Assembly (NCBI RefSeq): GCF_014873755.1
Contig: NZ_JADBEG010000001.1
Span: 3,908,501 to 3,972,500, forward strand
Direction: 5' to 3'
Origin: Amycolatopsis lexingtonensis
GTDB lineage: Bacteria; Actinomycetota; Actinomycetes; Mycobacteriales; Pseudonocardiaceae
DNA length: 64,000 nucleotides
Below are positions 1 to 64,000 of this stretch, one piece after another. The notes beneath the pieces are model-generated. The model saw only the letters and a list, made by a program, of their open reading frames with translations, made no database searches and was not told where the DNA came from. The position numbers and the translations under genes are program-made. Every line of letters starts with the position of its first letter. Positions within the stretch are counted from its first letter, which is position 1.

Positions 1-350
1 CTCACCTTCAGCTCCACCGACGCATAGCCGACGCCGGCCGGGAGCGTCGTGTGGACCGCGCAGCCGACGACCGAGTCGAGCATCGTGGCCGCCACGCCGC
101 CGTGGACCATGCCGATCGGGTTGTACAGCGACTCGTCCGGTTCGGCGACTGCTTCGACCTCGCCGTGCTCGATGCGCTCCCAGCGGAGCCCGAAGTGGGC
201 GGCGATCGGCGGGCCCGGGATGCGGCCGTCCTTGATGGCCGTCAGGTACTCCAGGCCGGACATGGCCGCGCCGAGCCGGGCCGTGGGCAGCGGGTCCTGC
301 CAGGTGATCGTCTTCGAGCGGGTTCCCGCTTCGGCGGCCACGTCGGTCAT
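1..350 (-). CDS. PaaI-family hotdog thioesterase, 3' end cut by window edge
   Basis: The first 116 codons of a minus-strand gene are present; the C-terminus lies beyond base 1. The translation begins MTDVAAEAG and contains the hotdog signature of PaaI/YdiI-like acyl-CoA thioesterases: NPIGMVHGG, then MLDSVVGCAV, then a strand reading GYASVELKV. These enzymes hydrolyse acyl- or aryl-CoA thioesters as homotetramers in the cytoplasm. The ATG at 350 is the first in-frame start before the conserved region. The N-terminal stretch of about 45 residues before the hotdog core is usual for the larger actinobacterial members. Substrate cannot be inferred; no pathway neighbour is visible. Confidence 0.82.
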   Translation of the reverse strand, partial: MTDVAAEAGTRSKTITWQDPLPTARLGAAMSGLEYLTAIKDGRIPGPPIAAHFGLRWERIEHGEVEAVAEPDESLYNPIGMVHGGVAATMLDSVVGCAVHTTLPAGVGYASVELKV

Positions 351-474
351 CTCGGGCTCCTCGACTATGACAGGTGTCTTAATCGCAGCTTCGCCCGGGC
401 GCCGGGACGACGTCAAGCGCGCGTGACCCAGGCCACCGGTGGTCGGCCCCGGGCGCGGGTGGAATCATCCGGGG

Positions 475-843
475 GTGAGCACCGAGCGCAAGCTGATCGA
501 CCCGGAACGCGTCTCGGCGGCGGTCGACGGGCTCGGCGACCGCGCCGTCATCGACGAATGGGCCCGGCGCTTCTCCGTGGTCGCCGACCCGTCCCGGCTG
601 GCCCTGCTGGTCTCCATCCACTACGCCCGCGAGATCAGCGTCACCGATCTCGCCGCGGCCACCGGCATGACCGACACCGCCGTGTCGCAGGCCCTGCGGC
701 TGCTGCGGGCCCACGGCCTGGTCACCCCGCAGCGCACCGGCCGCGTCGTGCGCTACCGGCTCGCCGACGCGACCGTGCACGAACTCATCCACCACGTCCG
801 CCCGCACCCCGAACATCCCGCGAACGACGACGAGGACCGGTAG
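475..843 (+). CDS. ArsR/SmtB-family winged-helix repressor
   Basis: A 122-residue protein from a GTG start at 475, preceded by a G-rich ribosome site. The central region has the ArsR winged helix: ADPSRLALLVSI, then DLAAATGMTDTAVSQALRLL as recognition helix, then GRVVRYRLAD as wing. The C-terminus is histidine-rich (HELIHHVRPHPEH), as in Ni/Co or Zn sensors of the NmtR/KmtR type, so metal sensing is plausible. No metal transporter is adjacent. It lies 9 bases before the HAD gene on the same strand and may be co-transcribed with the sugar phosphorylase pair. Family assignment is firm; the ligand is a guess. Confidence 0.85.
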   Translation: MSTERKLIDPERVSAAVDGLGDRAVIDEWARRFSVVADPSRLALLVSIHYAREISVTDLAAATGMTDTAVSQALRLLRAHGLVTPQRTGRVVRYRLADATVHELIHHVRPHPEHPANDDEDR

Positions 844-852
844 CGTGCGGGC

Positions 853-1584
853 ATGACGGGATTGCCGGAAGCCATCACCGCCTGCCTGTTCGACCTCGAC
901 GGAGTGCTGACCGGGACGGCGATTCTCCACCGCGAAGCGTGGAAACGGACATTCGACGAATTCCTCCGCGCCCGCGACGGTGCCGGGTTCGCCGAGTTCA
1001 CCGACCACGACTACGCGGCCTTTGTGGACGGCCGCCCCCGCGCCGACGGCGTGCGGGAGTTCCTGCGGTCACGGGAAATCGAGCTGCCCGAGGGCACGCC
1101 GGACGACCCGCCGGACGCCCCCACGGTCAATGGCGTCGGCAACCGCAAGAACGAACTGGTGCTGAAGATCATCGACGAGCGCGGCGTCAGCCCCTACCCC
1201 GGCTCGATCCGCTACCTCGAAGCGGTCAAGGCCGCCGGGCTGCGGATCGCCGTCGTGACGTCCTCGGCGAACGGCGCCAAGGTCCTCGACGCCGGCGACC
1301 TGAGCAAGTACATCGAGGCCCGCATCGACGGCGTCGTCATCCGCGACCGGCACCTCAAGGGCAAGCCCGCCCCCGACTCGTTCCTGGCCGGCGCCGCGGC
1401 GCTCGGCGTCGAGCCGGCGCACGCGGCCGTCTTCGAGGACGCCCAATCCGGTGTCCAGGCCGGGAAAGCCGGCGGTTTCGGGTACGTCGTGGGCGTGAAC
1501 CGGGCCGACCAGGCCGCCGCGCTGAAGGCCCACGGGGCCGACATCGTCGTCGACGACCTCGCCGACCTGCTGGAGGACCGATGA
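853..1584 (+). CDS. HAD-family beta-phosphoglucomutase-like phosphatase/mutase
   Basis: A 243-residue HAD hydrolase. Motif I is FDLDGVLT with nucleophile D14 and acid/base D16. Motif II is VVTSSANG, the motif III lysine is in KGKPAPDSF, and motif IV is FEDAQSGVQAG. An alpha-helical cap containing an insertion around TVNGVGNRKNE follows motif I, as in the mycobacterial Rv3400 type. Its stop overlaps the ATG of the GH65 gene (ATGA), so the two are translationally coupled. In this arrangement the phosphorylase releases beta-glucose 1-phosphate and this enzyme would convert it to glucose 6-phosphate. Older annotations call such proteins trehalose-6-phosphate phosphatase-like; the GH65 coupling favours beta-phosphoglucomutase. 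Confidence 0.88.
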   Translation: MTGLPEAITACLFDLDGVLTGTAILHREAWKRTFDEFLRARDGAGFAEFTDHDYAAFVDGRPRADGVREFLRSREIELPEGTPDDPPDAPTVNGVGNRKNELVLKIIDERGVSPYPGSIRYLEAVKAAGLRIAVVTSSANGAKVLDAGDLSKYIEARIDGVVIRDRHLKGKPAPDSFLAGAAALGVEPAHAAVFEDAQSGVQAGKAGGFGYVVGVNRADQAAALKAHGADIVVDDLADLLEDR

Positions 1585-3986
1585 CCGACGAACCCCGCGG
1601 CTACGAGTGCGCCCCGTGGGAGCTGCGCTGGCGCGGCATGGACGTCGACGCCCTGCAGCGCACCGAATCGGCGTTCGCGGTGTCCAACGGCCACATCGGG
1701 CTGCGCGGAACCCTCGAAGAGGCCGAACCGCGCGGGCTGCCCGGCACCTACCTCAACGGGTTCTACGAGCAGCACGAACTCCCCTACGCCGAAGCCGGTT
1801 ACGGCTACCCCGAAGAGGGCCAGACCGTCGTCAACGTGACCGACGGCAAGATCATCCGGCTGCTGGTCGAGGACGAGCCGCTGGACATGCGCTACGGCGC
1901 GGCCACCAAGCACGACCGCGTGCTCGACTTCCGCAAGGGCACGCTCAGCCGCAGCACCGAGTGGTCGTCGCCGACCGGGCGGCGGGTCCGCGTGCGCACC
2001 GAGCGGCTGGTTTCCTTCACCCAGCGCGCGATCGCCGCGATCCGGTACGAGGTCGAGCCGCTCGACGAGGACCTGCAGCTGGTCGTGCAGTCCGACCTGC
2101 TGGCCAACGAGCCGATCGAGTCCGACACCAGCGACCCGCGGGTGGCCGCCGCGCTGGAATCCCCACTGGTGGGCGAATTCCACCGCGCGTCGGAGTACAA
2201 CGCCGTGCTGGTGCACCAGACCCGCCGGTCCGGGCTGCGGATGGCGGCGGCGATGGACCACAAGATCGAGGTGGACGACGGCATCCGCGCCCGCATCCAC
2301 TCCGAAGAGGACCTCGCCCGGCTCACGGTCGCGGTCGACGTCCCCAAGGGCGGCAAGCTCCGGATCACCAAGTTCCTCGCCTACGGCTGGTCGGCGCAGC
2401 GCTCGGTGCCGGCGTTGCGCTCGCAGGTCGAGGCGGCGCTGGCGGGCGCGCGCCAGACCGGCTGGAAGGGCCTGATCACCGAGCAGCGCCAGTTCCTCGA
2501 CGACTACTGGGCCACCTCCGACATCGAGATCGACGGCGATCCCGAGCTGCAGCAGGCCGTCCGCTTCGCCCTCTTCCACCTCCTGCAGGCCGGGGCCCGC
2601 GGCGAAAGCCGCGCGATCGCGGGCAAGGGACTGACCGGGCCGGGCTACGACGGGCACGCGTTCTGGGACACCGAATCGTTCGTCCTGCCGGTGCTCACCT
2701 ACACCATCCCGGACGCGGCGCGCGACGCGCTGCGCTGGCGTCACTCCACAATGGACAAGGCGCGGGAACGCGCGCACCAGCTGGGATTGCGCGGAGCGGC
2801 GTTCCCGTGGCGCTCGATCAACGGCGCCGAATGCTCGGCGTACTGGCCGGCCGGCACGGCGGCGTTCCACGTCAGCGCGGACATCGCCGACGCCGTGCTG
2901 CGCTACCTCAACGCGACCGGCGACGAGGAGTTCGAGCGCGACTACGGCACCGAGCTGCTGCTGGAAACCGCGCGGCTGTGGGCGTCGCTGGGCCACCACG
3001 ACCGGCACGGGACGTTCCGCATCGACGGCGTCACCGGCCCGGACGAGTATTCGGCGGTGGCGGACAACAACGTCTACACGAACCTGATGGCGCGCCGGAA
3101 CCTGCTGGCCGCGGCGGACTCCTGCGAACGGCACCCGGACGTGGCTGCGCACTTCGGCGTCGACACCGTCGAACTGGACTCGTGGCGCGCCGCCGCGGCG
3201 GCGATGTACCTGCCCTACGACGCGGAAATCGGCGTGCACCCGCAGTCGGAGGGGTTCCTCGACCACGACGAGTGGGACTACGAGAACACCGACCCGGCGC
3301 ACTACCCGCTGCTGCTGCACTACCCGTACTTCGACCTGTACCGCAAGCAGGTCGTGAAGCAGGCGGACCTGGTGCTGGCGCTGCACCTGTGCGGCGACTC
3401 GTTCAGCCCCGAGGAGAAGGCGCGCAACTTCGCGTACTACGAAGCGAGGACCGTGCGGGACTCCTCGCTGTCGGCGGGGACGCAGGCCGTCGTCGCGGCC
3501 GAGGTCGGGCACCTGCAGCTGGCCTACGACTACCTCGCCGAAGCCGCGCTGACCGACCTGCACGACGTGCACAACAACGTGCGCAACGGCCTGCACATGG
3601 CGTCGCTGGCCGGGGCGTGGCAGGGCGCGGTGGCCGGGTTCGGCGGGCTGCGCGACCACGGCGGGACGCTGGCGTTCTCCCCGCGGCTGCCGGAGCAGCT
3701 GGGCCGGCTCACCTTCCGGCTGATGTTCCGCGGCACGCGGTTCCAGGTCGAGATCGACCCCGACCAGGTCACCTACCACGTGCTCGACGGCGAGCCGCTG
3801 GAAGTGCTGCACCACGGCGAGCGCATCACGCTCACCCCGGAGCCGCGGCGGTTCCCGATCCCGAAGATCGACGCGGGCGACCCGCCGAAGCAGCCGCCGG
3901 GCCGCGCCCCGATGCGGCGCGACTCGGAAATCGTGCGGCAGTACGCGGAACCGGCCAACCCGATCAGCGAGGTCTACGCCACCTGA
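1581..3986 (+). CDS. Glycoside hydrolase family 65 disaccharide phosphorylase (kojibiose/trehalose/maltose type)
   Basis: An 801-residue protein of normal GH65 length. The N-terminal beta-sandwich covers roughly residues 1-270 (SNGHIGLRGTLEE near 33), then the (alpha/alpha)6 barrel, then a C-terminal beta domain. The general acid is E489 in TGPDEYSAV. The phosphate-binding segment SSLSAGTQAVV lies near residue 634. These inverting phosphorylases split an alpha-linked glucose disaccharide with phosphate to beta-glucose 1-phosphate and glucose. The start at 1581 is fixed by the ATGA overlap with the mutase gene. The pair matches the Rv3400-Rv3401 arrangement of mycobacteria. Which disaccharide is used cannot be read from sequence. 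Confidence 0.9.
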   Translation: MTDEPRGYECAPWELRWRGMDVDALQRTESAFAVSNGHIGLRGTLEEAEPRGLPGTYLNGFYEQHELPYAEAGYGYPEEGQTVVNVTDGKIIRLLVEDEPLDMRYGAATKHDRVLDFRKGTLSRSTEWSSPTGRRVRVRTERLVSFTQRAIAAIRYEVEPLDEDLQLVVQSDLLANEPIESDTSDPRVAAALESPLVGEFHRASEYNAVLVHQTRRSGLRMAAAMDHKIEVDDGIRARIHSEEDLARLTVAVDVPKGGKLRITKFLAYGWSAQRSVPALRSQVEAALAGARQTGWKGLITEQRQFLDDYWATSDIEIDGDPELQQAVRFALFHLLQAGARGESRAIAGKGLTGPGYDGHAFWDTESFVLPVLTYTIPDAARDALRWRHSTMDKARERAHQLGLRGAAFPWRSINGAECSAYWPAGTAAFHVSADIADAVLRYLNATGDEEFERDYGTELLLETARLWASLGHHDRHGTFRIDGVTGPDEYSAVADNNVYTNLMARRNLLAAADSCERHPDVAAHFGVDTVELDSWRAAAAAMYLPYDAEIGVHPQSEGFLDHDEWDYENTDPAHYPLLLHYPYFDLYRKQVVKQADLVLALHLCGDSFSPEEKARNFAYYEARTVRDSSLSAGTQAVVAAEVGHLQLAYDYLAEAALTDLHDVHNNVRNGLHMASLAGAWQGAVAGFGGLRDHGGTLAFSPRLPEQLGRLTFRLMFRGTRFQVEIDPDQVTYHVLDGEPLEVLHHGERITLTPEPRRFPIPKIDAGDPPKQPPGRAPMRRDSEIVRQYAEPANPISEVYAT

Positions 3987-3995
3987 GCCGGGCGG

Positions 3996-4178
3996 CTACT
4001 CCGGGAGGTCGCTGAGGGCGTCCCGGCCGGGCGGGGCCGGGACTTCTTCGGTCCCGCTCGGACTCACGTCCGGGTCGGGGGCGGTCGGCACGTCGTGCGT
4101 CAGGCTGCCGGGGGTCGGGAGCTTCGGGAGCTCTTCGTCTTCGTCGTCGCGGCCGTGGATGCGCTGCTGTTCGCTCAT
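3996..4178 (-). CDS. Small acidic hypothetical protein
   Basis: A 60-residue, proline- and acid-rich protein starting MSEQQRIHG, with a run DDEDEELPKL and no predicted fold, signal peptide or membrane segment. It follows the Ppx/GppA gene by 41 bases on the same strand, so it may be the last gene of that transcript. It ends only 9 bases from the convergent GH65 gene. Earlier in-frame starts exist but would overlap the phosphatase gene. I do not recognise a family; the protein looks intrinsically disordered. Confidence 0.5.
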   Translation of the reverse strand: MSEQQRIHGRDDEDEELPKLPTPGSLTHDVPTAPDPDVSPSGTEEVPAPPGRDALSDLPE

Positions 4179-4219
4179 GGTTTCCGGAATACCCGGTTTT
4201 CCCGGTCCCGGCCAGGGGA

Positions 4220-5173
4220 TCAGGCCGCCCGGTGGTCCCCGGCGGCCTTCGCCTTGTCCTGGAGGGTGAGCAGCAGGCCGTCGCGGGTCGACCACGGGCA
4301 GATCGCGACCTTCCCGCCCGCGACCGTCAGCAGCGCCTCCGCCACGATCGCGCCGGCCAGCGCCTGGTGGGCGCGACTGCGCGAAATGCCCGGCAGCTCG
4401 GCGCGCTTCGACGGCGGGAGCGCGGCGAGCCGCGGGATCCAGGCACGCAGGTCGTCGAGCCGCAGCTCACGGCGCTTCCCGGGCCGGGCACCGGACAGCC
4501 GGGCCAGCTGCTGCAGCACCTTCGAGCAGCCGACGACCCGCGGGTCGTCGACGCCGGCGGCACCGAGCGTGGTGCTGACGACGTCGAGCGCGTGCGTGCG
4601 CAGCGCCTTGACCTGCTTGTTCGACACGCGCTCGGACGGCAGCCAGTCCCGCGTCATCGACCGGGCGCCCAGCGGTAGCGACCGCGCGAACGTGGCCTGC
4701 TCACCGCAGCCCGCGGCCAGCTCGACCGTGCCGCCGCCGATGTCGAGCACCAGCAGCGGCCCGGCGTCCGCGCCGTACCAGCGGCGGGCGGCCAGGTAGG
4801 CGAGCCCGGCTTCGGCCGGCCCGGACAGGAACCGCAGCTCGACCCCGGTTTCCCCGGCGACGTGCCGGACGACGTCGGCGGCGTTGGCCGCGTCGCGGAT
4901 CGAGGACGTCGCGAGCGGGTACACGCCGTGGACGCCGTGGCGGTAGGCGGTGCTCATCCCGGCGGCGACGGCGGTGGTGACGGCGACCACGCCCCGGTCG
5001 GTGAGCCGGCCGCGGCCGTCGAGTTCGCGGTCGAGGCGCAGCCGCGTCTGGTGGTTCAGCACCGGCTCCCGCGGGGACCCGGAGACGGGCACCACCACGA
5101 GCCGGGCACTGAACGAACCGACGTCCAGCACGCCCACCGCGGGCTCTTCGATTTTTCGCACGACTCGGCGCAC
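4220..5173 (-). CDS. Ppx/GppA family exopolyphosphatase-like protein
   Basis: A 317-residue, single-module member of the Ppx/GppA family (ASKHA fold), the short form seen as Rv0496 in mycobacteria. The phosphate-1 motif is LDVGSFSARLVV near the N-terminus and the phosphate-2 motif is LDIGGGTVELA. The conserved segment FLSGPAEAGLAYLA lies between them, and the helix ending SRAHQALAGA is C-terminal. Substrates are polyphosphate or pppGpp. The glycine-serine of motif 1 is followed by F rather than the usual N. I chose the GTG at 5173 because GGCGGAAG lies just upstream; an earlier GTG at 5239 would add 22 unconserved residues. Confidence 0.86.
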   Translation of the reverse strand: MRRVVRKIEEPAVGVLDVGSFSARLVVVPVSGSPREPVLNHQTRLRLDRELDGRGRLTDRGVVAVTTAVAAGMSTAYRHGVHGVYPLATSSIRDAANAADVVRHVAGETGVELRFLSGPAEAGLAYLAARRWYGADAGPLLVLDIGGGTVELAAGCGEQATFARSLPLGARSMTRDWLPSERVSNKQVKALRTHALDVVSTTLGAAGVDDPRVVGCSKVLQQLARLSGARPGKRRELRLDDLRAWIPRLAALPPSKRAELPGISRSRAHQALAGAIVAEALLTVAGGKVAICPWSTRDGLLLTLQDKAKAAGDHRAA

Positions 5174-5403
5174 CTCACTTCCGCCTGCTGAATATCCCCA
5201 GCGGGGCTGGTTGAAACCAGCAATGATGTCGGATCTCACCGCGCGCTGCCGGGTGTTTCACGAGATTGGACCCTCCGGCGGTGTGTTCTTGACGCGAAGG
5301 TCACAGCGAGATAACCCGAACGAGTGAATTGGACACGATTCGGTAACGTCGAGGGCGGCGCTGCGATCAACCGGTCGTCAGCACCGGTGTGGAGCGGGGA
5401 AAA

Positions 5404-6000
5404 GTGATCGAACGGCCCGAGCGGCGAGCCGCGCTCGCCCGGCCGGCCGCGGCCGTGCTCGCGGTCGTGGCCGGGCTCGGCTGCGTCCTCCTGGGCGTGA
5501 CCACGGTCCTCGCCCCGGCCACGACGGTCCCCGCGGGAGCGGCGGCGGCTCCCCTCCCGGCCCTCGGCGCGCCGGCGTCGATCGGGATCCCGGACCTCGG
5601 CCTGGCGCTGGACCACGTGACGGCTTTGGGGCACGTCGGTGGCCGGCGTGAGCAGCCCGGGACGGCGCTCGGGGTCGGCTGGTTCGCCGACGGCCCGGCC
5701 CCGGGGGCGCCCGGCGTCGCGGTGCTGTCCGGCCACGCCGGCTTCGGCTACTCGGCCGGCGCGTTCGCCCGCCTGGCGGCGCTCCGCCCGGGCGCGCCGA
5801 TCACGGTCCGCGACGCCGACGGGCACGAGTCCCGCTTCACGGTCCGGCGGACGGCGCAGTTCCCGCCGGACGAGCCGGACACCACGCTGGTGGCCCCCGA
5901 GGGCGCGGGCCCGCAGCTGCGCCTGATCACCAGCGACGGGACCTATGACGGCGCAGGCTTCAACGGCGCACGGGTCGCCGTCTACGCGACTCCCGCCTGA
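5404..6000 (+). CDS. Class E/F sortase-like membrane protein lacking the catalytic cysteine
   Basis: A 198-residue protein with a signal anchor (residues about 13-35, LAVVAGLGCVLLGV) and a sortase beta-barrel. The catalytic histidine region is present: VLSGHAGF with H111, then FARLAALRPGAPITV. The strand that should end in TC (TLxTC) reads LRLITSDGTY, with S177 in place of cysteine (codon AGC). The usual arginine region (YRDNVVVYA) reads FNGARVAVYA, so the arginine is also shifted or absent. A functional transpeptidase is therefore unlikely; a degenerate or scaffolding role is inferred. The GTG at 5404 has GGAGCGGGGA upstream; a GTG at 5389 is also in frame. No LPxTG substrate gene is adjacent. 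Confidence 0.8.
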   Translation: MIERPERRAALARPAAAVLAVVAGLGCVLLGVTTVLAPATTVPAGAAAAPLPALGAPASIGIPDLGLALDHVTALGHVGGRREQPGTALGVGWFADGPAPGAPGVAVLSGHAGFGYSAGAFARLAALRPGAPITVRDADGHESRFTVRRTAQFPPDEPDTTLVAPEGAGPQLRLITSDGTYDGAGFNGARVAVYATPA

Positions 6001-6010
6001 CGCCCCGGGG

Positions 6011-7051
6011 TCAGCCGATCAGGTCGCGCAGCTGGGAGACCGCGGCCACGCGGGCGTCGCGGCCCGGGAGGAGGGGGTTGACCACCAGCGTCGTCGCGCC
6101 GGCCTCCTTGAACGCCGCCAGGCGCTCCTTCACGTACCCGGCCGGGCCGACCAGGGAGATCGCGCGCAGCAGTTCGAGGGGAACGGCCGCCGCCGCTTCC
6201 TCCTTCTTGCCGTCGAGGTAGAGGTCCTGGATCAGCTTCGCCTCGGCCTCGTAGCCGTAGCGGCGGGCGAGGTCGTTGTAGAAGTTCTTGCCGCGCGCGC
6301 CCATCCCGCCGATGTACAGCGCCAGGATCGGGCGCAGGTGGTCGAGCAGCGGCTCGACGTCGTCGCCGATGGCCAGGGCCACCGACACGTACGTGTCCAG
6401 CTCGCCCAGCTCCGGAGCGCGCTTCGCCTTGCCCTCGGCCAGCGCCGCGCCCCAGGCGTCGGCCGCCTTCTCCGGGTGGAAGAAGATCGGCTGCCAGCCT
6501 TCGGCGATTTCCGCGGTGAGCGCGACGTTCTTGGGGCCGAGCGAAGCCAGCAGCACCGGGATGCGCTCGCGCACCGGGTGGTTGATCAGTTTCAGCGGCT
6601 TGCCGAGCCCGGTCCCCTGCTCCGGCGGCAGCGGGATCGTGTAGTGCTTGCCCTCGTGCACCACGCGCTCACGGCGCCACACTTGACGGCACACCTCGAC
6701 GATTTCGCGAGTGCGCCCGAGCGGCGCGTCGTACTTCACGCCGTGGAAGCCCTCGATGACCTGCGGACCGGACGCGCCGAGCCCCAGGATGAACCGCCCG
6801 TCGGAGACGAAGTCGAGTCCGGCCGCGGTCATCGCCGTGAGCGTCGGCGTGCGCGTGTAGATCTGGAAGATCCCGGAGGCCAGTTGGACGCGTTCGGTCT
6901 TGGCCGCGAGGTAGCCGAGCTGGCTGACGGCGTCGAACGAATACGCCTCCGGCACGAAGGCGACGTCGAGGCCCACCTTCTCCAGTTCGACGATGTCCGC
7001 GACGCTGTCGGCGAAGCCTCCGGCGTAGTTGATCGCGGTCCCGATCCGCAT
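6011..7051 (-). CDS. LLM-class F420-dependent oxidoreductase
   Basis: A 346-residue luciferase-like monooxygenase fold protein. It starts MRIGTAINYAG. The family's active-site strand LDVAFVPEAY comes next, then the cofactor-phosphate region RFILGLGASGPQVIEGFHG. The C-terminal part contains GWQPIFFHPE and the IGGMGARGKNFYNDLA helix typical of actinobacterial F420 members (Rv3520c type). It should bind coenzyme F420 and act on an unknown substrate in the cytoplasm. The ATG at 7051 is preceded by GGAGGTGGAC, a strong ribosome site. Upstream, at 7071-7080, the sequence CAAGCGCTTA resembles half-symmetric TetR boxes common before lipid-oxidation genes. Confidence 0.88.
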   Translation of the reverse strand: MRIGTAINYAGGFADSVADIVELEKVGLDVAFVPEAYSFDAVSQLGYLAAKTERVQLASGIFQIYTRTPTLTAMTAAGLDFVSDGRFILGLGASGPQVIEGFHGVKYDAPLGRTREIVEVCRQVWRRERVVHEGKHYTIPLPPEQGTGLGKPLKLINHPVRERIPVLLASLGPKNVALTAEIAEGWQPIFFHPEKAADAWGAALAEGKAKRAPELGELDTYVSVALAIGDDVEPLLDHLRPILALYIGGMGARGKNFYNDLARRYGYEAEAKLIQDLYLDGKKEEAAAAVPLELLRAISLVGPAGYVKERLAAFKEAGATTLVVNPLLPGRDARVAAVSQLRDLIG

Positions 7052-7177
7052 GTCCACCTCCGTTGCTGAGCAAGCGCTTATTCGTCCTGGTCCGTCATAC
7101 CGCACGGGCCCCTTGATCTCAGCACGTGGCGGACACCCGGCCGAGTGGCGGTGGTCACGCCCCACCGCCCGGTCGCC

Positions 7178-8128
7178 TCAGAAGGCGGTGAAGTCCAGGA
7201 CGAGACGGCCGCGGACGCCGCCACCGGCCAGCCGCCGGTGGGCGTCGGCGGCGCGGCCGGCCGGCAGCACGTCGGCCACCCGCAGCGTCAGCTCGCCCGC
7301 GGCGGCCTGATCCCGCAGCCGCAGCAGGCGGGCGTGGTCGGTCACCGCCGCGGGGACGAACACCTTGTGCAGCCGGATGCCGCGGTCGACCGGGCCGTCC
7401 CAGCCGCGGACGACGGCCAGCCCGCCGCCGTCACGGATCGCCGCGACGATCAGTTCGTGCTGCGCCGCGCCGTCGAGCACGGCGTCCACACCGTCGGGCG
7501 CGAGCGCGCGGAAGCGGGCGGCGACGTCGTCGCCGCGGGGCACGACCTCGTCGGCGCCCAGTTCCCGTACGAGCCGGACGTCGGCCGCCGAGGCGTCCGC
7601 GAACACCCGCAGCCCCTCGGTCTTGGCCAGCTGCACCGCATACCCGCCGAAGGCGCCGACCGCTCCGGTCACCGCGATGGTGCCGCCGGCCGGCACGGCG
7701 ACCGCATCCAGCGCGAGCCGGGCGGTCAGCGCGTTCATCAGCAGCGTGGACGCGGCCGGGAAGTCCACGCCGGGTGGCATCGGGACCACCGATTCCACCG
7801 GCGCCACGACGAGTTCGGCGTAGGCGCCGCCGCGTGGGCCGTAGGCGTGCAGGATCGCCATCACCCGGTCCCCGGGCCGGAGTGCGGTGTCAGTGTCCGG
7901 GCCGATCGCGTCGACCACGCCGGCCGCGTCCATCCCCGGCACGTAGGGGCCGGGGCGGCCTTCGAACCAGGCTGGCACGACCCCGGCGCGCAGCATGGTG
8001 TCGGTGGGGTTGACCGCCGCGGCGTGCACGCGGATGCGCACCTCACCGGGGCCCGGGACGGGGTCGGGCAAGTCGATCACCCGCAGCACGTCGGGGCCAC
8101 CGAACTCGGTCAGGCCGATCGCACGCAT
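7178..8128 (-). CDS. MDR-superfamily NADPH:quinone reductase-like oxidoreductase
   Basis: A 316-residue zinc-independent medium-chain dehydrogenase/reductase. The GroES-like domain opens MRAIGLTEFGGPDVLR, with VHAAAVNPTDTMLRAG. The Rossmann nucleotide motif is GTIAVTGAVGAFGGYAVQLA (AxGxxG type) near residue 150, followed by an NADP-binding region FADASAADVRLVRELGADE. Residues for the catalytic or structural zinc are absent, as expected for quinone oxidoreductases. It starts 9 bases after the SnoaL-like gene ends, so the two form an operon. The divergent TetR at 8745 probably controls both. GAGGAC precedes the ATG. Confidence 0.88.
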   Translation of the reverse strand: MRAIGLTEFGGPDVLRVIDLPDPVPGPGEVRIRVHAAAVNPTDTMLRAGVVPAWFEGRPGPYVPGMDAAGVVDAIGPDTDTALRPGDRVMAILHAYGPRGGAYAELVVAPVESVVPMPPGVDFPAASTLLMNALTARLALDAVAVPAGGTIAVTGAVGAFGGYAVQLAKTEGLRVFADASAADVRLVRELGADEVVPRGDDVAARFRALAPDGVDAVLDGAAQHELIVAAIRDGGGLAVVRGWDGPVDRGIRLHKVFVPAAVTDHARLLRLRDQAAAGELTLRVADVLPAGRAADAHRRLAGGGVRGRLVLDFTAF

Positions 8129-8137
8129 GCCCGGTCC

Positions 8138-8641
8138 TCAGTTCTCGATCGCGGTTTCGGCGGGGATCCTGGCGGCCGCGGGATTGCCCACCGACCAGCG
8201 CGAGCTGACCCGGTTGCGGCGGACCCGCCACACGTGGCCGTGCTCGCGGACCAGGTCGGTCTCGAACCGGTTGCCCAGCAGCAGGTGGTCCTGGAACTCG
8301 ACCGACGGCCCTTCGCCGCTCCGGTGGTGCTGCCCGATCAGGTAACAGGTCAGCTTGGCGGTGTCGCCGTCCACCCACACCCGGATGTTGGCCAGGGCGT
8401 GGAAGGTGTCCATCGCGGTTCCCACGGTCCGCATCAGGGTCTCGACGACCTGTTCGCGGCCGACGTAGGGCTCGAACACGTGGATGCTGGGGTCGATGCC
8501 GCCGAGGTCGAACACCGCGTCCTCGGTGAAGGCGGACCGCAGCAGGTCCTCGTCGCCGAAGTCGATGCCCTCGACGATCCGCGTGACCGCGTCCACGACG
8601 CCGTCCCGGTCGGTGTAGGCCGTCGCTTCACTCGGCTTCAT
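8138..8641 (-). CDS. SnoaL/NTF2-like protein
   Basis: A 167-residue alpha+beta barrel protein of the SnoaL-like_4 type. It has an N-terminal helix reading DRDGVVDAVTRIVEG, then LLRSAFTEDAVFDLGG, GREQVVETLM, the HALANIRVWVDGDTAKLTCY strand and C-terminal YLIGQHHRSGEG. These small cone-shaped proteins serve as isomerases, hydratases, hydroxylases or dehydratases on small cyclic substrates. The ATG at 8641 follows AGGAGATTGCC; an upstream ATG would read through the operator. It is first in a two-gene operon with the MDR reductase, facing the TetR regulator. Confidence 0.82.
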   Translation of the reverse strand: MKPSEATAYTDRDGVVDAVTRIVEGIDFGDEDLLRSAFTEDAVFDLGGIDPSIHVFEPYVGREQVVETLMRTVGTAMDTFHALANIRVWVDGDTAKLTCYLIGQHHRSGEGPSVEFQDHLLLGNRFETDLVREHGHVWRVRRNRVSSRWSVGNPAAARIPAETAIEN

Positions 8642-8660
8642 CGGCAATCTCCTGTCTCGA

Positions 8661-8684
8661 ACCAACGCCAACGTTGGTGTTGGT
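8661..8684. promoter_or_regulatory. TetR operator box 1 (core CAACGTTG)
   Basis: A 24-bp inverted repeat with half-site ACCAACGCCAAC facing GTTGGTGTTGGT, matching at 11 of 12 positions around the core CAACGTTG (8669-8676). It sits 20 bases upstream of the SnoaL start and between two divergent genes. It is the natural operator for the TetR protein encoded at 8745. Confidence 0.8.
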
Positions 8685-8706
8685 TCGACCGTAACACCCG
8701 ACTTTC

Positions 8707-8730
8707 GCCAACGGCAACGTTGGCGTCGGT
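8707..8730. promoter_or_regulatory. TetR operator box 2 (core CAACGTTG)
   Basis: A second 24-bp inverted repeat with the same core CAACGTTG (8715-8722), symmetric at 9 of 12 positions. Its centre is 46 bp from that of box 1. It ends 14 bases before the TetR start codon, so binding here would block autoregulated transcription. Confidence 0.75.
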
Positions 8731-8744
8731 GTTAACCTCCGGGG

Positions 8745-9353
8745 ATGAAGCGAACCGTCGACGACACGCGCCGTCTGCTGCGGGAAGCGGCGATGGCCGA
8801 GTTCGCCGCGCACGGGTCCGACGGCACCACCGTGACCCGCATCGCCGCCCGCGCCGGTGTCAACAAGGAACGCCTCTACGCCTACTTCGGCGACAAGGAC
8901 GCCCTCTTCGACGAGGTGCTCACCGAAGCGCTGGAGGAACTCTCCCGCGTCGTCACGCCGGAAGGCGTGGACTTCGGCGACATGGGCGAAGTCGCCGGAC
9001 GCACCTTCGACTACTACGGCGAGCACCCCGAACTGGCGCGCCTGCTGCTGTGGGAAGGCCTGCGCGGGGCGCCGCCGGTCAACGCCACCGCGCGCGTCGA
9101 GCACTACAGCCGCAAGGTCGCCGCCACCGGCCGGGCCCAGCGCGACGGGTCCATCGACGGCGGCATCGACGCCGGCCACCTCATGTTCATGATCATCGGG
9201 CTCGCGGCGTGGTGGTTCAGCGTCCCGCAGCTCGCCACCATGCTGACCGGCACCGAGGCCGACGACGCGGACGAGCGAGCCCGGAGGCGAGCGTTCGTCG
9301 TGGAGGCGGCCCGGCGCCTGACCCGGTCACCGGCGGACGTCCCGGCTCCCTGA
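8745..9353 (+). CDS. TetR-family regulator of the SnoaL-MDR operon
   Basis: A 202-residue TetR protein. The N-terminal helix-turn-helix reads AAMAEFAAHGSDGTTVTRIA followed by ARAGVNKERLYAYFGDKDAL, the canonical YxYFxxK recognition helix. The remainder is helical, with a ligand domain containing LARLLLWEGLRGAPP and a hydrophobic helix HLMFMIIGLAAWWF. It is divergent from the SnoaL gene, with two CAACGTTG palindromes between them. Its last 27 bases overlap the convergent NTF2-like relic. Ligand unknown. Confidence 0.88.
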   Translation: MKRTVDDTRRLLREAAMAEFAAHGSDGTTVTRIAARAGVNKERLYAYFGDKDALFDEVLTEALEELSRVVTPEGVDFGDMGEVAGRTFDYYGEHPELARLLLWEGLRGAPPVNATARVEHYSRKVAATGRAQRDGSIDGGIDAGHLMFMIIGLAAWWFSVPQLATMLTGTEADDADERARRRAFVVEAARRLTRSPADVPAP

Positions 9354-9595
9354 GGGAAGCTGGGCCGGGTCCACGAGCGTGACCTCCTCGAGCGTCTCGA
9401 ACCGGCCGTCCGGCGCGAAAGTGCCGAACACATACGACTCCCGCACCTGCCGGGTGCCGTCGCGCATCTCGATCGTGAGCACGTGGCGGTCCGCGTAGGC
9501 GGATCCGAGGACCAACTCGTCCAGCAGGTCGATCTCCACCGAGCGGATCATCGTGCGGATCTGGGCTCCTCGAGCACGAACGCCATGCTCCTCAT
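9327..9595 (-). pseudogene. Frameshifted/truncated NTF2-like (SnoaL) gene
   Basis: A clear ribosome site (GGAGG, then five bases, then ATG at 9595) opens a frame reading MRSMAFVLEEP that stops after 15 codons. The next frame, with an ATG at 9551, continues QIRTMIRSVEIDLLDELV and runs to 9327 with strands typical of NTF2-like proteins (DRHVLTIEMRDG, SYVFGTF, LEEVTLVDP). A single-base shift near 9562-9565 would join the two into one protein of about 89 residues. The N-terminal helical half of the fold is missing either way. It follows the hydrolase gene by 20 bases in the same operon. Either a decaying gene or a sequencing error combined with a short variant. Confidence 0.6.
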
Positions 9596-9615
9596 CGTTT
9601 CCTCCGTCAGACCGG

Positions 9616-10599
9616 CTACGAACGACTTTCGCCGGGGGTGCCGCGCCGGAGGAACGCGTGCCAGGTCTGCTCGAACGAGCGGGTCAGGGCCGACGCCGGG
9701 GCGAAGCGGTCCCAGGCGTGGAACGCCCGCGCGTAGAGGTGCAGGTCGACCGGAACCCCCGCGGCGGTCAGCCGTCGCGCGAAGTCGATGCCCTCGTCCC
9801 GCAGCAGGTCGAACTGGGCCACGGCGACGAAGGTGTCCGGCAGGCCCGCGAGATCGGTGGCCCGGCCGGGCGCGGAGTACGGGTCCACGTCCTCCGCACC
9901 CATCCGGTCGCCCAGCACCGCGGCCCAGGCGTACCACATGTCCGCGTGGGTGAAGACGACCTCGGAGACGGCCTCCGTGCTCGACGCCGTCTCGAGTCGG
10001 TCGTCGAGCATCGGGTAGAGCAGGGACAGCGAGCACGGCGGCACGGCCCCGCGGTCGCGCACCATGAGCGCGGTGGCGGCGGCCGGTGCGCCGCCGCCGC
10101 TGGCGCCCGCGAGCCCGATCCGGTGCGGATCGATCCGCTGCTCGGCGGCTTGCTTGACGAGGTGGGTGTAGGCGAGATAGCCGTCTTCGGCCGCGCCGGG
10201 AGCCGGGGTCTCCGGGGCGAGCCGGTAAGCGACGGCCGCCACCACGCAGCCGAGGCTCAGGGCCAGCGCGGTGTGGTACGCGTCGTCGGCGCGGACATCG
10301 CCGCCGAGGACCTGGGCGCCGGCGTGGAACCAGAGCAGCGCCGGCAGGACGTCTCCGGCGTCCGCCGGGCGGTACAGGACAACTTCGAGCTCGGTCCGGT
10401 CGTCCCGCGGGATCCGTAGCGCCGAAATCGTCACTCGCGGGTCCGGGGGCGCCGCGGGCAGGTTAGCCATGGCCGCGGCCAGCTGCGCGCGCAGCGCCGG
10501 GATGTCGGAGAGGTCGAGCAGGGTGCCGTTCGCGACCTTGGGCAGGGCCGCGAACGCGGCGGCGAGGTCCTGGTCGAGCAGGCTGTGGGTGCCGGGCAT
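9616..10599 (-). CDS. Alpha/beta hydrolase of the hormone-sensitive-lipase family
   Basis: A 327-residue HSL-type esterase. The nucleophile elbow is LAGASGGGAPAA (GxSxG), the acid is in FDLLRDEGIDF and the base is the His of YARAFHAWD. The oxyanion motif that defines the family, HGGG, is altered here to HAGA in LLWFHAGAQVLGG, which would weaken or change catalysis. The start is the ATG at 10599 with AAAGGA eight bases upstream. It lies 11 bases after the SDR gene, so the two are an operon under the phased operators at 11387-11466. Probable role: ester cleavage in a catabolic route; substrate unknown. Confidence 0.86.
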   Translation of the reverse strand: MPGTHSLLDQDLAAAFAALPKVANGTLLDLSDIPALRAQLAAAMANLPAAPPDPRVTISALRIPRDDRTELEVVLYRPADAGDVLPALLWFHAGAQVLGGDVRADDAYHTALALSLGCVVAAVAYRLAPETPAPGAAEDGYLAYTHLVKQAAEQRIDPHRIGLAGASGGGAPAAATALMVRDRGAVPPCSLSLLYPMLDDRLETASSTEAVSEVVFTHADMWYAWAAVLGDRMGAEDVDPYSAPGRATDLAGLPDTFVAVAQFDLLRDEGIDFARRLTAAGVPVDLHLYARAFHAWDRFAPASALTRSFEQTWHAFLRRGTPGESRS

Positions 10600-10610
10600 G
10601 AGAAGTCCTT

Positions 10611-11372
10611 TCAGAACAGGGAAGGCTGGCCGCTGCCGGCGGTGATGCCGCCGTCGACGGGCAGGACGGCTCCGGTGATGACCCGGGCGTCGGCCGAGGC
10701 CAGGAAGGTGACCGCGCCGGCGACGTCGGCGGGCGTGCCGGCGCCGGCCAGCGCCCGGCGCCGGTCGAAGCGTTCGACCAGGCCGGCGTACTTCGTCGCC
10801 AGCTCCGCCGAACCGGTCAGCGACGGGGCGACTGTGTTCACCCGGATGCCGAACCGGCCGAGGTCGAAGGCGAGCCCGCGGGTGAGGTTCACGACCGCGC
10901 CCTTGGCGGCGTTGTAGGCGGTGAGCCTGCGGTCGCCCCCGAGCCCGGAGGCGGAGGCGATCTGGACGATGCTGCCGCGGCTTTCCTTCAGGTACGGCAC
11001 TGCCGCCTGGGCACCGAAGAAGCAGCTGTCGACGTCGGTGTCCATGATCAGCCGCCAGTCGGCCGCGGTGGTCTCCTCGAACTCCTTCACGAGGCCGACC
11101 CCGGCGTTGGACACCAGCACGTCGATCCCGCCGAACCGCTCGGCACCGGCGTCGATCATCGCCCGCACCTGGTCCGGGTTCGTGACATCGGTGGCGACGG
11201 GCAGCGCGCGGTCCGCGCCGATCTCGGCCGCGAGGGCCACCAGCCGGTCCATCCGCCGCGCGGCCAGCACGAGCGCGGCCCCCTCGGCGGCGAACCGCCG
11301 GGCGATCCCGGCACCGATGCCGGAACTGGCACCGGTGACCACGACCACCTTCCCCGCGAAACGTTGCTCCAC
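10611..11372 (-). CDS. Short-chain dehydrogenase/reductase
   Basis: A 253-residue classical SDR. The Rossmann motif is VTGASSGIGAGIA near residue 13, the NAG motif is LVSNAGVGLV, and the catalytic Ser is in IASASGLGG. The Tyr-Lys pair is in AYNAAKGA, and the C-terminal segment ITGAVLPVDGG is typical. An arginine pair after beta-2 (LAARRMDR) favours NADP(H). The start is a GTG at 11372 with GGAGAG upstream. First gene of the SDR-hydrolase-NTF2 relic operon, divergent from the TetR at 11488. Confidence 0.9.
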   Translation of the reverse strand: MEQRFAGKVVVVTGASSGIGAGIARRFAAEGAALVLAARRMDRLVALAAEIGADRALPVATDVTNPDQVRAMIDAGAERFGGIDVLVSNAGVGLVKEFEETTAADWRLIMDTDVDSCFFGAQAAVPYLKESRGSIVQIASASGLGGDRRLTAYNAAKGAVVNLTRGLAFDLGRFGIRVNTVAPSLTGSAELATKYAGLVERFDRRRALAGAGTPADVAGAVTFLASADARVITGAVLPVDGGITAGSGQPSLF

Positions 11373-11386
11373 TACATCTCTCCAAC

Positions 11387-11466
11387 GTCAGTAACTGACA
11401 CTTTCTCGGACAGTCACTGACGCTAGCGTGAGTCAGTCACTGACGCAAGAAGCATCAGTGACTGAC
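11387..11466. promoter_or_regulatory. Four phased copies of the operator GTCAGTNACTGAC
   Basis: Four 13-bp palindromes of the form GTCAGTNACTGAC lie at 11387-11399, 11409-11421, 11432-11444 and 11454-11466. Copies 1 and 3 are perfect; copies 2 and 4 each carry one arm mismatch. Their centres are spaced 22, 23 and 22 bp, about two DNA turns. They fill the gap between the divergent SDR and TetR starts and are the evident binding sites of that TetR. Confidence 0.88.
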
Positions 11467-11487
11467 ACTTGTGATAGGTTTCCGGAC

Positions 11488-12054
11488 GTGTCACGAAGAG
11501 GCGATGAAGTGCGGCTGCGGCTCCAGGAGGCCGCCCTCGACCTGTACCTGGAGCGGGGCTACGACAAGACCACGACCGGGGACATCGCCGCCCGCGCCGG
11601 GGTCACCGAGCGCACCTTCTTCCGCCACTTCGCCGACAAGCGCGAGGTTTTCTTCGACGGCGAGACCGAGCTGCGGGATCTGCTCACCGGCGCCGTCGCC
11701 GAGGTCCCCGCCGGCGTCAAGCCACTGCCCGCGCTGCGAACCGCGTTCCACGAAGTCGTACCGCTGATCGAGCGCAACCTGCCGGTCACCGAGCGGCGGG
11801 CGCCCGTCATCGCCACCACGCCGGCCCTGCAGGAACGGGCGCTGTCCAAGACCGCGTTCCTGGTCGCCTCGCTCGCCGACGCGCTGCGGGCCCGCGGCGT
11901 CCCCGGCCCGCAGGCCGCCCTGTACGCCCAGGTGGGCATGGACACGTACTCGATCGCCATCCGTCGCTGGGGCGCCGACCGCGACGAGGACCTGCACACC
12001 CACATCGACCGCGCCTTCACCGATCTGCGGCTCGCCGCGAACGCCCTCAAGTGA
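11488..12054 (+). CDS. TetR-family regulator of the SDR-hydrolase operon
   Basis: A 188-residue TetR protein starting at the GTG at 11488, immediately after the operator cluster. The HTH reads LYLERGYDKTTTGDIAARAG, with recognition helix VTERTFFRHFADKREVFF, the FFRHFxxK form. The C-terminal domain resembles TetR_C_17 types with PVTERRAPVIATTPALQER. A longer reading from 11428 would translate through two operators and is unlikely. Its end overlaps the convergent MarR gene by 8 bases. Confidence 0.88.
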   Translation: MSRRGDEVRLRLQEAALDLYLERGYDKTTTGDIAARAGVTERTFFRHFADKREVFFDGETELRDLLTGAVAEVPAGVKPLPALRTAFHEVVPLIERNLPVTERRAPVIATTPALQERALSKTAFLVASLADALRARGVPGPQAALYAQVGMDTYSIAIRRWGADRDEDLHTHIDRAFTDLRLAANALK

Positions 12055-12511
12055 CGCCGGACCGGCGCCTAGCCCCGTCGTGGACGCGGGCTACCAGCCG
12101 AGTTTCGATCTTGCGTAGCGTCGCGATCGCGGCGTCGATCTCGGCGTCGTCGGCGACCGTCCCCTCGAGCAGCCGGCTCCAGGCCACACGTAGCCGCCGC
12201 AGGTTGTCGTGCGCTTTCTCGGTGGGGTAAAGGCGAACGCGCCGTGCGTCGTGCCGGTCGACGTCCCGCCGCACGAGACCCGCCGCTTCGAGGCCGCGCA
12301 CCGCCCGGCTGAAGTTGCTCGAGATCAGCTGGGTGGCCTCGGCGGCCGCGCTGACCGTGGTTCCCGGGTTGCGGTCGATGTAGCGCATCACCGCTCCCTG
12401 CAGCGGCGTCCCCGCCTCGATCTCGGCTTCCTTGGACGCCACGATGTGCCGGCCCACGGCCAATACCACGTCGGCGAGCTCGAACAGCCTCGACGTCTGC
12501 TCCTCGTCCAT
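12047..12511 (-). CDS. MarR-family regulator
   Basis: A 154-residue winged-helix protein. The HTH covers GTTVSAAAEATQLISSNFSR and the wing is DVDRHDARRVRLYPTEKAH, with the usual D-x-R-D-x-R arrangement. Helices flanking the domain give the dimer interface. The ATG at 12511 is preceded by GGGAGG. It is divergent from the amidohydrolase gene with an inverted repeat between them, so it probably represses that gene and itself. Confidence 0.88.
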   Translation of the reverse strand: MDEEQTSRLFELADVVLAVGRHIVASKEAEIEAGTPLQGAVMRYIDRNPGTTVSAAAEATQLISSNFSRAVRGLEAAGLVRRDVDRHDARRVRLYPTEKAHDNLRRLRVAWSRLLEGTVADDAEIDAAIATLRKIETRLVARVHDGARRRSGVT

Positions 12512-12533
12512 CTGCCAGAACCTCCCGGGATCA

Positions 12534-12561
12534 CTGTCAGATGAATGCTATCATTTGACAG
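12534..12561. promoter_or_regulatory. MarR operator, inverted repeat CTGTCA...TGACAG
   Basis: Arms TGTCAGATGA (12535-12544) and TCATTTGACA (12551-12560) are inverted copies matching at 9 of 10 positions around a 6-bp spacer. One further C/G pair extends the symmetry. The site lies in the 79-bp gap between MarR and the amidohydrolase. Confidence 0.78.
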
Positions 12562-12590
12562 GTACCCGTGACCCGCACGAAGGATCGGCC

Positions 12591-13565
12591 ATGACTCTTG
12601 TCGCCATCGAGGAGCATTGGATCCACCCTGCTCTCACCACCGCGCTCAAGGGCATGCCGCGCCCGGACGAGAGCCTGGCCTTCAACGAGCTGGGCGACCA
12701 TTCGCAGCGGCTGACCGACCTGGACGAGGGCCGGCTCGCCGCCATGGACGCGCAAGGCATCGACGTCTCCGTCCTCGCCCTGACCCCGCCGGGAACCCAG
12801 CCGCTGCCGCCCGCCGAAGCCGTGCGGTTGAGCCGCACCGTGAACGACGTCGCCGCGGCCGCCGCCGGCCGGCATCCGGCGCGCTTCCGGGTGCTCTCGA
12901 CCCTGCCGATGTCTTCTCCGGAGCACGTCGTCGACGAGCTCGTGCGCGCGAAGAGCCTCGGCCACGTCGGGACCATGGTCTACAGCCGCTCCGGAGAGCG
13001 CTTTCTCGACGATCCCGCCTACGACGAGTTCTTCGCCGCAGCCGCCGACCTCGGCCAGCCGGTGTTCATCCATCCCCAGATCCCCTCGGACCGCGTCCGC
13101 GACGCCTCCTACCGCGGTCTCGGTGACATGAGCGACCTCGCGCTGGCCACCTTCGGGTGGGGCTGGCACGTCGACACCGCGACCGCGGCACTCCGGCTCA
13201 TCCTGCGCGGCACCTTCGACCGGCACCCCGCACTGCAGGTCGTGCTGGGCCACTGGGGAGAGCTGCTGCTGTTCTGGCTGGACCGGGCCGACAGCCTCTC
13301 GCGCGTCGCCGACCTGCGGCACCCGGTCTCGCACTACATCAGGGCGAACTTCCACATCACCGCGTCCGGCATGCTCAACCCGGCCCTGCTCCGCCACGCC
13401 CTTTCCGTGACGACCGCCGACCGGTTGCTCTTCTCCACCGACTACCCCTTCCAGCACCCGAGCCGCGACGAGATCGGCTCCTTCCTCGCACACTTCGACA
13501 CCGAAGCAGACCGGCGGAAGTTTTCCTCCGCCAACGCGGCGGCACTCTTCGGCCTCACGCTCTGA
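12591..13565 (+). CDS. Amidohydrolase-2 family decarboxylase (gamma-resorcylate/ACMSD-like)
   Basis: A 324-residue TIM-barrel metalloenzyme. It begins VAIEEHW, giving the E7-x-H9 metal pair of the 2,6-dihydroxybenzoate decarboxylase group rather than the HxH of hydrolases. Other ligand regions are PVFIHPQ, VLGHWGE and FSTDYPF with D284. These enzymes decarboxylate aromatic acids or semialdehydes without a redox cofactor. The ATG at 12591 has AAGGATCGG upstream. It is divergent from the MarR regulator and probably induced by an aromatic acid. Exact substrate unknown. Confidence 0.87.
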   Translation: MTLVAIEEHWIHPALTTALKGMPRPDESLAFNELGDHSQRLTDLDEGRLAAMDAQGIDVSVLALTPPGTQPLPPAEAVRLSRTVNDVAAAAAGRHPARFRVLSTLPMSSPEHVVDELVRAKSLGHVGTMVYSRSGERFLDDPAYDEFFAAAADLGQPVFIHPQIPSDRVRDASYRGLGDMSDLALATFGWGWHVDTATAALRLILRGTFDRHPALQVVLGHWGELLLFWLDRADSLSRVADLRHPVSHYIRANFHITASGMLNPALLRHALSVTTADRLLFSTDYPFQHPSRDEIGSFLAHFDTEADRRKFSSANAAALFGLTL

Positions 13566-13596
13566 CCGGCCGGAGCCGGGGCGATGGCGGGCGCTC

Positions 13597-15537
13597 CTAC
13601 TCCGCGGCTTCCTCCGCCGGCGCGAGTTCCAGCACTCCCCATCCCTCGGGAAGCGCGTCGGCCTCGCCGGGCACCCGGATCACCGTGCCGGGCGGCCAGG
13701 TGCTTTCCACGTCCACCTTCCGCTTGTGCCCGACCAGGCGGACCCACACCCCTCCGATCCGGGGCGGCCGCGCGAAGTGCGCGCCGGCGAACCCGACCGG
13801 GCCGTCGAAGCGCACGTCGTCGAAGACGGTTTCACCGTCGAAGCGTGCGCGGGCGAACCCGCCGACGTCGTCGAATCTCGTGTGGAGGAACCGCGCAGTT
13901 TGGCCGAACTCCGCCTCCCGGAACCCGGCCAGATCGGCGAATTCCGTGTTCTCGAACCACACGTCCGCGGCGAACCGGGTGCGTTCGAAGTCGGCCGCAT
14001 CGGCGAAGCGGCATTCGTAGAACCTCGTCACGCCGCCGAACGCCGCCTCCTCGAACACCGCGAACCGCGCGAACCGGGTGCCGCCGAAGTTCACGCCGGC
14101 GAACTCCGTCCGGACGAACTCCACTCCTTCGGGGAACTTCGCCATGTTGAACGAGACGTCGCCGGTGAACCGGGTTTCGGTGAAGTCGGTGTTCCGGCCG
14201 AATTCGGTGGTGAAGAAGTCCGCCCCGGCGAGCGTGGCGTTGCCGAACTGGGTGAACGCGCCGCCGAACCGCACCTCCTTGAAACTGGCGTAAGCGCTGA
14301 ACTCCGCGTGGGTGAAGTAGGCGTTGCCGGCGAACCGGGCGCCGCCGAACCAGCACCGGCCGAAGCGGGCCCGGTCGAACTCGGCCCGGTCCCCGAACCG
14401 CGTTTCCGTGAAGGACCCCTCTTGGGAGAACTTCGCCCGGGTGAACAGCGCGGGCGCGCGGAAGTCCGCCCGGTCGAACTTCGCGCTCGTGCCGAAATCG
14501 GCGTCGTCGAAGCGGGCGTAGCCCTCGAAGGTCACCCGCCCGAACCGGGCTTCGTGGTCGAACCGCGCGTGGTTGAAGCCGGCTTCGCCCATGAACCGCG
14601 CCCCGGTGAACACGGCGTTCAGCCCGAAGCGCGTCCGGTCGAACCACACGTCACCGGTGAAGGTGACGCCGGTGAAGTCCGCGGCGACGACGCGGCAGTC
14701 GATCAGGTTGGCCGGCCCGAGCACGGCGCCGGTGAGGTCGAGGCTGATGCCCGCCCAGAACGTGGCGGCCGGCTCGTCCTCGCCGCCGTGCACGAGGTGG
14801 CGGAACAAGATGCCCTGCGCGGTCCGCCGGACCTGGTACTCCGCCTCCGCCTCCGCGGGGGCGGGAGCTGCGGCGCGGGGCGCGGGCGGGGCGAGCCGCA
14901 GCGACGCCCGTTGCCGGGCCGCGCCGCCCAGCAGCGGCCGCGGCACCCCCGGTGGCCGGGCCGACGGCCGCGGCGCCGGCTCGCGCCGCGGCGGGGCGTA
15001 CGGCATCCGGAGGTACGCGCACAGCAGGTCGACGATGGTCTGGCGCTGGGAGGGGTTGTCCTGGGCGAGCCGCTCCAGCGCGTACAGCCCGGCCAGCCGG
15101 GCCGGGGCCTGCGGCGAACCGAGCTGGTCGGCCGCCTTGCCGTACAGGTCGGTGATCCGGCGGGCCTCGGCGTCGGCGACGGTGGCGGCGTGGGCCGCGC
15201 GGACCTGGTTCAGGCTCAGTTCCGAGGTCCGCTGCCGGCGCGCGGTCAGCCACAGGGCCGCCGCTCCCCCGGTGCCGACCACGATCGTGCCCGCGGTCTT
15301 GATGGCGTCCAGCTGATCCGAGTGCCCGCCGCCGCCGAACGCGACGAGCAGCCCGGCCGCCAGCCCGACACCGAGCACGACCAGCGCCACGCCCGCCCAG
15401 GCCATCGCCCGGTGGGACAGCACGGGCAGCTCCTCCGGCGGCGCCACGGGCGGCCGGTAGGTCAGCAGCGACAGCGGCGGGGAATCCGGCGGCGGGACGG
15501 GCTCGAGCGGGTCCGGGACGGGCGGCTGCGTGCTCAC
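13597..15537 (-). CDS. Membrane-anchored pentapeptide-repeat protein
   Basis: A 646-residue protein. The first 40 residues are proline-rich. Two membrane helices follow (about 46-67, GVALVVLGVGLAAGLLV, and 75-95, AGTIVVGTGGAAALWL), then a cytosolic helical linker (RRITDLYGKAADQLGS...ALERLAQDNPSQRQTIVDLL) common to actinobacterial members. The rest is a long right-handed quadrilateral beta-helix of more than 60 pentapeptides with central phenylalanine, for example ARFMGEAGFNHARFDHEARF. Such helices bind proteins; some protect gyrase, but no such role is shown here. The GTG at 15537 avoids a weak upstream ATG at 15564. The long reading frame on the opposite strand is a codon-bias artefact. Confidence 0.88.
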   Translation of the reverse strand: MSTQPPVPDPLEPVPPPDSPPLSLLTYRPPVAPPEELPVLSHRAMAWAGVALVVLGVGLAAGLLVAFGGGGHSDQLDAIKTAGTIVVGTGGAAALWLTARRQRTSELSLNQVRAAHAATVADAEARRITDLYGKAADQLGSPQAPARLAGLYALERLAQDNPSQRQTIVDLLCAYLRMPYAPPRREPAPRPSARPPGVPRPLLGGAARQRASLRLAPPAPRAAAPAPAEAEAEYQVRRTAQGILFRHLVHGGEDEPAATFWAGISLDLTGAVLGPANLIDCRVVAADFTGVTFTGDVWFDRTRFGLNAVFTGARFMGEAGFNHARFDHEARFGRVTFEGYARFDDADFGTSAKFDRADFRAPALFTRAKFSQEGSFTETRFGDRAEFDRARFGRCWFGGARFAGNAYFTHAEFSAYASFKEVRFGGAFTQFGNATLAGADFFTTEFGRNTDFTETRFTGDVSFNMAKFPEGVEFVRTEFAGVNFGGTRFARFAVFEEAAFGGVTRFYECRFADAADFERTRFAADVWFENTEFADLAGFREAEFGQTARFLHTRFDDVGGFARARFDGETVFDDVRFDGPVGFAGAHFARPPRIGGVWVRLVGHKRKVDVESTWPPGTVIRVPGEADALPEGWGVLELAPAEEAAE

Positions 15538-15701
15538 CCGCCCATCATGGCGGCCTCCGGCCACCGACGGGGCTCGATCAGGACACCTGACCGGACCTCA
15601 AACCCGAAACGCCGGACGCGGTCCCGCTACCGGCCCGCCGCCGTGCGATCAGCTCCGGAGCAGGTGTCACGGCCGGGTGCCGAAGGGGCAGGTGTGGCCG
15701 A

Positions 15702-16075
15702 TGCGCACCACGTCCTCGCCGAACAGGGAGGCCGCCCAGCCACGACTGCTGAGCCTCGCCGAGGATACCGGCGAGTCGGCTTCACTGGTCGTGCTGGACG
15801 GTGCCGAGGTCGTCTACGTCGCCCGCACTGGTCGACGAAGTGGTGGCGGCCGTGGAGGAGCTGGAGGAGGGTCTGCTCTCTCGGTGTCGGCGCTCGTCCG
15901 CGACGCGAGCGGCGCGGTGGTGGCGGCGCTGGCGTCGTCGACGTCGAGCGGCCGGTCGGACGTCGAGACGCTGCGCCGGGAAGTGGTGCCACTGGTCGTC
16001 CGCACCGCGGCGCGGATCAGCGCCGACCTCGGGCACCGCGTCGTGCCGGGCACCGGCCGGGAAGGGTTCTTCTAG
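15702..16075 (+). pseudogene. IclR-family regulator remnant
   Basis: The translation contains two pieces of an IclR effector domain. The first is LSLAEDTGESASLVVLDGAEVVYVAR. The second, about 60 bases later, is VRDASGAVVAAL followed by LRREVVPLVVRTAARISADLG, which is the canonical C-terminus. Between them a fragment ALVDE...LEEGLLS lies in another frame. The DNA-binding half and the central effector pocket are missing, and at least one frameshift is present. It is therefore a deletion relic, beside the pentapeptide gene at the edge of the lower-GC stretch. Confidence 0.75.
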
Positions 16076-16524
16076 ACCGCGGTAGCCGGCGACCCCCGCC
16101 CCGCACCCATCGCTGATGACCGTCGCGAACGACCACCGGCGTGATCCGCGCGTGCCGCAGACGATTGATACCACCTCACCCGCGAAGGTGAGTTCTCGAC
16201 TGAGAACGAATGCGCACTCCGGGTGGTGGGTCATGACCGAGTCGAGCCCTCGACGAATGATGAACCCCGAGACCTCAAGTCGACGCTCCCGCGACGGGCA
16301 CTCGACGCGCAGGGGGTCAAAGTGTGCAAGTTCCTGATCGAAACGTAACGCCTCAGCACACCCACGCCGAAGCGAGCGGTTACGCCCCCATACAACGCCC
16401 GGATCAACCCACCACCACGCAGAGCCGCCTGATGCCAACATCGCGAAGTACCGTCGGCAGCCAGCGAGCCATCGATAACTAAGTCTGTTGAGTCGCCGCT
16501 GGCTTACAGCAAGCAACCGAAGCC
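16076..16524. other. Gene-free gap, 449 bp
   Basis: No convincing gene in either strand. GC is visibly lower than the flanks and stop codons occur in most frames. The one long minus-strand frame crossing it lacks conserved motifs and runs into the IclR relic. Probably decayed coding DNA. Confidence 0.5.
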
Positions 16525-18849
16525 TCAACCAGCTTCCGCACCCAGACGCGATTGATCACCGTGTAGGAACTTGATGATCTCTTGAGTGACTTTGTGGGAA
16601 CCTCCGAGCAACTGCTTGAAGTTCAACTCAATTTCGAGACTTTGTCGGCGAATTGGAATAGATCGATCACGCTGCCCATAGAAACCAGTGTTACAAAGAA
16701 GCAACCGTGCGATCTCAGCGTCAGAGCCTTCGGAGTCGAGCAGTCGTCGCCATTCATCAACCATCTTATTCAACAGAACTTTTGCCAGTTCTTTCTTGCC
16801 AGCCTGGGCGATACATTGGGCTTCACTGTATCGATGCACGAAAACCCAGGCATTACTGCGGTCGACACCCAGCGTCCGCTCGACATCGCATGCGAGCCGC
16901 CGATACATTTCCGCTGCACGTTCCGGATCGCCCGCCCGGGCAGTAAAATTCGCGAGGCCGCCACGCGTCTGGAAGACACGAGGGTCGTCAATTCCGAGAA
17001 TACGTTCTCGATCACCAACCAAGTCGCTGAGCAACGCGGCCGCTCGACGAGGGCTACCCGCGTCACCAATACATGTGGCCATGCAGTGACGGGTCATCAG
17101 CGTGTCGGGATCATCTACACCCAACGCGAGCTGTTGCTCCTTGAGGAGCACAGTGAACTCTGCCAGCGCAGCAGAGTGATCACCCAAGGTCATGAGGTGG
17201 TCTGTGCGCTCATGACGTGCATCAAGTGTATCCCGGTGCCTCGGACCCAATATTTGCTCTTGGTCAGCAACCAAAGCGGTGTACAACTCGACAGCTCGCG
17301 CAAGATTACCCGAGCTTGCAGTGTTCAAAGCTAGAAAGTAACGAGCACGCAGAGTGCCGGCAATATCAGGATCGTTACTTTGCTCGCGCCGTCCCACAAT
17401 TTGCTCGAGCATCCGCACGGCCGTCCCGTTGTCACCCGTAGCTCCTATCGCGCTCGCCCATTTCCAGTCCGCATTAGCGATTCCATAGTCGGCAGCCTTT
17501 CGATAAGCGGCGACCGCAGCGTCAACCATAAACCGCCTGGATGCCGATTCACCGATAGCATCGACAACATCGGGAGTAGCTCGATCGATCAACACGTCCC
17601 ACGTTGCCCGAGGAACGCGGTCCGCGCCAGGAAGATCGACAAGGTAGTCGAAAGCGATGAAATGGTTGCTGATACCACAAGGCAGCAGGAGGCTACTGGT
17701 GCCATGACTCGGCGTAGTGGCCCAAGCCAAGGCCTCGTCAACAGGTTCCGGGCGCAGGAGCGGACCTCCCTGAGCCTCTAGATAGTGTGTCGACAACTCG
17801 ATCAGCAAGTCGAGACTCACCGGTTCGTGATGGCCCGCGCGCCGACAGTCGACACCTGCCGCCACGAGAGCAGCGCCACGGGGATGAGCTCCGGCGCGCC
17901 ATGCATTGCGCCAATCTTTGGCCAATTCCGGGCCTGCGGCGAGCATCTCGGCTAGCCCGAAATGCGCAACATGAGCGAGTGCTCCTCGAATGCGCGGATC
18001 ATCGGCATGCTCGTGAGCCCGGTCAAGCTCGGCCGCACTCCACTTCCGGCGGATCTCGACCACATGGGCCAGCTCGAGAGCGTCACGAGCTGCCCGCCAG
18101 GACTCGCGGTCGAGCCCCGACAAAACTGGTTCCTCCCGTGCACTATAGCGGTCGAATTCCGCGCTTCGCAGGGTCGCCACTACGACACGTCGGTCACCGC
18201 CGCCCGCGAGCCTGCGCACCATGCTCACCGTCAATCCCGCAGGGCCGAGAAACCGCTCCAAGTCGTCTAGCCACACCACACATCGACGCTGGTCCAGCGC
18301 TGTCTGCAAGGCGGTCGGGAGCGAATCACGGCTCGCCGGAACGACAAGCACATGATCAGGAAAAAGTCTCCGAATCGCTTCATAGGCTGCACGCGACTTA
18401 CCGGCGGTCGAATCTCCGGTCAGCAAAACAAATCCGCAGCTCAACAGTAACTCGTCGAGCCGAGCCTGCACGTCGCGAGGAATATAGGGTGGAACCCGAT
18501 CAATGGTAGTTCTATGTCCGTCAGCCCTGTCAAGCGAAGCTGCGGGATGTATCCGCAGAGCGATCGGATCGTCCCAATTACGCACTCGACGCAATCGTCC
18601 TGATCCTTTGCCTGCGAGAACGTGATCAGGGACGGCCTCCCGATAGGCATCCGCTCGCTCCAGGGAAGCTCTACTACGAGCGCTGACAAAGCTGAAAACC
18701 GCAGTTGCGAGGACCGACCCCACTGCGGCAGCTGCTGGCCCGCTCACCCACGCAGCCGCGACTGCGCCCGCAGCGACGCCCAGGACGACCGCGACGAGGA
18801 GCGCCAACCAGATGATCAGGCGGCGCGAACGGGATCGTATCCGCTGCAT
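16525..18849 (-). CDS. Membrane-anchored P-loop NTPase with C-terminal TPR array (STAND-like)
   Basis: A 774-residue protein. Two membrane helices occupy about residues 11-33 and 39-56. A P-loop GDSTAGKS (K151) follows near 145-152 and a Walker B strand CVVWLDDLE near 190-198, with VVVATLRSAEFDRYS as sensor-like strand. A helical region comes next. From about residue 470 to 700 there are TPRs of the kinesin-light-chain type, marked by repeated LGxxxxDTLxxRH elements. The architecture of NTPase plus TPR resembles STAND signalling ATPases, including ones used in defence or secondary metabolism control. GC and codon use are less biased than in the neighbours, suggesting transfer. The second ATG (18849) is preferred because AGGAGG precedes it; the first is at 18861. 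Confidence 0.75.
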   Translation of the reverse strand: MQRIRSRSRRLIIWLALLVAVVLGVAAGAVAAAWVSGPAAAAVGSVLATAVFSFVSARSRASLERADAYREAVPDHVLAGKGSGRLRRVRNWDDPIALRIHPAASLDRADGHRTTIDRVPPYIPRDVQARLDELLLSCGFVLLTGDSTAGKSRAAYEAIRRLFPDHVLVVPASRDSLPTALQTALDQRRCVVWLDDLERFLGPAGLTVSMVRRLAGGGDRRVVVATLRSAEFDRYSAREEPVLSGLDRESWRAARDALELAHVVEIRRKWSAAELDRAHEHADDPRIRGALAHVAHFGLAEMLAAGPELAKDWRNAWRAGAHPRGAALVAAGVDCRRAGHHEPVSLDLLIELSTHYLEAQGGPLLRPEPVDEALAWATTPSHGTSSLLLPCGISNHFIAFDYLVDLPGADRVPRATWDVLIDRATPDVVDAIGESASRRFMVDAAVAAYRKAADYGIANADWKWASAIGATGDNGTAVRMLEQIVGRREQSNDPDIAGTLRARYFLALNTASSGNLARAVELYTALVADQEQILGPRHRDTLDARHERTDHLMTLGDHSAALAEFTVLLKEQQLALGVDDPDTLMTRHCMATCIGDAGSPRRAAALLSDLVGDRERILGIDDPRVFQTRGGLANFTARAGDPERAAEMYRRLACDVERTLGVDRSNAWVFVHRYSEAQCIAQAGKKELAKVLLNKMVDEWRRLLDSEGSDAEIARLLLCNTGFYGQRDRSIPIRRQSLEIELNFKQLLGGSHKVTQEIIKFLHGDQSRLGAEAG

Positions 18850-18861
18850 ACTCCTCCTCAT

Positions 18862-19536
18862 CTATCGAGCGACGTCGTCGCGACTGCATCCAATCTGACC
18901 AGCCAGCTCGCGCAGGCACAAGTGGCACCACATCGAACAGCCATGGACCGCGTTACTCGCTGGGGCCCGCGCTGATCACAAAGAAGAAGCGGCAGTCATG
19001 ATCGACCACGGAATCGCCGCTCTGAGACCGAGCCGAGCCCAGCTCAACCGCAACATCCTGCTCGTTACACTCCGACGCGGTGCGACTAGCGACATCGCAC
19101 CGTCCCAGGCTTCAGATATGCCGGCACCCTCCTTCCCCACGCGCCGCCGTGAAGAAACCAGTCGGCGCTGGCGGCTGGAGCACCGCGTTTGGGCCACTCT
19201 CACTGAAGCTGGCACGGCTCAACGCTGCCATAGACGGGCAGCTGGCCGCCGCTGGCGTACAACTGCTGCCGTGCATCTAGCCCATCGTGCCGGCCCCCGT
19301 GGCAGCGCAGCATCAACAGTGCGGCTGAGTGGGCGCACTACAGCGCTGCGACGCCATTTACGGCCTGCGCCTGCAGATCTCATCTGCGCGTTCGCTGGCT
19401 AGAACGTGGTCATGATCCCGCGCATGCAGTCACCATACTGGGAACAGACCTCGAATTGCCCGCAAAGCAAGCGCTTAGCCGTGGATCCTACGGTGGTCTG
19501 GCGGCCTCCGCCGCAGGCGCTGTACGGCCGCCACGC
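18862..19536. other. Gene-free gap, 675 bp
   Basis: Short frames exist on both strands but none has recognisable motifs or a ribosome site. Composition is mixed and less GC-biased than the YihY gene that follows. I saw no tRNA cloverleaf, terminal repeat or transposase relic. It looks like decayed DNA at the edge of the accessory stretch. Confidence 0.5.
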
Positions 19537-20466
19537 TCAGCGGCCCGACAGGGTGCGGACCACCAGCTCCGCCGACGCGCCCGCGCCCAGCGTCGTGCCC
19601 GCGTAGCGGACGTCCGCCGCGAGCGTGCCCGTCGGTTCGTCGCGGACCGTCAGCCACACCGTGACCATCAGGAGCCAGCGGACGATCAGGTAGCCGAACA
19701 GCAGGAGGCCGACCAGGGTGCCGAAGGCCGCGACCGCCGGGGAGCGGCCCAGCAGGTGCAGGTACAGGCCGCCGGCCTGCTGGATCGCGCCGAGGCCGAC
19801 CGCGGCGGCGCCTGCCGGGCGGAGGGTCGAGCGCAGGGGTAGTGGGCGGCGGGGCAGGCGGGCCAGGCACCAGGCGATGACCAGCCAGTTCGCCGCGAGC
19901 CCGAGCAGCAGCGAGCCCGCGACCAGCACGAAGTGCGCGAACCCGCCGTCCAGGCCGGTCAGCCGGAGCAGGGCCGCGCCGGCCGCGCCGGTCAGGGACG
20001 CCAGGCCGAAGGAGAGCGCCATCGCCAGGCCGACCCCGACGAGCACCAGGACGTCGGTGACGATGCCGCGCAGCAGGGGCCGCGAGGTGCGTTCCTGGCC
20101 GAGCATCGCGGTGACGGCGTCGCGGACGTTGCTGATCCAGCTCCAGCCCGAGTACCCGGCGACGGCCAGCGCGAGCAGCCCGATCCGGCCGCGCTCGCCG
20201 ACCACGGTGTGCACGACGTCCGTGGCCTGGCCCGCGAGTTCGGGCGGCAGCGAGCTGCCGATGACGTGGTCGAGCTCGGCGGCCAGGATGCGGTCGCCGG
20301 CCAGCACGAAGCCGGTCACCGAGACGGCGACCATGATCAGCGGGACGAGCGCGAGCAGGCTGAAGAACGTCACGGCGGCGGCGTAGTGGTCGCCGTCGCG
20401 CTCCCGGTACCGGGCAAGCGTCGCCCCGGCTCGCCGGAACCCCTTCTTCACCACTCCACGCACCAC
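19537..20466 (-). CDS. YihY/BrkB family inner-membrane protein
   Basis: A 309-residue protein with six or so membrane helices. The family start AAAVTFFSLLALVPLIMVAV lies near residue 29 and the motif SGWSWISNVRDAVTAMLG near 106. Later helices include VLVLVGVGLAMALSFGLASL and AFGTLVGLLLFGYLIVRWLLM. The function of the family is not established; it was once called ribonuclease BN in error. Length is slightly shorter than the usual 320-350. It stands alone between the gene-free gap and the convergent-free fahA operon on the same strand. Confidence 0.88.
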   Translation of the reverse strand: MVRGVVKKGFRRAGATLARYRERDGDHYAAAVTFFSLLALVPLIMVAVSVTGFVLAGDRILAAELDHVIGSSLPPELAGQATDVVHTVVGERGRIGLLALAVAGYSGWSWISNVRDAVTAMLGQERTSRPLLRGIVTDVLVLVGVGLAMALSFGLASLTGAAGAALLRLTGLDGGFAHFVLVAGSLLLGLAANWLVIAWCLARLPRRPLPLRSTLRPAGAAAVGLGAIQQAGGLYLHLLGRSPAVAAFGTLVGLLLFGYLIVRWLLMVTVWLTVRDEPTGTLAADVRYAGTTLGAGASAELVVRTLSGR

Positions 20467-20533
20467 CGGCCGACCCTCTCATCCGCACGTGTCCTCCGCA
20501 GTCCGGACACGGCGGGAGCCGGATCGTCACGCG

Positions 20534-21739
20534 CTAGCCGGGCACCACCGTGCCCCGCACGTCGCCGAACCCGATCCGCGTGCCGCCGGGGCCGGGCGCC
20601 GTCGCGCTGATGACGACCTCGTCGCCGTCCTCCAGGAACGTGCGGGTCTGACCGCCGGGCAGCTCGATCGGTTCCCGCCCGCCCCAGGACAGTTCGAGGA
20701 ACGAGCCGCGCTGGTCGCGCTCCGGGCCGGTCACCGTGCCCGACGCGTAGAGGTCGCCCGTGCGCAGGTGCGCGCCGTTGACGGTCAGGTGGGCCAGCTG
20801 CTGCGGAGCCGTCCAGTACTGCGTGGCGAACGGCGGGCTCGACACCAGGTGGCCGTTGAGCCGGATCTCCAGGGCCAGGTCCAGGCCCCAGTTCTCACCG
20901 GTCCGCAGGTATTCGAACGGCTCCGGGTCCTGCGGCGGGCCCGCGACGCGCGCGTGCTCCAGCGCCGCCAGCGGGACGATCCACGGCGACACCGACGTCG
21001 CGAACGACTTGCCGAGGAACGGGCCCAGCGGCTGCATCTCCCACGCCTGGATGTCGCGGGCCGACCAGTCGTTGACCAGGCAGACGCCGAACACGTGGTC
21101 CGCGAAGTCCGCAGTGGACACTCCGGTGCCCGGCGTGGACGGCACGCCGACGACGAAGCCCACCTCCGCCTCGATGTCCAGCAACCGCGACGGCCCGAAC
21201 GAAGGAGCTTCGGCGGTGCGCGGCTTGCGCTGCCCGTGCGGCCGGACGACCGGCGTACCGGACGCCACGACGGTGCCCGCCCGGCCGTGGTAGGCGATCG
21301 GCACGTGCTTCCAGTTCGGCGGCAGCTCGGTGGCGTCCGGCCGGAAGATCCTCCCGGCGTTGAGCGCGTGGTGCTCGCTGGAGTAGAAGTCGACGTAGTC
21401 GGCGACCTCGAACGCCAGGTGGGTGTTCACTTCGGCGAGCGGCACGAGGTGCGGCCGGAGCTGGTCGGCGTACCGGGGTTCGGTCAGCCATTCCCGGACG
21501 CTCTCGCGGACCTCCCGCCAGGTGCCCGGCCCGGCGGCCAGCAGCGGGTTGAGCACTCCGCCGGTGAGCAGCGGCGCGAACGCCGCCGCGGTCTCGGCCG
21601 CCGCGGCGGTCAGGTCGAGGACCTGGTCGCCGACGGGCACGCCGATCCGGCGCTCGGGCGCGCCGGCCACCGAGAACACGCCGTAGGGCAGGTTGTCCAG
21701 GCCGAACGGCGTGTCCTCGGGGAGTTCGAGCCAGGTCAC
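20534..21739 (-). CDS. fahA: Fumarylacetoacetase
   Basis: A 401-residue fumarylacetoacetate hydrolase, last enzyme of tyrosine/homogentisate breakdown, giving fumarate and acetoacetate. The N-terminal domain begins TWLELPEDTPFGLDNLPYG. The catalytic domain contains YVDFYSSEHHALNAG, IAYHGRAGTVV, LDIEAEVGFVVG and VNDWSARDIQAWE, which carry the metal and catalytic residues. The C-terminal strands read GDLYASGTVTGP and FLEDGDEVVI. The GTG start overlaps the stop of the DUF885 gene (GTGA), so it is coupled to it. No homogentisate dioxygenase is in the window. Confidence 0.93.
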   Translation of the reverse strand: MTWLELPEDTPFGLDNLPYGVFSVAGAPERRIGVPVGDQVLDLTAAAAETAAAFAPLLTGGVLNPLLAAGPGTWREVRESVREWLTEPRYADQLRPHLVPLAEVNTHLAFEVADYVDFYSSEHHALNAGRIFRPDATELPPNWKHVPIAYHGRAGTVVASGTPVVRPHGQRKPRTAEAPSFGPSRLLDIEAEVGFVVGVPSTPGTGVSTADFADHVFGVCLVNDWSARDIQAWEMQPLGPFLGKSFATSVSPWIVPLAALEHARVAGPPQDPEPFEYLRTGENWGLDLALEIRLNGHLVSSPPFATQYWTAPQQLAHLTVNGAHLRTGDLYASGTVTGPERDQRGSFLELSWGGREPIELPGGQTRTFLEDGDEVVISATAPGPGGTRIGFGDVRGTVVPG

Positions 21740-24700
21740 GAGGGCTCCCCCGCCCGGGCGGCCACCCAGTCGGCCACGACCGTCGCCAGCACGGAGAGCG
21801 GGAGCGTTCCGCTGCCCAGGACCGTGTCGTGGAACTCGCGGATGTCGAACCGGTCGCCCAATGTCTGCTCCGCTTCGGCACGCAGGCGCTCGATCTCCAG
21901 GCGGCCCACCATGTAGCTGAGGGCCTGGGCGGGGTGGCCCGCGTAGCGGTCGATCTCCGCTTCGATCTCGATCGGCGCCATCGGGGTGTTGTCCCGCAGG
22001 AAGTCCACCGCGCGCTGCCGGCTCCAGCCCAGCGCGTGCATGCCGGTGTCGACCACCAGCCGGCCCGCCCGCATCGAATCCTGCGTCAGCAGCCCGAACC
22101 GCGAGACGTCGTCGGAGTACAAGCCCATCTCGTCGGCCAGCCGCTCGGCGTACAGGCCCCAGCCTTCGACGTAGGCGTTGAACATGCAGATCCGGCGCAG
22201 CAGCGGCACCCCGGTCAGCTGCTGCGCGAGCGTCAGCTGGAAGTGGTGCCCCGGCACGGCTTCGTGGAACGCGACGGACTCGCTCAGCGTCCGCTGCCGC
22301 TGCTCCGCCTCGTTCGTGTTGGCGTAGTAGGTGCCCGGCCGCGAACCGTCCAGCGACGGGTCGATGTAGTACGCGATCGAGCCGCTTGCGGCCTCGGCCG
22401 GGGGCACCGGCGCGACCTCGCAGCGCTGCTCCGGGACGCGCAGGAACCATTGCGGTGCCACGGCTTCCGCACGGGCGATCGTCCGGCGGGCCGCCTCCAG
22501 CAGCTCCTCCCCGTCCCGCCAGCGCAACGCCGGGTCGGTGCGGATCCGCTCGAAGATCTCGGCGAGCTCGGTGGTGCCGAACACCTTCGCGCCCAGCTCC
22601 CGGTACTCCCCCGCCAGCCGCTCGATGATCGCCAGCCCGGTGTCGTGCAGTTCCTGGGCCGTGCGCTCGGTCGTCGTCTCGGCGCGGATCAGGGCCGCGT
22701 ACCGCTCCGCGCCGCCGGGCAGGTCACCCAGGCCCGGCGACGTCTCCGGCCGCGCGACCGGGACGACCTCGCCGGCCAGGAAGTCGCGGTACCGCGCGTA
22801 GGCGGGCCGCACCACCTCGGCGAGCAGCCGGTCGCGCTCGGCCTCGAGCCCGTGGACCGGGACCTTCAGCGGGTCGTCGTCCGGGGCGCCGAGGTAGCGC
22901 TCGACGTACCCGATGCCGATGCGCGCCAGGAACTCCGGCGGCGTCAGCCCCTCGGCCAGCGCCGCGCGCTGCCGCTCGATCAGCTGGTCCAGGTACGTGC
23001 CGACGGCCGCGAGCCGGCTCAGGTAGCCGCGCGCCTTGACCTCGTCGTCCAGCACCGTCTGCGGCAGCTCCACCAGCAGCATCAGCGCCGGGGCGGCCAG
23101 GCCGTCGCTCACCGCGATGTCCGCCCGGCCGGAGTCGAGCAGGTCGATCTCGGTGCGCGCCTGCCAGATCACCACGTCCCGGGTGACGCGCTCGGCCGGG
23201 GCCAGCGCCGTCGCGTCGAGCGCTTCGGCCCGCGCGATGATCCCGGCGAGCCCGGCGCGGTACCGCCCGGCCGCTTCGGCGGTCTGATCGGCCAGCTTGT
23301 CGTGCGCGCCCGGCAGGCCGTAGAGCGACGGGATCAGCGGCTGCGCCTCGAACATCAGGTCCAGGCACTCGTCGGCGAGGCGGTCGGGCGTGTCGGCCTG
23401 CCCGGCCACCCACTCGGCGACGACGCCGGCCAGCACCGGCAGCGGGAGCGTCCCGCTGCCGAGCACGACGTCGTGGAACTCGCGGATGTCGAAGCGGTCG
23501 CCCAGCGCCGCTTCGGCTTCGGCGCGCAGCCGCTGGATCTCCAGGCGCCCCACCATGTAGCCGAGCGCCTGGCCCGGGTTGGCGGCGTACCGGTCGATCT
23601 CGGCCTCGATCTCCAGCCGCGCCATCGGCGTGTGCTCGACCAGGTAGTCGACCGCCTGCTGCCGGCTCCACCCCAGCGCGTGCAGCCCGGTGTCGACCAC
23701 CAGGCGGCCGGCGCGCATCGAATCCTGGGTCAGCATGCCCAGCCGCGAGACGTCGTCGGAGTACAGCCCCATCTCGTCGGCCAGCCGTTCGGCGTACAGC
23801 CCCCAGCCCTCGGCGTACGCGTTCACGTGCGCGATCCGGCGCAGCAGCGGCAACCCGGTGAGGCCCTGGGCGAGGCACAGCTGGAAGTGGTGCCCCGGAA
23901 CGGCTTCGTGGAACGCCACGGCCTCGCTGGTGAACCGCGGCCGCTTGTCGGCCTCGTGGGTGTTCGCGTAGTAGACGCCTGGGCGCGTCCCGTCGAGCGA
24001 CGGCTGGAGGTAGTACGCGATCGTGCCGCTGGCCGCCTCCGCCTCGGGCACCGGCGCCACCGCGCACTGCTGCGCCGGAACCCGCGAGAACCACTGCGGG
24101 GCAACGGCTTCCGCGCGCGTGATGGCGGCCCGGGCGCCGGCCAGCAGCTCCTCGCCGTCCCGCCAGCGCAACGCCGGGTCGGTGCGGATCCGGTCGAAGA
24201 TTTCGGCGAGGTCGGTCGTGCCGAAGAGCTTCGCGCCCAGCTCGCGGTACTCCTCCGCCAGCCGCTCGATCAGCGCCAGCCCGGTCTCGTGCAGGTCTTG
24301 CGCGGTGCGGTCCGTGGTCGTTTCGGCGCGGATCAGCGCCGCGTACCGCTCCGGGCCGCCCGGCAGGTCGCCGATGCCCGGGGACGTCTCCGGCCGCGCG
24401 ACCGGCGCGACCTCGTCGGCCAGGAACGCGCGGTACCGCTCGTACGCCGGGTGGACGACCTCCGCGAGCAGCCGGTCGCGTTCGGCTTCGAAGCCTTCGA
24501 GCGCGTACGGCGGTGTGACCCGCAACGGGTCGCTCTCCGGCGCGGCGAGGTAGCGCTCGACATAGCCGATGCCGGTGCGCACCAGGAACTCCGGCGGCAC
24601 GAGCCCCTCGGCCACCGCGGCGCGCTGCCGGGTGATCACGGCGTCGAGGTAGTCCCCGACGCCGGCGAGCCGGCTCAGGTAACCGCGGACCTTCCGCTCG

Positions 24701-27700
24701 TCGTCCAGCACCGTCTGCGGCAGGTAGAGCAGCAGCTGCAGCGCGGGCGCGCCGAGGCCGTCGCTGACCGCGATGTCGCCGCGGCGCGAGTCGATCTCGT
24801 CGATTTCCGTTCGTGCCTGGGAAAGCACGACCTCGCGGGTGACCCGCTCGGCGGCCGGCAGGCCCGTGGGGTCGAGCGCCTCGGCACGTGCGGCGATCGC
24901 CGCGTACGCGGCCCGGAAGCGGTCTTCCGCGCCCGGATCGGGCAGCTTGTCGTGCTCGCCCGGCAGCCCGAACACCGACGGGTAGAGCGGCTGCCGCTCG
25001 AAGTTGAGCGCCACCAGGTCGTCGGCGAGCCGATCGGGCGTGTCGCCCTGGCCCGCCACCCAGTCCGTGACCACCTTGGCCAGCGCGGACAGCGGCAGCA
25101 TGCCGTGGCCGAGCACGACCTCGTGGAAGCCGCGGATGTCGAACCGCTCCCCCAGCGCCGCCTCGGCTTCCGCCCGCAGCCGCTGGATCTCCAGCCGGCC
25201 CACCATGTACCCGAGCGCCTGCGCCGGCCAGGCCACGTACCGGTCGATCTCGGCCTCGATCTCCAGCCGCGCCATCGGCGTGTGCTCGACGAGGAAGTCG
25301 ATCGCCTGCTGCCGGCTCCAGCCCAGCGCGTGCAGGCCGGTGTCCACCACCAGGCGGCCCGCCCGCATCGAATCCTGCGTCAGCATGCCGAAGCGCGAGA
25401 CGTCGTCGGAGTACAAGCCCATCTCGTCGGCGAGTCGCTCGGCGTACAGGCCCCAGCCCTCGGCGTAGGCGTTGAACATGCCGATCCGGCGCAGCAGCGG
25501 CAGGTCGCGCAGCTCCTGGGCCAGGCTGAGCTGGAAGTGGTGCCCCGGCACGGCTTCGTGGAACGCGATGGCCTCGCTGGTGAACCGCGGCCGCTTGTCC
25601 GCTTCGTGGGTGTTCGCGTAGTAGGTGCCCGGGCGCGTGCCGTCGAGCGCCGGCGGGAGGTAGTACGCGATCGTGCCGCTCGCCGCGTCGGCCTCGGGCA
25701 CCGGCGCGACCTCGCACTTTTCCGCCGGCAGGTGCGAGAACCAGCGCGGGGCGACGGCTTCGGCACGGGCGATGGCGTCCCGCGCCGCGGACAGCAGTTC
25801 CTCGCCGTCGCGCCAGCGCAGGGCCGGGTCGGTGCGCAGCCGCTCGAAGATCTCCGCGAGTTCGGTGGTGCCGAAGACCTTCGCGCCGAGTTCGCGGTAT
25901 TCCGCCCCGAGCTTTTCGATCAGCGCCAGCCCGGTCTCGTGCAGTTCCTGTGCGGTGCGCTCGGTCGTCGTCTCCGCGCGGATCAGCGCCGCGTACCGCT
26001 CCGCACCGCCCGGAACGTGGCTGATCCCGGGCGCGGTGTCGGGCCGCCCGACCGGCTCGACCTCCGCGCGCAGGAAGTCGCGATAGCGCGCGTAGGCCGG
26101 GCGGACGACCTCGGCGAGCAGCCGGTCGCGGTCGGCTTCGAAGTTCTCGACGGCCGCCGTCGTGCCCACCTTGAGCGGATCGCGGTCCGGTGCGGCGAGG
26201 TAGCGGTCGATGTATTCGGCGCCGACGCGGGCGAGGTACGCCGGCGGCAGGAGCCCTTCGGCGAGGCTCTCGCGCTGCCGTTCGGTCAGCGTCGCCAGGA
26301 ACGTCTCGACCGCGGCGAGCCGGGCGAGGTAGCCGCGCGCCTTCTTTTCGTCGTCCAGTTTGTAGTACGGCAGGTACATCAGCAGCTCGAGCGCGGGCGC
26401 GGTGAGCCCGTCGCTGACCGCCATGTCGGCCGTGCGCGCGCCCAGCCTGTCGGCCTCCACCTCGGCGGCGGCGATGACGACCTCGCGCGTGACGGCTTCC
26501 TCCGGGGACAGGCCGGCTTCGGGCAGCGCCCGCGCGCGGGCCGCGAGCCCGGTGTAGGCGGCCCGGAAGCGCTCCTTCGCGGCCCGGGTCTGGTCGGCGA
26601 GCCGGTCGTGGCCGCCGGGCAGGCCCAGCACCGACGGGGTCAGCGGGTCCTGCTCGAACGTCAGCTCGACGAGCTCGCCCGCCAGGCCGTCGACGGTGTC
26701 GCCGTGCCCGGCCACCCACTCGTCGACGACGGCGGCCAGCACCGACAGCGGCAGCGGGCCGCCGGCCAGGACGAGGTCGTGGAACGCGCGGACGTCGAAC
26801 CGCGAGCCGAGCCGCTCCTCGGCGCGGGCCCGGTTCCGCTGGATCTCCAGCCGCCCCACCATGTACGCCAGCGCCTGGCCGGGCCACGCGATGTAGCGGT
26901 CGACCTCGGACTCGATCTCGGCGCGTGCCTCCGGCGTGTGTTCCAGCAGGTAGTCGACGGCCTGCTGCCGGCTCCAGCCCAGCGCGTGCAGCCCGGTGTC
27001 GACGACCAGCCGGCCCGCCCGCAGCGAGTCGCCGGCCAGCATGCCGAGCCGGGCGATGTCGTCGGAGTAGAGCCCCATCTCCCCGGCGAGGCGCTCGCTG
27101 TAGAGGCCCCAGCCCTCGAGGTAGGCGGTGAAGCCGCCGATGCGGCGCAGCAGCGGCAGCTCGGTGAGCCCTTGCGCGATGCTGAGCTGGAAGTGGTGCC
27201 CCGGCACGGCTTCGTGGAACGCGGTCGTCTCGGCCATGTGCCGGAGCCGCTCGGTGGCCTGGTGGGTGTTCGCGAAGTAGATGCCGGGCCGGGAGCCGTC
27301 GGCCGCCGGGCGCAGGTAGTACGCCGCGGGCGCGCCGGGCGCGACCTCCGCCGGCACCGCTTCGACCGTGCACTCCTGCTCGGGGATGCGCCCGAACCAC
27401 TTCGGCGCCTCGGCGGCTGCCCGGGCGACGGCCGTGCGTGCGGTGTCCAGCAGGTCGTCGGCGCTGGCCCAGCGCAGCGCCGGGTCGGTGCGCAGGCGCT
27501 CGAAGATCTCGGCGAGGTCGTCGGTGCCGAACACCTTCTGCCCCAGCTCGCGGTACTCGGCGGCGAGCGAGTCGATGACGTCGAGCCCGATCCGGTGCAG
27601 CTCTTCGGGCGTGTGCCGGGTGGTCGTGTGCATCCGTGCCAAGCGCGCGTACATCTCATCGCCGCCGGGCAGCCACGAGAGGCCGGGCCGGTCTTCGGGC

Positions 27701-28356
27701 CGCCCGTGCGGCTTCACCTCGTCGGCGAGGAACGCGCGGTACTCCGCGAAGGCCGGGCGCACGACGTCGGCGAGCAGTTCCTCCCGCCGCCGCTCGAACT
27801 CCTCGTCCGGCGCCGGCTGGCGGCGCAACGGGTCGGTGGCCGGGTCGGCGAGGTAGCGGTCGAGGTGCGCGATCGCGGCGTCGACCAGGTGGGCCACCGG
27901 GACCAGGCCGTCGGCGATGCCCTCGGCGTGCCGCCGGGCGGACTGGCGGAGGAACTCCGGGATGGCGGCGAGCCGCCCGAGCTGCGCCTCCGCGGCCTCG
28001 CCCGCCGTCACGGTCGTCATCGGCAGGGCCAGCAGCAGGCCGGCCGCGGGGCCGATCGAGAGGTCGGTGACGGTGAACTCGGCCATCCGGCTGTCGGCCG
28101 ACGCGATGCGGTTCTCGGCCGTGGTGATCAGCACCTCGCGGGTGACCCGGTCCTCGGCCGAGAGGCCCTCGGCGGCGATCGCGCGGGCGCGCTCCAGGAA
28201 CTCCGCCAGCCGGGCGCGGAACGCCCGCTCGGCCTCGGCGGACTGGTCCGGCAGACCGGGTTCCGCCGGGCGGATGCCCATCAGCGCGGGCGTCAGCGGA
28301 TCGGCGGCGAACAGCGCTTCGACGAACTCGTCGGCGAGTTCGGTGACCGCGGTCAT
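21736..28356 (-). CDS. Giant protein of four tandem DUF885 metallopeptidase-like domains
   Basis: A single uninterrupted frame of 2206 residues containing four diverged copies of a roughly 550-residue DUF885 domain: about 1-553, 554-1105, 1106-1655 and 1656-2206. Each copy keeps the putative zinc motif HEAVPGHHFQ, at H381, H933, H1483 and H2031, spaced 552, 550 and 548 residues. About 30 residues later each keeps EGWGLY(S/A)ER, where the glutamate would be the third ligand. Each also has RLVVDTGLHALGWS (M for L in the fourth), and copies 2-4 resemble each other more than copy 1. Junctions have no linker: a C-terminal helix VVxxWVAG runs into the next LADELV. DUF885 proteins are normally a single domain and are thought to be metallopeptidases of unproven substrate. 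No signal peptide or membrane segment is seen, so it is cytoplasmic. The gene is coupled to fahA by a 4-bp overlap. Confidence 0.92.
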   Translation of the reverse strand: MTAVTELADEFVEALFAADPLTPALMGIRPAEPGLPDQSAEAERAFRARLAEFLERARAIAAEGLSAEDRVTREVLITTAENRIASADSRMAEFTVTDLSIGPAAGLLLALPMTTVTAGEAAEAQLGRLAAIPEFLRQSARRHAEGIADGLVPVAHLVDAAIAHLDRYLADPATDPLRRQPAPDEEFERRREELLADVVRPAFAEYRAFLADEVKPHGRPEDRPGLSWLPGGDEMYARLARMHTTTRHTPEELHRIGLDVIDSLAAEYRELGQKVFGTDDLAEIFERLRTDPALRWASADDLLDTARTAVARAAAEAPKWFGRIPEQECTVEAVPAEVAPGAPAAYYLRPAADGSRPGIYFANTHQATERLRHMAETTAFHEAVPGHHFQLSIAQGLTELPLLRRIGGFTAYLEGWGLYSERLAGEMGLYSDDIARLGMLAGDSLRAGRLVVDTGLHALGWSRQQAVDYLLEHTPEARAEIESEVDRYIAWPGQALAYMVGRLEIQRNRARAEERLGSRFDVRAFHDLVLAGGPLPLSVLAAVVDEWVAGHGDTVDGLAGELVELTFEQDPLTPSVLGLPGGHDRLADQTRAAKERFRAAYTGLAARARALPEAGLSPEEAVTREVVIAAAEVEADRLGARTADMAVSDGLTAPALELLMYLPYYKLDDEKKARGYLARLAAVETFLATLTERQRESLAEGLLPPAYLARVGAEYIDRYLAAPDRDPLKVGTTAAVENFEADRDRLLAEVVRPAYARYRDFLRAEVEPVGRPDTAPGISHVPGGAERYAALIRAETTTERTAQELHETGLALIEKLGAEYRELGAKVFGTTELAEIFERLRTDPALRWRDGEELLSAARDAIARAEAVAPRWFSHLPAEKCEVAPVPEADAASGTIAYYLPPALDGTRPGTYYANTHEADKRPRFTSEAIAFHEAVPGHHFQLSLAQELRDLPLLRRIGMFNAYAEGWGLYAERLADEMGLYSDDVSRFGMLTQDSMRAGRLVVDTGLHALGWSRQQAIDFLVEHTPMARLEIEAEIDRYVAWPAQALGYMVGRLEIQRLRAEAEAALGERFDIRGFHEVVLGHGMLPLSALAKVVTDWVAGQGDTPDRLADDLVALNFERQPLYPSVFGLPGEHDKLPDPGAEDRFRAAYAAIAARAEALDPTGLPAAERVTREVVLSQARTEIDEIDSRRGDIAVSDGLGAPALQLLLYLPQTVLDDERKVRGYLSRLAGVGDYLDAVITRQRAAVAEGLVPPEFLVRTGIGYVERYLAAPESDPLRVTPPYALEGFEAERDRLLAEVVHPAYERYRAFLADEVAPVARPETSPGIGDLPGGPERYAALIRAETTTDRTAQDLHETGLALIERLAEEYRELGAKLFGTTDLAEIFDRIRTDPALRWRDGEELLAGARAAITRAEAVAPQWFSRVPAQQCAVAPVPEAEAASGTIAYYLQPSLDGTRPGVYYANTHEADKRPRFTSEAVAFHEAVPGHHFQLCLAQGLTGLPLLRRIAHVNAYAEGWGLYAERLADEMGLYSDDVSRLGMLTQDSMRAGRLVVDTGLHALGWSRQQAVDYLVEHTPMARLEIEAEIDRYAANPGQALGYMVGRLEIQRLRAEAEAALGDRFDIREFHDVVLGSGTLPLPVLAGVVAEWVAGQADTPDRLADECLDLMFEAQPLIPSLYGLPGAHDKLADQTAEAAGRYRAGLAGIIARAEALDATALAPAERVTRDVVIWQARTEIDLLDSGRADIAVSDGLAAPALMLLVELPQTVLDDEVKARGYLSRLAAVGTYLDQLIERQRAALAEGLTPPEFLARIGIGYVERYLGAPDDDPLKVPVHGLEAERDRLLAEVVRPAYARYRDFLAGEVVPVARPETSPGLGDLPGGAERYAALIRAETTTERTAQELHDTGLAIIERLAGEYRELGAKVFGTTELAEIFERIRTDPALRWRDGEELLEAARRTIARAEAVAPQWFLRVPEQRCEVAPVPPAEAASGSIAYYIDPSLDGSRPGTYYANTNEAEQRQRTLSESVAFHEAVPGHHFQLTLAQQLTGVPLLRRICMFNAYVEGWGLYAERLADEMGLYSDDVSRFGLLTQDSMRAGRLVVDTGMHALGWSRQRAVDFLRDNTPMAPIEIEAEIDRYAGHPAQALSYMVGRLEIERLRAEAEQTLGDRFDIREFHDTVLGSGTLPLSVLATVVADWVAARAGEPS

Positions 28357-28490
28357 GGGCAGGACCCCCAGCTTCGTTCGGTGTCTCGCCGGTGACCCTA
28401 ACGGAGATCACCGACAGAAACGGTGTGCGTTTCGCCGGGGGCGGACAGCCTTCGGCACGGCCGGACGGGCGAAGCGGTAGCGTTCCGGGA

Positions 28491-29525
28491 GTGGCCGTGA
28501 CCGATCCCGTGGATACCCGCCTGCTCGCCGCGCTCGCCGAACTCGGCAAGACCGCGGTGCACGAGCTCGCGGCCAAGGTCGGCATGGATCCCCGCGAGGT
28601 CGCCTACCGGCTGGTCGCCCTGTCCGGCAGCGGGCTCCCGCTGCTCGTCGGCGTCGAAAGCGACCCGCAGGGGTTGCGCGCGGCCATCGCGGGCGCCCCG
28701 CCTTCGTGGGCGAACCGGCCGCCGCAGCAGTACCCGGCGCCGCCGCCTTCGCAGCCGGTTCCGCAGCAGCCGCCTGCGCCGGGGCCGGGGCCGGGGCCGG
28801 GGCCGTACAACGTGCAGGGCGCGCCTTCGGGGCCGTACAACGTCCAAGGCGCGCCATCCGGGCCGTACAACGTCCAAGGCGCGCCATCCGGGCCGTACAA
28901 CGTCCAAGGCGCGCCATCCGGGCCGTACAACGTCCAGGGCACGCCGTCCGGGCAGTACCCGGGGCCGCCGCCGCGCCCGCCGCAGCCACCGCGCCCGTTC
29001 ACGCCGCCGCCGGTGCCGCTGGACCCCGCCGTGAGCACCTGGGGCCTCCCCCAGACGGCGTCGTGGGCCCGCGGCGACGAACCGGTCAAGCCGGCCGGCA
29101 CGGGCAAGCGCGGCCGGCTCGGCGAGGTCATGGAGACCCAGGGCCTCGAGGGCGAGCAGCTGTCGGTGCAGCTCCTGGAGGTCCAGGACCCGGCGGACTA
29201 CCTGTTCAGCGCGGCCGGCTACCGCCTCGAGGACGGCGAACGCGCGGTGGTCGTGCACACCGAGATCACCAACCGCGGGTCGATCCCGTTCGCGTCGCTG
29301 CCGGACAACTACCTCGAGCTGCTGACCGCCGACGGGACGGCGATCGGCAAGGCGCCGGTGTCGCTGACCTCGCGGCCCCCGCACAAGATCGGCGTCAAAC
29401 CGGGCGAAACCCTCGGCGGGCACACGGTGTACGTGCTGCCGGACGCGACGCGTGTGGTGTCGGTCCGGTGGAGCCCGCGGCCGGAGCCGGACGAGCGCAC
29501 GCTGACCTGGTCGATCGAGGACTAG
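28491..29525 (+). CDS. Winged-helix protein with proline-rich decapeptide repeats and beta-sandwich domain
   Basis: A 344-residue protein from GTG at 28491. The N-terminus (residues 5-60) looks like an AsnC/Lrp-type winged helix: DTRLLAALAELGKTAVHELA then KVGMDPREVAYRLVALSGSG. A proline-rich middle contains five decapeptides PYNVQGAPSG at residues 104-153. The C-terminal domain (about 215-344) resembles DUF4352-type immunoglobulin-like folds: SVQLLEVQDPADYLF, RAVVVHTEITNRGSIPF, LLTADGTAIGKAPVS. No membrane segment is visible. The combination occurs in Pseudonocardiaceae; role unknown. It is divergent from the DUF885 gene. Confidence 0.7.
   Translation: MAVTDPVDTRLLAALAELGKTAVHELAAKVGMDPREVAYRLVALSGSGLPLLVGVESDPQGLRAAIAGAPPSWANRPPQQYPAPPPSQPVPQQPPAPGPGPGPGPYNVQGAPSGPYNVQGAPSGPYNVQGAPSGPYNVQGAPSGPYNVQGTPSGQYPGPPPRPPQPPRPFTPPPVPLDPAVSTWGLPQTASWARGDEPVKPAGTGKRGRLGEVMETQGLEGEQLSVQLLEVQDPADYLFSAAGYRLEDGERAVVVHTEITNRGSIPFASLPDNYLELLTADGTAIGKAPVSLTSRPPHKIGVKPGETLGGHTVYVLPDATRVVSVRWSPRPEPDERTLTWSIED
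28800..28949 (+). repeat. 30-bp coding tandem repeat, five units
   Basis: Five head-to-tail 30-bp units beginning GGGCCGTACAACGT, each encoding PYNVQGAPSG or close to it. Units 2-4 are identical; units 1 and 5 carry a few substitutions. In-frame copy-number change would not disturb the reading frame, so it behaves as a minisatellite. Confidence 0.95.
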
Positions 29526-29545
29526 TAGCTCTCGTCCCGGGGGTC

Positions 29546-29742
29546 GTGAACGACCCGTTCATCACGGCCAACGTCGGGGCCCCGGAAAGTCACGCCGGTG
29601 CATGCGCCAGCGTCCTGAATGACTCATTCAGGTCTTCGGAAGTCCTGAATGAGTCATTCAAGACGCTGCTGCAACGCTGCGGGCTGCACCGACGCGACTT
29701 TGCCGGAGCCCTGTCGCCAGACGCCATGAACGACCCCTTCAT
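29546..29742. repeat. MITE-like palindromic element, copy 1
   Basis: A 197-bp intergenic block with nested inverted repeats. The inner pair of 24-bp arms (29609-29632 and 29643-29667) is built on TGAATGACTCATTCA. The outer ends carry GTGAACGACCCGTTCATCAC and ATGAACGACCCCTTCAT. Between inner and outer parts the left side has an AAAGTC segment that is inverted as GACTTTGCCGG on the right. The same arrangement recurs at 34333-34556. No coding capacity. Confidence 0.8.
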
Positions 29743-29756
29743 GCCATCCCCGGCCG

Positions 29757-30686
29757 CTAGTAGCTTTCGTCCCGCAGGATCTCGAGCGCCTTCGCCAGGT
29801 CGTCCGGGTACTCCGACTCGAACTCGACCCACCGGCCGTCCGCCGGGTGGGCGAAGGCCAGGGTCTTCGCGTGCAGCCACTGGCGGCTCAGGCCGAGGTG
29901 GCGGGCCAGGACCGGGTCGGCGCCGTACGTCAGGTCGCCGACACACGGGTGGCGCAGCGCCGAAAAGTGGACGCGGATCTGGTGCGTGCGCCCGGTTTCG
30001 AGCTTGATGTGCGCCAGCGACGCCGCCCGGAAGGCCTCGACCACTTCGTAGTGCGTCACGCTCGGGCGGCCGCCCTGGACCACCGCGAACTTGTAGTCGT
30101 GGCGCGGGTGGCGGTCGATCGGGGCGTCGATCGTGCCGCGCGTCGGGTCCGGGTGGCCCTGGACGATCGCGTGGTAGCCCTTGTCGACCGTGCGTTCCTT
30201 GAACGCGCGCTTCAGCACCGTGTACGCGTGCTCGCTCTTGGCCACCACCATCACGCCGGTGGTGCCCGCGTCGAGGCGGTGCACGACACCCTGGCGCTCG
30301 GCCGCGCCCGACGTCGCGATGCGCAGGCCGGCCGCGGCGAGGCCGCCGACCACCGTCGGGCCGGTCCAGCCCGGGCTCGGGTGCACGGCGACCCCGACCG
30401 GCTTGGAGATCACGACGATGTCGTCGTCGTCGTGGAGGATCTGCATGCCTTCGACCGGCGCCGCCACGACCTCGACCGGGTTCGCCGGCTCGGGCAGCGT
30501 GATCTCCAGGAGGCCGCCGCCGGAGAGCCGGTCGGACTTGCCCGCGGGACGGCCGTCGAGCAGCACGTCGCCACTCTCGGCCAGCTCCGCGACGACCGTG
30601 CGGGACAGGCCCAGCAGCTTGGCGAGGCCGGCGTCGACCCGCATCCCGTCGAGCCCGTCGGGCACCGGGAGCATCCGCGAGCTCAC
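29757..30686 (-). CDS. rluD: RluD-family 23S rRNA pseudouridine synthase
   Basis: A 309-residue RluA/RluD family enzyme. The N-terminal S4 RNA-binding domain contains [19 protein letters not shown]. The catalytic domain has the motif [17 protein letters not shown], whose Asp attacks uridine. The C-terminal motifs are [13 protein letters not shown] and [10 protein letters not shown]. It modifies large-subunit rRNA. The GTG at 30686 overlaps the lspA stop (GTGA), giving the common actinobacterial lspA-rluD pair. It ends next to the MITE-like copy 1. Confidence 0.9.
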
Positions 30687-31324
30687 GCCTGGTCCTCCTG
30701 CTGCTTCTTCTTGTCCTTGGTCGACGTGCCGTCGTAGTCCTTGCCCAGCAGGGACAGCAGCACGATGAGCGCGCCGCCGACGCAGATCGCCGAGTCGGCG
30801 ATGTTGAAGATCGCGAAGCCCTTGCCGTTGGGCGCGAACGCCGAGATGAAGTCGACGACGTGGCCCTGCAGCCCGCCGGGCGCGCGGAAGATGCGGTCGG
30901 TCAGGTTGCCGGTGGCGCCGGCGAGCACGAGCCCGAGGCCGATCGCCCAGCCGATCGAGCGCAGCCGCCGCGACAGCCAGATGATCGCGATGACGACGGC
31001 GAGCGCGACCAGCGCCAGCACCCACGTCATGCCGGTGGCCATCGAGAACGCGGCACCGGGGTTGCGGATCACCTGCAGGTAGATGAGGCCGCCGAGGATC
31101 TTGACCGGCTCCTTGCCCTCCAGGTTGGCGGCGACCAGGTTCTTCGTCACCAGGTCGATCGCCCAGAACACGACGGCGATCGCGAACACCCAGCCGACCC
31201 GCCGCTTCGGCAGCAGCGGTTTCGCCGGGACTTCGGGGTTCTCCGGGGCGTCGGCCGCCTGGTCGGGCACCGCCTCTTCGGGCGTGGCGGTGTCGGGTTC
31301 GGAACGGCTGGGCTCGGTGCTCAC
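30683..31324 (-). CDS. lspA: Lipoprotein signal peptidase
   Basis: A 213-residue signal peptidase II. An acidic cytosolic extension (residues 1-43) precedes four membrane helices. Conserved boxes are [29 protein letters not shown] and [12 protein letters not shown]; the two catalytic aspartates lie in the last two. A lysine-rich tail ends the protein. It cleaves prolipoproteins after diacylglyceryl modification, and is the target of globomycin. The GTG at 31324 is chosen as the first start before the conserved region; no good ribosome site discriminates it. Confidence 0.93.
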
Positions 31325-31347
31325 CGGTCCATTGTCCACGGCCCTGG

Positions 31348-31962
31348 TCAGGCGGTGTCGCGGCGGTGCCGCAGGAGCGCGGCGAAGGCGGCGGCGAGCA
31401 GGACGATCGCCCCGAGCAGGACGCCGACGAGGTCCGCCGAAAGCACGACGGCGAAGACCGCGAACAGGGCCGCGGTGACCAGGACGAGCACACTGCGTTC
31501 GTACGCGGCGAGCACCAGCAGGCCGAGCGTGGCCAGCAGCGGACCGCGCAGCCCGTCGCCTAGCCGGAACTGCCAGGACCCGACCAGATCGAGCAGCGGG
31601 ATGGCGAGCAGCGCGGCGATCGTGCCGAGGACGAACCACCCGGTGCGAGCGGGGCGCAGCGCGAGGGCGTACCAGACGGCGGTGCCGGCGAGGGCCACAC
31701 CGAGCGCGCCGAGCCACAGCGGCCCGGCGGGCAGGCCCGCGCCCGGCGCGTAGTAGTCGTCCTGGCTGAGCCACTGCAGCTGTGCGTAGCCCGTGCCGCC
31801 GACGCCCCCGGTGCCCAGCGATCGGCCGGGAGTCAGCAGCGCGCCGACGTTCACGGAGGCGCCGACCGGGCTCCGGCGTGACAACAGCTGCACGACCGCC
31901 AGGCCGAGCTGCGCGAATCCCAGCAGTGCCAGCGGAAACCAGTAGCGCGGCCCTCTCCCCAT
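31348..31962 (-). CDS. Conserved multi-pass membrane protein, function unknown
   Basis: A 204-residue hydrophobic protein. Membrane helices are visible near residues 8-27 ([19 protein letters not shown]), 82-103, 108-128, 140-160 and 164-196. The first periplasmic loop (28-80) is glycine-rich with [12 protein letters not shown] and QDDYYAPG. I recognise no family motif. It lies between lspA and the aminotransferase on the same strand with gaps of 23 and 16 bases, so it may be in one transcript. Confidence 0.65.
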
Positions 31963-31978
31963 CGGGCCAGGCTAGCGC

Positions 31979-33337
31979 TCAGCAGAACGGCGGGAGCTCG
32001 CGCGGGTCGCCGACCGGGGCCCAGCGGCCGTCCACCTTCGCGTACTCCCAGTCCGCCCCGCGCGCGACGATCCGGCGCAGCGCCAGCAGCACGCGGTCGA
32101 CGTGCTCTTCGGTGCTGCCCAGGCCGAGGCTGACGCGGATCGCCTGCTGCCCGTCGCCACCGGCGACGGCGATGAGGCGCTTGGCCGCGATGTGGGCGCA
32201 GAACGCGCCGTCGCGCACGCCGATGCCGTATTCGGCGGACAGCACCGCCGCGAGCCAGCCCGGGTCGAACCCGGCGACGGTGAAGCTGACCGTGCCGACG
32301 CGGTCGACCGGCGCGTCGAACAGCCGCAGCTCGGCGCAGCCCGGGATGCTCTCGAGGCCCTTGCGCAGCCGGGTGAGCAGGGCCTGCTCGTGCGCGACGA
32401 CGGCGTCCCAGTCGCGGGAGAGGGTCTCGCACGCGACGCCGAGCGCGTACACGCCGACGGTGTTGGGCGAACCGGCTTCGTGGCGCTCCGGCCCGTCGTT
32501 CCAGACGACGGCGTCTTCGGTGACGAGCTTGGTCGCCCCGCCGCCGGCGAGGTACGGGCGGGCGGCGCGCAGCCAGTCGGCGCGGCCGATCAGCGCGCCC
32601 GCGCCGAAGGGCGCGTACAGCTTGTGGCCGGAGATGGCGACGTAGTCGACGTCCAGCTCCCGGATCGAGATCCGGCGGTGCGGCGCGAGCTGCGCGGCAT
32701 CGAGGGCGATGCGAGCGCCGTGCTTCCGCGCCACGGCGGCGATTTCGGCGACCGGGAGCAGCTCACCGGTCACATTGGACGCTCCGGTGACGACCACGAG
32801 CCGGGGCCCCTGCGGGGAATCCGCGAGCGCTTCGTCCACAGCGGACACCGCGGCGAGGCGGGTACGCGGGGTCGGGATCCGCCGGACGTTCGGGCCCAGC
32901 CACGGAAGCAGCGCGGCGTGGTGCTCGGTGTCGAAGACGACGACGGTGGTGTGCCGCGGCAGGCTGCGCGCGAGCAGGTTGAAGGAATCGGTGGTGTTGC
33001 GCGTGAAGACGACGGTGTCGGTCCGGCGGGCGCCGACGAACCGGCGCAGGACGTCGCGGGTGCGCTCGTAGAGCTTGGTGGAGACCTGCGAGGCGAAGCC
33101 GGCGCCGCGGTGGACGCTGGCGTACCAGGGCAGGAACTCGTCGACCTTGGCACGGACCGCGTCGAGGCAAGGGGCACTCGCCGCGTGGTCGAGGTTGGCG
33201 TAGCCGACGGTGCCACCGGTGACGAGCGGAACCCGCAGCGCCGCGCCGGCGACCGTCGGGATGCCTTGCCGGACAACGGTTTCGACGGTCTTCGCGGGGT
33301 GAACGGTGACGCTGGTGCGGTCGATGGCGAGAGTCAT
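31979..33337 (-). CDS. Cysteine desulfurase-like class V aminotransferase under SAM-IV control
   Basis: A 452-residue PLP enzyme of the NifS/SufS/Csd type. The PLP lysine is in AISGHKLYAPFGAG and the aspartate in ARIALDAAQLAPH. The substrate arginine motif is ERHEAGSPN, and an active-site loop cysteine is present in RDGAFCAHIA. About 60 extra residues before the core and a tail GRWAPVGDPRELPP distinguish it from SufS. It should take sulfur from cysteine or act as a lyase or epimerase. The ATG at 33337 has GAGGAGG upstream. The SAM-IV riboswitch in its leader ties it to sulfur amino-acid metabolism. No iron-sulfur assembly genes are adjacent. Confidence 0.87.
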   Translation of the reverse strand: MTLAIDRTSVTVHPAKTVETVVRQGIPTVAGAALRVPLVTGGTVGYANLDHAASAPCLDAVRAKVDEFLPWYASVHRGAGFASQVSTKLYERTRDVLRRFVGARRTDTVVFTRNTTDSFNLLARSLPRHTTVVVFDTEHHAALLPWLGPNVRRIPTPRTRLAAVSAVDEALADSPQGPRLVVVTGASNVTGELLPVAEIAAVARKHGARIALDAAQLAPHRRISIRELDVDYVAISGHKLYAPFGAGALIGRADWLRAARPYLAGGGATKLVTEDAVVWNDGPERHEAGSPNTVGVYALGVACETLSRDWDAVVAHEQALLTRLRKGLESIPGCAELRLFDAPVDRVGTVSFTVAGFDPGWLAAVLSAEYGIGVRDGAFCAHIAAKRLIAVAGGDGQQAIRVSLGLGSTEEHVDRVLLALRRIVARGADWEYAKVDGRWAPVGDPRELPPFC

Positions 33338-33360
33338 CGGGTGCCTCCTCGGCGATCCGG

Positions 33361-33497
33361 GGGACCCCCGGCGAGGGGCCCGCGCTTGCCCGTCGCGGGA
33401 CGCGACCGGCCCGGTCTTCACCCGGGGCACCCCACCGCGGTAGGAGGGTTGCCGGCCAGCAAGCCGGGGCTTCGCGCTGGCACTCATGACCTGGCAC
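33361..33497 (-). promoter_or_regulatory. SAM-IV riboswitch
   Basis: Read on the minus strand from 33497, the leader contains GGTCATGAGTGCCAGCG, AAGCCCCGGCTTGCTGGCCG, GCAACCCTCCTACCGCGGTG, GGGTGCCCCGGGTGAAGACC and GGCAAGCGCGGG in that order. This matches what I know of the actinobacterial SAM-IV class, with the SAM-I-like core and the distinctive 3' pseudoknot element. It ends about 23 bases before the start of the desulfurase-like gene, close enough to act on the GAGGAGG ribosome site or on transcription. Confidence 0.9.
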
Positions 33498-33564
33498 AGA
33501 AGGTAACCGAGAACGCGCCGGGCGGCCAACCCCCGACTCACATTCTGAGACGCCGCTCACAGAA

Positions 33565-34215
33565 TCACGGTTTCGCGCGGAACCGCCCCGGCAGTTCGGT
33601 GACCGCGTTGTCCGCGAGGTGGGTCGCGGTGCCCTCGTACTGCCCGGCGCCCGCGGCGAACCGCCAGCCGCCGAGGGACTTGCCGTCGACCGGCTCGCCG
33701 TACGCCGTGGCGAGGGTGGTCGAGACGGCACCGAACGCGACGCCGTCCCAGTTCGCCGCCGGGGCGTCGGGGATGGTCCAGAGCGTGAAGTGCACGTGGG
33801 CGCCCGTGCTGGTGCCGCCGCACGGCAGCGCATTGCCGGTCGAGCCGAGTTCGGCGCCCGCCTCGACGTGCTCACCGTCGGTGACCTTGATGCCCTCCAT
33901 GTGGTAGTAGCCGGTGCGCCAGCCGCCCGCGTGGTCGATGGTCACCCAGTCACCGCCGGCGCAGTGCTGCAGGTGGACGGTGCCCGCGAGCGGCGCGCGC
34001 ACGGTGCGGTCGGCGGGGCTGAAGTCGATGGCGTTCTTGACGCCGGTGCTGCCGTCGTCGGAGTGGATGCCGGCGGAGTAGACCTGCTGGCCTGCTTTGA
34101 ACGGCAGGGTGAGGGTTGGGAAGGGGGCTATTTCGGCGGTTGCGGGCGGGGTGTTGAGCAGTCCGAGAGCGGCGGTGAGTGCGACAGCGATGGCCGTCTT
34201 GCGCAGTTTCGTCAC
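33565..34215 (-). CDS. Secreted M23 metalloendopeptidase (beta-lytic/LasA-like)
   Basis: A 216-residue exported protein. A Sec signal peptide covers residues 1-27, ending TPPATA. The peptidase domain has zinc ligands typical of the M23A group: H51 in YSAGIHSDD, D64 in KNAIDFSP, and H142 in GAHVHF, with H140 as catalytic base. The H-x12-D spacing matches LasA-type rather than the HxxxD of LytM. Cysteines near 85 and 132 may form a disulfide. It would cut peptidoglycan cross-bridges or proteins outside the cell. It starts at a GTG with AAAGGGG upstream, and that site is paired in the leader hairpin. Confidence 0.86.
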   Translation of the reverse strand: MTKLRKTAIAVALTAALGLLNTPPATAEIAPFPTLTLPFKAGQQVYSAGIHSDDGSTGVKNAIDFSPADRTVRAPLAGTVHLQHCAGGDWVTIDHAGGWRTGYYHMEGIKVTDGEHVEAGAELGSTGNALPCGGTSTGAHVHFTLWTIPDAPAANWDGVAFGAVSTTLATAYGEPVDGKSLGGWRFAAGAGQYEGTATHLADNAVTELPGRFRAKP

Positions 34216-34221
34216 TCTGAG

Positions 34222-34280
34222 TACCCCTTTGGCTAGCTACTCACCCGTTTGAATGAGCGCACGGTAAGCCAAAGGGAGTA
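34222..34280 (-). promoter_or_regulatory. Leader hairpin sequestering the M23 peptidase ribosome site
   Basis: On the minus strand the 5' arm TACTCCCTTTGGCT (34280-34267) pairs with the 3' arm AGCCAAAGGGGTA (34234-34222): ten Watson-Crick pairs plus a G-U. The 3' arm contains the ribosome site AAAGGGG, seven bases before the GTG at 34215. The 32-nt loop holds a smaller stem. It could therefore mask translation. Confidence 0.6.
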
Positions 34281-34332
34281 GAGATGGAAGATCGAGTGAG
34301 GTTTTTGTGAGGTGTGCGGCTCTGCCGATGAC

Positions 34333-34556
34333 GTGAACGACTCGTTCACCGCGTCCGGCGTCAGGGTCCCGGCAAAGTCGCGCGGCCAGGCCACTCCGCC
34401 GCCGGTAACCCGCTCACCCCACGTCTTGAATGACTCATTCAGGTCTTCGGAGGTCCTGAATGACTCATTCAAGACGCCGGCGCACCGCTGCGGACCGCAC
34501 CGACCCGACTTTGCCGGGACCCTGACCTCCGGCGTCATGAACGACTCGTTCATGAC
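34333..34556. repeat. MITE-like palindromic element, copy 2
   Basis: A 224-bp block. The ends are GTGAACGACTCGTTCAC (34333-34349) and GTCATGAACGACTCGTTCATGAC (34534-34556). Next inward, the left GTCAGGGTCCCGGCAAAGTCG is inverted on the right with full match over about 20 bases. The centre is two inverted 22-bp arms at 34422-34443 and 34454-34476 built on TGAATGACTCATTCA. The central 46 bp are almost identical to copy 1. No open frame of interest. Confidence 0.85.
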
Positions 34557-34662
34557 GTTCGTGGCGGACCGCGACGGGGCGAACTCCGGGGCGAACCGAG
34601 GCGCGCGGCTCCGCGACCGGCGAGGCGGCTCGCCCGTCAAAAGCGTCGCGACCGGGGTCAGG

Positions 34663-36141
34663 TCAGCGACCCGACTCGCCCTTCCAGCGGGCCAAACGCC
34701 CGGCTCGGTCCACCGCGCGCAGCCGTCGCTCGACCGAATCGCGGACCACCGATGTCGTGACCACCAGCAGCTGGTCGTGCTCCTGCAACCGGCTGGTCTT
34801 CTGCGGCGTGAAGCCCGCGCCGTCGCGCACGACCAGGCTGATCGTCGCTCCAACAGGCAGCCGCAGCTCCGACAGGTACACGCCGTGCAGCTTCGAACCG
34901 GGCTGGATGCGTACCTGCAGCAGTTCGGCGCCGAGTTCGTCCAGCGGGGCCGAGTCGACCTCGATCTCGTGCGGCTCGGACTTCTTCGCCAGACCCAGCC
35001 AGCGCGCGAGCGGGCCGAGCGTCGCGCCCTGCAGCAGCGTCAGGACGATGACCAGCACGAACACCGCGTCGACCAGCCGCTGGGCGCCGGGCACTCCCTG
35101 GGACAGCGGGATCATCGCGAGCACGATCGGCACCGCGCCGCGCAGGCCGGCCCACGACAGGAACGCCTGTTCCCGCCACGGCAGCCGGAACGGCAGCACC
35201 GACAGCACCACCGAGATCGGCCGCGCCAGCAGCAGGACGACCGCGCCCGCGACCAGGCCCGGCACGATCGCGTCGAGCAGCCGGCCCGGCGAGGCGAACA
35301 GCCCGAGCAGCACGAACAGGCCGATCTGCGCCAGCCAGCCCAGTCCCTCGGCGAACGAGAGCGTGTCCGAGCGGTGCGGCAGCCGGGAATTGCCGAGCAC
35401 CAGCGCCGCGACGTAGGTGGCGAGCAACCCGGACGCGTGCGCCAGCTGTCCGGACGAGTACGCCACGACGCACACCGCGACCGTGGCCAGCGGGTACAGG
35501 CCGGTCGCCGGCAGGGCGGCGCGGCGCAGCGCGATCCCGCCGAGCCAGCCGAACGCGAGCCCGATGGCCAGGCCCGCGCCGAGCTCGTAGACCGCGAGCA
35601 GCGGCAGCGTCCAGTCCACAGTGGTGCCTTCGGCCAGCACGACGACGGCGATGTACGCCGGCGCGTCGTTGATGCCCGACTCGAGTTCGAGCGCGCCGGT
35701 GAGCCGTTTGCCGATGCCGGCCGAGCGCAGCACGGAGAACACCGCGGCCGCGTCGGTGGAGGCGAGCACCGCGCCCCACAGCAGCGCGATCCGCCAGTCG
35801 AGGCCCAGCAGCCAGTGCAGGGCCGCGCCGGTGACCGCGATGCTCACCACTACGGCCATTGTGGACAGTGCGATCCCGATGCCCAGCGCGGGTTTCACCG
35901 CCGACCAGCGGGTGGTCAGGCCACCTTCGGCGAGGATCATGACCAGCGCGGCGAGGCCGAGCGACTGGGTCAGTTCGGGGCTGTCGAACCGGATGCCGAA
36001 GCCGGCTTCGCCCAGCAGCACCCCGATCGCGAGGTAGAGCAGCAGCGAGGGCAGGCCGAGCCGGATCGAAACCCGCACGGCGAGCACGGAGGCGAGCAGC
36101 ACGACGCCGCCGACGCCGAGCAGCACGGGAAGCTGGTCCAT
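34663..36141 (-). CDS. K+/H+ antiporter of the NhaP2/CvrA type
   Basis: A 492-residue CPA1 antiporter with about 12-13 membrane helices. The first contains VLLGVGGVVLLASVLAVRVS. Conserved segments are LVMILAEGGLTT, LLWGAVLASTDAAAVFSVLR with the transport aspartate, LELESGINDAPAYIAVVVL, and SWAGLRGAVPIVLAMIPL. A C-terminal TrkA-C-like domain (about 400-480; GSKLHGVYLSELRLPVGATI) should sense a nucleotide or ion. It exports K+ or other monovalent cations and helps pH and osmotic balance. It stands alone between the MITE-like element and the ArsR regulator. Confidence 0.9.
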   Translation of the reverse strand: MDQLPVLLGVGGVVLLASVLAVRVSIRLGLPSLLLYLAIGVLLGEAGFGIRFDSPELTQSLGLAALVMILAEGGLTTRWSAVKPALGIGIALSTMAVVVSIAVTGAALHWLLGLDWRIALLWGAVLASTDAAAVFSVLRSAGIGKRLTGALELESGINDAPAYIAVVVLAEGTTVDWTLPLLAVYELGAGLAIGLAFGWLGGIALRRAALPATGLYPLATVAVCVVAYSSGQLAHASGLLATYVAALVLGNSRLPHRSDTLSFAEGLGWLAQIGLFVLLGLFASPGRLLDAIVPGLVAGAVVLLLARPISVVLSVLPFRLPWREQAFLSWAGLRGAVPIVLAMIPLSQGVPGAQRLVDAVFVLVIVLTLLQGATLGPLARWLGLAKKSEPHEIEVDSAPLDELGAELLQVRIQPGSKLHGVYLSELRLPVGATISLVVRDGAGFTPQKTSRLQEHDQLLVVTTSVVRDSVERRLRAVDRAGRLARWKGESGR

Positions 36142-36238
36142 GCCGCCTCCCTCCCGAGTGCCGTGGGGCCCTCAGAATAGTGAAGCGGCCTGGTTAACTC
36201 GTTCGTGTACCGCTGCCGCGCGCCGGACACCCGGTGTG

Positions 36239-36922
36239 TTAAGGACCGCCGAGCGCGTCGAGTTCGACACCGAGCGCCGCGAACGGCCGCCGCGCCGCCG
36301 GGAGGACCTTGACCGCGCGGTGCCCGTCGCGGACGACCCAGCCGGCGTCGACGGCCCGGTCCAGCAGGGCCGCGGGGAGCGCGCCGGCGAGGTGGTCGCG
36401 GCGCTCCGTCCAATCGAGACAGTCGCGCAGCAGCGCCCGCCGCCCGGCGGCGACCGGGACGCCGAGACCGGCCAGCACCTCGCGGCCGGGCCCGGTCAGC
36501 GTCAGCCCGTCGGCGGTGTCCACCAGCCCGGTCGCCAGCATGCCGTCGCGGAGTGCGACGCCGAGGACGCCGGCGAGGTGGTCGTAGCAGGTCCGCGCGA
36601 AGCCGAGCCGCTTCACCCGCAGCGACGCCTTCAGCCCGGTGACCGGCCGGTGTTCGGCGTGCTGGGCCAGGTGCTCGATCAGCTCGGCCACGCGCGGGTC
36701 GGCGATCCGCACGTAGCTGGCCCGGCCCTGCTTGACGCGGGCGACGAAGCCGGCGTCGGTCAGCCGGGTGACATGCTCGCTGGCGGTCGAGAGCGCGATC
36801 CCGGCCGTCTTCGCGAGTTCGCCGACCGTCCAGGCCCGGCCGTCGAGCAGCACGAGGCACATGGTGGCCCGGCTCGGGTCGGCGAGCACCGCGGCGACCT
36901 CGGCGAGGGCGATCGTCTCCAT
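36239..36922 (-). CDS. ArsR-family regulator with C-terminal DHLAG domain
   Basis: A 227-residue regulator. The winged helix includes LADPSRATMCLVLLDGRAWT and ELAKTAGIALSTASEHVTRL. The larger C-terminal half has ARTCYDHLAGVLGVAL and LRDCLDWTERRDHLAGAL, a domain also found in the ArsR at 48107. This long form is typical of actinobacterial regulators next to exporters or oxidoreductases, but here no obvious target is adjacent. It is 66 bases downstream of the penicillin-binding protein gene, with a perfect palindrome between. Confidence 0.85.
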   Translation of the reverse strand: METIALAEVAAVLADPSRATMCLVLLDGRAWTVGELAKTAGIALSTASEHVTRLTDAGFVARVKQGRASYVRIADPRVAELIEHLAQHAEHRPVTGLKASLRVKRLGFARTCYDHLAGVLGVALRDGMLATGLVDTADGLTLTGPGREVLAGLGVPVAAGRRALLRDCLDWTERRDHLAGALPAALLDRAVDAGWVVRDGHRAVKVLPAARRPFAALGVELDALGGP

Positions 36923-36961
36923 GCCCCCACGGTACGAGCCGCGCGCTTCGGCCCCCGCCGA

Positions 36962-36989
36962 AGCGTCACTTTCACGTGAAAGTGACGCT
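36962..36989. terminator. Perfect 28-bp palindrome between PBP and ArsR genes
   Basis: The half AGCGTCACTTTCAC is followed directly by its exact complement, ending one base into the PBP stop codon. It can form a hairpin without a T tract, as many actinobacterial terminators do, or serve as an operator for the ArsR protein that starts 40 bases downstream. Confidence 0.6.
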
Positions 36990-38611
36990 CAGAGCGCCTT
37001 GAGGAACTTCGCCGCCAGGGTGACCGCCGGGCCCGAGTCGTTCGAGTTCTCCAGCACCACCGCGAACGCCACGCTCCCCCGGTAGCCGACGAACCAGCCC
37101 GTCGCGTTGGAGCCGTCGCCGAACTGGGCCGTGCCCGTCTTCCCGAAGACGGTCCCGGCGCCCGCCGCGGCCCGGCCGGTGCCGCTGGTCACCACCGCGC
37201 GCATCAGCTTCCGGACCTCGCCGAGCACCGCACCGGGCGGCGCCGAATAGCCCTTGACCACCGTGGTCGGCAGGTCGTGCCACAGCCTCGGCGTGATCGC
37301 CTTGCCCGCCGCCACCGTCGCGGCCATCATCGCGCCACCGAGCGCGCTGGCCTGGATGCGGCCCTGGCCGAAGCCGTCCTCGACCTGCTCGTCCTTGCTC
37401 GCCGCCGGCTCGACCTTGCCCAGCTCCGTCTTGATGCCGGGGATCTCGTAGTCGGCGTTGAGCCCGAGCTCGTCCGCCGCCTTCTTCAGCCCGTCGGCCG
37501 GCAGCGCCAGCGCGAGCTGCCCGAACGTCGTGTTGCAGGACCGCGCGAACGCCGTCTGCAGGTTCGTCGCGCCCAGCTCGAAGCCCTCGTTGCGCACCGT
37601 GCGCGTGCCGATCGTGGCGACGCCGGGGCAGTCGACGGGCGACCCCGCGTTCAGCCCGCTCTGCTGGACCGCCGCGACGGCCGTCGCGATCTTGAACGAC
37701 GAACCGGGCTCGTACAGACCGCTGAGCGCCTTCGGCGAGTTCCCGGCGGCCGCGTTCTGGGCGACGGCGAGGATGTCGCCCGAGCCGGTGTCGAGCGCGA
37801 CCAGCATGGCCGACCCCGAGTAGCCGTCGACCGCGGCCTGCGCGGCGTTCTGCGCGGCCAGGCTCAAGCTCGACGTCAGCGGCTTGGTCCCGTCCTCGGC
37901 CGGCTTGCCGAACAGCGTCTCCAGGCTCTTCCCGCTCGTGTCGACGCGCTGGACGGCGAACCCGCTGCCCGAAGCGGCGGTGACCTGCCCGGTGAGCGCC
38001 GAACGCAGCAGCGGCGCCGGGTTCCCGTCCACCGGGCGCGTCCCGCCCGCCCCGGCGATGAGCAGCGGCTTGCCGTCGCGGTCGGCGACCGCCGTGGTGT
38101 CCGTGGCGGCGGTGCTGACCACCAGCCGCTGGCCGGCCTCCAGCTTCGGGTGCAGCAACGACGGCGCCCAGTGCACGAGCCACTTCCCGCCGGCGAGGTT
38201 GAGCTGGAACGGGACGTCGTAGTTCCACACCCCGCCCTTCAGCGACCACGCCATGCTGAAGGTCCCGCCGGTCGTCTTCGCCCCGGCCGGCGTCGGCTGC
38301 AGCACGGTCAGCTTGGCGACGACCGACTTCGGGCTCAGCGTGTTCCGCGCGTCCCGCAGCGCCACCGCGGCCGCGGCGTTGTCGTCGGTCAGCCGGGCGG
38401 CCGCGTCGGGGTTGTTCTCGGTCAGGTCCTGGACGTACTCGGTGATCGCCGAGTGCGGGTCGAGCGCGCCCGGGCTCTCGACCGAAGTCGCCCCGGCCTC
38501 CGCCGTCGGCGCCGCGTTCCCGCCGTTCAGCACGAAGAAAGCCGCCACCACGACCACGACGACCAGCAGCGCGCCGCCGATCAGGATCCCGCGTCTCTTG
38601 CCAGGACTCAT
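36989..38611 (-). CDS. Penicillin-binding transpeptidase with MecA_N-like domain
   Basis: A 540-residue membrane-anchored PBP. One helix covers residues 9-28. Residues about 50-160 form an NTF2-like/MecA_N domain (HSAITEYVQDLTENNPDAAA...GGTFSMAWSLKGGVWNYDV). A dimerisation segment follows, then the transpeptidase: SxxK at S304-K307 in GSSFKIAT, SxN at S358-N360 in RSCNTT, and KTG at K491 in FGKTGTAQF. All catalytic residues are present. It cross-links peptidoglycan; related to the Rv2864c group, but without a lipobox cysteine. The ATG at 38611 has GGGGAGGGGAAACC upstream. MecA_N domains can accompany low beta-lactam affinity, which sequence alone does not show. Confidence 0.9.
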   Translation of the reverse strand: MSPGKRRGILIGGALLVVVVVVAAFFVLNGGNAAPTAEAGATSVESPGALDPHSAITEYVQDLTENNPDAAARLTDDNAAAAVALRDARNTLSPKSVVAKLTVLQPTPAGAKTTGGTFSMAWSLKGGVWNYDVPFQLNLAGGKWLVHWAPSLLHPKLEAGQRLVVSTAATDTTAVADRDGKPLLIAGAGGTRPVDGNPAPLLRSALTGQVTAASGSGFAVQRVDTSGKSLETLFGKPAEDGTKPLTSSLSLAAQNAAQAAVDGYSGSAMLVALDTGSGDILAVAQNAAAGNSPKALSGLYEPGSSFKIATAVAAVQQSGLNAGSPVDCPGVATIGTRTVRNEGFELGATNLQTAFARSCNTTFGQLALALPADGLKKAADELGLNADYEIPGIKTELGKVEPAASKDEQVEDGFGQGRIQASALGGAMMAATVAAGKAITPRLWHDLPTTVVKGYSAPPGAVLGEVRKLMRAVVTSGTGRAAAGAGTVFGKTGTAQFGDGSNATGWFVGYRGSVAFAVVLENSNDSGPAVTLAAKFLKAL

Positions 38612-38687
38612 CCCGGTTTCCCCTCCCCCAAGGAATGCCACCGTCGTGGGTGACCGGCCGAGCTTACCGGTCACCCACGACGGTTCG

Positions 38688-41600
38688 TCAGGCTTTTTCG
38701 ACCGCGGCAGTCACCTTCGTGCCGTCGCCGACCGTGCCGGCGAAGCCCGCGCTCGCCGGCTCGTACGCCACCGACGTCGCCAGCGTCTCCGAGGCCAGGA
38801 ACTCCTGGTACGCCCGAGCCGCTTCGACGACCTCGGCCGGCGCGTCGACGGTCAGCGCGATCCGGTCCGCGACGTCGAGCCCGGCGTCGCGGCGGGCCTG
38901 CTGCACGACCCGGACCAGGTCGCGGACCACGCCTTCGGCCGCCAGCTCCGGCGTCACCTCGGTGTCGAGCAGGACCAGCCCGGACCCGCCGGGCAGCTCC
39001 GCCGCCGCGCCGCCGCCCTTGGCGACCAGCCGGCGGTCGAACTCGCCTTCCTGCAGTGCGATCCCGGCCGCGACCACGGTGTCGCCCTGCAGCGACCAGT
39101 CGCCCGCCTTGACGGCCTTGATCACCGTCTGGACGTCCTTGCCCAGCCGCGGGCCGGCGGCGCGGGCGTTCACCGCGACCTCGAACCCGCCGTGCGCGGC
39201 GACGTCGGTGGTCAGCTCGACCGCCTTGACGTTCACCTCGTCGCGCAGGATGTCGGCGAAGGCCGCCAGCGACTCGGCGTCCTCGGCCGCCACGACCAGC
39301 GACGACAGCGGCAGCCGCACGCGCAGCTTGTTCGCCTTGCGCAGCGACAGCGCCGACGACGCCACCTGCCGCACCCGGTCCATCGCGGTCACCAGCGCCG
39401 CGTCCGCGGGCAGGTCGAGCGCGTTCGGCCAGTCGGTCAGGTGCACCGAGCGGCCACCGGTCAGGCCGCGCCAGACGACCTCGGTGGTCAGCGGCAGCAG
39501 CGGCGCCGCCACCCGCGAAGTCACCTCGAGCACGGTGTGCAGCGTGTCGATCGCGTCCTTGTCGCCGGCCCAGAAGCGGTCCCGCGAGCGGCGCACGTAC
39601 CAGTTGGTCAGGACCTCGAGGAAGTCCCGCACGGTCTGGCACGCGCCCGCGACGTCGTAGCTGTCCATCGCGTACTCGACGTCGGTGACCAGCTCGTGCG
39701 TCTTCGCCAGGACGTACCGGTCGAGCACGTTCGGCGAATCCGTGCGCCACCGGCCTTCCACGCCTTCGGCGTTCGCGTACAGCGCGAGGAAGTAGTACGA
39801 GTTCCACAGCGGCAGCACGGCCTGGCGGACGGCGTCGCGGATGCCCTTGTCGGTGACGACGAGGTTGCCGCCGCGCAGGATCGGGCTCGCCATCAGGTAC
39901 CAGCGCATGGCGTCGGAGCCGTCGCGCTCGAAGACCTCGTTGACGTCCGGGTAGTTGCGCAGCGACTTGGACATCTTCTGGCCGTCCGAGCCGAGCACGA
40001 TGCCGTGCGACACGCAGGTGCGGAACGCCGGCCGGTCGAACAGCGCCGTCGCGAGCACGTGCAGCAGGTAGAACCAGCCGCGGGTCTGCCCGATGTACTC
40101 GACGATGAAGTCGCTCGGGTAGTGGTGCTCGAACCAGTCGGCGTTCTCGAACGGGTAGTGCACCTGGGCGTAGGGCATCGAGCCGGAGTCGAACCAGACG
40201 TCGAGGACGTCCGGCACGCGGCGCATGGTGGACTTCCCGGTCGGGTCGTCCGGGTTCGGCCGGGTCAGCTCGTCGATGTAGGGCCGGTGCAGGTTGTCCA
40301 GCCGCACGCCGAAGTCGGCCTCCAGCTCGTCGAGCGAGCCGTAGACGTCGGTGCGCGGGTACTCGGGGTTGTCGGACTGCCACACCGGGATCGGCGTGCC
40401 GAAGTACCGGTTGCGGGAGATCGACCAGTCGATGGCGTTCTCCAGCCACTTCCCGAACTGGCCGTCCTTGACGTTCTCCGGGTACCAGGTGATCTGCTGG
40501 TTCAGCTCGACCATCCGGTCCTTGAACTGCGTCACCGCGACGAACCACGACGACACCGCGCGGTAGATCAGCGGGTTCCGGCAGCGCCAGCAGTGCGGGT
40601 AGCTGTGGTCGTAGGTCTCGTGCCGCAGCAGCACGGCACCCTGCTGCCCGGCCGAGCCCGTGCCGTTCTTGAGGTCCCGCACGATGTTCGGGTTGGCGTC
40701 GAAGACCTGCTGGCCCTCGTAGTCCGGCACGGTGGCGTCGAACTTGCCGTGCGCGTCGACCGGCGTGACCGGCGGGATGCCCGCCGCGTCGGTGACCACC
40801 TTGTCGTCGGCGCCGTAGGCCGGGGCGATGTGCACGACCCCGGTGCCGTCGTCGGTGGTGACGTAGTCGGCGGCGAGGATCTGGTGCGCGTTCTCGGTGC
40901 CGGTGAAGTACGGGAACGGCGGCGCGTACCGGGTGCCGAGCAGCTGGGTACCGGTGTAGCGCGCGACGACCGCGGGCTCTTCGCCGAGTTCACGCTCGTA
41001 CGCGGCGACGCGCGCTTCGGCGAGCAGGAACCGCTTGCCGTCGCTCTCCACGACGACGTAGTCGACGTCCGGGTGCACGGCGGTGGCGAGGTTCGACGGC
41101 AGCGTCCACGGCGTGGTCGTCCAGATCAGCAGGTAGGTGCCGTCGAGGTCGTTGTCGTTGCCCTGCAACCGGAAGCCGACCGTGACGGCCGGGTCCTGGC
41201 GGTTGCGGTAGACGTCGGCGTCCATGCCCAGCTCGTGGTTGGACAGCGGCGTCGCGTCGCGCCAGCAGTAGGGCAGGACGCGGTAGCCCTCGTAGACGAG
41301 TCCCTTGTCCCACAGGCGCTTGAACGCCCAGAGCACCGACTCCATGTACGTGACGTCGAGGGTCTTGTAGTCGTTGTCGAAGTCGACCCAGCGCGCCTGG
41401 CGCGTGACGTACTCGCGCCACTCGTCGGTGTAGCGCAGCACGGACTCCCGCGAAGCCTCGTTGAACTTCGCGATGCCCATCTCTTCGATCTCGGACGTCT
41501 CGGTGATCCCGAGCTGGCGCATGGCCTCGAGTTCGGCGGGCAGGCCGTGGGTGTCCCAGCCGAAGCGGCGCTCGACCTTGCGGCCCTTCATCGTCTGGTA

Positions 41601-41846
41601 GCGCGGCACCAGGTCCTTGACGTACCCGGTGAGCAGGTGGCCGTAGTGCGGCAGGCCGTTGGCGAACGGCGGGCCGTCGTAGAAGACGTACTCGTTGTCG
41701 CCGTGCTCGCCCGCCGGGCGCGCGTCGATCGTCGCCTGGAACGTCCGGTCCGTCTCCCAGTAGGCGAGGACCTGCTTCTCCAGCTCGGGGAAGGACGGCT
41801 GCGACGGGACGCCCGCACCGTCGTTCAGCTGGGCCTGGGGGTACAT
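38688..41846 (-). CDS. ileS: Isoleucyl-tRNA synthetase
   Basis: A 1052-residue class I synthetase. The HIGH motif is HYGH (67-70) in [21 protein letters not shown] follows, the editing domain contains [11 protein letters not shown], and KMSKS is in [11 protein letters not shown] near residue 623. The anticodon-binding domain and a C-terminal region follow. The HYGH form and length fit the eukaryote-like type 2 IleRS found in many actinobacteria, a type associated with low mupirocin sensitivity. It is preceded by a T-box leader, so expression should rise when tRNA-Ile is uncharged. The ATG at 41846 has GAGGAG upstream. Confidence 0.96.
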
Positions 41847-41854
41847 CCGGGTGC

Positions 41855-42082
41855 TCCTCGGTTCGTCGCTCTCGTACGGACGACCGGGTTCCCGGTCACC
41901 CACACGGGGACGAGACGCCTGGCGGCGTTCCGCGGTACCACCCCGCTTGCCCGCTCGCGCGGACCGCTTCGTTCGGCGGCTGTCACGGGCCGCACCCGTC
42001 CGGTTCTACTGAGAGCGGTGAAGCTCGGTTCTTCCGGAGGCTCCCCGGTGATGGCCGGATCGGCGCCTTGCTGGTACCAGGT
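41855..42082 (-). promoter_or_regulatory. T-box riboswitch (translational type), isoleucine specifier
   Basis: On the minus strand a stem I with GATCCGGCCATCACCGGGGA carries the specifier ATC for Ile, followed by GCCTCCGGAAGAAC. The linker AGTAGAACCGGACGGG comes next, then the T-box itself GGGGTGGTACCGCGG (41944-41930). A 3' stem with GGGTGACCGGGAACCCGG follows and ends close to the GAGGAG ribosome site. There is no T-rich terminator, so as in other actinobacteria it should act on translation of ileS. Confidence 0.93.
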
Positions 42083-42217
42083 TAACCGCCCCGCGCAACC
42101 CGGTTGTCACGAGGGGCGCACCGGAAACGAACACGACCGCCGCGGCGATCCCCCGTTAGCATGACCGCGTGCCGCCGAGAGGGTTCGCGGCCCGAAACCA
42201 CAGGGGAACTTTTCACG

Positions 42218-43987
42218 GTGAGCCGCACTTTTCAGGTGGATCTTCGCGGGGTCGTCGACCTCCTCAGCCGCCACCTCTACTCGAGCCCGCGCGTGTACGT
42301 GCGGGAGCTGCTGCAGAACGCCGTCGACGCGGTGACTGCCCGCCGCGCGCGGGAACCCGGCGCGCCCGCGGAGATCGCGGTCGAGGTCGGCGACGGCGTC
42401 CTGAGCGTCACCGACACCGGGATCGGCCTGACCGAAGCCCAGGTGCACGAACTGCTCGCGACGATCGGGCGAAGCTCCAAAAGGGACGAACTGGGCTTCC
42501 AGCGCCACGAGTTCCTCGGCCAGTTCGGGATCGGGCTGCTGTCGGCGTTCCTCGTCGCCGACGAGGTGCGCGTCGTGACGCGGTCGGTGGACGGCGGCCC
42601 GGCCGTCGCGTGGACCGGCCGGTCCGACGGCACGTACGCCATCGGGCCGGGCGAACGGGACGAGCCGGGCACCACGGTGACCCTCGACGCGCGTCCCGGC
42701 GCCGAGCAGTGGTTCGTCCCCGGGACGGTCGCCGAGCTCGCCACGCTGTACGGCTCGATGCTGCCGTTCGGGATCACCGTCGACGGCCGGCCGGTCACCA
42801 CGCCCGTGCCGTGGGCCCACGACGACCGCGCGCCCGGGCAGCGGCAGGCCGACCTGGTCGGCTACGCGCAGGACACCCTGGGCTTCACGCCGTTCGACGT
42901 CGTCGAGCTGGACGTGCCCGCCGCCGGGCTGACCGGCGTGGCGTACGTGCTGCCGTTCCCGGCCAGCCCGGCCGAGCACGGCGGCCACCGCGTCTACCTC
43001 AAGCGGATGCTGCTCGCGGAGAACGCGCCCGGGCTGCTGCCGGACTGGGCGTTCTTCGCCCGCTGCGTCGTCGACGCGGGCGAGCTGCGGCCGACGGCGA
43101 GCCGGGAAGCGCTTTACGACGACGGACAGCTGGAGTCGGCGCGCGAGGCGCTCGGCGACCGGCTGCGCGGCTGGCTCGCCGGGCTGGCGCGGACCGCGCC
43201 CGACCGGCTGAACCGCTTCCTCGGCATCCACCACCTCGGCGTCAAGGCGCTCGCCCTGCACGACGACGAGATGCTGCGGCTGGTCGAGCAGTGGTGGCCG
43301 CTGGAGACGAACGTCGGCCGGATGACCATGGCCGAGTTCCGCGGCCGCTACGGGCTGCTGCGCTACTGCGCCACCACCGACGAGTTCCAGCAGCTGGCCG
43401 GCGTCGCGGCCGCGCAGGACATCGCCGTGATCAACGGCGGCTACACCTACGACAGCGAGCTGGCCGAGCGGATGCGGTCGCTCGAACCGGACCTGGTGGT
43501 GACCCGGCTCGACCCGAGCGACCTCACCACCGCGTTCGACGAGCTCGACAGCGCGACCGCGCTGGCCACCCGGCCGTTCGTCGCGGCCGCGCAGCGCCAC
43601 CTCGACCGGCTGGGCTGCGAGGTCGTGCTGCGCGAGTTCCAGCCGTCCAGCCTGCCGGTGCTCTACCTGCTCAACCGCGCCGCCGCGTTCGCCGGCGAGC
43701 TGCGGTCCACCAAGGAGCAGGTCGACGAGCTGTGGGCGGGCGTGCTCTCGGCGTTCGAGAAGCCCGCCGAGGACCGTCCGCAGCTGGTGCTCAACCACCG
43801 CAACCCGCTGGTGCGGCGGATCAGCCTGCTGCGGGACGACACGCTGCGCGGGCTGGCCGTCGAATCGCTCTACGGGCAGGCCCTGCTGTTCGGCAGGCAC
43901 CCGATCCGGCCGGCCGACGCCGCGCTGCTGAACCGTTCGTTCCTCGGCCTGCTGGAGCAGGCCGTCCCCGAAGAGGAGACCCGATGA
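42218..43987 (+). CDS. Hsp90-family (HtpG-like) chaperone ATPase
   Basis: A 589-residue GHKL/Hsp90 protein. The N-box is VRELLQNAVDA (E30, N34, D38), the G1 box DTGIGL (67-71) and the G2 box GQFGIGL (101-107). The middle domain has VYLKRMLLAENAPGLLPDWAFF and the family ELRPTASREAL segment with the catalytic-loop arginine. The C-terminal 200 residues differ from E. coli HtpG. It is translationally coupled (ATGA) to the TPR protein that follows, an actinobacterial pairing in which the TPR partner may act as a cochaperone. The GTG at 42218 follows AGGGGA. It is divergent from the ileS leader. Confidence 0.88.
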   Translation: MSRTFQVDLRGVVDLLSRHLYSSPRVYVRELLQNAVDAVTARRAREPGAPAEIAVEVGDGVLSVTDTGIGLTEAQVHELLATIGRSSKRDELGFQRHEFLGQFGIGLLSAFLVADEVRVVTRSVDGGPAVAWTGRSDGTYAIGPGERDEPGTTVTLDARPGAEQWFVPGTVAELATLYGSMLPFGITVDGRPVTTPVPWAHDDRAPGQRQADLVGYAQDTLGFTPFDVVELDVPAAGLTGVAYVLPFPASPAEHGGHRVYLKRMLLAENAPGLLPDWAFFARCVVDAGELRPTASREALYDDGQLESAREALGDRLRGWLAGLARTAPDRLNRFLGIHHLGVKALALHDDEMLRLVEQWWPLETNVGRMTMAEFRGRYGLLRYCATTDEFQQLAGVAAAQDIAVINGGYTYDSELAERMRSLEPDLVVTRLDPSDLTTAFDELDSATALATRPFVAAAQRHLDRLGCEVVLREFQPSSLPVLYLLNRAAAFAGELRSTKEQVDELWAGVLSAFEKPAEDRPQLVLNHRNPLVRRISLLRDDTLRGLAVESLYGQALLFGRHPIRPADAALLNRSFLGLLEQAVPEEETR

Positions 43988-46701
43988 GCACCCCCACCGC
44001 CGGCGAGCAGGAGGTCTGGGACCGGCTGTGGGCCGCCGAACGGCTGCCGCGCGGCCGCGCCCAGATCGCCGCGCTCGAGGACGGGCTCCGGGAGGCCGAC
44101 GCCCTCGGTTCGCCCGAGCTGCGCTTCGGCGCCCGGATCTTCCTCACCAGCGCCTACCAGCAGGGTGGCGAGCCCGCGAAGGCGTTCGTGCCGTTCGCGT
44201 GGTGCCTGGCGGTGCACGACCGCGGCGAGGCCGACCCGCGCTGGACCCACGACCTGCACTGGTACTTCAAGTTCATGGCCGGGTCGATGGCGACCTTCCC
44301 GGAGGTGCCGCTCGACCGGACCCGCGCCGTGCTCGACGACATGGAACGCCGCTACCGCGCGGCCGGGTACACGATGAACCCGGTGCACCAGTACCGCGCC
44401 GTGCTCGCCCGGCACGTCGGCGACCGCGAAACCGCCGCCGAGCAGTACCGGCTGTGGTCGGCCGCGCCGCGCGGCCAGATGTCCGACTGCGTCGGCTGCG
44501 AGCCGAGCGACAAGGTCGCGCACCTGAGCTGGCTCGGCCGGTACGCCGAAGCCGCCGAGGTGGCCGAGCCGGTGCTGGGCGGGCAGTTCAGCTGCGTCGA
44601 GCAGCCGCAGCACATCCTGACCGAGCTGCTGCTCCCCTACGTCCACATCGGACGGTACGACGACGCCGTGCAGGCGTACCGCCGCGCGTACCGGGCGATG
44701 CGGCACGACCCGGCGCAGCTGCAGTCGATCGCCACCCACCTCGCGTTCTGCGCGCTGACCGGGAACCACGCCCGCGGGCTCGACCTCGTCGAGCGGCACC
44801 TGGGCTGGCTCGACGCGCCGCCGACGCCGTACGCGGAGCAGGAGTTCGCCGCCGCGGCCGCGTTGAACCTGCGGCTGGTGGCCGAAGGCGGCCACGGCGA
44901 CGCGCCGGTGCGCCGCGCCGGCGGCATGACCACGGTGGCCGCGCTGCGCGACGAGCTGGCGGACCGCGCGCTGGCCATCGCCGCGCGGTTCGACGCGCGC
45001 AACGGCACGGCCGAGCAGAGCGACCGGGTCCGCGCGATGCTGGCCGCCGAACCGCTCGTCGAGCACCTGCCGCTGTCCGGGACCGCCGCGCCGGCCCCGG
45101 TGCCCGCGCCCGCTCAGGTCTACCCGGACTCGCCGGAGGAGCTGGCCGACCTCGGCGAGCAGGAGGCGCGGCTGGGCCGCTCGCCCGACGCCGTCTGGGC
45201 CCGGTTCGACGAGGTGTGCCCGGAACCGTCGGGGGCGCTGCGCGCCCGGCGGCTGACCGCGGCGGCCGACGCCGAGGTGCCCGGTGACCTCGAGGCCGCG
45301 AGCCACGGCTTCGCGCACGCGGCCGGGCTGTTCGAGGAAGCCGGCGACGCCGTGGGGGCGGAAGCCGCGCGCGGCAAGGGAATCCTGTTCTCGGCGCTGG
45401 CCGGGGACCGCCCGGACGCACCCGCCGAGCTCGAAGCGTCGGCGGCGCGCATCGCGGAAATCGGCGAGCCGGCCGAACACGCCCGCGCCCTGCTGCGGCT
45501 GGCGATGCTGCACTTCGCGCGGCAAGACCTCGAGGCCACCGCGGAGGTTCTCGACCGAGCCGGCGACCCGGTCCGCGCCACCCCCGAGCTCACGGGAGCG
45601 TGGCTGGAGCGCCGGGCGCTCGTGCTGGCGAACCAGGGCGACCTGCCGGGCGCGATCGAACTCGTGGCCTCGGCGGCGGCGCGGTACACGGAAGCCGGGT
45701 CTCCCGAGCGGACCGCGAACGCCCGGCTGCTCGGCGTCCGGTTCCGCGCCGGCCTCGGCGACCGGCAGGCGGCGTTCGCCGAGGCGACGTCGATCGACCC
45801 GGGCACCAGCCGGTCGACGCGGGCCCAGCTGCAGCAGGTGCGCGGGCACCTGGCGAACGACCTGGGCCGTCCCGAGGACGCCGCCACCGCCTTCCGGGCG
45901 GCCGTGGGCGACTTCGCCGCGCTCGGGGCCGAGGTGGACGCGGCCGTGACGCGAGTCGAGTTGGCGGCCGCGTCGCTGGACGCCGGCCGTCCGGAAGACG
46001 CGGCCGAAGCGATCGAGGACGCGGAAGCGGTGCTGGAGCGGGCCAGCGCGGGCCACGAGCTGGCGCGCGGCCGGTACCTGCTGGCGAGGGCTTGCCAGGA
46101 GCTGGACCGCGAAGTCCAGGCGGTGGAGCTGTTCGCCGCGTCCGCCGGGCAGTTCGCGGAGATGGGCAACGAAGCCGCGGCAGGGCAGGCGACCGAGTCC
46201 CGCGCGGAGGTCCTCGACGGGCTGGACCGGGACGCCGAAGCGGCGGAGGGCTTCGCGGCCGCGGCCGAGCGGTTCAAGACCGCCGAGTTGCCGGCCGAAG
46301 AGCTGCGCAACCGCCGTCGCGCGGCGCTGTCGTGGCTGTGGGCCGGCGAGCCCGCGCGAGCGGAGGAAGCGCTGGTGGCGGCGGACGCGGTCACCGGTGA
46401 GGGGCCGCAGTTCGAGTGGGAGCGCGCCTTGGCGGCGTACGACGGCGCCCGCCTGCTGGCCAATCTGGACCGTCCGGCGGAGGCCCTCCCCCGCGCGACG
46501 GCGGCGGCGGAAGCCTTGCGGGCCATGGAAGCCGAGGGCCCGGCGGTGGCGGCCGACGTCCTCAGTGGACGGTTGTGGCGGGACCTCGGCAAGGTGACCG
46601 AGGCCCGGGAGGTGCTGACCGCGGCGCTGGCCCGGCTGCCGGAGGAGGCGGCGGGACAGCGCGCGGACATCGAGAACCTGTTGGCCGAGCTCGACACCTA
46701 G
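43984..46701 (+). CDS. Large tetratricopeptide-repeat protein coupled to the Hsp90-like ATPase
   Basis: A 905-residue, all-helical soluble protein with no signal or membrane segment. The N-terminal part (1-390) has a distinct, conserved region with AGSMATFPEVPLDRTRAVLD and a cysteine pair SDCVGCEPSDK near 165. After a proline-rich linker (about 370-380, AAPAPVPAPAQ), residues 395-905 are a run of TPR-like helix pairs such as GDLPGAIELVASAAARYTEAG and LGRPEDAATAFRAAVGDFAALG. TPRs bind chaperone tails or clients, so a cochaperone role for the upstream Hsp90 is inferred. Starts ATGA within the Hsp90 stop. Confidence 0.8.
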   Translation: MSTPTAGEQEVWDRLWAAERLPRGRAQIAALEDGLREADALGSPELRFGARIFLTSAYQQGGEPAKAFVPFAWCLAVHDRGEADPRWTHDLHWYFKFMAGSMATFPEVPLDRTRAVLDDMERRYRAAGYTMNPVHQYRAVLARHVGDRETAAEQYRLWSAAPRGQMSDCVGCEPSDKVAHLSWLGRYAEAAEVAEPVLGGQFSCVEQPQHILTELLLPYVHIGRYDDAVQAYRRAYRAMRHDPAQLQSIATHLAFCALTGNHARGLDLVERHLGWLDAPPTPYAEQEFAAAAALNLRLVAEGGHGDAPVRRAGGMTTVAALRDELADRALAIAARFDARNGTAEQSDRVRAMLAAEPLVEHLPLSGTAAPAPVPAPAQVYPDSPEELADLGEQEARLGRSPDAVWARFDEVCPEPSGALRARRLTAAADAEVPGDLEAASHGFAHAAGLFEEAGDAVGAEAARGKGILFSALAGDRPDAPAELEASAARIAEIGEPAEHARALLRLAMLHFARQDLEATAEVLDRAGDPVRATPELTGAWLERRALVLANQGDLPGAIELVASAAARYTEAGSPERTANARLLGVRFRAGLGDRQAAFAEATSIDPGTSRSTRAQLQQVRGHLANDLGRPEDAATAFRAAVGDFAALGAEVDAAVTRVELAAASLDAGRPEDAAEAIEDAEAVLERASAGHELARGRYLLARACQELDREVQAVELFAASAGQFAEMGNEAAAGQATESRAEVLDGLDRDAEAAEGFAAAAERFKTAELPAEELRNRRRAALSWLWAGEPARAEEALVAADAVTGEGPQFEWERALAAYDGARLLANLDRPAEALPRATAAAEALRAMEAEGPAVAADVLSGRLWRDLGKVTEAREVLTAALARLPEEAAGQRADIENLLAELDT

Positions 46702-46702
46702 T

Positions 46703-46756
46703 GGTCGTGAGTGTTTAGTCGGGCTTGGGTTCCAACCCGACTAAACACTCACGACC
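46703..46756. terminator. Long perfect hairpin between convergent genes
   Basis: Two exact 21-bp arms, GGTCGTGAGTGTTTAGTCGGG and its complement, flank a 12-base loop. It lies two bases after the TPR gene stop. Its right arm overlaps the last codons of the convergent MFS gene, including the stop. It can terminate both transcripts. Confidence 0.8.
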
Positions 46757-48042
46757 CGGACCCCCGCGAGCGTGACGCCGATCGCCACCAGCCACAGCGC
46801 CGCCGCGATCACGCCGGCCTCGCGCAGTCCCGGGAGAAAGCCCGCTCCCGGCGCACCCGCGACCGTGCCGAGGACCGCCACCCCGAGTGCGCCGCCCGCT
46901 TGCCGGGCGGTGTTGTTGACCCCGCTGGCCACCCCCGCGCGCCCGGGCGGCAGGCCGGAGACCGCGGCCGTCACCACCGCCGTCGTCAGCAGGCCCATGC
47001 CGACGCCGAGCCCCAGCAGCGTCGGCAAGAGGTCCGCGTAGCCGCTGGTTTCCTTGAGCCGCACCAGGTTCAGCATCCCGAGCACGCCCAGCGCGAGCCC
47101 GGCGACCATGAGCGGCCGCGGGCCGAACCGGCCGGTCAGCCGTCCCGCGATCGGCGCCAGCACCGACAGCGGGCCGAACAGCGGCAGGACTTCGAGCCCC
47201 GCCGCCAGCGGGGACGCGTGCCGCACGCCCTGCAAGTACAGCGTCAGCACCAGGATCGCGCCGATCCCGACGAAGTTCATCGCCGCCGAGACGAAGTTGG
47301 CGCTCAGCGTCCGCCCGGCGACGTCCAAGGGCAGCATCGGGTCCGCCGTCCGGCGCTCCACGGCCACGAAGGCCGCCAGCGCGGCGATCGCCACCACCGC
47401 GGCCACGGCACTCCCGCCGATGACCGCGTACACCCCGGCGCCGAGGGCGGGCGCCGCGGTGACGACGCCAGCGACGTCGACCCGCCGGCCGGGCGCGCGC
47501 GTGCCGCGTGGGACGAGCCGCCAGGTCGCGAAGGCCGCCGCCAGCACGATCGGGACGTTGAGCCAGAACACCGGCCGCCAGCCCGCCGCCGACACGACCG
47601 CGCCGCCCAGCACCGGGCCCGCCGCCAGCGCGAGCGCGGACACCCCGGCCCAGACTCCGAGCGCCCGGGCCCGCTCGGCGCGTCCCGGGTAGGCGTTCGT
47701 GATCACGGCGAGCGTGCCGGGCAGCAGCAGCGCCGCGCCCAGGCCCTGTCCGGCGCGGGCGGCGACGAGGACCGGTGCGGTGGCCGCGAGCCCGCACGCG
47801 GCCGAGGCCACGCCGAAGAGCCCGAACCCGGTGAGGACGACCCGGCGGTGGCCGAAGACGTCGCCGAGGGCGCCGCCGGTGAGCAGGAACGCGGCCAGGA
47901 CGACGGTGTAGCCGTCGACCACCCACTGCTGCGCCGCGAGGTCCGCGTGGAGGCCGGTGCCCAGCGTGGGCAGGGCGACGTTGACGACCGTGACGTCCAG
48001 CTGCACCAGGAACATCCCGGCGCACATGGTGAACAGGAGCAT
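46741..48042 (-). CDS. MFS drug exporter (DHA2, 14-helix type)
   Basis: A 433-residue major facilitator. Motif D1/A are LDVTVVNVALPTL and GALGDVFGHRRV. Motif C, typical of exporters, is ALALAAGPVLGGAV. Antiporter-like helices continue to the C-terminus, including GLPPGRAGVASGVNNTARQAGGALG, the usual DHA2 motif. It should expel hydrophobic drugs with proton exchange. The ATG at 48042 follows AGGA-poor sequence, but the frame upstream is unconserved. It is divergent from an ArsR regulator with an inverted repeat between, a common regulated exporter arrangement. Confidence 0.9.
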   Translation of the reverse strand: MLLFTMCAGMFLVQLDVTVVNVALPTLGTGLHADLAAQQWVVDGYTVVLAAFLLTGGALGDVFGHRRVVLTGFGLFGVASAACGLAATAPVLVAARAGQGLGAALLLPGTLAVITNAYPGRAERARALGVWAGVSALALAAGPVLGGAVVSAAGWRPVFWLNVPIVLAAAFATWRLVPRGTRAPGRRVDVAGVVTAAPALGAGVYAVIGGSAVAAVVAIAALAAFVAVERRTADPMLPLDVAGRTLSANFVSAAMNFVGIGAILVLTLYLQGVRHASPLAAGLEVLPLFGPLSVLAPIAGRLTGRFGPRPLMVAGLALGVLGMLNLVRLKETSGYADLLPTLLGLGVGMGLLTTAVVTAAVSGLPPGRAGVASGVNNTARQAGGALGVAVLGTVAGAPGAGFLPGLREAGVIAAALWLVAIGVTLAGVRVVSV

Positions 48043-48063
48043 GCGCCCAGTGCACCGCGCGGA

Positions 48064-48085
48064 CGCTTCCGTCGCGGTGGAAGCG
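48064..48085. promoter_or_regulatory. Inverted repeat CGCTTCC-N8-GGAAGCG between MFS and ArsR
   Basis: Exact 7-bp arms at 48064-48070 and 48079-48085 lie in the 64-bp gap between the divergent exporter and ArsR starts. The likely operator of the ArsR protein. Confidence 0.65.
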
Positions 48086-48106
48086 TGCCGGGGGCATCCT
48101 GGAGAC

Positions 48107-48853
48107 GTGGAAGGGGACGCCGACATCGCCCGCACCGCCGCGTTGTTCGCCGACCCGGCGCGGGTCCGGGTGCTGCTCGCCCTCGGCGACGGCCGGGCGC
48201 TGGCGGCGTCCGTGCTGGCCGCCGAGGCGCGGCTGTCCGCCCAGGGTGTCAGCGCGCACCTGGCGAAGCTGCGGGCGGCGGGCCTGGTCGTCGCGGAGAA
48301 GTCGGGGCGGCACCGGTTCTACCGGCTGGCCGGGCCGGATCCCGCCGAGCTGCTGGAGACGCTGGCGCGGTTCTCGCCGTCCCAGCCGGTGACGTCGTTG
48401 CGCGAGGGCACGCGCGCGGAGGCGCTGCGCACGGCCCGGACGTGCTACGACCACCTGGCCGGACGGCTCGGGGTCGCGGTCACGTCAGCGTTGCTGTCGC
48501 GGGGCGCGCTGGCCGGAGCACCGGACACGCGGCGGCGGGCGGGTGACCGGATTTCGGCCCCGCTGCGCGAACACCCGTACACGCTGGGGCCGTCGGCGGA
48601 GGCGGTGTTCGGCAAGCTGGGCATCGACGTCGACGCGGTCGCGTCCGGGCGGCGGCCGTTGCTGAAGTTCTGCCTGGACTGGAGTGAGCAGCGCCATCAC
48701 TTGGCAGGCGCGTTGGGTGCGGCGGTGGCGACGCGGTTCATGGAAGCGGGCTGGGTCCGGCGGCGCGCGGAGGCCCACCGCGCGCTGCGGCTCACGCCGG
48801 AAGGGGCCCGGGCGCTGGAGGTGCACCTGGGCCTGGCCGACCTGGCGGCTTGA
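48107..48853 (+). CDS. ArsR-family regulator with C-terminal DHLAG domain
   Basis: A 248-residue protein from GTG at 48107 (GGAG upstream). The winged helix includes FADPARVRVLLALGDGR and AEARLSAQGVSAHLAKLRAA, with wing GRHRFYRLAG. The C-terminal half carries RTARTCYDHLAGRLGVAV and LKFCLDWSEQRHHLAGALGA, matching the regulator at 36239. It probably represses the divergent MFS exporter and senses an exported compound. It ends 3 bases before the convergent membrane-protein gene. Confidence 0.87.
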   Translation: MEGDADIARTAALFADPARVRVLLALGDGRALAASVLAAEARLSAQGVSAHLAKLRAAGLVVAEKSGRHRFYRLAGPDPAELLETLARFSPSQPVTSLREGTRAEALRTARTCYDHLAGRLGVAVTSALLSRGALAGAPDTRRRAGDRISAPLREHPYTLGPSAEAVFGKLGIDVDAVASGRRPLLKFCLDWSEQRHHLAGALGAAVATRFMEAGWVRRRAEAHRALRLTPEGARALEVHLGLADLAA

Positions 48854-48856
48854 CCG

Positions 48857-49396
48857 TCAGCGGTGGGCCGCCACCAGGGTTGCGTCGGGGGCGCAACGGG
48901 CGCAGGGGGTGAAGCCGAGCTGGCGGGCCTCGCCGATGCCGATCGGGATGAGTTCGCGGCTGCCGAGCCACGGGCAGGCTCGCAGGTGGTAGCGGGGGTG
49001 CTCGTCGACGACCACGACCTCGTCGTCGAGGTCCGCCAAGACGGCGATGTCGTCGGCCGGGGTTTCTTCCTCCCCCGGCTCGGCCGGTTCCGCGGCCTCT
49101 TCGACAGGCTCGGGCGTGTCGGCCGGGTCGCCCAGCTCACCGGCCTTCGGGATGAGGGTGGTCTGCTCCGCCTCCGGTTCCGGCTCGGCCTCCGCTTCAG
49201 CGGGTTCCGGAGCCGGCTCAGGTTCAGGAGCGGGCGCGGACCGGCGACGGCGGCGCAGCCAGTCGGCCACCAGGAGCAGGCCCGCCAGCACCGACAGGCC
49301 GATGGAAACCCACGCCCACAGCGAAGAAGCGGTGATCAGCGCGGTGACGAGCAACCCCAGAGCCGCCAGTACCAGTACCAGCACGATGTAAAGCAC
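48857..49396 (-). CDS. Membrane protein with Ada-like Cys/His C-terminal motif, downstream of divIVA
   Basis: A 179-residue protein. Two membrane helices cover residues 1-22 and 27-47. They are followed by RRRRR and an acidic proline-rich linker of about 80 residues (PEPEPAPEPAEAEAE). The C-terminus has YHLRACPWLG and, about 20 residues later, ARQLGFTPCARCAPD, a His/Cys...GxxPCxxC pattern like small zinc modules of Ada type. It takes the place of Rv2144c downstream of wag31. Role unknown; a cell-envelope growth function is inferred from position only. Confidence 0.75.
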   Translation of the reverse strand: MLYIVLVLVLAALGLLVTALITASSLWAWVSIGLSVLAGLLLVADWLRRRRRSAPAPEPEPAPEPAEAEAEPEPEAEQTTLIPKAGELGDPADTPEPVEEAAEPAEPGEEETPADDIAVLADLDDEVVVVDEHPRYHLRACPWLGSRELIPIGIGEARQLGFTPCARCAPDATLVAAHR

Positions 49397-49518
49397 GCTG
49401 CATTACAGCACGAACCGGGCAAGATCGGACCGCGACCCACCCACGTGCCGTACCGGATCGACTCCGAACCGTGGCCTGCCCCGCCGGCTCATGCCGACGG
49501 GGCGGGCCCGGGGGAAAC

Positions 49519-50367
49519 TCAGCCGGCTTCGGCGCGCGGGCCGAAGGAGTAGCCCTGGCCGCCGCTGGACGAGCCGGAGGTCTGGCCGGAGCCCGACGAG
49601 GCCGACGCGGGCGCGGCGGAACCGCGGTCGTCGAGCTCGCGCAGCTGGGACTCGAGGAACCCGCGCAGCCTCGTGCGGTACTCCCGCTCGATCGTGCGCA
49701 GCTCTTCGATCTTCTTGCCCAGCCCGCTCTTCTCGGAGTTGAGGCTGTTCATCGTCTCGGTGTACTTGCGCTGCGACTCGCGCTCGAGCGTGGTGGCCTT
49801 GTCGCGCGCCTGGCGCTCCAGGGTCTCCGCCCGGGTCCGCGCGTCGTTCAGCATCGTGTCGACGCGGGTGCGGGCCTCGTTGACCATCGAGTCGGACTTC
49901 GCCCGGGCGTCCGAGAGCAGCTGCTCGGACTTGGTGCGGGCCTCGGCCAGCATCCCGTCGGACTCGGTCTTCGCCTCGGCGGTCAGCCGGTCGGCCATCT
50001 CCTGGGCGAGGCCCAGGACCTTGGCGGCCTGCACGTTCGGCTCCGTGCTGTCACCCACCATCGAGTGCGCCTGGGTCTGCTCCATGGCGGACTGCGGCGG
50101 CGGCACCGGGGCAAGCCGGCGCGAGGGCTCTTCGCGCATCGGGGGCTGCGCGGACTTCGCACTGTCGAGCTCGCTTCGAGTCGACTCGAGCTCGGCGTCG
50201 AGCTGCTCCATCTGCTGGCGCAGCTCGTTGTTGTCTTCGATCAAGCGGGCCAGCTCGGTCTCCACCAGGTCGAGGAACGCGTCCACCTCGTCCTCGTTGT
50301 AGCCCCTCTTGCCGATGGGCGGCTTGCTGAACGCAACGTTATGCACGTCAGCGGGGGTCAACGACAT
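49519..50367 (-). CDS. divIVA: DivIVA/Wag31 polar growth scaffold
   Basis: A 282-residue coiled-coil protein. The N-terminal lipid-binding domain reads [20 protein letters not shown] then [21 protein letters not shown] proline-rich linker (about 70-105) separates it from a long coiled coil of repeated [23 protein letters not shown] heptads (115-245). A Ser/Gly-rich tail follows. It marks negatively curved membrane at poles and recruits wall synthesis in actinobacteria. ATG at 50367 with GGTGAT upstream. Same order as wag31 in mycobacteria. Confidence 0.95.
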
Positions 50368-50419
50368 CAGATCACCTCACGCACTCCATGGCCTGCAGGG
50401 TCCACCCAAGTTTCCCCGA

Positions 50420-50704
50420 TCAACTTGGAGTCGCCAGTTGCATCGCGAAGAACACAACCAACAGCAGCACCATAATCGACAAGTCCAGTCCGACGCCGCC
50501 GATCCGGACCATCGGAATGATCCTTCTGAACAACCGGACCGGCGGGTCCGTCACTGTGTAGATGGTCTCGAGCGTCACCGCAACCCCTCCGGCGGGATGC
50601 CACTCACGCGCGAACGTCCGGACGAGTTCGACCACGATCCGCGCCGTCAGCAGCAGCCAGAAGGCGAACAGCACGTACCAGACGACCAGCCACACAGCTT
50701 CCAC
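50420..50704 (-). CDS. yggT: YggT-family membrane protein
   Basis: A 94-residue protein with two membrane helices (about 5-25 and 70-90) and the family signature FAREWHPAGG followed by VTDPPVRLFRRIIPMVRIGG. It belongs to the division/wall cluster between sepF and divIVA in most Gram-positive bacteria. Function unclear; linked to osmotic shock or division by position. Confidence 0.9.
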   Translation of the reverse strand: MEAVWLVVWYVLFAFWLLLTARIVVELVRTFAREWHPAGGVAVTLETIYTVTDPPVRLFRRIIPMVRIGGVGLDLSIMVLLLVVFFAMQLATPS

Positions 50705-50811
50705 GTACCTACTCTAACCAGGCGTCCGGGCATAAGACGCAGTCAAGGGGGGTCGACGCCGCATCGAGTCGACAAAATCACGTCTGCTTGCGCTCAGCGG
50801 TCCACTCGACT

Positions 50812-51411
50812 TCAGCCCCGCAAAAACAATCCCCCTTCGGCGATCCGCCGACGGTCTTCGGCCGTCACGTCCACATCGGGCGGTGAGAGAAGGAACACCT
50901 TGTTGGTGACCTTGTCCATCGACCCGCGCAGCGCGAACGCCAGCCCGGCGGCGAAGTCGACGAGCCGCTTCGCGTCCGCGTTCTCCATCTCGGTGAGGTT
51001 CATGATCACCGGGATGCCCTCGCGGTAGTGCTCCCCGATCGCCCGCGCCTCCGCGTAACTGGTCGGGTGCAGTGTGGTGATCCGGCTCAACGGGTCACGC
51101 ACCGGCTGCCGCACGACCGGCTCGGTGACCGGTCGCAGCCGCGCCACGGGCTCCGGCTGGCGGTCCATCGCGAGCGCGCCGTGGACGGCCGGCTCCGAGG
51201 CAGCCACGGAGCGTGACCGGCTGCGGCTGACAGGCTCGTCGTACGTGTCGTCGACGTCGCGGTAGCGTGAGCGCGACGACCGAGGAGCCGGCTCCTCGTA
51301 GGAGTCGTACTCGTCGTCGTAGCCGCGTCGATAGTCGTCCTCGACTTCGTAGCCGTCGTCGTCAGCGGGCACCATCCCGAAGTAGGCCTTCAGCTTCTGC
51401 AGCGCGCTCAT
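50812..51411 (-). CDS. sepF: SepF cell-division protein
   Basis: A 199-residue protein. The N-terminal amphipathic membrane-binding helix is [18 protein letters not shown]. An acidic/arginine-rich linker follows ([20 protein letters not shown]), then the FtsZ-binding SepF domain from about 105 with [20 protein letters not shown] and [20 protein letters not shown]. It anchors FtsZ to the membrane; actinobacteria lack FtsA and depend on it. The ATG at 51411 has GGGAGAGG upstream; an earlier GTG/ATG at 51444 is disfavoured. Confidence 0.95.
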
Positions 51412-51508
51412 GCCTCTCCCTAGCCCTAGCCGCTCCCGCACCAACGCTTCTCCACGCCGTCAGTGCCCCGCCCGGGCGACCACTAAACGTGACGACCGGG
51501 CGAGCTCC

Positions 51509-52237
51509 CTACGGCGAGGCTAAACCGCGTCCACCGAGCAACGCGGTTCCGACACGCACACAGGTGGAGCCGTGCGTGATCGCCTGCTCGAGATCATGGC
51601 TCATCCCGGCGGACACGTCTGCGGCATTCGGGTGATCTTTTCGGAGAGCCTCACCCGCGCGAGCGAGGCGTTCGAAGGCGGCGGCGGGGTCGGCGCCGAG
51701 GGGTGCGACGGCCATCAGCCCGCGAAGCCGCAGCTCATCCATGTGGGTGACATGCTCGGCGAGCGCGCCCAGCTCATCGAGGGGGCAGCCGCCGCGCGAA
51801 GGGTCGTCGTCGAGGCTCGCCTGGAGGAGCACGTCGAGGGGTTCGTCACGTATCTGGGCGTCCCGGGCCGCACGCACCGCCTTCGCCAACGCGTCGGCGA
51901 GCCGGGCCGAGTCGAGCGACTGCACCTCGTCCGCCCAGCCGACCACGGAGCGTGCCTTGTTCCGCTGGAGCCGGCCGACCATGTGCCAGCGCACGGTGGC
52001 CTCCGGCCGCAACTCGGCGACTTCCAACGTCTTCGGGGCGGCGTCCTGGTCGCGGTTCTCGCCGAGGTCGGTGACGCCGAGGTCGGCCAGCAGCGCGGCG
52101 TCCGAAGCCGGGAACGTCTTGGTGACCGCGAGCAGCTTGACCTCCTCCCGCGCGCGCCCGGCGGCGCGGCACGCGGCGGCGATCCGCGCCTCGACCTCGG
52201 CGAGGTTCGCGGCCAGCTCGGCCTTGCGGTCGGTCAT
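51509..52237 (-). CDS. yggS: YggS/PROSC-family PLP homeostasis protein
   Basis: A 242-residue TIM-barrel PLP-binding protein. The PLP lysine is in KLLAVTKTFPASDA. Further motifs are LGENRDQDA, RWHMVGRLQRNKAR, VQSLDSARLA and LSAGMSHDLEQAI-type GMSxDLExAI near the C-terminus, then VRVGTALLGGR. It buffers pyridoxal phosphate and amino-acid pools. Its start overlaps pgeF by ATGA. Usual place in the ftsZ-sepF interval. Confidence 0.93.
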   Translation of the reverse strand: MTDRKAELAANLAEVEARIAAACRAAGRAREEVKLLAVTKTFPASDAALLADLGVTDLGENRDQDAAPKTLEVAELRPEATVRWHMVGRLQRNKARSVVGWADEVQSLDSARLADALAKAVRAARDAQIRDEPLDVLLQASLDDDPSRGGCPLDELGALAEHVTHMDELRLRGLMAVAPLGADPAAAFERLARAGEALRKDHPNAADVSAGMSHDLEQAITHGSTCVRVGTALLGGRGLASP

Positions 52238-52938
52238 GCCTCCACCCACGTGATGCCCGCGATCCGCCCGGTCGTCCCGTCGCGGCGGTAGCTGAAGAGC
52301 GTCTTGTCCTCGTTCGTGCACCGCGGGTCGACGCCGATCTTGCCGACGCCGAGGTCGGCGAGCTGGCGCCAGAGACCGGCGCGCAGGTCGAGGCCGGGGG
52401 TTCCCTTGCGGGTCTTGCACGCGCTGCCGGGGACGTGCTTCTCGACGTCGGCGGCCATTTCGGCGGGGACCTCGTAGCAGTCGCCGCAGATGGCCGGCCC
52501 GAGCAGGGCTTCGATCCGGCCCACCTCGGCACCGGCCGCCCGCATGGCCTCGACCGCGGCCGGGACGACGCCGACGCGCGTGCCGACGCGGCCCGCGTGC
52601 ACCGCGGAGACCACCCCGGCCTCGGCGTCGGCCAGCAGGATCGGCACGCAGTCGGCGACCAGCACGACGAGCGCGACGCCCGGGGTCGCGGTCACCAGCG
52701 CGTCGGTCGCTTCGGCGGCCCGGGTCTCGGAGCCGTCCACTGTGGTCGCGGTGCGGCCGTGGACCTGCTCCATCCAGGCCAGCTTGTCCTCGGCCAGGCC
52801 CAGCTCGGCCGCGAGGCGCTTGCGGTTGGCGTAGACGTTCCCCTCGTCGTCGCCGACGTGGTCCCCCAGGTTGAACGTGTCGTAGGGCGGCCGCGACGCG
52901 CCGCCCGCCCTGGTCGTCACCACTCGCCGAACCCGCAT
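52234..52938 (-). CDS. pgeF: Multicopper polyphenol oxidase/purine phosphorylase-like protein (PgeF/YfiH)
   Basis: A 234-residue member of the YfiH/PgeF family. Metal-binding motifs are MEQVHGRTA, VLVADCVPILL and VSAVHAGRVG; the usual HAGWRG is HAGRVG here, as in other actinobacteria. In E. coli the protein corrects misincorporated L-Ser in peptidoglycan; relatives cleave purine nucleosides. ATG at 52938 lies 20 bases after a hairpin separating it from ftsZ. Confidence 0.9.
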   Translation of the reverse strand: MRVRRVVTTRAGGASRPPYDTFNLGDHVGDDEGNVYANRKRLAAELGLAEDKLAWMEQVHGRTATTVDGSETRAAEATDALVTATPGVALVVLVADCVPILLADAEAGVVSAVHAGRVGTRVGVVPAAVEAMRAAGAEVGRIEALLGPAICGDCYEVPAEMAADVEKHVPGSACKTRKGTPGLDLRAGLWRQLADLGVGKIGVDPRCTNEDKTLFSYRRDGTTGRIAGITWVEA

Positions 52939-52957
52939 GCCTTCATCCTCCCAAACG

Positions 52958-53008
52958 CCGTGAAGGCCTCCTTCCCGGCCTTGCGAGCCGGTAAGGAGGC
53001 CTTCACGG
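52958..53008 (-). terminator. Hairpin between ftsZ and pgeF
   Basis: Exact 16-bp arms CCGTGAAGGCCTCCTT and AAGGAGGCCTTCACGG enclose a 19-base loop that can itself form a CCGGC/GCCGG stem. It begins 12 bases after the ftsZ stop. No T tract follows, so it may attenuate rather than fully end ftsZ transcripts. Confidence 0.7.
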
Positions 53009-53019
53009 ACCACCTGTGT

Positions 53020-54327
53020 CTAGCGGCGCATGAACGGCGGGACGTCGACCTCGTCGTCCGACGGGTCGTCGTGGACCGGCATCGCGCGCCCGGGCAGGCT
53101 GCCCTGGGTCGGGTTGGAGCCGATCGGCGAGTAGCCGCGCGAGCCGCCGCCGGGCTGCGGGAGACCGCCGGACGGCTGTCCGCCGGTCGCCGACGGCAGC
53201 GGCGAGTGCGAGCGCGGCGGCGCCACCGGGTAGCCGGAGCCGCCCGTGGACGGCACCGGCGTGGCGCCCGACGGCGGGGTCGGCGGGTTCGAGACCTGGC
53301 CGGCCGCGGCCGACGCGGTCGTCGACGACTGGCGCGAGCCGGAGCCGAACGTCGACGGGTCGAGCTTCTTGTGGGTCGGCGCCCCGGCGTCGAACCCGGC
53401 CGCGATCACCGTGACGCGGACCTCGTCGCCGAGGGAGTCGTCGATGATCGTGCCGAAGATGATGTTGGCGTCCGGGTGCGCGGACTCCTGCACCAGCGAG
53501 GCGGCCTCGTTGATCTCGAACAGGCCCAGGTCGGAGCCGCCGGCGATGGAGAGCAGCGCGCCGTGGGCGCCGTCCATGGACGCCTCCAGCAGCGGCGAGT
53601 TGATCGCCTTCTCCGCCGCCTGGATGGCCCGGCCTTCTCCTCTGGCCGACCCGATGCCCATCAGCGCGGAGCCCGCGCCGGACATGACGCTCTTGACGTC
53701 GGCGAAGTCGAGGTTGATCAGGCCCGGGGTGGTGATCAGGTCGGTGATGCCCTGGACACCGGACAGCAGCACCTCGTCCGCGGAGCGGAACGCGTCCATC
53801 AGCGAGACGCCGATGTCGCCGAGCTGCAGCAGCCGGTCGTTCGGGATCACGATCAGCGTGTCGCACTCGTTGCGCAGCGACTGGATGCCGTCCTCGGCCT
53901 GCTTGCCGCGGCGCTTGCCCTCGAAAGTGAACGGGCGGGTCACGACGCCGATGGTCAGCGCGCCCAGCTTGCGGGCGATCTGCGCCACGACCGGGGCGCC
54001 ACCGGTGCCGGTGCCACCGCCTTCGCCGGCCGTCACGAACACCATGTCGGCGCCCTTGATGACCTCTTCGATCTCTTCGCGGTGGTCTTCGGCGGCCTTC
54101 TGGCCGACCTCGGGGGCGGCACCCGCGCCGAGGCCACGGGTGAGTTCGCGGCCGATGTCCAGCTTGACGTCGGCGTCGGACATGAGCAGTGCCTGGGCGT
54201 CGGTGTTCACCGCGATGAACTCGACACCCTTGAGGCCGACCTCGATCATGCGGTTCACGGCGTTCACGCCGCCACCGCCGATGCCGACCACCTTGATCAC
54301 CGCAAGGTAGTTGTGCGGGGGCGTCAT
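53020..54327 (-). CDS. ftsZ: Cell-division GTPase FtsZ
   Basis: A 435-residue tubulin homologue. It begins [20 protein letters not shown]. The GTP-binding signature is [12 protein letters not shown], the T7 catalytic loop is [12 protein letters not shown], and the C-terminal tail [12 protein letters not shown] is the SepF-binding peptide. A proline/serine-rich linker of about 100 residues separates core and tail. The ATG at 54327 has AAGGCGG upstream. A TTGACA hexamer lies at 54417-54412 in its 5' gap. Unusually, the gene upstream is rskA, not ftsQ. Confidence 0.98.
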
Positions 54328-54570
54328 CGAAGTCCGCCTTCCTGATCGTTGTGCCCGTACAGCCCGCCGGCGGATGATCGACTCTCAACCTCAACCGCAG
54401 ATCGAGAGTTATGTCAACTGCCGACGTTAGGCAGGACGGTAGGCACCAGGCACGCTCTAATCCAGTAGGCACGCCGTGTGTCGCAAAGGTGTTTTGCCAC
54501 AACACGTTCGAGCGCGCAAGAGCGAGGAGCCGCGAGCACCGCCGGCGCCCCGTCTGCTATGGCGCCCGGC

Positions 54571-55341
54571 TCAGGCCGGTACGGGCATGCTCATGAGCAC
54601 TTCGGTGGGCGCCCCGGTGGGCGATCCGCCGGCCTGTTCGAGGCTCACCGCCAGGTGATCGGCCGTCCCGACGCCGTCCGCGACGACCAGTCCCCCGTCC
54701 GACGGCGGGGCGAGCACCCCGGCCGAGCGGGGCGCGTCCTTCCCGGTGATCAGCCAGGCCTCGTAGACCTTCCCGCCCGGCTGCGCCGGCAGCCCGGCGT
54801 CCATCACCATCACGCGGTTCAGCGTCTTCGACAGCACGACCGTCACGCCGCCGCCGGTGGGCGCCACGCCGTGCGCGGTCTGCGCGTCCGGCGCGGCGAG
54901 CAGCGCCGCCACCGGGGCGTAGCGTTCCTTCGCCTGGTCGAGCTGCGTCTGCGCGGACTGCAGCTCCTGCCGCTGGGTCAGCGCGATCCCGCCGAACACG
55001 CCGCCGGCGGCGAGCCCGACGACGGCGGCCGCGGCGGCCACGAGGACCGCCCAGCGCGGGGCCCGCACCGAACGGCGGGACCGCTCGGGCGAACCAGGCC
55101 GCGTCCGCGGCGGCAGCTGGCGGGTGGCGTGCATGGCCGCCAGGACGCGGTCCTTGAACTCCGGCGGCGGCTCCTCGGCCATCGCCGCGCCCAGCCGCGC
55201 CGCGGTCGCGCGCAGCTCGGCGACCTCCTGCGCGCAGGACTCGCACTGTTCGAGGTGGCGGGCGAACTCCGCGCGCTCGACGTCGTTGACCGCGTCGAGG
55301 GCGAAGGCGCCGGCCAGGGTGTGCATTTCGGGCGTGCTCAA
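54571..55341 (-). CDS. rskA: Anti-sigma-K factor RskA
   Basis: A 256-residue membrane anti-sigma factor. The N-terminal zinc anti-sigma domain has the H-x3-C-x2-C motif in FARHLEQCESCAQE. One membrane helix lies at about 106-128. The extracellular RskA domain contains VYEAWLITGKDAPRSAGVL. It holds SigK inactive until proteolysis. I chose the TTG at 55341, giving M/L-STPEMHTL, because it overlaps the sigK stop by 4 bases and matches relatives; an ATG is at 55326. Confidence 0.9.
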   Translation of the reverse strand: MSTPEMHTLAGAFALDAVNDVERAEFARHLEQCESCAQEVAELRATAARLGAAMAEEPPPEFKDRVLAAMHATRQLPPRTRPGSPERSRRSVRAPRWAVLVAAAAAVVGLAAGGVFGGIALTQRQELQSAQTQLDQAKERYAPVAALLAAPDAQTAHGVAPTGGGVTVVLSKTLNRVMVMDAGLPAQPGGKVYEAWLITGKDAPRSAGVLAPPSDGGLVVADGVGTADHLAVSLEQAGGSPTGAPTEVLMSMPVPA

Positions 55342-55943
55342 GCGGTCACCCCCAGGCAGTCCCGCAGGCGGATCAGCCCGTCCCGCAGCCGCGTCTTGAT
55401 GGTTCCTTGCGGCGTCGACAGCACTTCGGCCACCTCGCGATACGTATAGCCCTGGTAGTAGGCGAGCAGCACGGACTCGCGCTGCAAATCGGTCAGGAAG
55501 GACAGGCACCGGCGTACCTGGGAGCGTTCGAGCCGCGCGGTGACGGACTCGGCGACCTCGTCGAAGGGACGGCCGCGGGCGGCTTCGAAGGTCGCCTTCT
55601 GCTCGCGTTCGGTGCTGGCCCGCGCGGAGCGGACCCGGTCGACCGCGCGGCGGTGCGCCAGCGTCATCGCCCAGTTCAGCGCGGAGCCCTTGGCCGGCGC
55701 GTACCGCGTCGCGGTGCGCCACAGCTCGACGAGGACCTCCTGGGCCACCTCTTCGGACTGGGCCGCGTCGCGCACGATCCGCCGGACGAGCCCGAAGATC
55801 GGTCCCGCGAACTGGTCGTAGAGCAGCTCGAAGGCGCGCTCGTCGCCCTTCGCGACGCGCACCATGAGCTCCTCCGCGGTGGGGCCGGGAGCGGCTTCGG
55901 CGGGCACCGGAGCCATGTGGCGCGGGCGGGCCGGCTCATCCAT
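55338..55943 (-). CDS. sigK: ECF sigma factor SigK
   Basis: A 201-residue ECF sigma factor. Region 2 covers about 36-100 (ELLYDQFAGPIFGLVRRIV, then EEVAQEVLVELWR). Region 4 covers about 145-197 (FLTDLQRESVLLAYYQGYTY then VAEVLSTPQGTIKTRLRDGL). It lies directly before its anti-sigma factor and overlaps the DUF1365 gene by 8 bases, so it is the third gene of an operon starting at 57932. Target promoters are proposed at 57941-58007. Confidence 0.93.
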   Translation of the reverse strand: MDEPARPRHMAPVPAEAAPGPTAEELMVRVAKGDERAFELLYDQFAGPIFGLVRRIVRDAAQSEEVAQEVLVELWRTATRYAPAKGSALNWAMTLAHRRAVDRVRSARASTEREQKATFEAARGRPFDEVAESVTARLERSQVRRCLSFLTDLQRESVLLAYYQGYTYREVAEVLSTPQGTIKTRLRDGLIRLRDCLGVTA

Positions 55944-56667
55944 GCAGCTGTCCTCCGGCGTTCTGCGGGGTGCGCGCGATGACCGGCGCCTTGCGCAGCC
56001 ACAACGCGATGCCGTGGCGGCGGATGAGCGCGGACACCCGCTGCGGGAGCAGCGGCCGGGCCAGCACGAGCCGGGCCAGCCACCGCGGGTCCACCGGGCG
56101 GCGGACTCCCCGAAGCGTAGCGACCAGCGGGGTCGAGCTCCCGCGGCGCAACGCCACCGTGAGGTCGAGCAACGCTTCCGGGTGCGGCAGGCGCATCCGG
56201 TACTCGCCGTCCATCTCCTGGAACGGCGAGACGTAGAACTCCTTGGCCGCCCGGGCGAGCCCGGCCTCGTCGGGGCGCAGCAGGTAGGCGTGGCGGCCGC
56301 CGTAGGTGTTGTGCACCTCGGCCACGACGCACTCGAGGCGGCCGTCCGGGCCGTGGCACCAGTAGACGCTGATCGGGTTGAACACGTACCCGAGCACGCG
56401 CGCGGCGGCGAGCATGACGACCTTGCCCCCGCGCAGGTCGACGCCGCGCTCGGCGAGCCAGGCGTCCAGCTTCTCCCGGATCCCGCGCGGGTCGGACGCC
56501 ACGAAGTGGTCGCGGCGGTCGAAGCGGGCGAACGGCCGCAGCCACCACGGTAGCCGCGGCGGCGCGTCCAGGTCGACCAGCCACAGGTACACGCGGTGCG
56601 CGAAGGAGTGCGGCGGGTCGATCCGCCGCACGTGCGCGACCGTGGCGTCGTAGAGCGCGTTCGTCAC
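55936..56667 (-). CDS. DUF1365 family protein
   Basis: A 243-residue protein matching DUF1365 (Rv0448c type). Motifs are HSFAHRVYLWLVDLD, RPFARFDRRDHF, ARVLGYVFNPISVYWCHG and VAEVHNTYGGRHAYLL. The family always travels with an FAD oxidoreductase, a CFA-type methyltransferase and sigK, and is thought to help methyl-branched or cyclopropane lipid formation. The GTG at 56667 overlaps the oxidoreductase stop (GTGA). Biochemical role unproven. Confidence 0.9.
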   Translation of the reverse strand: MTNALYDATVAHVRRIDPPHSFAHRVYLWLVDLDAPPRLPWWLRPFARFDRRDHFVASDPRGIREKLDAWLAERGVDLRGGKVVMLAAARVLGYVFNPISVYWCHGPDGRLECVVAEVHNTYGGRHAYLLRPDEAGLARAAKEFYVSPFQEMDGEYRMRLPHPEALLDLTVALRRGSSTPLVATLRGVRRPVDPRWLARLVLARPLLPQRVSALIRRHGIALWLRKAPVIARTPQNAGGQLHG

Positions 56668-57932
56668 CAAGCCACTCCGAGGCTTTCGGCGGCGCGGGCG
56701 CCCGAGGAGCAGCCGTCCTCGTGGAAGCCCCAGCCGTGGTAGGCGCCGGCGTAGGCGAACACGCCGTCGTTGAGCTCGGGCAGCCGGCGTTGCGCGGCAA
56801 CGGATTCCGGCGTGTAGACCGGGTGCTCGTACCGCATCCGCGCGACGAGGTGCTCCTTTTCGGGGCCGTCGCCGGGGTTCAGCGTGACGACGTAGCCGGT
56901 CGGCTCGTCGAGCCGCATCAGGCGGTTCATGTCGTAGCTGACCTGGACGGCACCGGTGGGCGCGCCGCAGGCGGGCGCGCGGTAGTTCCACCCGGCCCGC
57001 GCGTCGGCCAGCGAGGGCAGCACGCTCGTGTCGGTGTGCAGCCAGGCCTCGTTGGCGGAGTAGCGGAACGGGCCGAGCACCTCGCGCTCGGCGGCGGTCG
57101 GGTTGGCCAGCAGGGCCAGCGCCTGGTCGGCGTGCGTGGCGACGACGACCTTGTCGACCCGGTGCGGCGTGTCGGCGTCGTCGCGGATCTCGACGCCGTG
57201 CGCGGTCCGCAGCACCGAGCGGACCGGCGTGGACAGGTGGACCGCGGTGAGCTGCTTGGCGGCGCGCTCGACGTATTCGCGGGAGCCGCCGACGACGGTC
57301 CGCCAGGCCGGCGAGTCCTTGACGCTCAGCATGCCGTGGTTGCGGAGGAACTCGAACAGGTACCGCGCGGGGTACCGGAGGGTGTCGCTGCGGTCGGCGG
57401 ACCAGACCGTGGACACCAGCGGCAGCATGAAGTGGTCGACGAAGTAGCGCGTGTAGCCGCCGATGGCGAGGAACGCGCCGAGGGTGACGTCCCCCGCGTC
57501 CGGAGCCGCCAGCAGCCGTTTCGCGTGCCGGTGGAACCGCTTCACTTCGGCGAGCATCCGCAGGTAGCGGGGCCGGGTGAGGTTGCCGCGCTGGGCGAAC
57601 AGCCCGGCCAGCCCCTTCGCGCCGGCGTACTGCAGGCCGCAGCCGTCGCAGCGGATGCTCATCGACATCTCGGTGTCGCGCGTGCGCACGCCGAGCTCCC
57701 CGAACAGCCTGAGCAGCGTCGGGTAGGTGCGCTCGTTGTGGACGATGAAGCCCGAGTCCACGCCGATGGTGCCCCCGTGCGCGCTGGGCACGTCGTGGGT
57801 GTGCGCGTGCCCGCCGAGGCGGTCGTCCGCCTCGAACAGCAGCACCTCGTACTTGCGTTGCAGCAGGTATGCCGCCGTCAGCCCGGCCACCCCGCTGCCG
57901 ATGACGGCGATGCGTTCTCCCGTGATCTCCAC
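56664..57932 (-). CDS. FAD-dependent amine-oxidase-like oxidoreductase
   Basis: A 422-residue flavoprotein. The dinucleotide motif is IAVIGSGVAGLTAAYLLQ at residues 6-23, followed by YEVLLFEADDRLGGHAHTH. Later segments are GVDSGFIVHNERTYP, RYPARYLFEFLRNHGML and ending YAGAYHGWGFHEDGCSSG, all typical of the Rv0449c group. It probably oxidises a membrane lipid or supplies electrons to methyl-lipid synthesis. The GTG at 57932 is 12 bases from the CGAA of the proposed promoter and has no leader, so the message may be leaderless. Confidence 0.9.
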   Translation of the reverse strand: MEITGERIAVIGSGVAGLTAAYLLQRKYEVLLFEADDRLGGHAHTHDVPSAHGGTIGVDSGFIVHNERTYPTLLRLFGELGVRTRDTEMSMSIRCDGCGLQYAGAKGLAGLFAQRGNLTRPRYLRMLAEVKRFHRHAKRLLAAPDAGDVTLGAFLAIGGYTRYFVDHFMLPLVSTVWSADRSDTLRYPARYLFEFLRNHGMLSVKDSPAWRTVVGGSREYVERAAKQLTAVHLSTPVRSVLRTAHGVEIRDDADTPHRVDKVVVATHADQALALLANPTAAEREVLGPFRYSANEAWLHTDTSVLPSLADARAGWNYRAPACGAPTGAVQVSYDMNRLMRLDEPTGYVVTLNPGDGPEKEHLVARMRYEHPVYTPESVAAQRRLPELNDGVFAYAGAYHGWGFHEDGCSSGARAAESLGVAW

Positions 57933-57940
57933 ACCGGTAC

Positions 57941-58007
57941 TTCGCGGCCGGGCCGGATGTGGATTGGATGGACCCGGTACCAATCCACGACGCAGGGGAG
58001 AGCGAAT
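57941..58007. promoter_or_regulatory. Mirror-image divergent ECF (probable SigK) promoters
   Basis: On the plus strand CCAATCC (57981-57986 preceded by C57980) is followed after 16 bases by CGAA (58003-58006), 12 bases before the CFA-synthase ATG. On the minus strand CCAATCC (57967-57961) is followed after 16 bases by CGAA (57944-57941), 12 bases before the oxidoreductase GTG. The -35 elements form the 9-bp inverted repeat GTGGATTGG/CCAATCCAC. The motifs resemble the mycobacterial SigK consensus CCATCC/CCGAAT. Confidence 0.75.
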
Positions 58008-58014
58008 CCCGGAC

Positions 58015-59280
58015 ATGCCGAACAGCACCGCGCACCGCCTCGCCTCGTTCGCCGGGAAGCTCCTCGGCGGGCCGCTCCCCGTCGGCCTCCGGACCTGGGA
58101 CGGGACCCGGGTGGGTCCCGTCGACGCGCCCACCGTGGTCCTGCGCAACCGCCGCGCCCTGCGCCGCCTGCTCTACGCGCCGGGTGAGCTGGGTCTCGCC
58201 CGCGCCTACGTCACCGGTGATCTCGACGTCGAAGGAGATCTGGCGGACGGCTTCCGCCGGATCTGGGCCCTCACCCGCGCGGGGGAGCTGAACCCGGTGA
58301 AGCTCGGGCCACGCGACTGGGCCGAAGCCGTCAAGCTCGCCGCCGCCCTCGGGGTCGTCGGGCCGCCGCCGAAGCCCCCGGCCGAGGAAGCCCGCCTGAC
58401 CGGCAAGCTGCACAGCCTGCTGCGCGACAAGTCCGCCATCGCGCACCACTACGACCTCGGCAACGCGTTCTACCAGCTGCTCCTGGACGAGTCGATGGCG
58501 TACTCGAGCGCGTACTTCACCTCCGAGTCGCAGGGCCTCGAACAGGCGCAGCACGACAAGCTGGAGCTGATCTGCCGCAAGCTGGGGCTGCAGCCGGGCA
58601 TGCGGCTGCTCGACATCGGCTGCGGCTGGGGCTCGCTGCTGGTCCACGCGGCCAAGCACCACGGCGTCCACGCCGTCGGCATCACGCTCTCGGCCGAGCA
58701 GCTGCAGCACATCCGCGGCCGGCTCGCCCAGCACGACCTCGAAGACCGCGTCGAGGTCCGGCGGCAGGACTACCGCGAACTGCCGGACGCGCCGTTCGAC
58801 GCGGTCGCGTCCGTCGAGATGGGCGAGCACGTCGGCGAGGTCAACTACCCCACCTACGCGGCGACGCTGCACAAGATGGTCAAGCCCGGCGGCCGGGTGC
58901 TGATCCAGCAGATGTCGCGCGGGAACGTCGCACCCGGCGGCGGCGCGTTCATCGAGCGGTACATCGCCCCCGACATGACCATGCGGCCGGTCGGCCGGAC
59001 CGTCGAGCACCTCGAGACCGCGGGCCTCGAGGTCCGGGACGTGCACGCGATGCGCGAGCACTACGTCTGGACGGTGCGCGCCTGGGCCGCCACCCTGGAG
59101 GAGAACTGGGCCGACGTCGTCGCGCTGATCGGCGAGACCGGCGCGCGGGTCTGGCGGCTGTACCTGGTGGGCGGGGCACTGGCGTTCGAGGAGAACCGGA
59201 TGGGCGTGGACCAGATCCTTTCGGTGCGACCGCACCCGGACGGCACGAGCGGGATGCCGGCGACGCGGGAGTGGCTCTGA
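58015..59280 (+). CDS. Cyclopropane-fatty-acyl-phospholipid synthase family methyltransferase (UfaA1-like)
   Basis: A 421-residue SAM-dependent methyltransferase. An N-terminal lipid-binding domain (1-120) is followed by KSAIAHHYDLGNAFYQLLLD, the SAM motif LLDIGCGWGSLLVHAA, SVEMGEHVGEVNYPTY and PGGRVLIQQMSRG. The closest known type is Rv0447c (UfaA1), which works with an oxidoreductase to make 10-methyl branched (tuberculostearic-type) fatty acids on phospholipids. The ATG at 58015 lacks a near ribosome site, fitting a leaderless message from the promoter at 58003. It is coupled to the DUF1295 gene. Confidence 0.92.
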   Translation: MPNSTAHRLASFAGKLLGGPLPVGLRTWDGTRVGPVDAPTVVLRNRRALRRLLYAPGELGLARAYVTGDLDVEGDLADGFRRIWALTRAGELNPVKLGPRDWAEAVKLAAALGVVGPPPKPPAEEARLTGKLHSLLRDKSAIAHHYDLGNAFYQLLLDESMAYSSAYFTSESQGLEQAQHDKLELICRKLGLQPGMRLLDIGCGWGSLLVHAAKHHGVHAVGITLSAEQLQHIRGRLAQHDLEDRVEVRRQDYRELPDAPFDAVASVEMGEHVGEVNYPTYAATLHKMVKPGGRVLIQQMSRGNVAPGGGAFIERYIAPDMTMRPVGRTVEHLETAGLEVRDVHAMREHYVWTVRAWAATLEENWADVVALIGETGARVWRLYLVGGALAFEENRMGVDQILSVRPHPDGTSGMPATREWL

Positions 59281-60041
59281 TGCCGCAGCTGCTCGTCACG
59301 GCCGCCGTCACGCTCGTGGCGGTCGCCGTGACCTTCGGGATCGCGCGGGCGCGCAAGCGGTACGACACGATCGACACGTTCTGGGGGCTCGGCTTCGCGA
59401 TCCTCGCGGTCGCCGCGTTCCCGTTCGGCGACGGCCCGCTGTACCTCCGGCTCGTCGTGGTGCTCCTGACGGTCGTCTGGGGCGTGCGGCTCTCGGTGCA
59501 CCTGCACCTGCGCAACCACAAGCTGCCCGAGGACCCGCGGTACGCGCGGATGGGCTACGGACCGCTGAAGATGTTCGCGCGCGTCTACCTGTTCCAGGCC
59601 GTGGTGCTGTACTTCGTCTCCCTCCCGGTGCAGTTCGCCGTGGACGGCACGGGGATCGGCGTGCTCGGCTGGCTCGGCGTCGTCGTGTGGCTGATCGGCT
59701 TCGGGTTCGAGACCGTCGGCGACGACCAGCTGCGCCGGTTCAAGGCCGCCCCGGCGAACAAGGGCAAGGTGCTCGACACCGGGCTGTGGCGCTACACGCG
59801 GCACCCGAACTACTTCGGCGACGCGTGCGTGTGGTGGGGCCTCTACCTGCTGGCCTGCTCGACGTGGCCGGGCGCGCTGACGATCCTCTCCCCCGTGGCG
59901 ATGACGTTCACCCTCGCCCGCGGCACGGGCAAACCCATGCTGGAGAAGGGGATGGCGAAGACGCGCCCGGCGTACGCGCACTACGTCGAGCGCACCAGCG
60001 GCTTCTTCCCGCTGCCGCCCAAGAAGGTCACTCCCCGGTGA
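59280..60041 (+). CDS. DUF1295 membrane protein (steroid 5-alpha-reductase fold)
   Basis: A 253-residue membrane protein with about six helices. The first is LLVTAAVTLVAVAVTFGIAR. Family motifs are RYDTIDTFWGLGF, KLPEDPRYARMGYG and the C-terminal LWRYTRHPNYFGDACVWWG, the NADPH-binding signature of the ICMT/5-alpha-reductase fold. In mycobacteria Rv0446c holds this place in the sigK locus. Together with the methyltransferase it may reduce the methylene intermediate. The ATG overlaps the upstream stop (TGATG). It overlaps the convergent DinB gene by 14 bases. Confidence 0.9.
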   Translation: MPQLLVTAAVTLVAVAVTFGIARARKRYDTIDTFWGLGFAILAVAAFPFGDGPLYLRLVVVLLTVVWGVRLSVHLHLRNHKLPEDPRYARMGYGPLKMFARVYLFQAVVLYFVSLPVQFAVDGTGIGVLGWLGVVVWLIGFGFETVGDDQLRRFKAAPANKGKVLDTGLWRYTRHPNYFGDACVWWGLYLLACSTWPGALTILSPVAMTFTLARGTGKPMLEKGMAKTRPAYAHYVERTSGFFPLPPKKVTPR

Positions 60042-60534
60042 GGCCGTCGGTCAGCTCGCGCAGGACGTCGAGGTGGCCGACGTGCCGGGCGGTCTCCTCG
60101 ATCATGTGCGTGAGGACCCAGCGGACGTTGAAGGTCTCGCCCTTGTGCGTCACCTCGTCGTCCAGGCTACGGCCCGCGACGATCTCGCGGCTGCGGGCGC
60201 ACTGTTTTTTGTAGTCGGCGAGGAGTTTCTCCACGGTGGTCCCGAGCGGGACCCGGAACTCGGCGTCCGGGTCCTGCTCGAGCTTTTCCTCCCAGGTGTC
60301 CTCCTCGCCGTCGACGACCACGCCGAACCAGAACCACTCGTTGAGCGTGAGGTGCGCGACCAGTCCGGCGACGGTGGTCAGCTCGCTCGGCAGGTGGGCC
60401 CGGCGGGCCTGCTCTTCGGTGAGCCCGCCGGACTTCCACGCGACGGTGGCGCGGTGGTAGTCGAGCAGGCTCGTCAGGATCTCGCGCTCGCCGCCGGTGA
60501 GCGGAACCTTCGGGCGCTGCGGTCGTTCGGTCAT
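60028..60534 (-). CDS. DinB-family (DUF664) protein
   Basis: A 168-residue four-helix-bundle protein. Motifs are EREILTSLLDYHRATVAWK, TVAGLVAHLTLNEWFWFG and WVLTHMIEETARHVGHLDVL, in which three histidines can bind a metal. Members of this group act as thiol (mycothiol) S-transferases in actinobacteria. The ATG at 60534 is chosen since upstream codons are unconserved. It faces the peroxide-response pair and might share detoxification work, but this is only a suggestion. Confidence 0.85.
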   Translation of the reverse strand: MTERPQRPKVPLTGGEREILTSLLDYHRATVAWKSGGLTEEQARRAHLPSELTTVAGLVAHLTLNEWFWFGVVVDGEEDTWEEKLEQDPDAEFRVPLGTTVEKLLADYKKQCARSREIVAGRSLDDEVTHKGETFNVRWVLTHMIEETARHVGHLDVLRELTDGLTGE

Positions 60535-60580
60535 GGCCGGGACTCTGCCAGAGGGGTCCGACACTTTCCGATACCTTGCG

Positions 60581-60595
60581 CACGATGTAATCGTG
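60581..60595. promoter_or_regulatory. OhrR operator palindrome
   Basis: CACGATGTAATCGTG is a perfect 6-3-6 inverted repeat located 16 bases before the ohrR start, in the gap to the divergent DinB gene. A fitting size and place for a MarR/OhrR dimer that represses its own operon. Confidence 0.75.
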
Positions 60596-60611
60596 GGCTA
60601 GGTTTACGGGC

Positions 60612-61070
60612 GTGCCGGATGAGTTCCTCTTGGAAGAGCAAGCCTGCTTCGCGCTCTACGCGGCGTCGCGCGCGGTGACGGACACCTACCGTCCCCTGCT
60701 CGGCGAACTGGGTCTCACCTACCCGCAGTACCTCGTGCTGCTGGTGCTGTGGGAGTCCGACGCCCGGCCGGTCAAGGAGATCGGCGAGGCGCTGCACCTG
60801 GACTACGGCACGCTTTCCCCGCTGCTCAAACGACTCGAGGCCAACGGGCTGGTCACGCGGGCGCGCCTGCCCGAAGACGAACGCACCGTGGTGGTCAGCC
60901 TGACCGAAAAGGGCCGCTCGACGCGCACGCGCGCCAAGGGCGTCCCCTCGGCCATCGGCTGCGCCCTGGGCCTCGACGACAACGAGCGGCGTCAGCTCAT
61001 AGACACCCTGCGGCGGCTGACGGCGTCGGCCGCCGCCTACTCACCTGGAGGCCCTGATGCCCAGCCGTGA
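60612..61070 (+). CDS. ohrR: OhrR-type MarR peroxide sensor
   Basis: A 152-residue MarR protein. The reactive cysteine is C12 in LEEQACFALYAASRAV, the position equivalent to Cys15 of Bacillus OhrR. GLTYPQYLVLLVLWES and the HTH IGEALHLDYGTLSPLLKRLE follow, with the wing ARLPEDERTVVVSLTEKG. It represses the downstream OsmC/Ohr gene until organic peroxide oxidises the cysteine. A GTG start at 60612. Overlaps the OsmC gene by 14 bases. Confidence 0.92.
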   Translation: MPDEFLLEEQACFALYAASRAVTDTYRPLLGELGLTYPQYLVLLVLWESDARPVKEIGEALHLDYGTLSPLLKRLEANGLVTRARLPEDERTVVVSLTEKGRSTRTRAKGVPSAIGCALGLDDNERRQLIDTLRRLTASAAAYSPGGPDAQP

Positions 61071-61491
61071 CGCGACCACCCACTGGGTCGGCGGACTGCA
61101 GAACGGAAAGGGCGAGGTCACGCTAGACTCGTCCAACGCAGGCACGTTCTCCGTCTCGTTCCCGACCCGCGCGGGCAACCCGGACGGCCAGACGAGCCCC
61201 GAGGAGCTCATCGCGGCGGCCCACTCGTCGTGCCTGGCGATGAACCTCTCGGGCGTGCTCGAGGCCCAGCAGCTCACCGCGGACTCGATCGACGTGAGCG
61301 CGGAGGTGACGCTCGGCCCGGCCAAGGGCGGCGGCTTCGAGATCAGCGGCATCGCGATCACGCTGCGCGCGTCCATCGAGGGCGTGACGGCGGAGCAGTT
61401 CGCCGAGTACGCCGAGACGGCGGAGAAGACGTGCCCGGTGTCGAAGGCACTGGCGGGCACGACGATCACGATGGACGCGGCCCTCAGCTGA
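61057..61491 (+). CDS. OsmC/Ohr-family organic hydroperoxide reductase
   Basis: A 144-residue OsmC-type peroxidase. The two redox cysteines are in AAAHSSCLAMNL (C59) and AEKTCPVSKAL (C125). The sequence order and short N-terminus fit the OsmC subgroup more than Ohr proper, although the partner is an OhrR regulator. It reduces organic hydroperoxides in the cytoplasm using thiols. It is translated with ohrR. Confidence 0.92.
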   Translation: MPSRDATTHWVGGLQNGKGEVTLDSSNAGTFSVSFPTRAGNPDGQTSPEELIAAAHSSCLAMNLSGVLEAQQLTADSIDVSAEVTLGPAKGGGFEISGIAITLRASIEGVTAEQFAEYAETAEKTCPVSKALAGTTITMDAALS

Positions 61492-61502
61492 CGCTCACCC
61501 CA

Positions 61503-61589
61503 AGCGCCCCAATGTGGCGTTCGGTGCGTCTGACGCACCGAACGCCACATTGGGTGCGCTGGACGCAACCAACGCCACATTGGGGCGCT
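61503..61589. terminator. Three-armed hairpin between OsmC and CGNR genes
   Basis: The arm CCCAATGTGGCGTTCGGTGC (61508 on) pairs exactly over 23 bp with 61532-61554, leaving a one-base apex. It can instead pair, as 28-bp arms with 26 matches, with 61562-61589. The third arm runs into the stop of the convergent CGNR gene. A bidirectional terminator with two exclusive folds. Confidence 0.75.
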
Positions 61590-62127
61590 AGCCCTGCGCC
61601 GTCGCCTTGGCTCGATAAGCCGACTTCTTCGCGTGGTTGCCGCAGATCTCCATCGAGCACCACCGGCGCGTGCCCGGCCTCGACGTGTCCAGGAACAGCG
61701 CGCCGCACGCCGGCCCCGCGCAGCGGCGGACCCGCGCGAACTCCGGGGACGTCGCCAGCTCCAGCGCGTCCCGGGCCAGCAAGGACAGCATCGCCGCCGC
61801 GGGATCCTCGGCCTGCCAGCGCACTCCGCCCGACGGCGCCAACGACGGCGCCGGTACCGGCAGCGCCGCGAACCGGTTCAACCGCTGACGCGACGACGGG
61901 CGCAAAGAGCCGGTGAGCAGTTCGTAAATCGCTTCGCGCACGGCTCGTGCGTCATCCGCCGCGGCCGGGCGGACCGGCGCGGAAAACGGGCCCAGCTGGT
62001 CGATCCACGCGCCCCACGCCGCCGCGTCCGGGAGCTCCTCGGTCTCCGCGGGCGTGCCGCGGTAGCGCAAGGTGCGGATGAAGTCCAGGCACAGCCTGCC
62101 CGCACCCGAGCGGAAGCGTTCCGTCAT
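61588..62127 (-). CDS. ABATE/CGNR zinc-finger regulator
   Basis: A 179-residue protein. The N-terminal ABATE (putative stress-responsive regulator) domain contains AGRLCLDFIRTLRYRGTP. The C-terminal CGNR zinc finger reads VRRCAGPACGALFLDT, then RRWCSMEICGNHAKKSAYRA; the family CGNR is CGNH here. Four cysteines for zinc are present. It is divergent from an MFS gene with a strong inverted repeat between and likely regulates it. Confidence 0.87.
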   Translation of the reverse strand: MTERFRSGAGRLCLDFIRTLRYRGTPAETEELPDAAAWGAWIDQLGPFSAPVRPAAADDARAVREAIYELLTGSLRPSSRQRLNRFAALPVPAPSLAPSGGVRWQAEDPAAAMLSLLARDALELATSPEFARVRRCAGPACGALFLDTSRPGTRRWCSMEICGNHAKKSAYRAKATAQG

Positions 62128-62144
62128 GGAGCTCACAGTACGCC

Positions 62145-62190
62145 GGAACCGGTTTGACTGGTACCGTCGGGAACCGATCAAACCGGTTCC
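62145..62190. promoter_or_regulatory. Operator between CGNR regulator and MFS exporter
   Basis: Exact 13-bp arms GGAACCGGTTTGA (62145-62157) and TCAAACCGGTTCC (62178-62190) are separated by 20 bases. The arms contain the inner palindrome GGAACCGGTT/AACCGGTTCC, so each may also bind a dimer. Fills most of the 73-bp divergent gap. Confidence 0.8.
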
Positions 62191-62200
62191 AGGGGGCACG

Positions 62201-63370
62201 ATGACCGACACGAAGCAGGAAGCACCACCCGGCTGGCTCGTGCTGCTGCTGGCCGTCTCCTGTGGACTGACGGTCGCGAACCTCTACTACGCCCAGCCGC
62301 TGCTCGCGGAGCTGCGCGGGACGTTCGGGGTGGGCGAAGCCGCCGCCGGCGGGGTCGTCACCGCCACCCAGATCGGGTACGCCGCGGGGATGCTGCTGCT
62401 CGTCCCGCTCGGCGACCGGCTCGAGAACCGCGGGCTCGTCGCGACGCTGCTCGCGGTCGCCTCCGCCGGCCTGGTCGTCACCGGGGTCGCGCCCGGGTTC
62501 GCCGTGCTGCTGCTCGCTTCCCTGCTCGTCGGGGCGACGTCGGTCGTCGTGCAGATCCTCATCCCGTTCGCCGCCGACCTCTCCCCCGACGACATCCGCG
62601 GCCGGATCGTCGGGCGGGTGGTGAGCGGGCTGCTGTTCGGCATCCTGCTCTCGCGCGTGGTCGCGAGCTTCCTGGCCGAGGTGACGAGCTGGCGCGTCGT
62701 GTTCCTCATCTCGGCGGCCGCGATGGCCGCGCTCGCCGTCGTGCTGCGGTTCACCCTGCCGCGACGGGCACCCAAGACCGACGTCCCCTACGGGCAGCTG
62801 ATCCGCTCGACGCTGGCCATGTGGAAGAAGCACCCGGCGCTTCGCCACCGCGCGCTGTACCAGTCGGCGATGTTCGGCGCCTTCAGCGCGTTCTGGACCA
62901 CCATCGCCTTCGTGCTCACGGCGCCGCCGTTCAACTACAGCCAGCTGGGCGTCGGGCTGTTCGCGCTGGCCGGGGCCGCGGGCGCCGCGGTGGCACCGCT
63001 GGCCGGGCGGTGGTCGGACCACGGCCACGGCCGGCGGCTCACCGCGGGCGCCTTCGTGCTCTGCGCGGCGGCCTTCGCGCTCGCCGGGTTCGGCGCGCAC
63101 AGCGTCGTCCTGCTGGCGATCGCCGCGATCGGCGTCGACATGGCGGTCCAGGCGACGCTGGTGACCGGCCAGCACGTGATCTACCAGCTCGACCCGTCCG
63201 CCCGCGCCCGCGTCAACAGCGTGTACCTGGGCACGTTCTTCATCGGCGGCGCGATTGGCTCCCAGGCGGGCTCGGTCGCGTTCCACCTCGGCGGCTGGAC
63301 GGCGGTGGCCGTGTTCGCCGGCGCCCTCCCGCTGCTCGGCCTGGCCGGGATGACCCGCACGCGGGTCTAG
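62201..63370 (+). CDS. MFS transporter (12-helix, YnfM/AraJ type)
   Basis: A 389-residue major facilitator. The first helix region reads VANLYYAQPLLAELRGTFG. Loop 2-3 contains LVPLGDRLENRG, the motif A of this group, and TSVVVQILIPFAADLSP follows. A central loop precedes helix 7 (FGAFSAFWTTIAFVL), and the C-terminal half ends GGWTAVAVFAGALPLLGLAG. It is an exporter of unknown substrate. The ATG at 62201 has AGGGGGCACG upstream. Its stop codon interlocks with that of the convergent NmrA gene. Confidence 0.9.
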   Translation: MTDTKQEAPPGWLVLLLAVSCGLTVANLYYAQPLLAELRGTFGVGEAAAGGVVTATQIGYAAGMLLLVPLGDRLENRGLVATLLAVASAGLVVTGVAPGFAVLLLASLLVGATSVVVQILIPFAADLSPDDIRGRIVGRVVSGLLFGILLSRVVASFLAEVTSWRVVFLISAAAMAALAVVLRFTLPRRAPKTDVPYGQLIRSTLAMWKKHPALRHRALYQSAMFGAFSAFWTTIAFVLTAPPFNYSQLGVGLFALAGAAGAAVAPLAGRWSDHGHGRRLTAGAFVLCAAAFALAGFGAHSVVLLAIAAIGVDMAVQATLVTGQHVIYQLDPSARARVNSVYLGTFFIGGAIGSQAGSVAFHLGGWTAVAVFAGALPLLGLAGMTRTRV

Positions 63371-64000
63371 GCGAAGACGTCCCGCCGCGCGGCGGCCCAT
63401 TCCGCGTACGTCGTTCCGGGACGGCCGAGCAGCTCTTCGACGACACCGGTCGGCACCTCCGGGTGCCGCAGCGTCTCCTCGAAGCCGTCGAGCAGCCAGT
63501 CGACGGCCGTTTCCGGGACGCCGTAGCCGATCCACTGCGCACGCTGCTCCTCGCGGGACAGCTCGCGGAAGCGGATCTCCTTTCCCAGCACCGATCCCAG
63601 CGTCGCGACCTGCCCGCGCAGGCTGATCGCCGCCGGTCCGCTGAGGACGTACGTGGCTCCGACGTGCCCGTCCGAAGTGCACACGCGGGCCGCCACCGCC
63701 GCGATGTCGCCCAGGTCGATCGGCGTCTGCGTGGCGTCGCCGAAGGCCATCCGGACCTCACCGGCGCGGACCATGTCCGCCCAGTCGAGCGTGTTGTTCA
63801 TGAACGCCCCGGGCCGCAGGAAGGTCCAGGCGAAACCGGCCTCCCGCACGGCCGCCTCGACGGCACCGTATTCGTTGCCACTGGACCCCTCGTGCCCATC
63901 CCCGACACTGCTGCCCGACAGCGCGACCACCCGCTCGACCCCGGCGCCGGCCGCGAGCTCGCAGAACCGCCGCACGGTCCGCGCCATCGGCGCCAGGTAG
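63367..64000 (-). CDS. NmrA-family NAD(P)-binding protein, 5' end outside window
   Basis: The last 211 codons of a minus-strand gene. The frame is still open at base 64000 (reading YLAPMARTVRRF), so the Rossmann N-terminus is missing from the window; the ATG at 63987 is internal. Visible NmrA/YtfG features are VVALSGSSVGDG, GAVEAAVREAGFAWTFLRPGAFMNN and GDATQTPIDLGDIAAVAARV. These proteins sense or reduce with NADP(H), or act as quinone reductase-like enzymes. The C-terminus reads EWAAARRDVFA. Confidence 0.85.
   Translation of the reverse strand, partial: YLAPMARTVRRFCELAAGAGVERVVALSGSSVGDGHEGSSGNEYGAVEAAVREAGFAWTFLRPGAFMNNTLDWADMVRAGEVRMAFGDATQTPIDLGDIAAVAARVCTSDGHVGATYVLSGPAAISLRGQVATLGSVLGKEIRFRELSREEQRAQWIGYGVPETAVDWLLDGFEETLRHPEVPTGVVEELLGRPGTTYAEWAAARRDVFA

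Follow-up and report, generated by a model that had tools for sequence, protein, structure and literature searches.

The DUF885 family (PF05960) is represented by solved structures from Colwellia (3o0y), Arthrobacter (3iuk) and Shewanella (3u24), all of them single units and two of them titled lipoproteins. The M32 carboxypeptidases (BsuCP, Thermus) and M3 oligopeptidases are single-unit enzymes, and their motif differs from the HExxPGHH of the units examined here. Somatic ACE (M2) is eukaryotic and membrane-bound and carries the canonical HEXXH. Its two homologous catalytic domains are described as having different specificities (PMC4950319). In the fungus Talaromyces stipitatus, a PF05960 domain is reported within a 751-residue protein that also has a phosphorylase-superfamily domain (PMC8478523). 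A search of the open-licence literature for bacterial tandem metallopeptidase domains yielded alginate work only.

The Amycolatopsis protein resembles somatic ACE in consisting of fused tandem domains, here putative metallopeptidase domains with a possibly related helical fold, but it has up to four bacterial HExxPGHH units where ACE has two domains. Like the Talaromyces protein it contains PF05960 in a fusion, in this case with copies of itself rather than with another domain. Unlike the solved DUF885 structures its chain holds four units, and unlike the two lipoproteins it begins without a signal-like start. The 2206-residue protein is encoded in the window (the whole 64,000-nucleotide stretch of Amycolatopsis lexingtonensis DNA that was analysed) as a single frame on the minus strand, with ATG at 28356 and TGA at 21738-21736:

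21736..28356, minus strand: four-unit DUF885 gene, 2206 aa, assigned by Pfam; 18 other genomes carry an intact fused counterpart with four units
26695..28356, minus strand: unit 1 (U1), residues 1-554, diverged; groups with gene 1 of unfused pairs
25051..26694, minus strand: unit 2 (U2), residues 555-1102; falls together with units 3 and 4 and with gene 2 of unfused pairs
23395..25050, minus strand: unit 3 (U3), residues 1103-1654; type absent, by inferred losses, from six of the eight three-unit arrays
21739..23394, minus strand: unit 4 (U4), residues 1655-2206; type absent from the other two of eight (inferred loss)

A Pfam scan found four complete PF05960 stretches with 2053 bits in total against a cut-off of 32.4, bearing out the preliminary description of this DNA, which had read four diverged, intact DUF885 units with their motifs in one 2206-residue protein. 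Scored alone, each unit reaches 518-524 bits over profile positions from about 1/6 to 530/532 of 532; each thus belongs to the family, matching it near full length and above the Pfam gathering score. Three other Pfam families listed for the protein fall below their own cut-offs, and an NCBIfam scan of it gave no match. U1 is 55-58% identical to the other units, and U2, U3 and U4 are 73-78% identical to each other. Besides these four units, the host genome (one contig, 10.74 Mb) has a single distant paralogue, a one-unit frame of 575 codons. The nearest named relatives are from Amycolatopsis (82-89% identity), and a plasmid search returned three records with pieces covering 1-5% of the query, two of the three being fahA. 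Third-position GC of the gene is 0.95-0.97. An antisense open frame of 2188 codons (window positions 21829-28395, plus strand) lies opposite nearly the whole gene and is probably a by-product of GC-rich codon use.

Every unit carries the same eight-residue motif:

27193..27216, minus strand: HEAVPGHH of unit 1, residues 381-388
25537..25560, minus strand: HEAVPGHH of unit 2, residues 933-940
23887..23910, minus strand: HEAVPGHH of unit 3, residues 1483-1490
22243..22266, minus strand: HEAVPGHH of unit 4, residues 2031-2038

The motifs follow each other at periods of 552, 550 and 548 residues, and the EGW glutamates stand at residues 414, 966, 1516 and 2064, matching the period of 548-552 noted earlier. 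Across the Amycolatopsis loci of 80 genomes, HExxPGHH is kept in all 204 full-length units (HEAVPGHH in 153, HEAIPGHH in 49, HEGVPGHH and HEVIPGHH in one each), as is EGW.LY (EGWGLY in 203, EGWALY in one), a pattern consistent with the earlier suggestion that all four sites may be active. With HExxPGHH in 204 of 204, the units lack the contiguous HEXXH of canonical gluzincins, and the motif helix is broken at 383-386 in the predicted model. The downstream Glu of EGW is invariant and may be the counterpart of the gluzincin Glu ligand in a putative metal site. Median dN/dS among the intact arrays (19 four-unit, 8 three-unit) is 0.296 for U1, 0.176 for U2, 0.222 for U3 and 0.228 for U4; judged by codon substitution, purifying selection acts on every unit. 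The units diverge more in their N-terminal than in their C-terminal halves, U1 and U2 sharing 45% and 69% identity there, respectively. Since orthologous U1s follow the same pattern (64% and 77%), this divergence gives no more than a weak hint that substrate access differs.

A single unit is confidently predicted to fold like the solved DUF885 structures, unit 2 matching the solved members, and more weakly like M32, M3 and ACE peptidases. Full-length ACE (9clx) was listed by Foldseek for the single unit at TM 0.31, which is no evidence of a shared arrangement, and the PDB sequence matches included no ACE chain and no M32 (BsuCP, Thermus) or M3 oligopeptidase chain. The DUF885 unit is a predicted helical cage that probably shares its fold group with ACE, neurolysin and the M32 carboxypeptidases.

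Successive units are joined as follows:

26686..26715, minus strand: U1/U2 junction, residues 548-557, 10 residues from the last Trp to the Leu of the next unit, with DT
25030..25059, minus strand: U2/U3 junction, residues 1100-1109
23380..23409, minus strand: U3/U4 junction, residues 1650-1659

Spacing at 108 fused junctions is 10 residues in 105, 11 in two and 12 in one; the dipeptide is DT in 106 and NT in 2, and Thr is thus present in all 108. This Thr may cap a helix. Constancy of spacing is a firmer sign of fixed geometry than the Thr, with the caveat that all junctions may share one ancestor. A fairly confident tandem model (pTM 0.83, best of five models) separates the closing helix of U1 from the opening helix of U2 by about 5 residues, which is what the phrase 'no linker' used earlier amounts to. 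The idea of a built-in oligomer fits both the near-constant spacing and the predicted model. In a fold search with the tandem model every row listed aligns with just the first unit, which is uninformative about packing.

The best reading of these data, by analogy, is a build like that of somatic ACE, extended to as many as four sites, at which catalysis is putative. We assign a probability of roughly 55% to a cytosolic multi-active-site metallopeptidase for short peptides, with four catalytic cages on one chain connected by very short junctions of constant length. Each of the four helical-cage units is predicted to bind zinc and would have peptidase activity, the units would be packed against each other in a fixed arrangement, and a diverged U1 beside two or three similar U2-type units may allow broadened or cooperative peptide degradation; a mechanism of this multi-site kind is plausible. 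A more elaborate version, which we consider doubtful, is a rigid four-cage array that takes the ACE arrangement further, in which peptides would be handed from site to site among U1 and the two or three units of U2 type, and unit number would be tuned by gain and loss of whole units, with U1 and U2 always kept.

We read the locus in 80 Amycolatopsis genomes (the window and 79 fetched), a set that does not take in every named member of the genus. Intact fused arrays have four units in 19 genomes, three in 8 and two in 35, and unfused loci comprise 10 adjacent pairs, 2 triplets and 3 single units, of which one (L192) sits at a contig end, may be cut and has a unit that aligns as U2-type. The remaining three loci are frame-broken (L129, otherwise four-unit; L153, otherwise two-unit; L191, otherwise a pair), and both sequencing error and decay fit these breaks. 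The two triplets (L183, L184), in each of which fahA follows three adjacent but separate DUF885 genes, represent an expansion without fusion that lies outside the fused clade. In 297 genomes of the family, a tandem profile ran across both units without an internal stop in at least 21 rows, all from 26 genomes of the same genus; no fused tandem was among the matches listed (down to about 775 bits) for the 271 further family genomes. Nor was any among the matches listed (E up to 1e-60) for 395 further genomes of the phylum, the window's own genome alone showing one among the 396. Both scans scored at most two stretches per genome, and a junction query gave the same picture among the matches listed. 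Long open frames in G285, G219, G234, G088 and G312 had hinted at fusions outside the genus but are separate genes on reading; in G285 both units share one frame with a stop codon between them, and G181 likewise has two separate frames. In alphaproteobacteria, adjacent pairs of separate DUF885 genes (L066, L069, L078; about 33% identity) occur, and tandem duplication therefore seems to recur in the family. The possibility raised earlier that such fusions are widespread and already described applies in part, as they are common inside Amycolatopsis, but none outside it appeared among the matches listed and no tandem DUF885 protein was found among the listed titles of the open-licence literature. 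The family itself is already known; the architecture is real, unusual and conserved within the clade.

A tree of the units against single-unit relatives, as envisaged in the preliminary description, groups gene 1 of unfused pairs with U1 (support 99) and gene 2 with U2, U3 and U4 (100). Its 107 units come from the window, from named loci and from five paralogues with a single unit each; units shorter than 440 residues were excluded, as were most of the loci numbered L080 and above. In a tree of 79 of the 80 first units (the broken one of L191 was left out), rooted on L192/L193, fused versus unfused is a single change whatever the root, with the 64 fused loci (62 intact, 2 frame-broken) in one clade (97) and the three- and four-unit arrays in a clade of 28 (99) inside it. 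Full-length trees resolve U2, U3 and U4 as three lineages, and none of the 27 intact arrays with three or four units lacks a U1 or a U2 type. In two three-unit arrays (L140, L141) the third unit falls with U3 (98/90), in the remaining six with U4 (100/100), and because of this difference a three-unit ancestor of the four-unit arrays is rejected. These trees were quick searches, except for the protein tree that resolves the U2, U3 and U4 types. Set A1 comprises 37 of the 62 intact fused arrays, the window's included, and A2 58 rows.

Together these groupings suggest that an overlapping gene pair fused once, that the fused gene then expanded to four units, and that a whole unit was later lost on at least two separate occasions. 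The simplest history would place four units in the ancestor of the three- and four-unit clade, with at least two independent losses of one whole unit. The relatives seem to preserve the series from a single gene through a neighbouring pair, a fused pair and four units to arrays from which some species have lost one. This natural series of single unit, overlapping pair, fused pair, four and three units lies at one locus with motifs conserved throughout, and lets the value of fusing and multiplying active sites be measured in an uncharacterised family whose non-standard metal motif marks it as worth assaying. We also considered that unequal crossing over might have made U3 a mosaic of U4 and U2. 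A sliding-identity comparison hinted at this, as did the diagnostic sites (42 informative of 45; 19:5 U4-like, then 13:5 U2-like; permutation p 0.004), but trees built from each half separately keep U3 and the third units of L140 and L141 distinct from both U2 and U4, as do the full-length trees, and the mosaic is rejected.

Alternatively, the array might reflect dosage or a neutral ratchet, in which the tandem copies are redundant and fusion, itself without function, followed from the ease with which a short stop/start overlap is lost. Separate genes with an overlapping stop and putative start in Haloechinothrix, Thermocrispum, A. deserti, A. thermalba, A. pithecellobii and Amycolatopsis sp. 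GM8 speak for this explanation, as do the separate triplets (2 of 80) and single units (3 of 80) and a third unit that seems interchangeable between U3 and U4 types. However, one fusion has been kept through a clade of 64 genomes, spacing is 10 residues at 105 of 108 junctions and every unit is under purifying selection; we consider this alternative unlikely, although it is the strongest rival to the multi-site peptidase.

Less probable still is that the units are not peptidases, and instead hydrolyse another amide or ester or merely bind metal. The family still bears a DUF name, its motif is HExxPGHH and not HEXXH, no DUF885 assay was found in the open-licence literature and Foldseek TM to known peptidases is about 0.3. 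Nevertheless, most of the highest VIA-align rows outside DUF885 are peptidases, and a model of a DUF885-labelled protein is described with a predicted zinc site of two His and one Glu and is called enzymatic by a second program (PMC12572635), although this site may not carry over because its His pair is given there as HExxH.

The genes on either side of the array are:

20534..21739, minus strand: fahA, fumarylacetoacetase, with GTG start; a neighbour, not a conserved partner
28497..29525, plus strand: divergent gene encoding an AsnC-type HTH, then a Pro-rich repeat region

That the DUF885 gene works with fahA in tyrosine breakdown is very improbable. The 4-bp overlap (GTGA) between the DUF885 stop and the fahA start, pointed out earlier, does exist, and fahA is present in the fetched stretch of 43 of the 79 other genomes; in 42 of these it lies downstream, at no more than 500 bp, and on the same strand. 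It is absent from that stretch in the other 36, including all 19 two-unit arrays of one clade, whereas the AsnC-type HTH gene is divergent and upstream in 78 of 79, the contig of the 79th (L192) ending there; contig ends cut some loci on the upstream side in these counts. The fahA link is therefore not a shared feature of the array, and the meaning attached to the overlap is not supported. The flanking genes gave no hint of function.

An assembly or annotation artefact, to which repeated units are prone and which the long antisense frame might suggest, can be dismissed, since the units differ by 22-45%, the kind of divergence from which the preliminary description had argued, and 19 of the 80 genomes have an intact fused four-unit gene, several of these genomes being assembled as one contig.

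The AsnC-type HTH protein has five ten-residue GPYNVQG-type repeats in its Pro-rich stretch. Downstream of fahA, a BrkB-family protein (PF03631, window positions 19537-20466, minus strand) is probably an ordinary membrane protein, and a pentapeptide-repeat protein with eight PF13576 stretches is encoded at window positions 13597-15564 on the minus strand.
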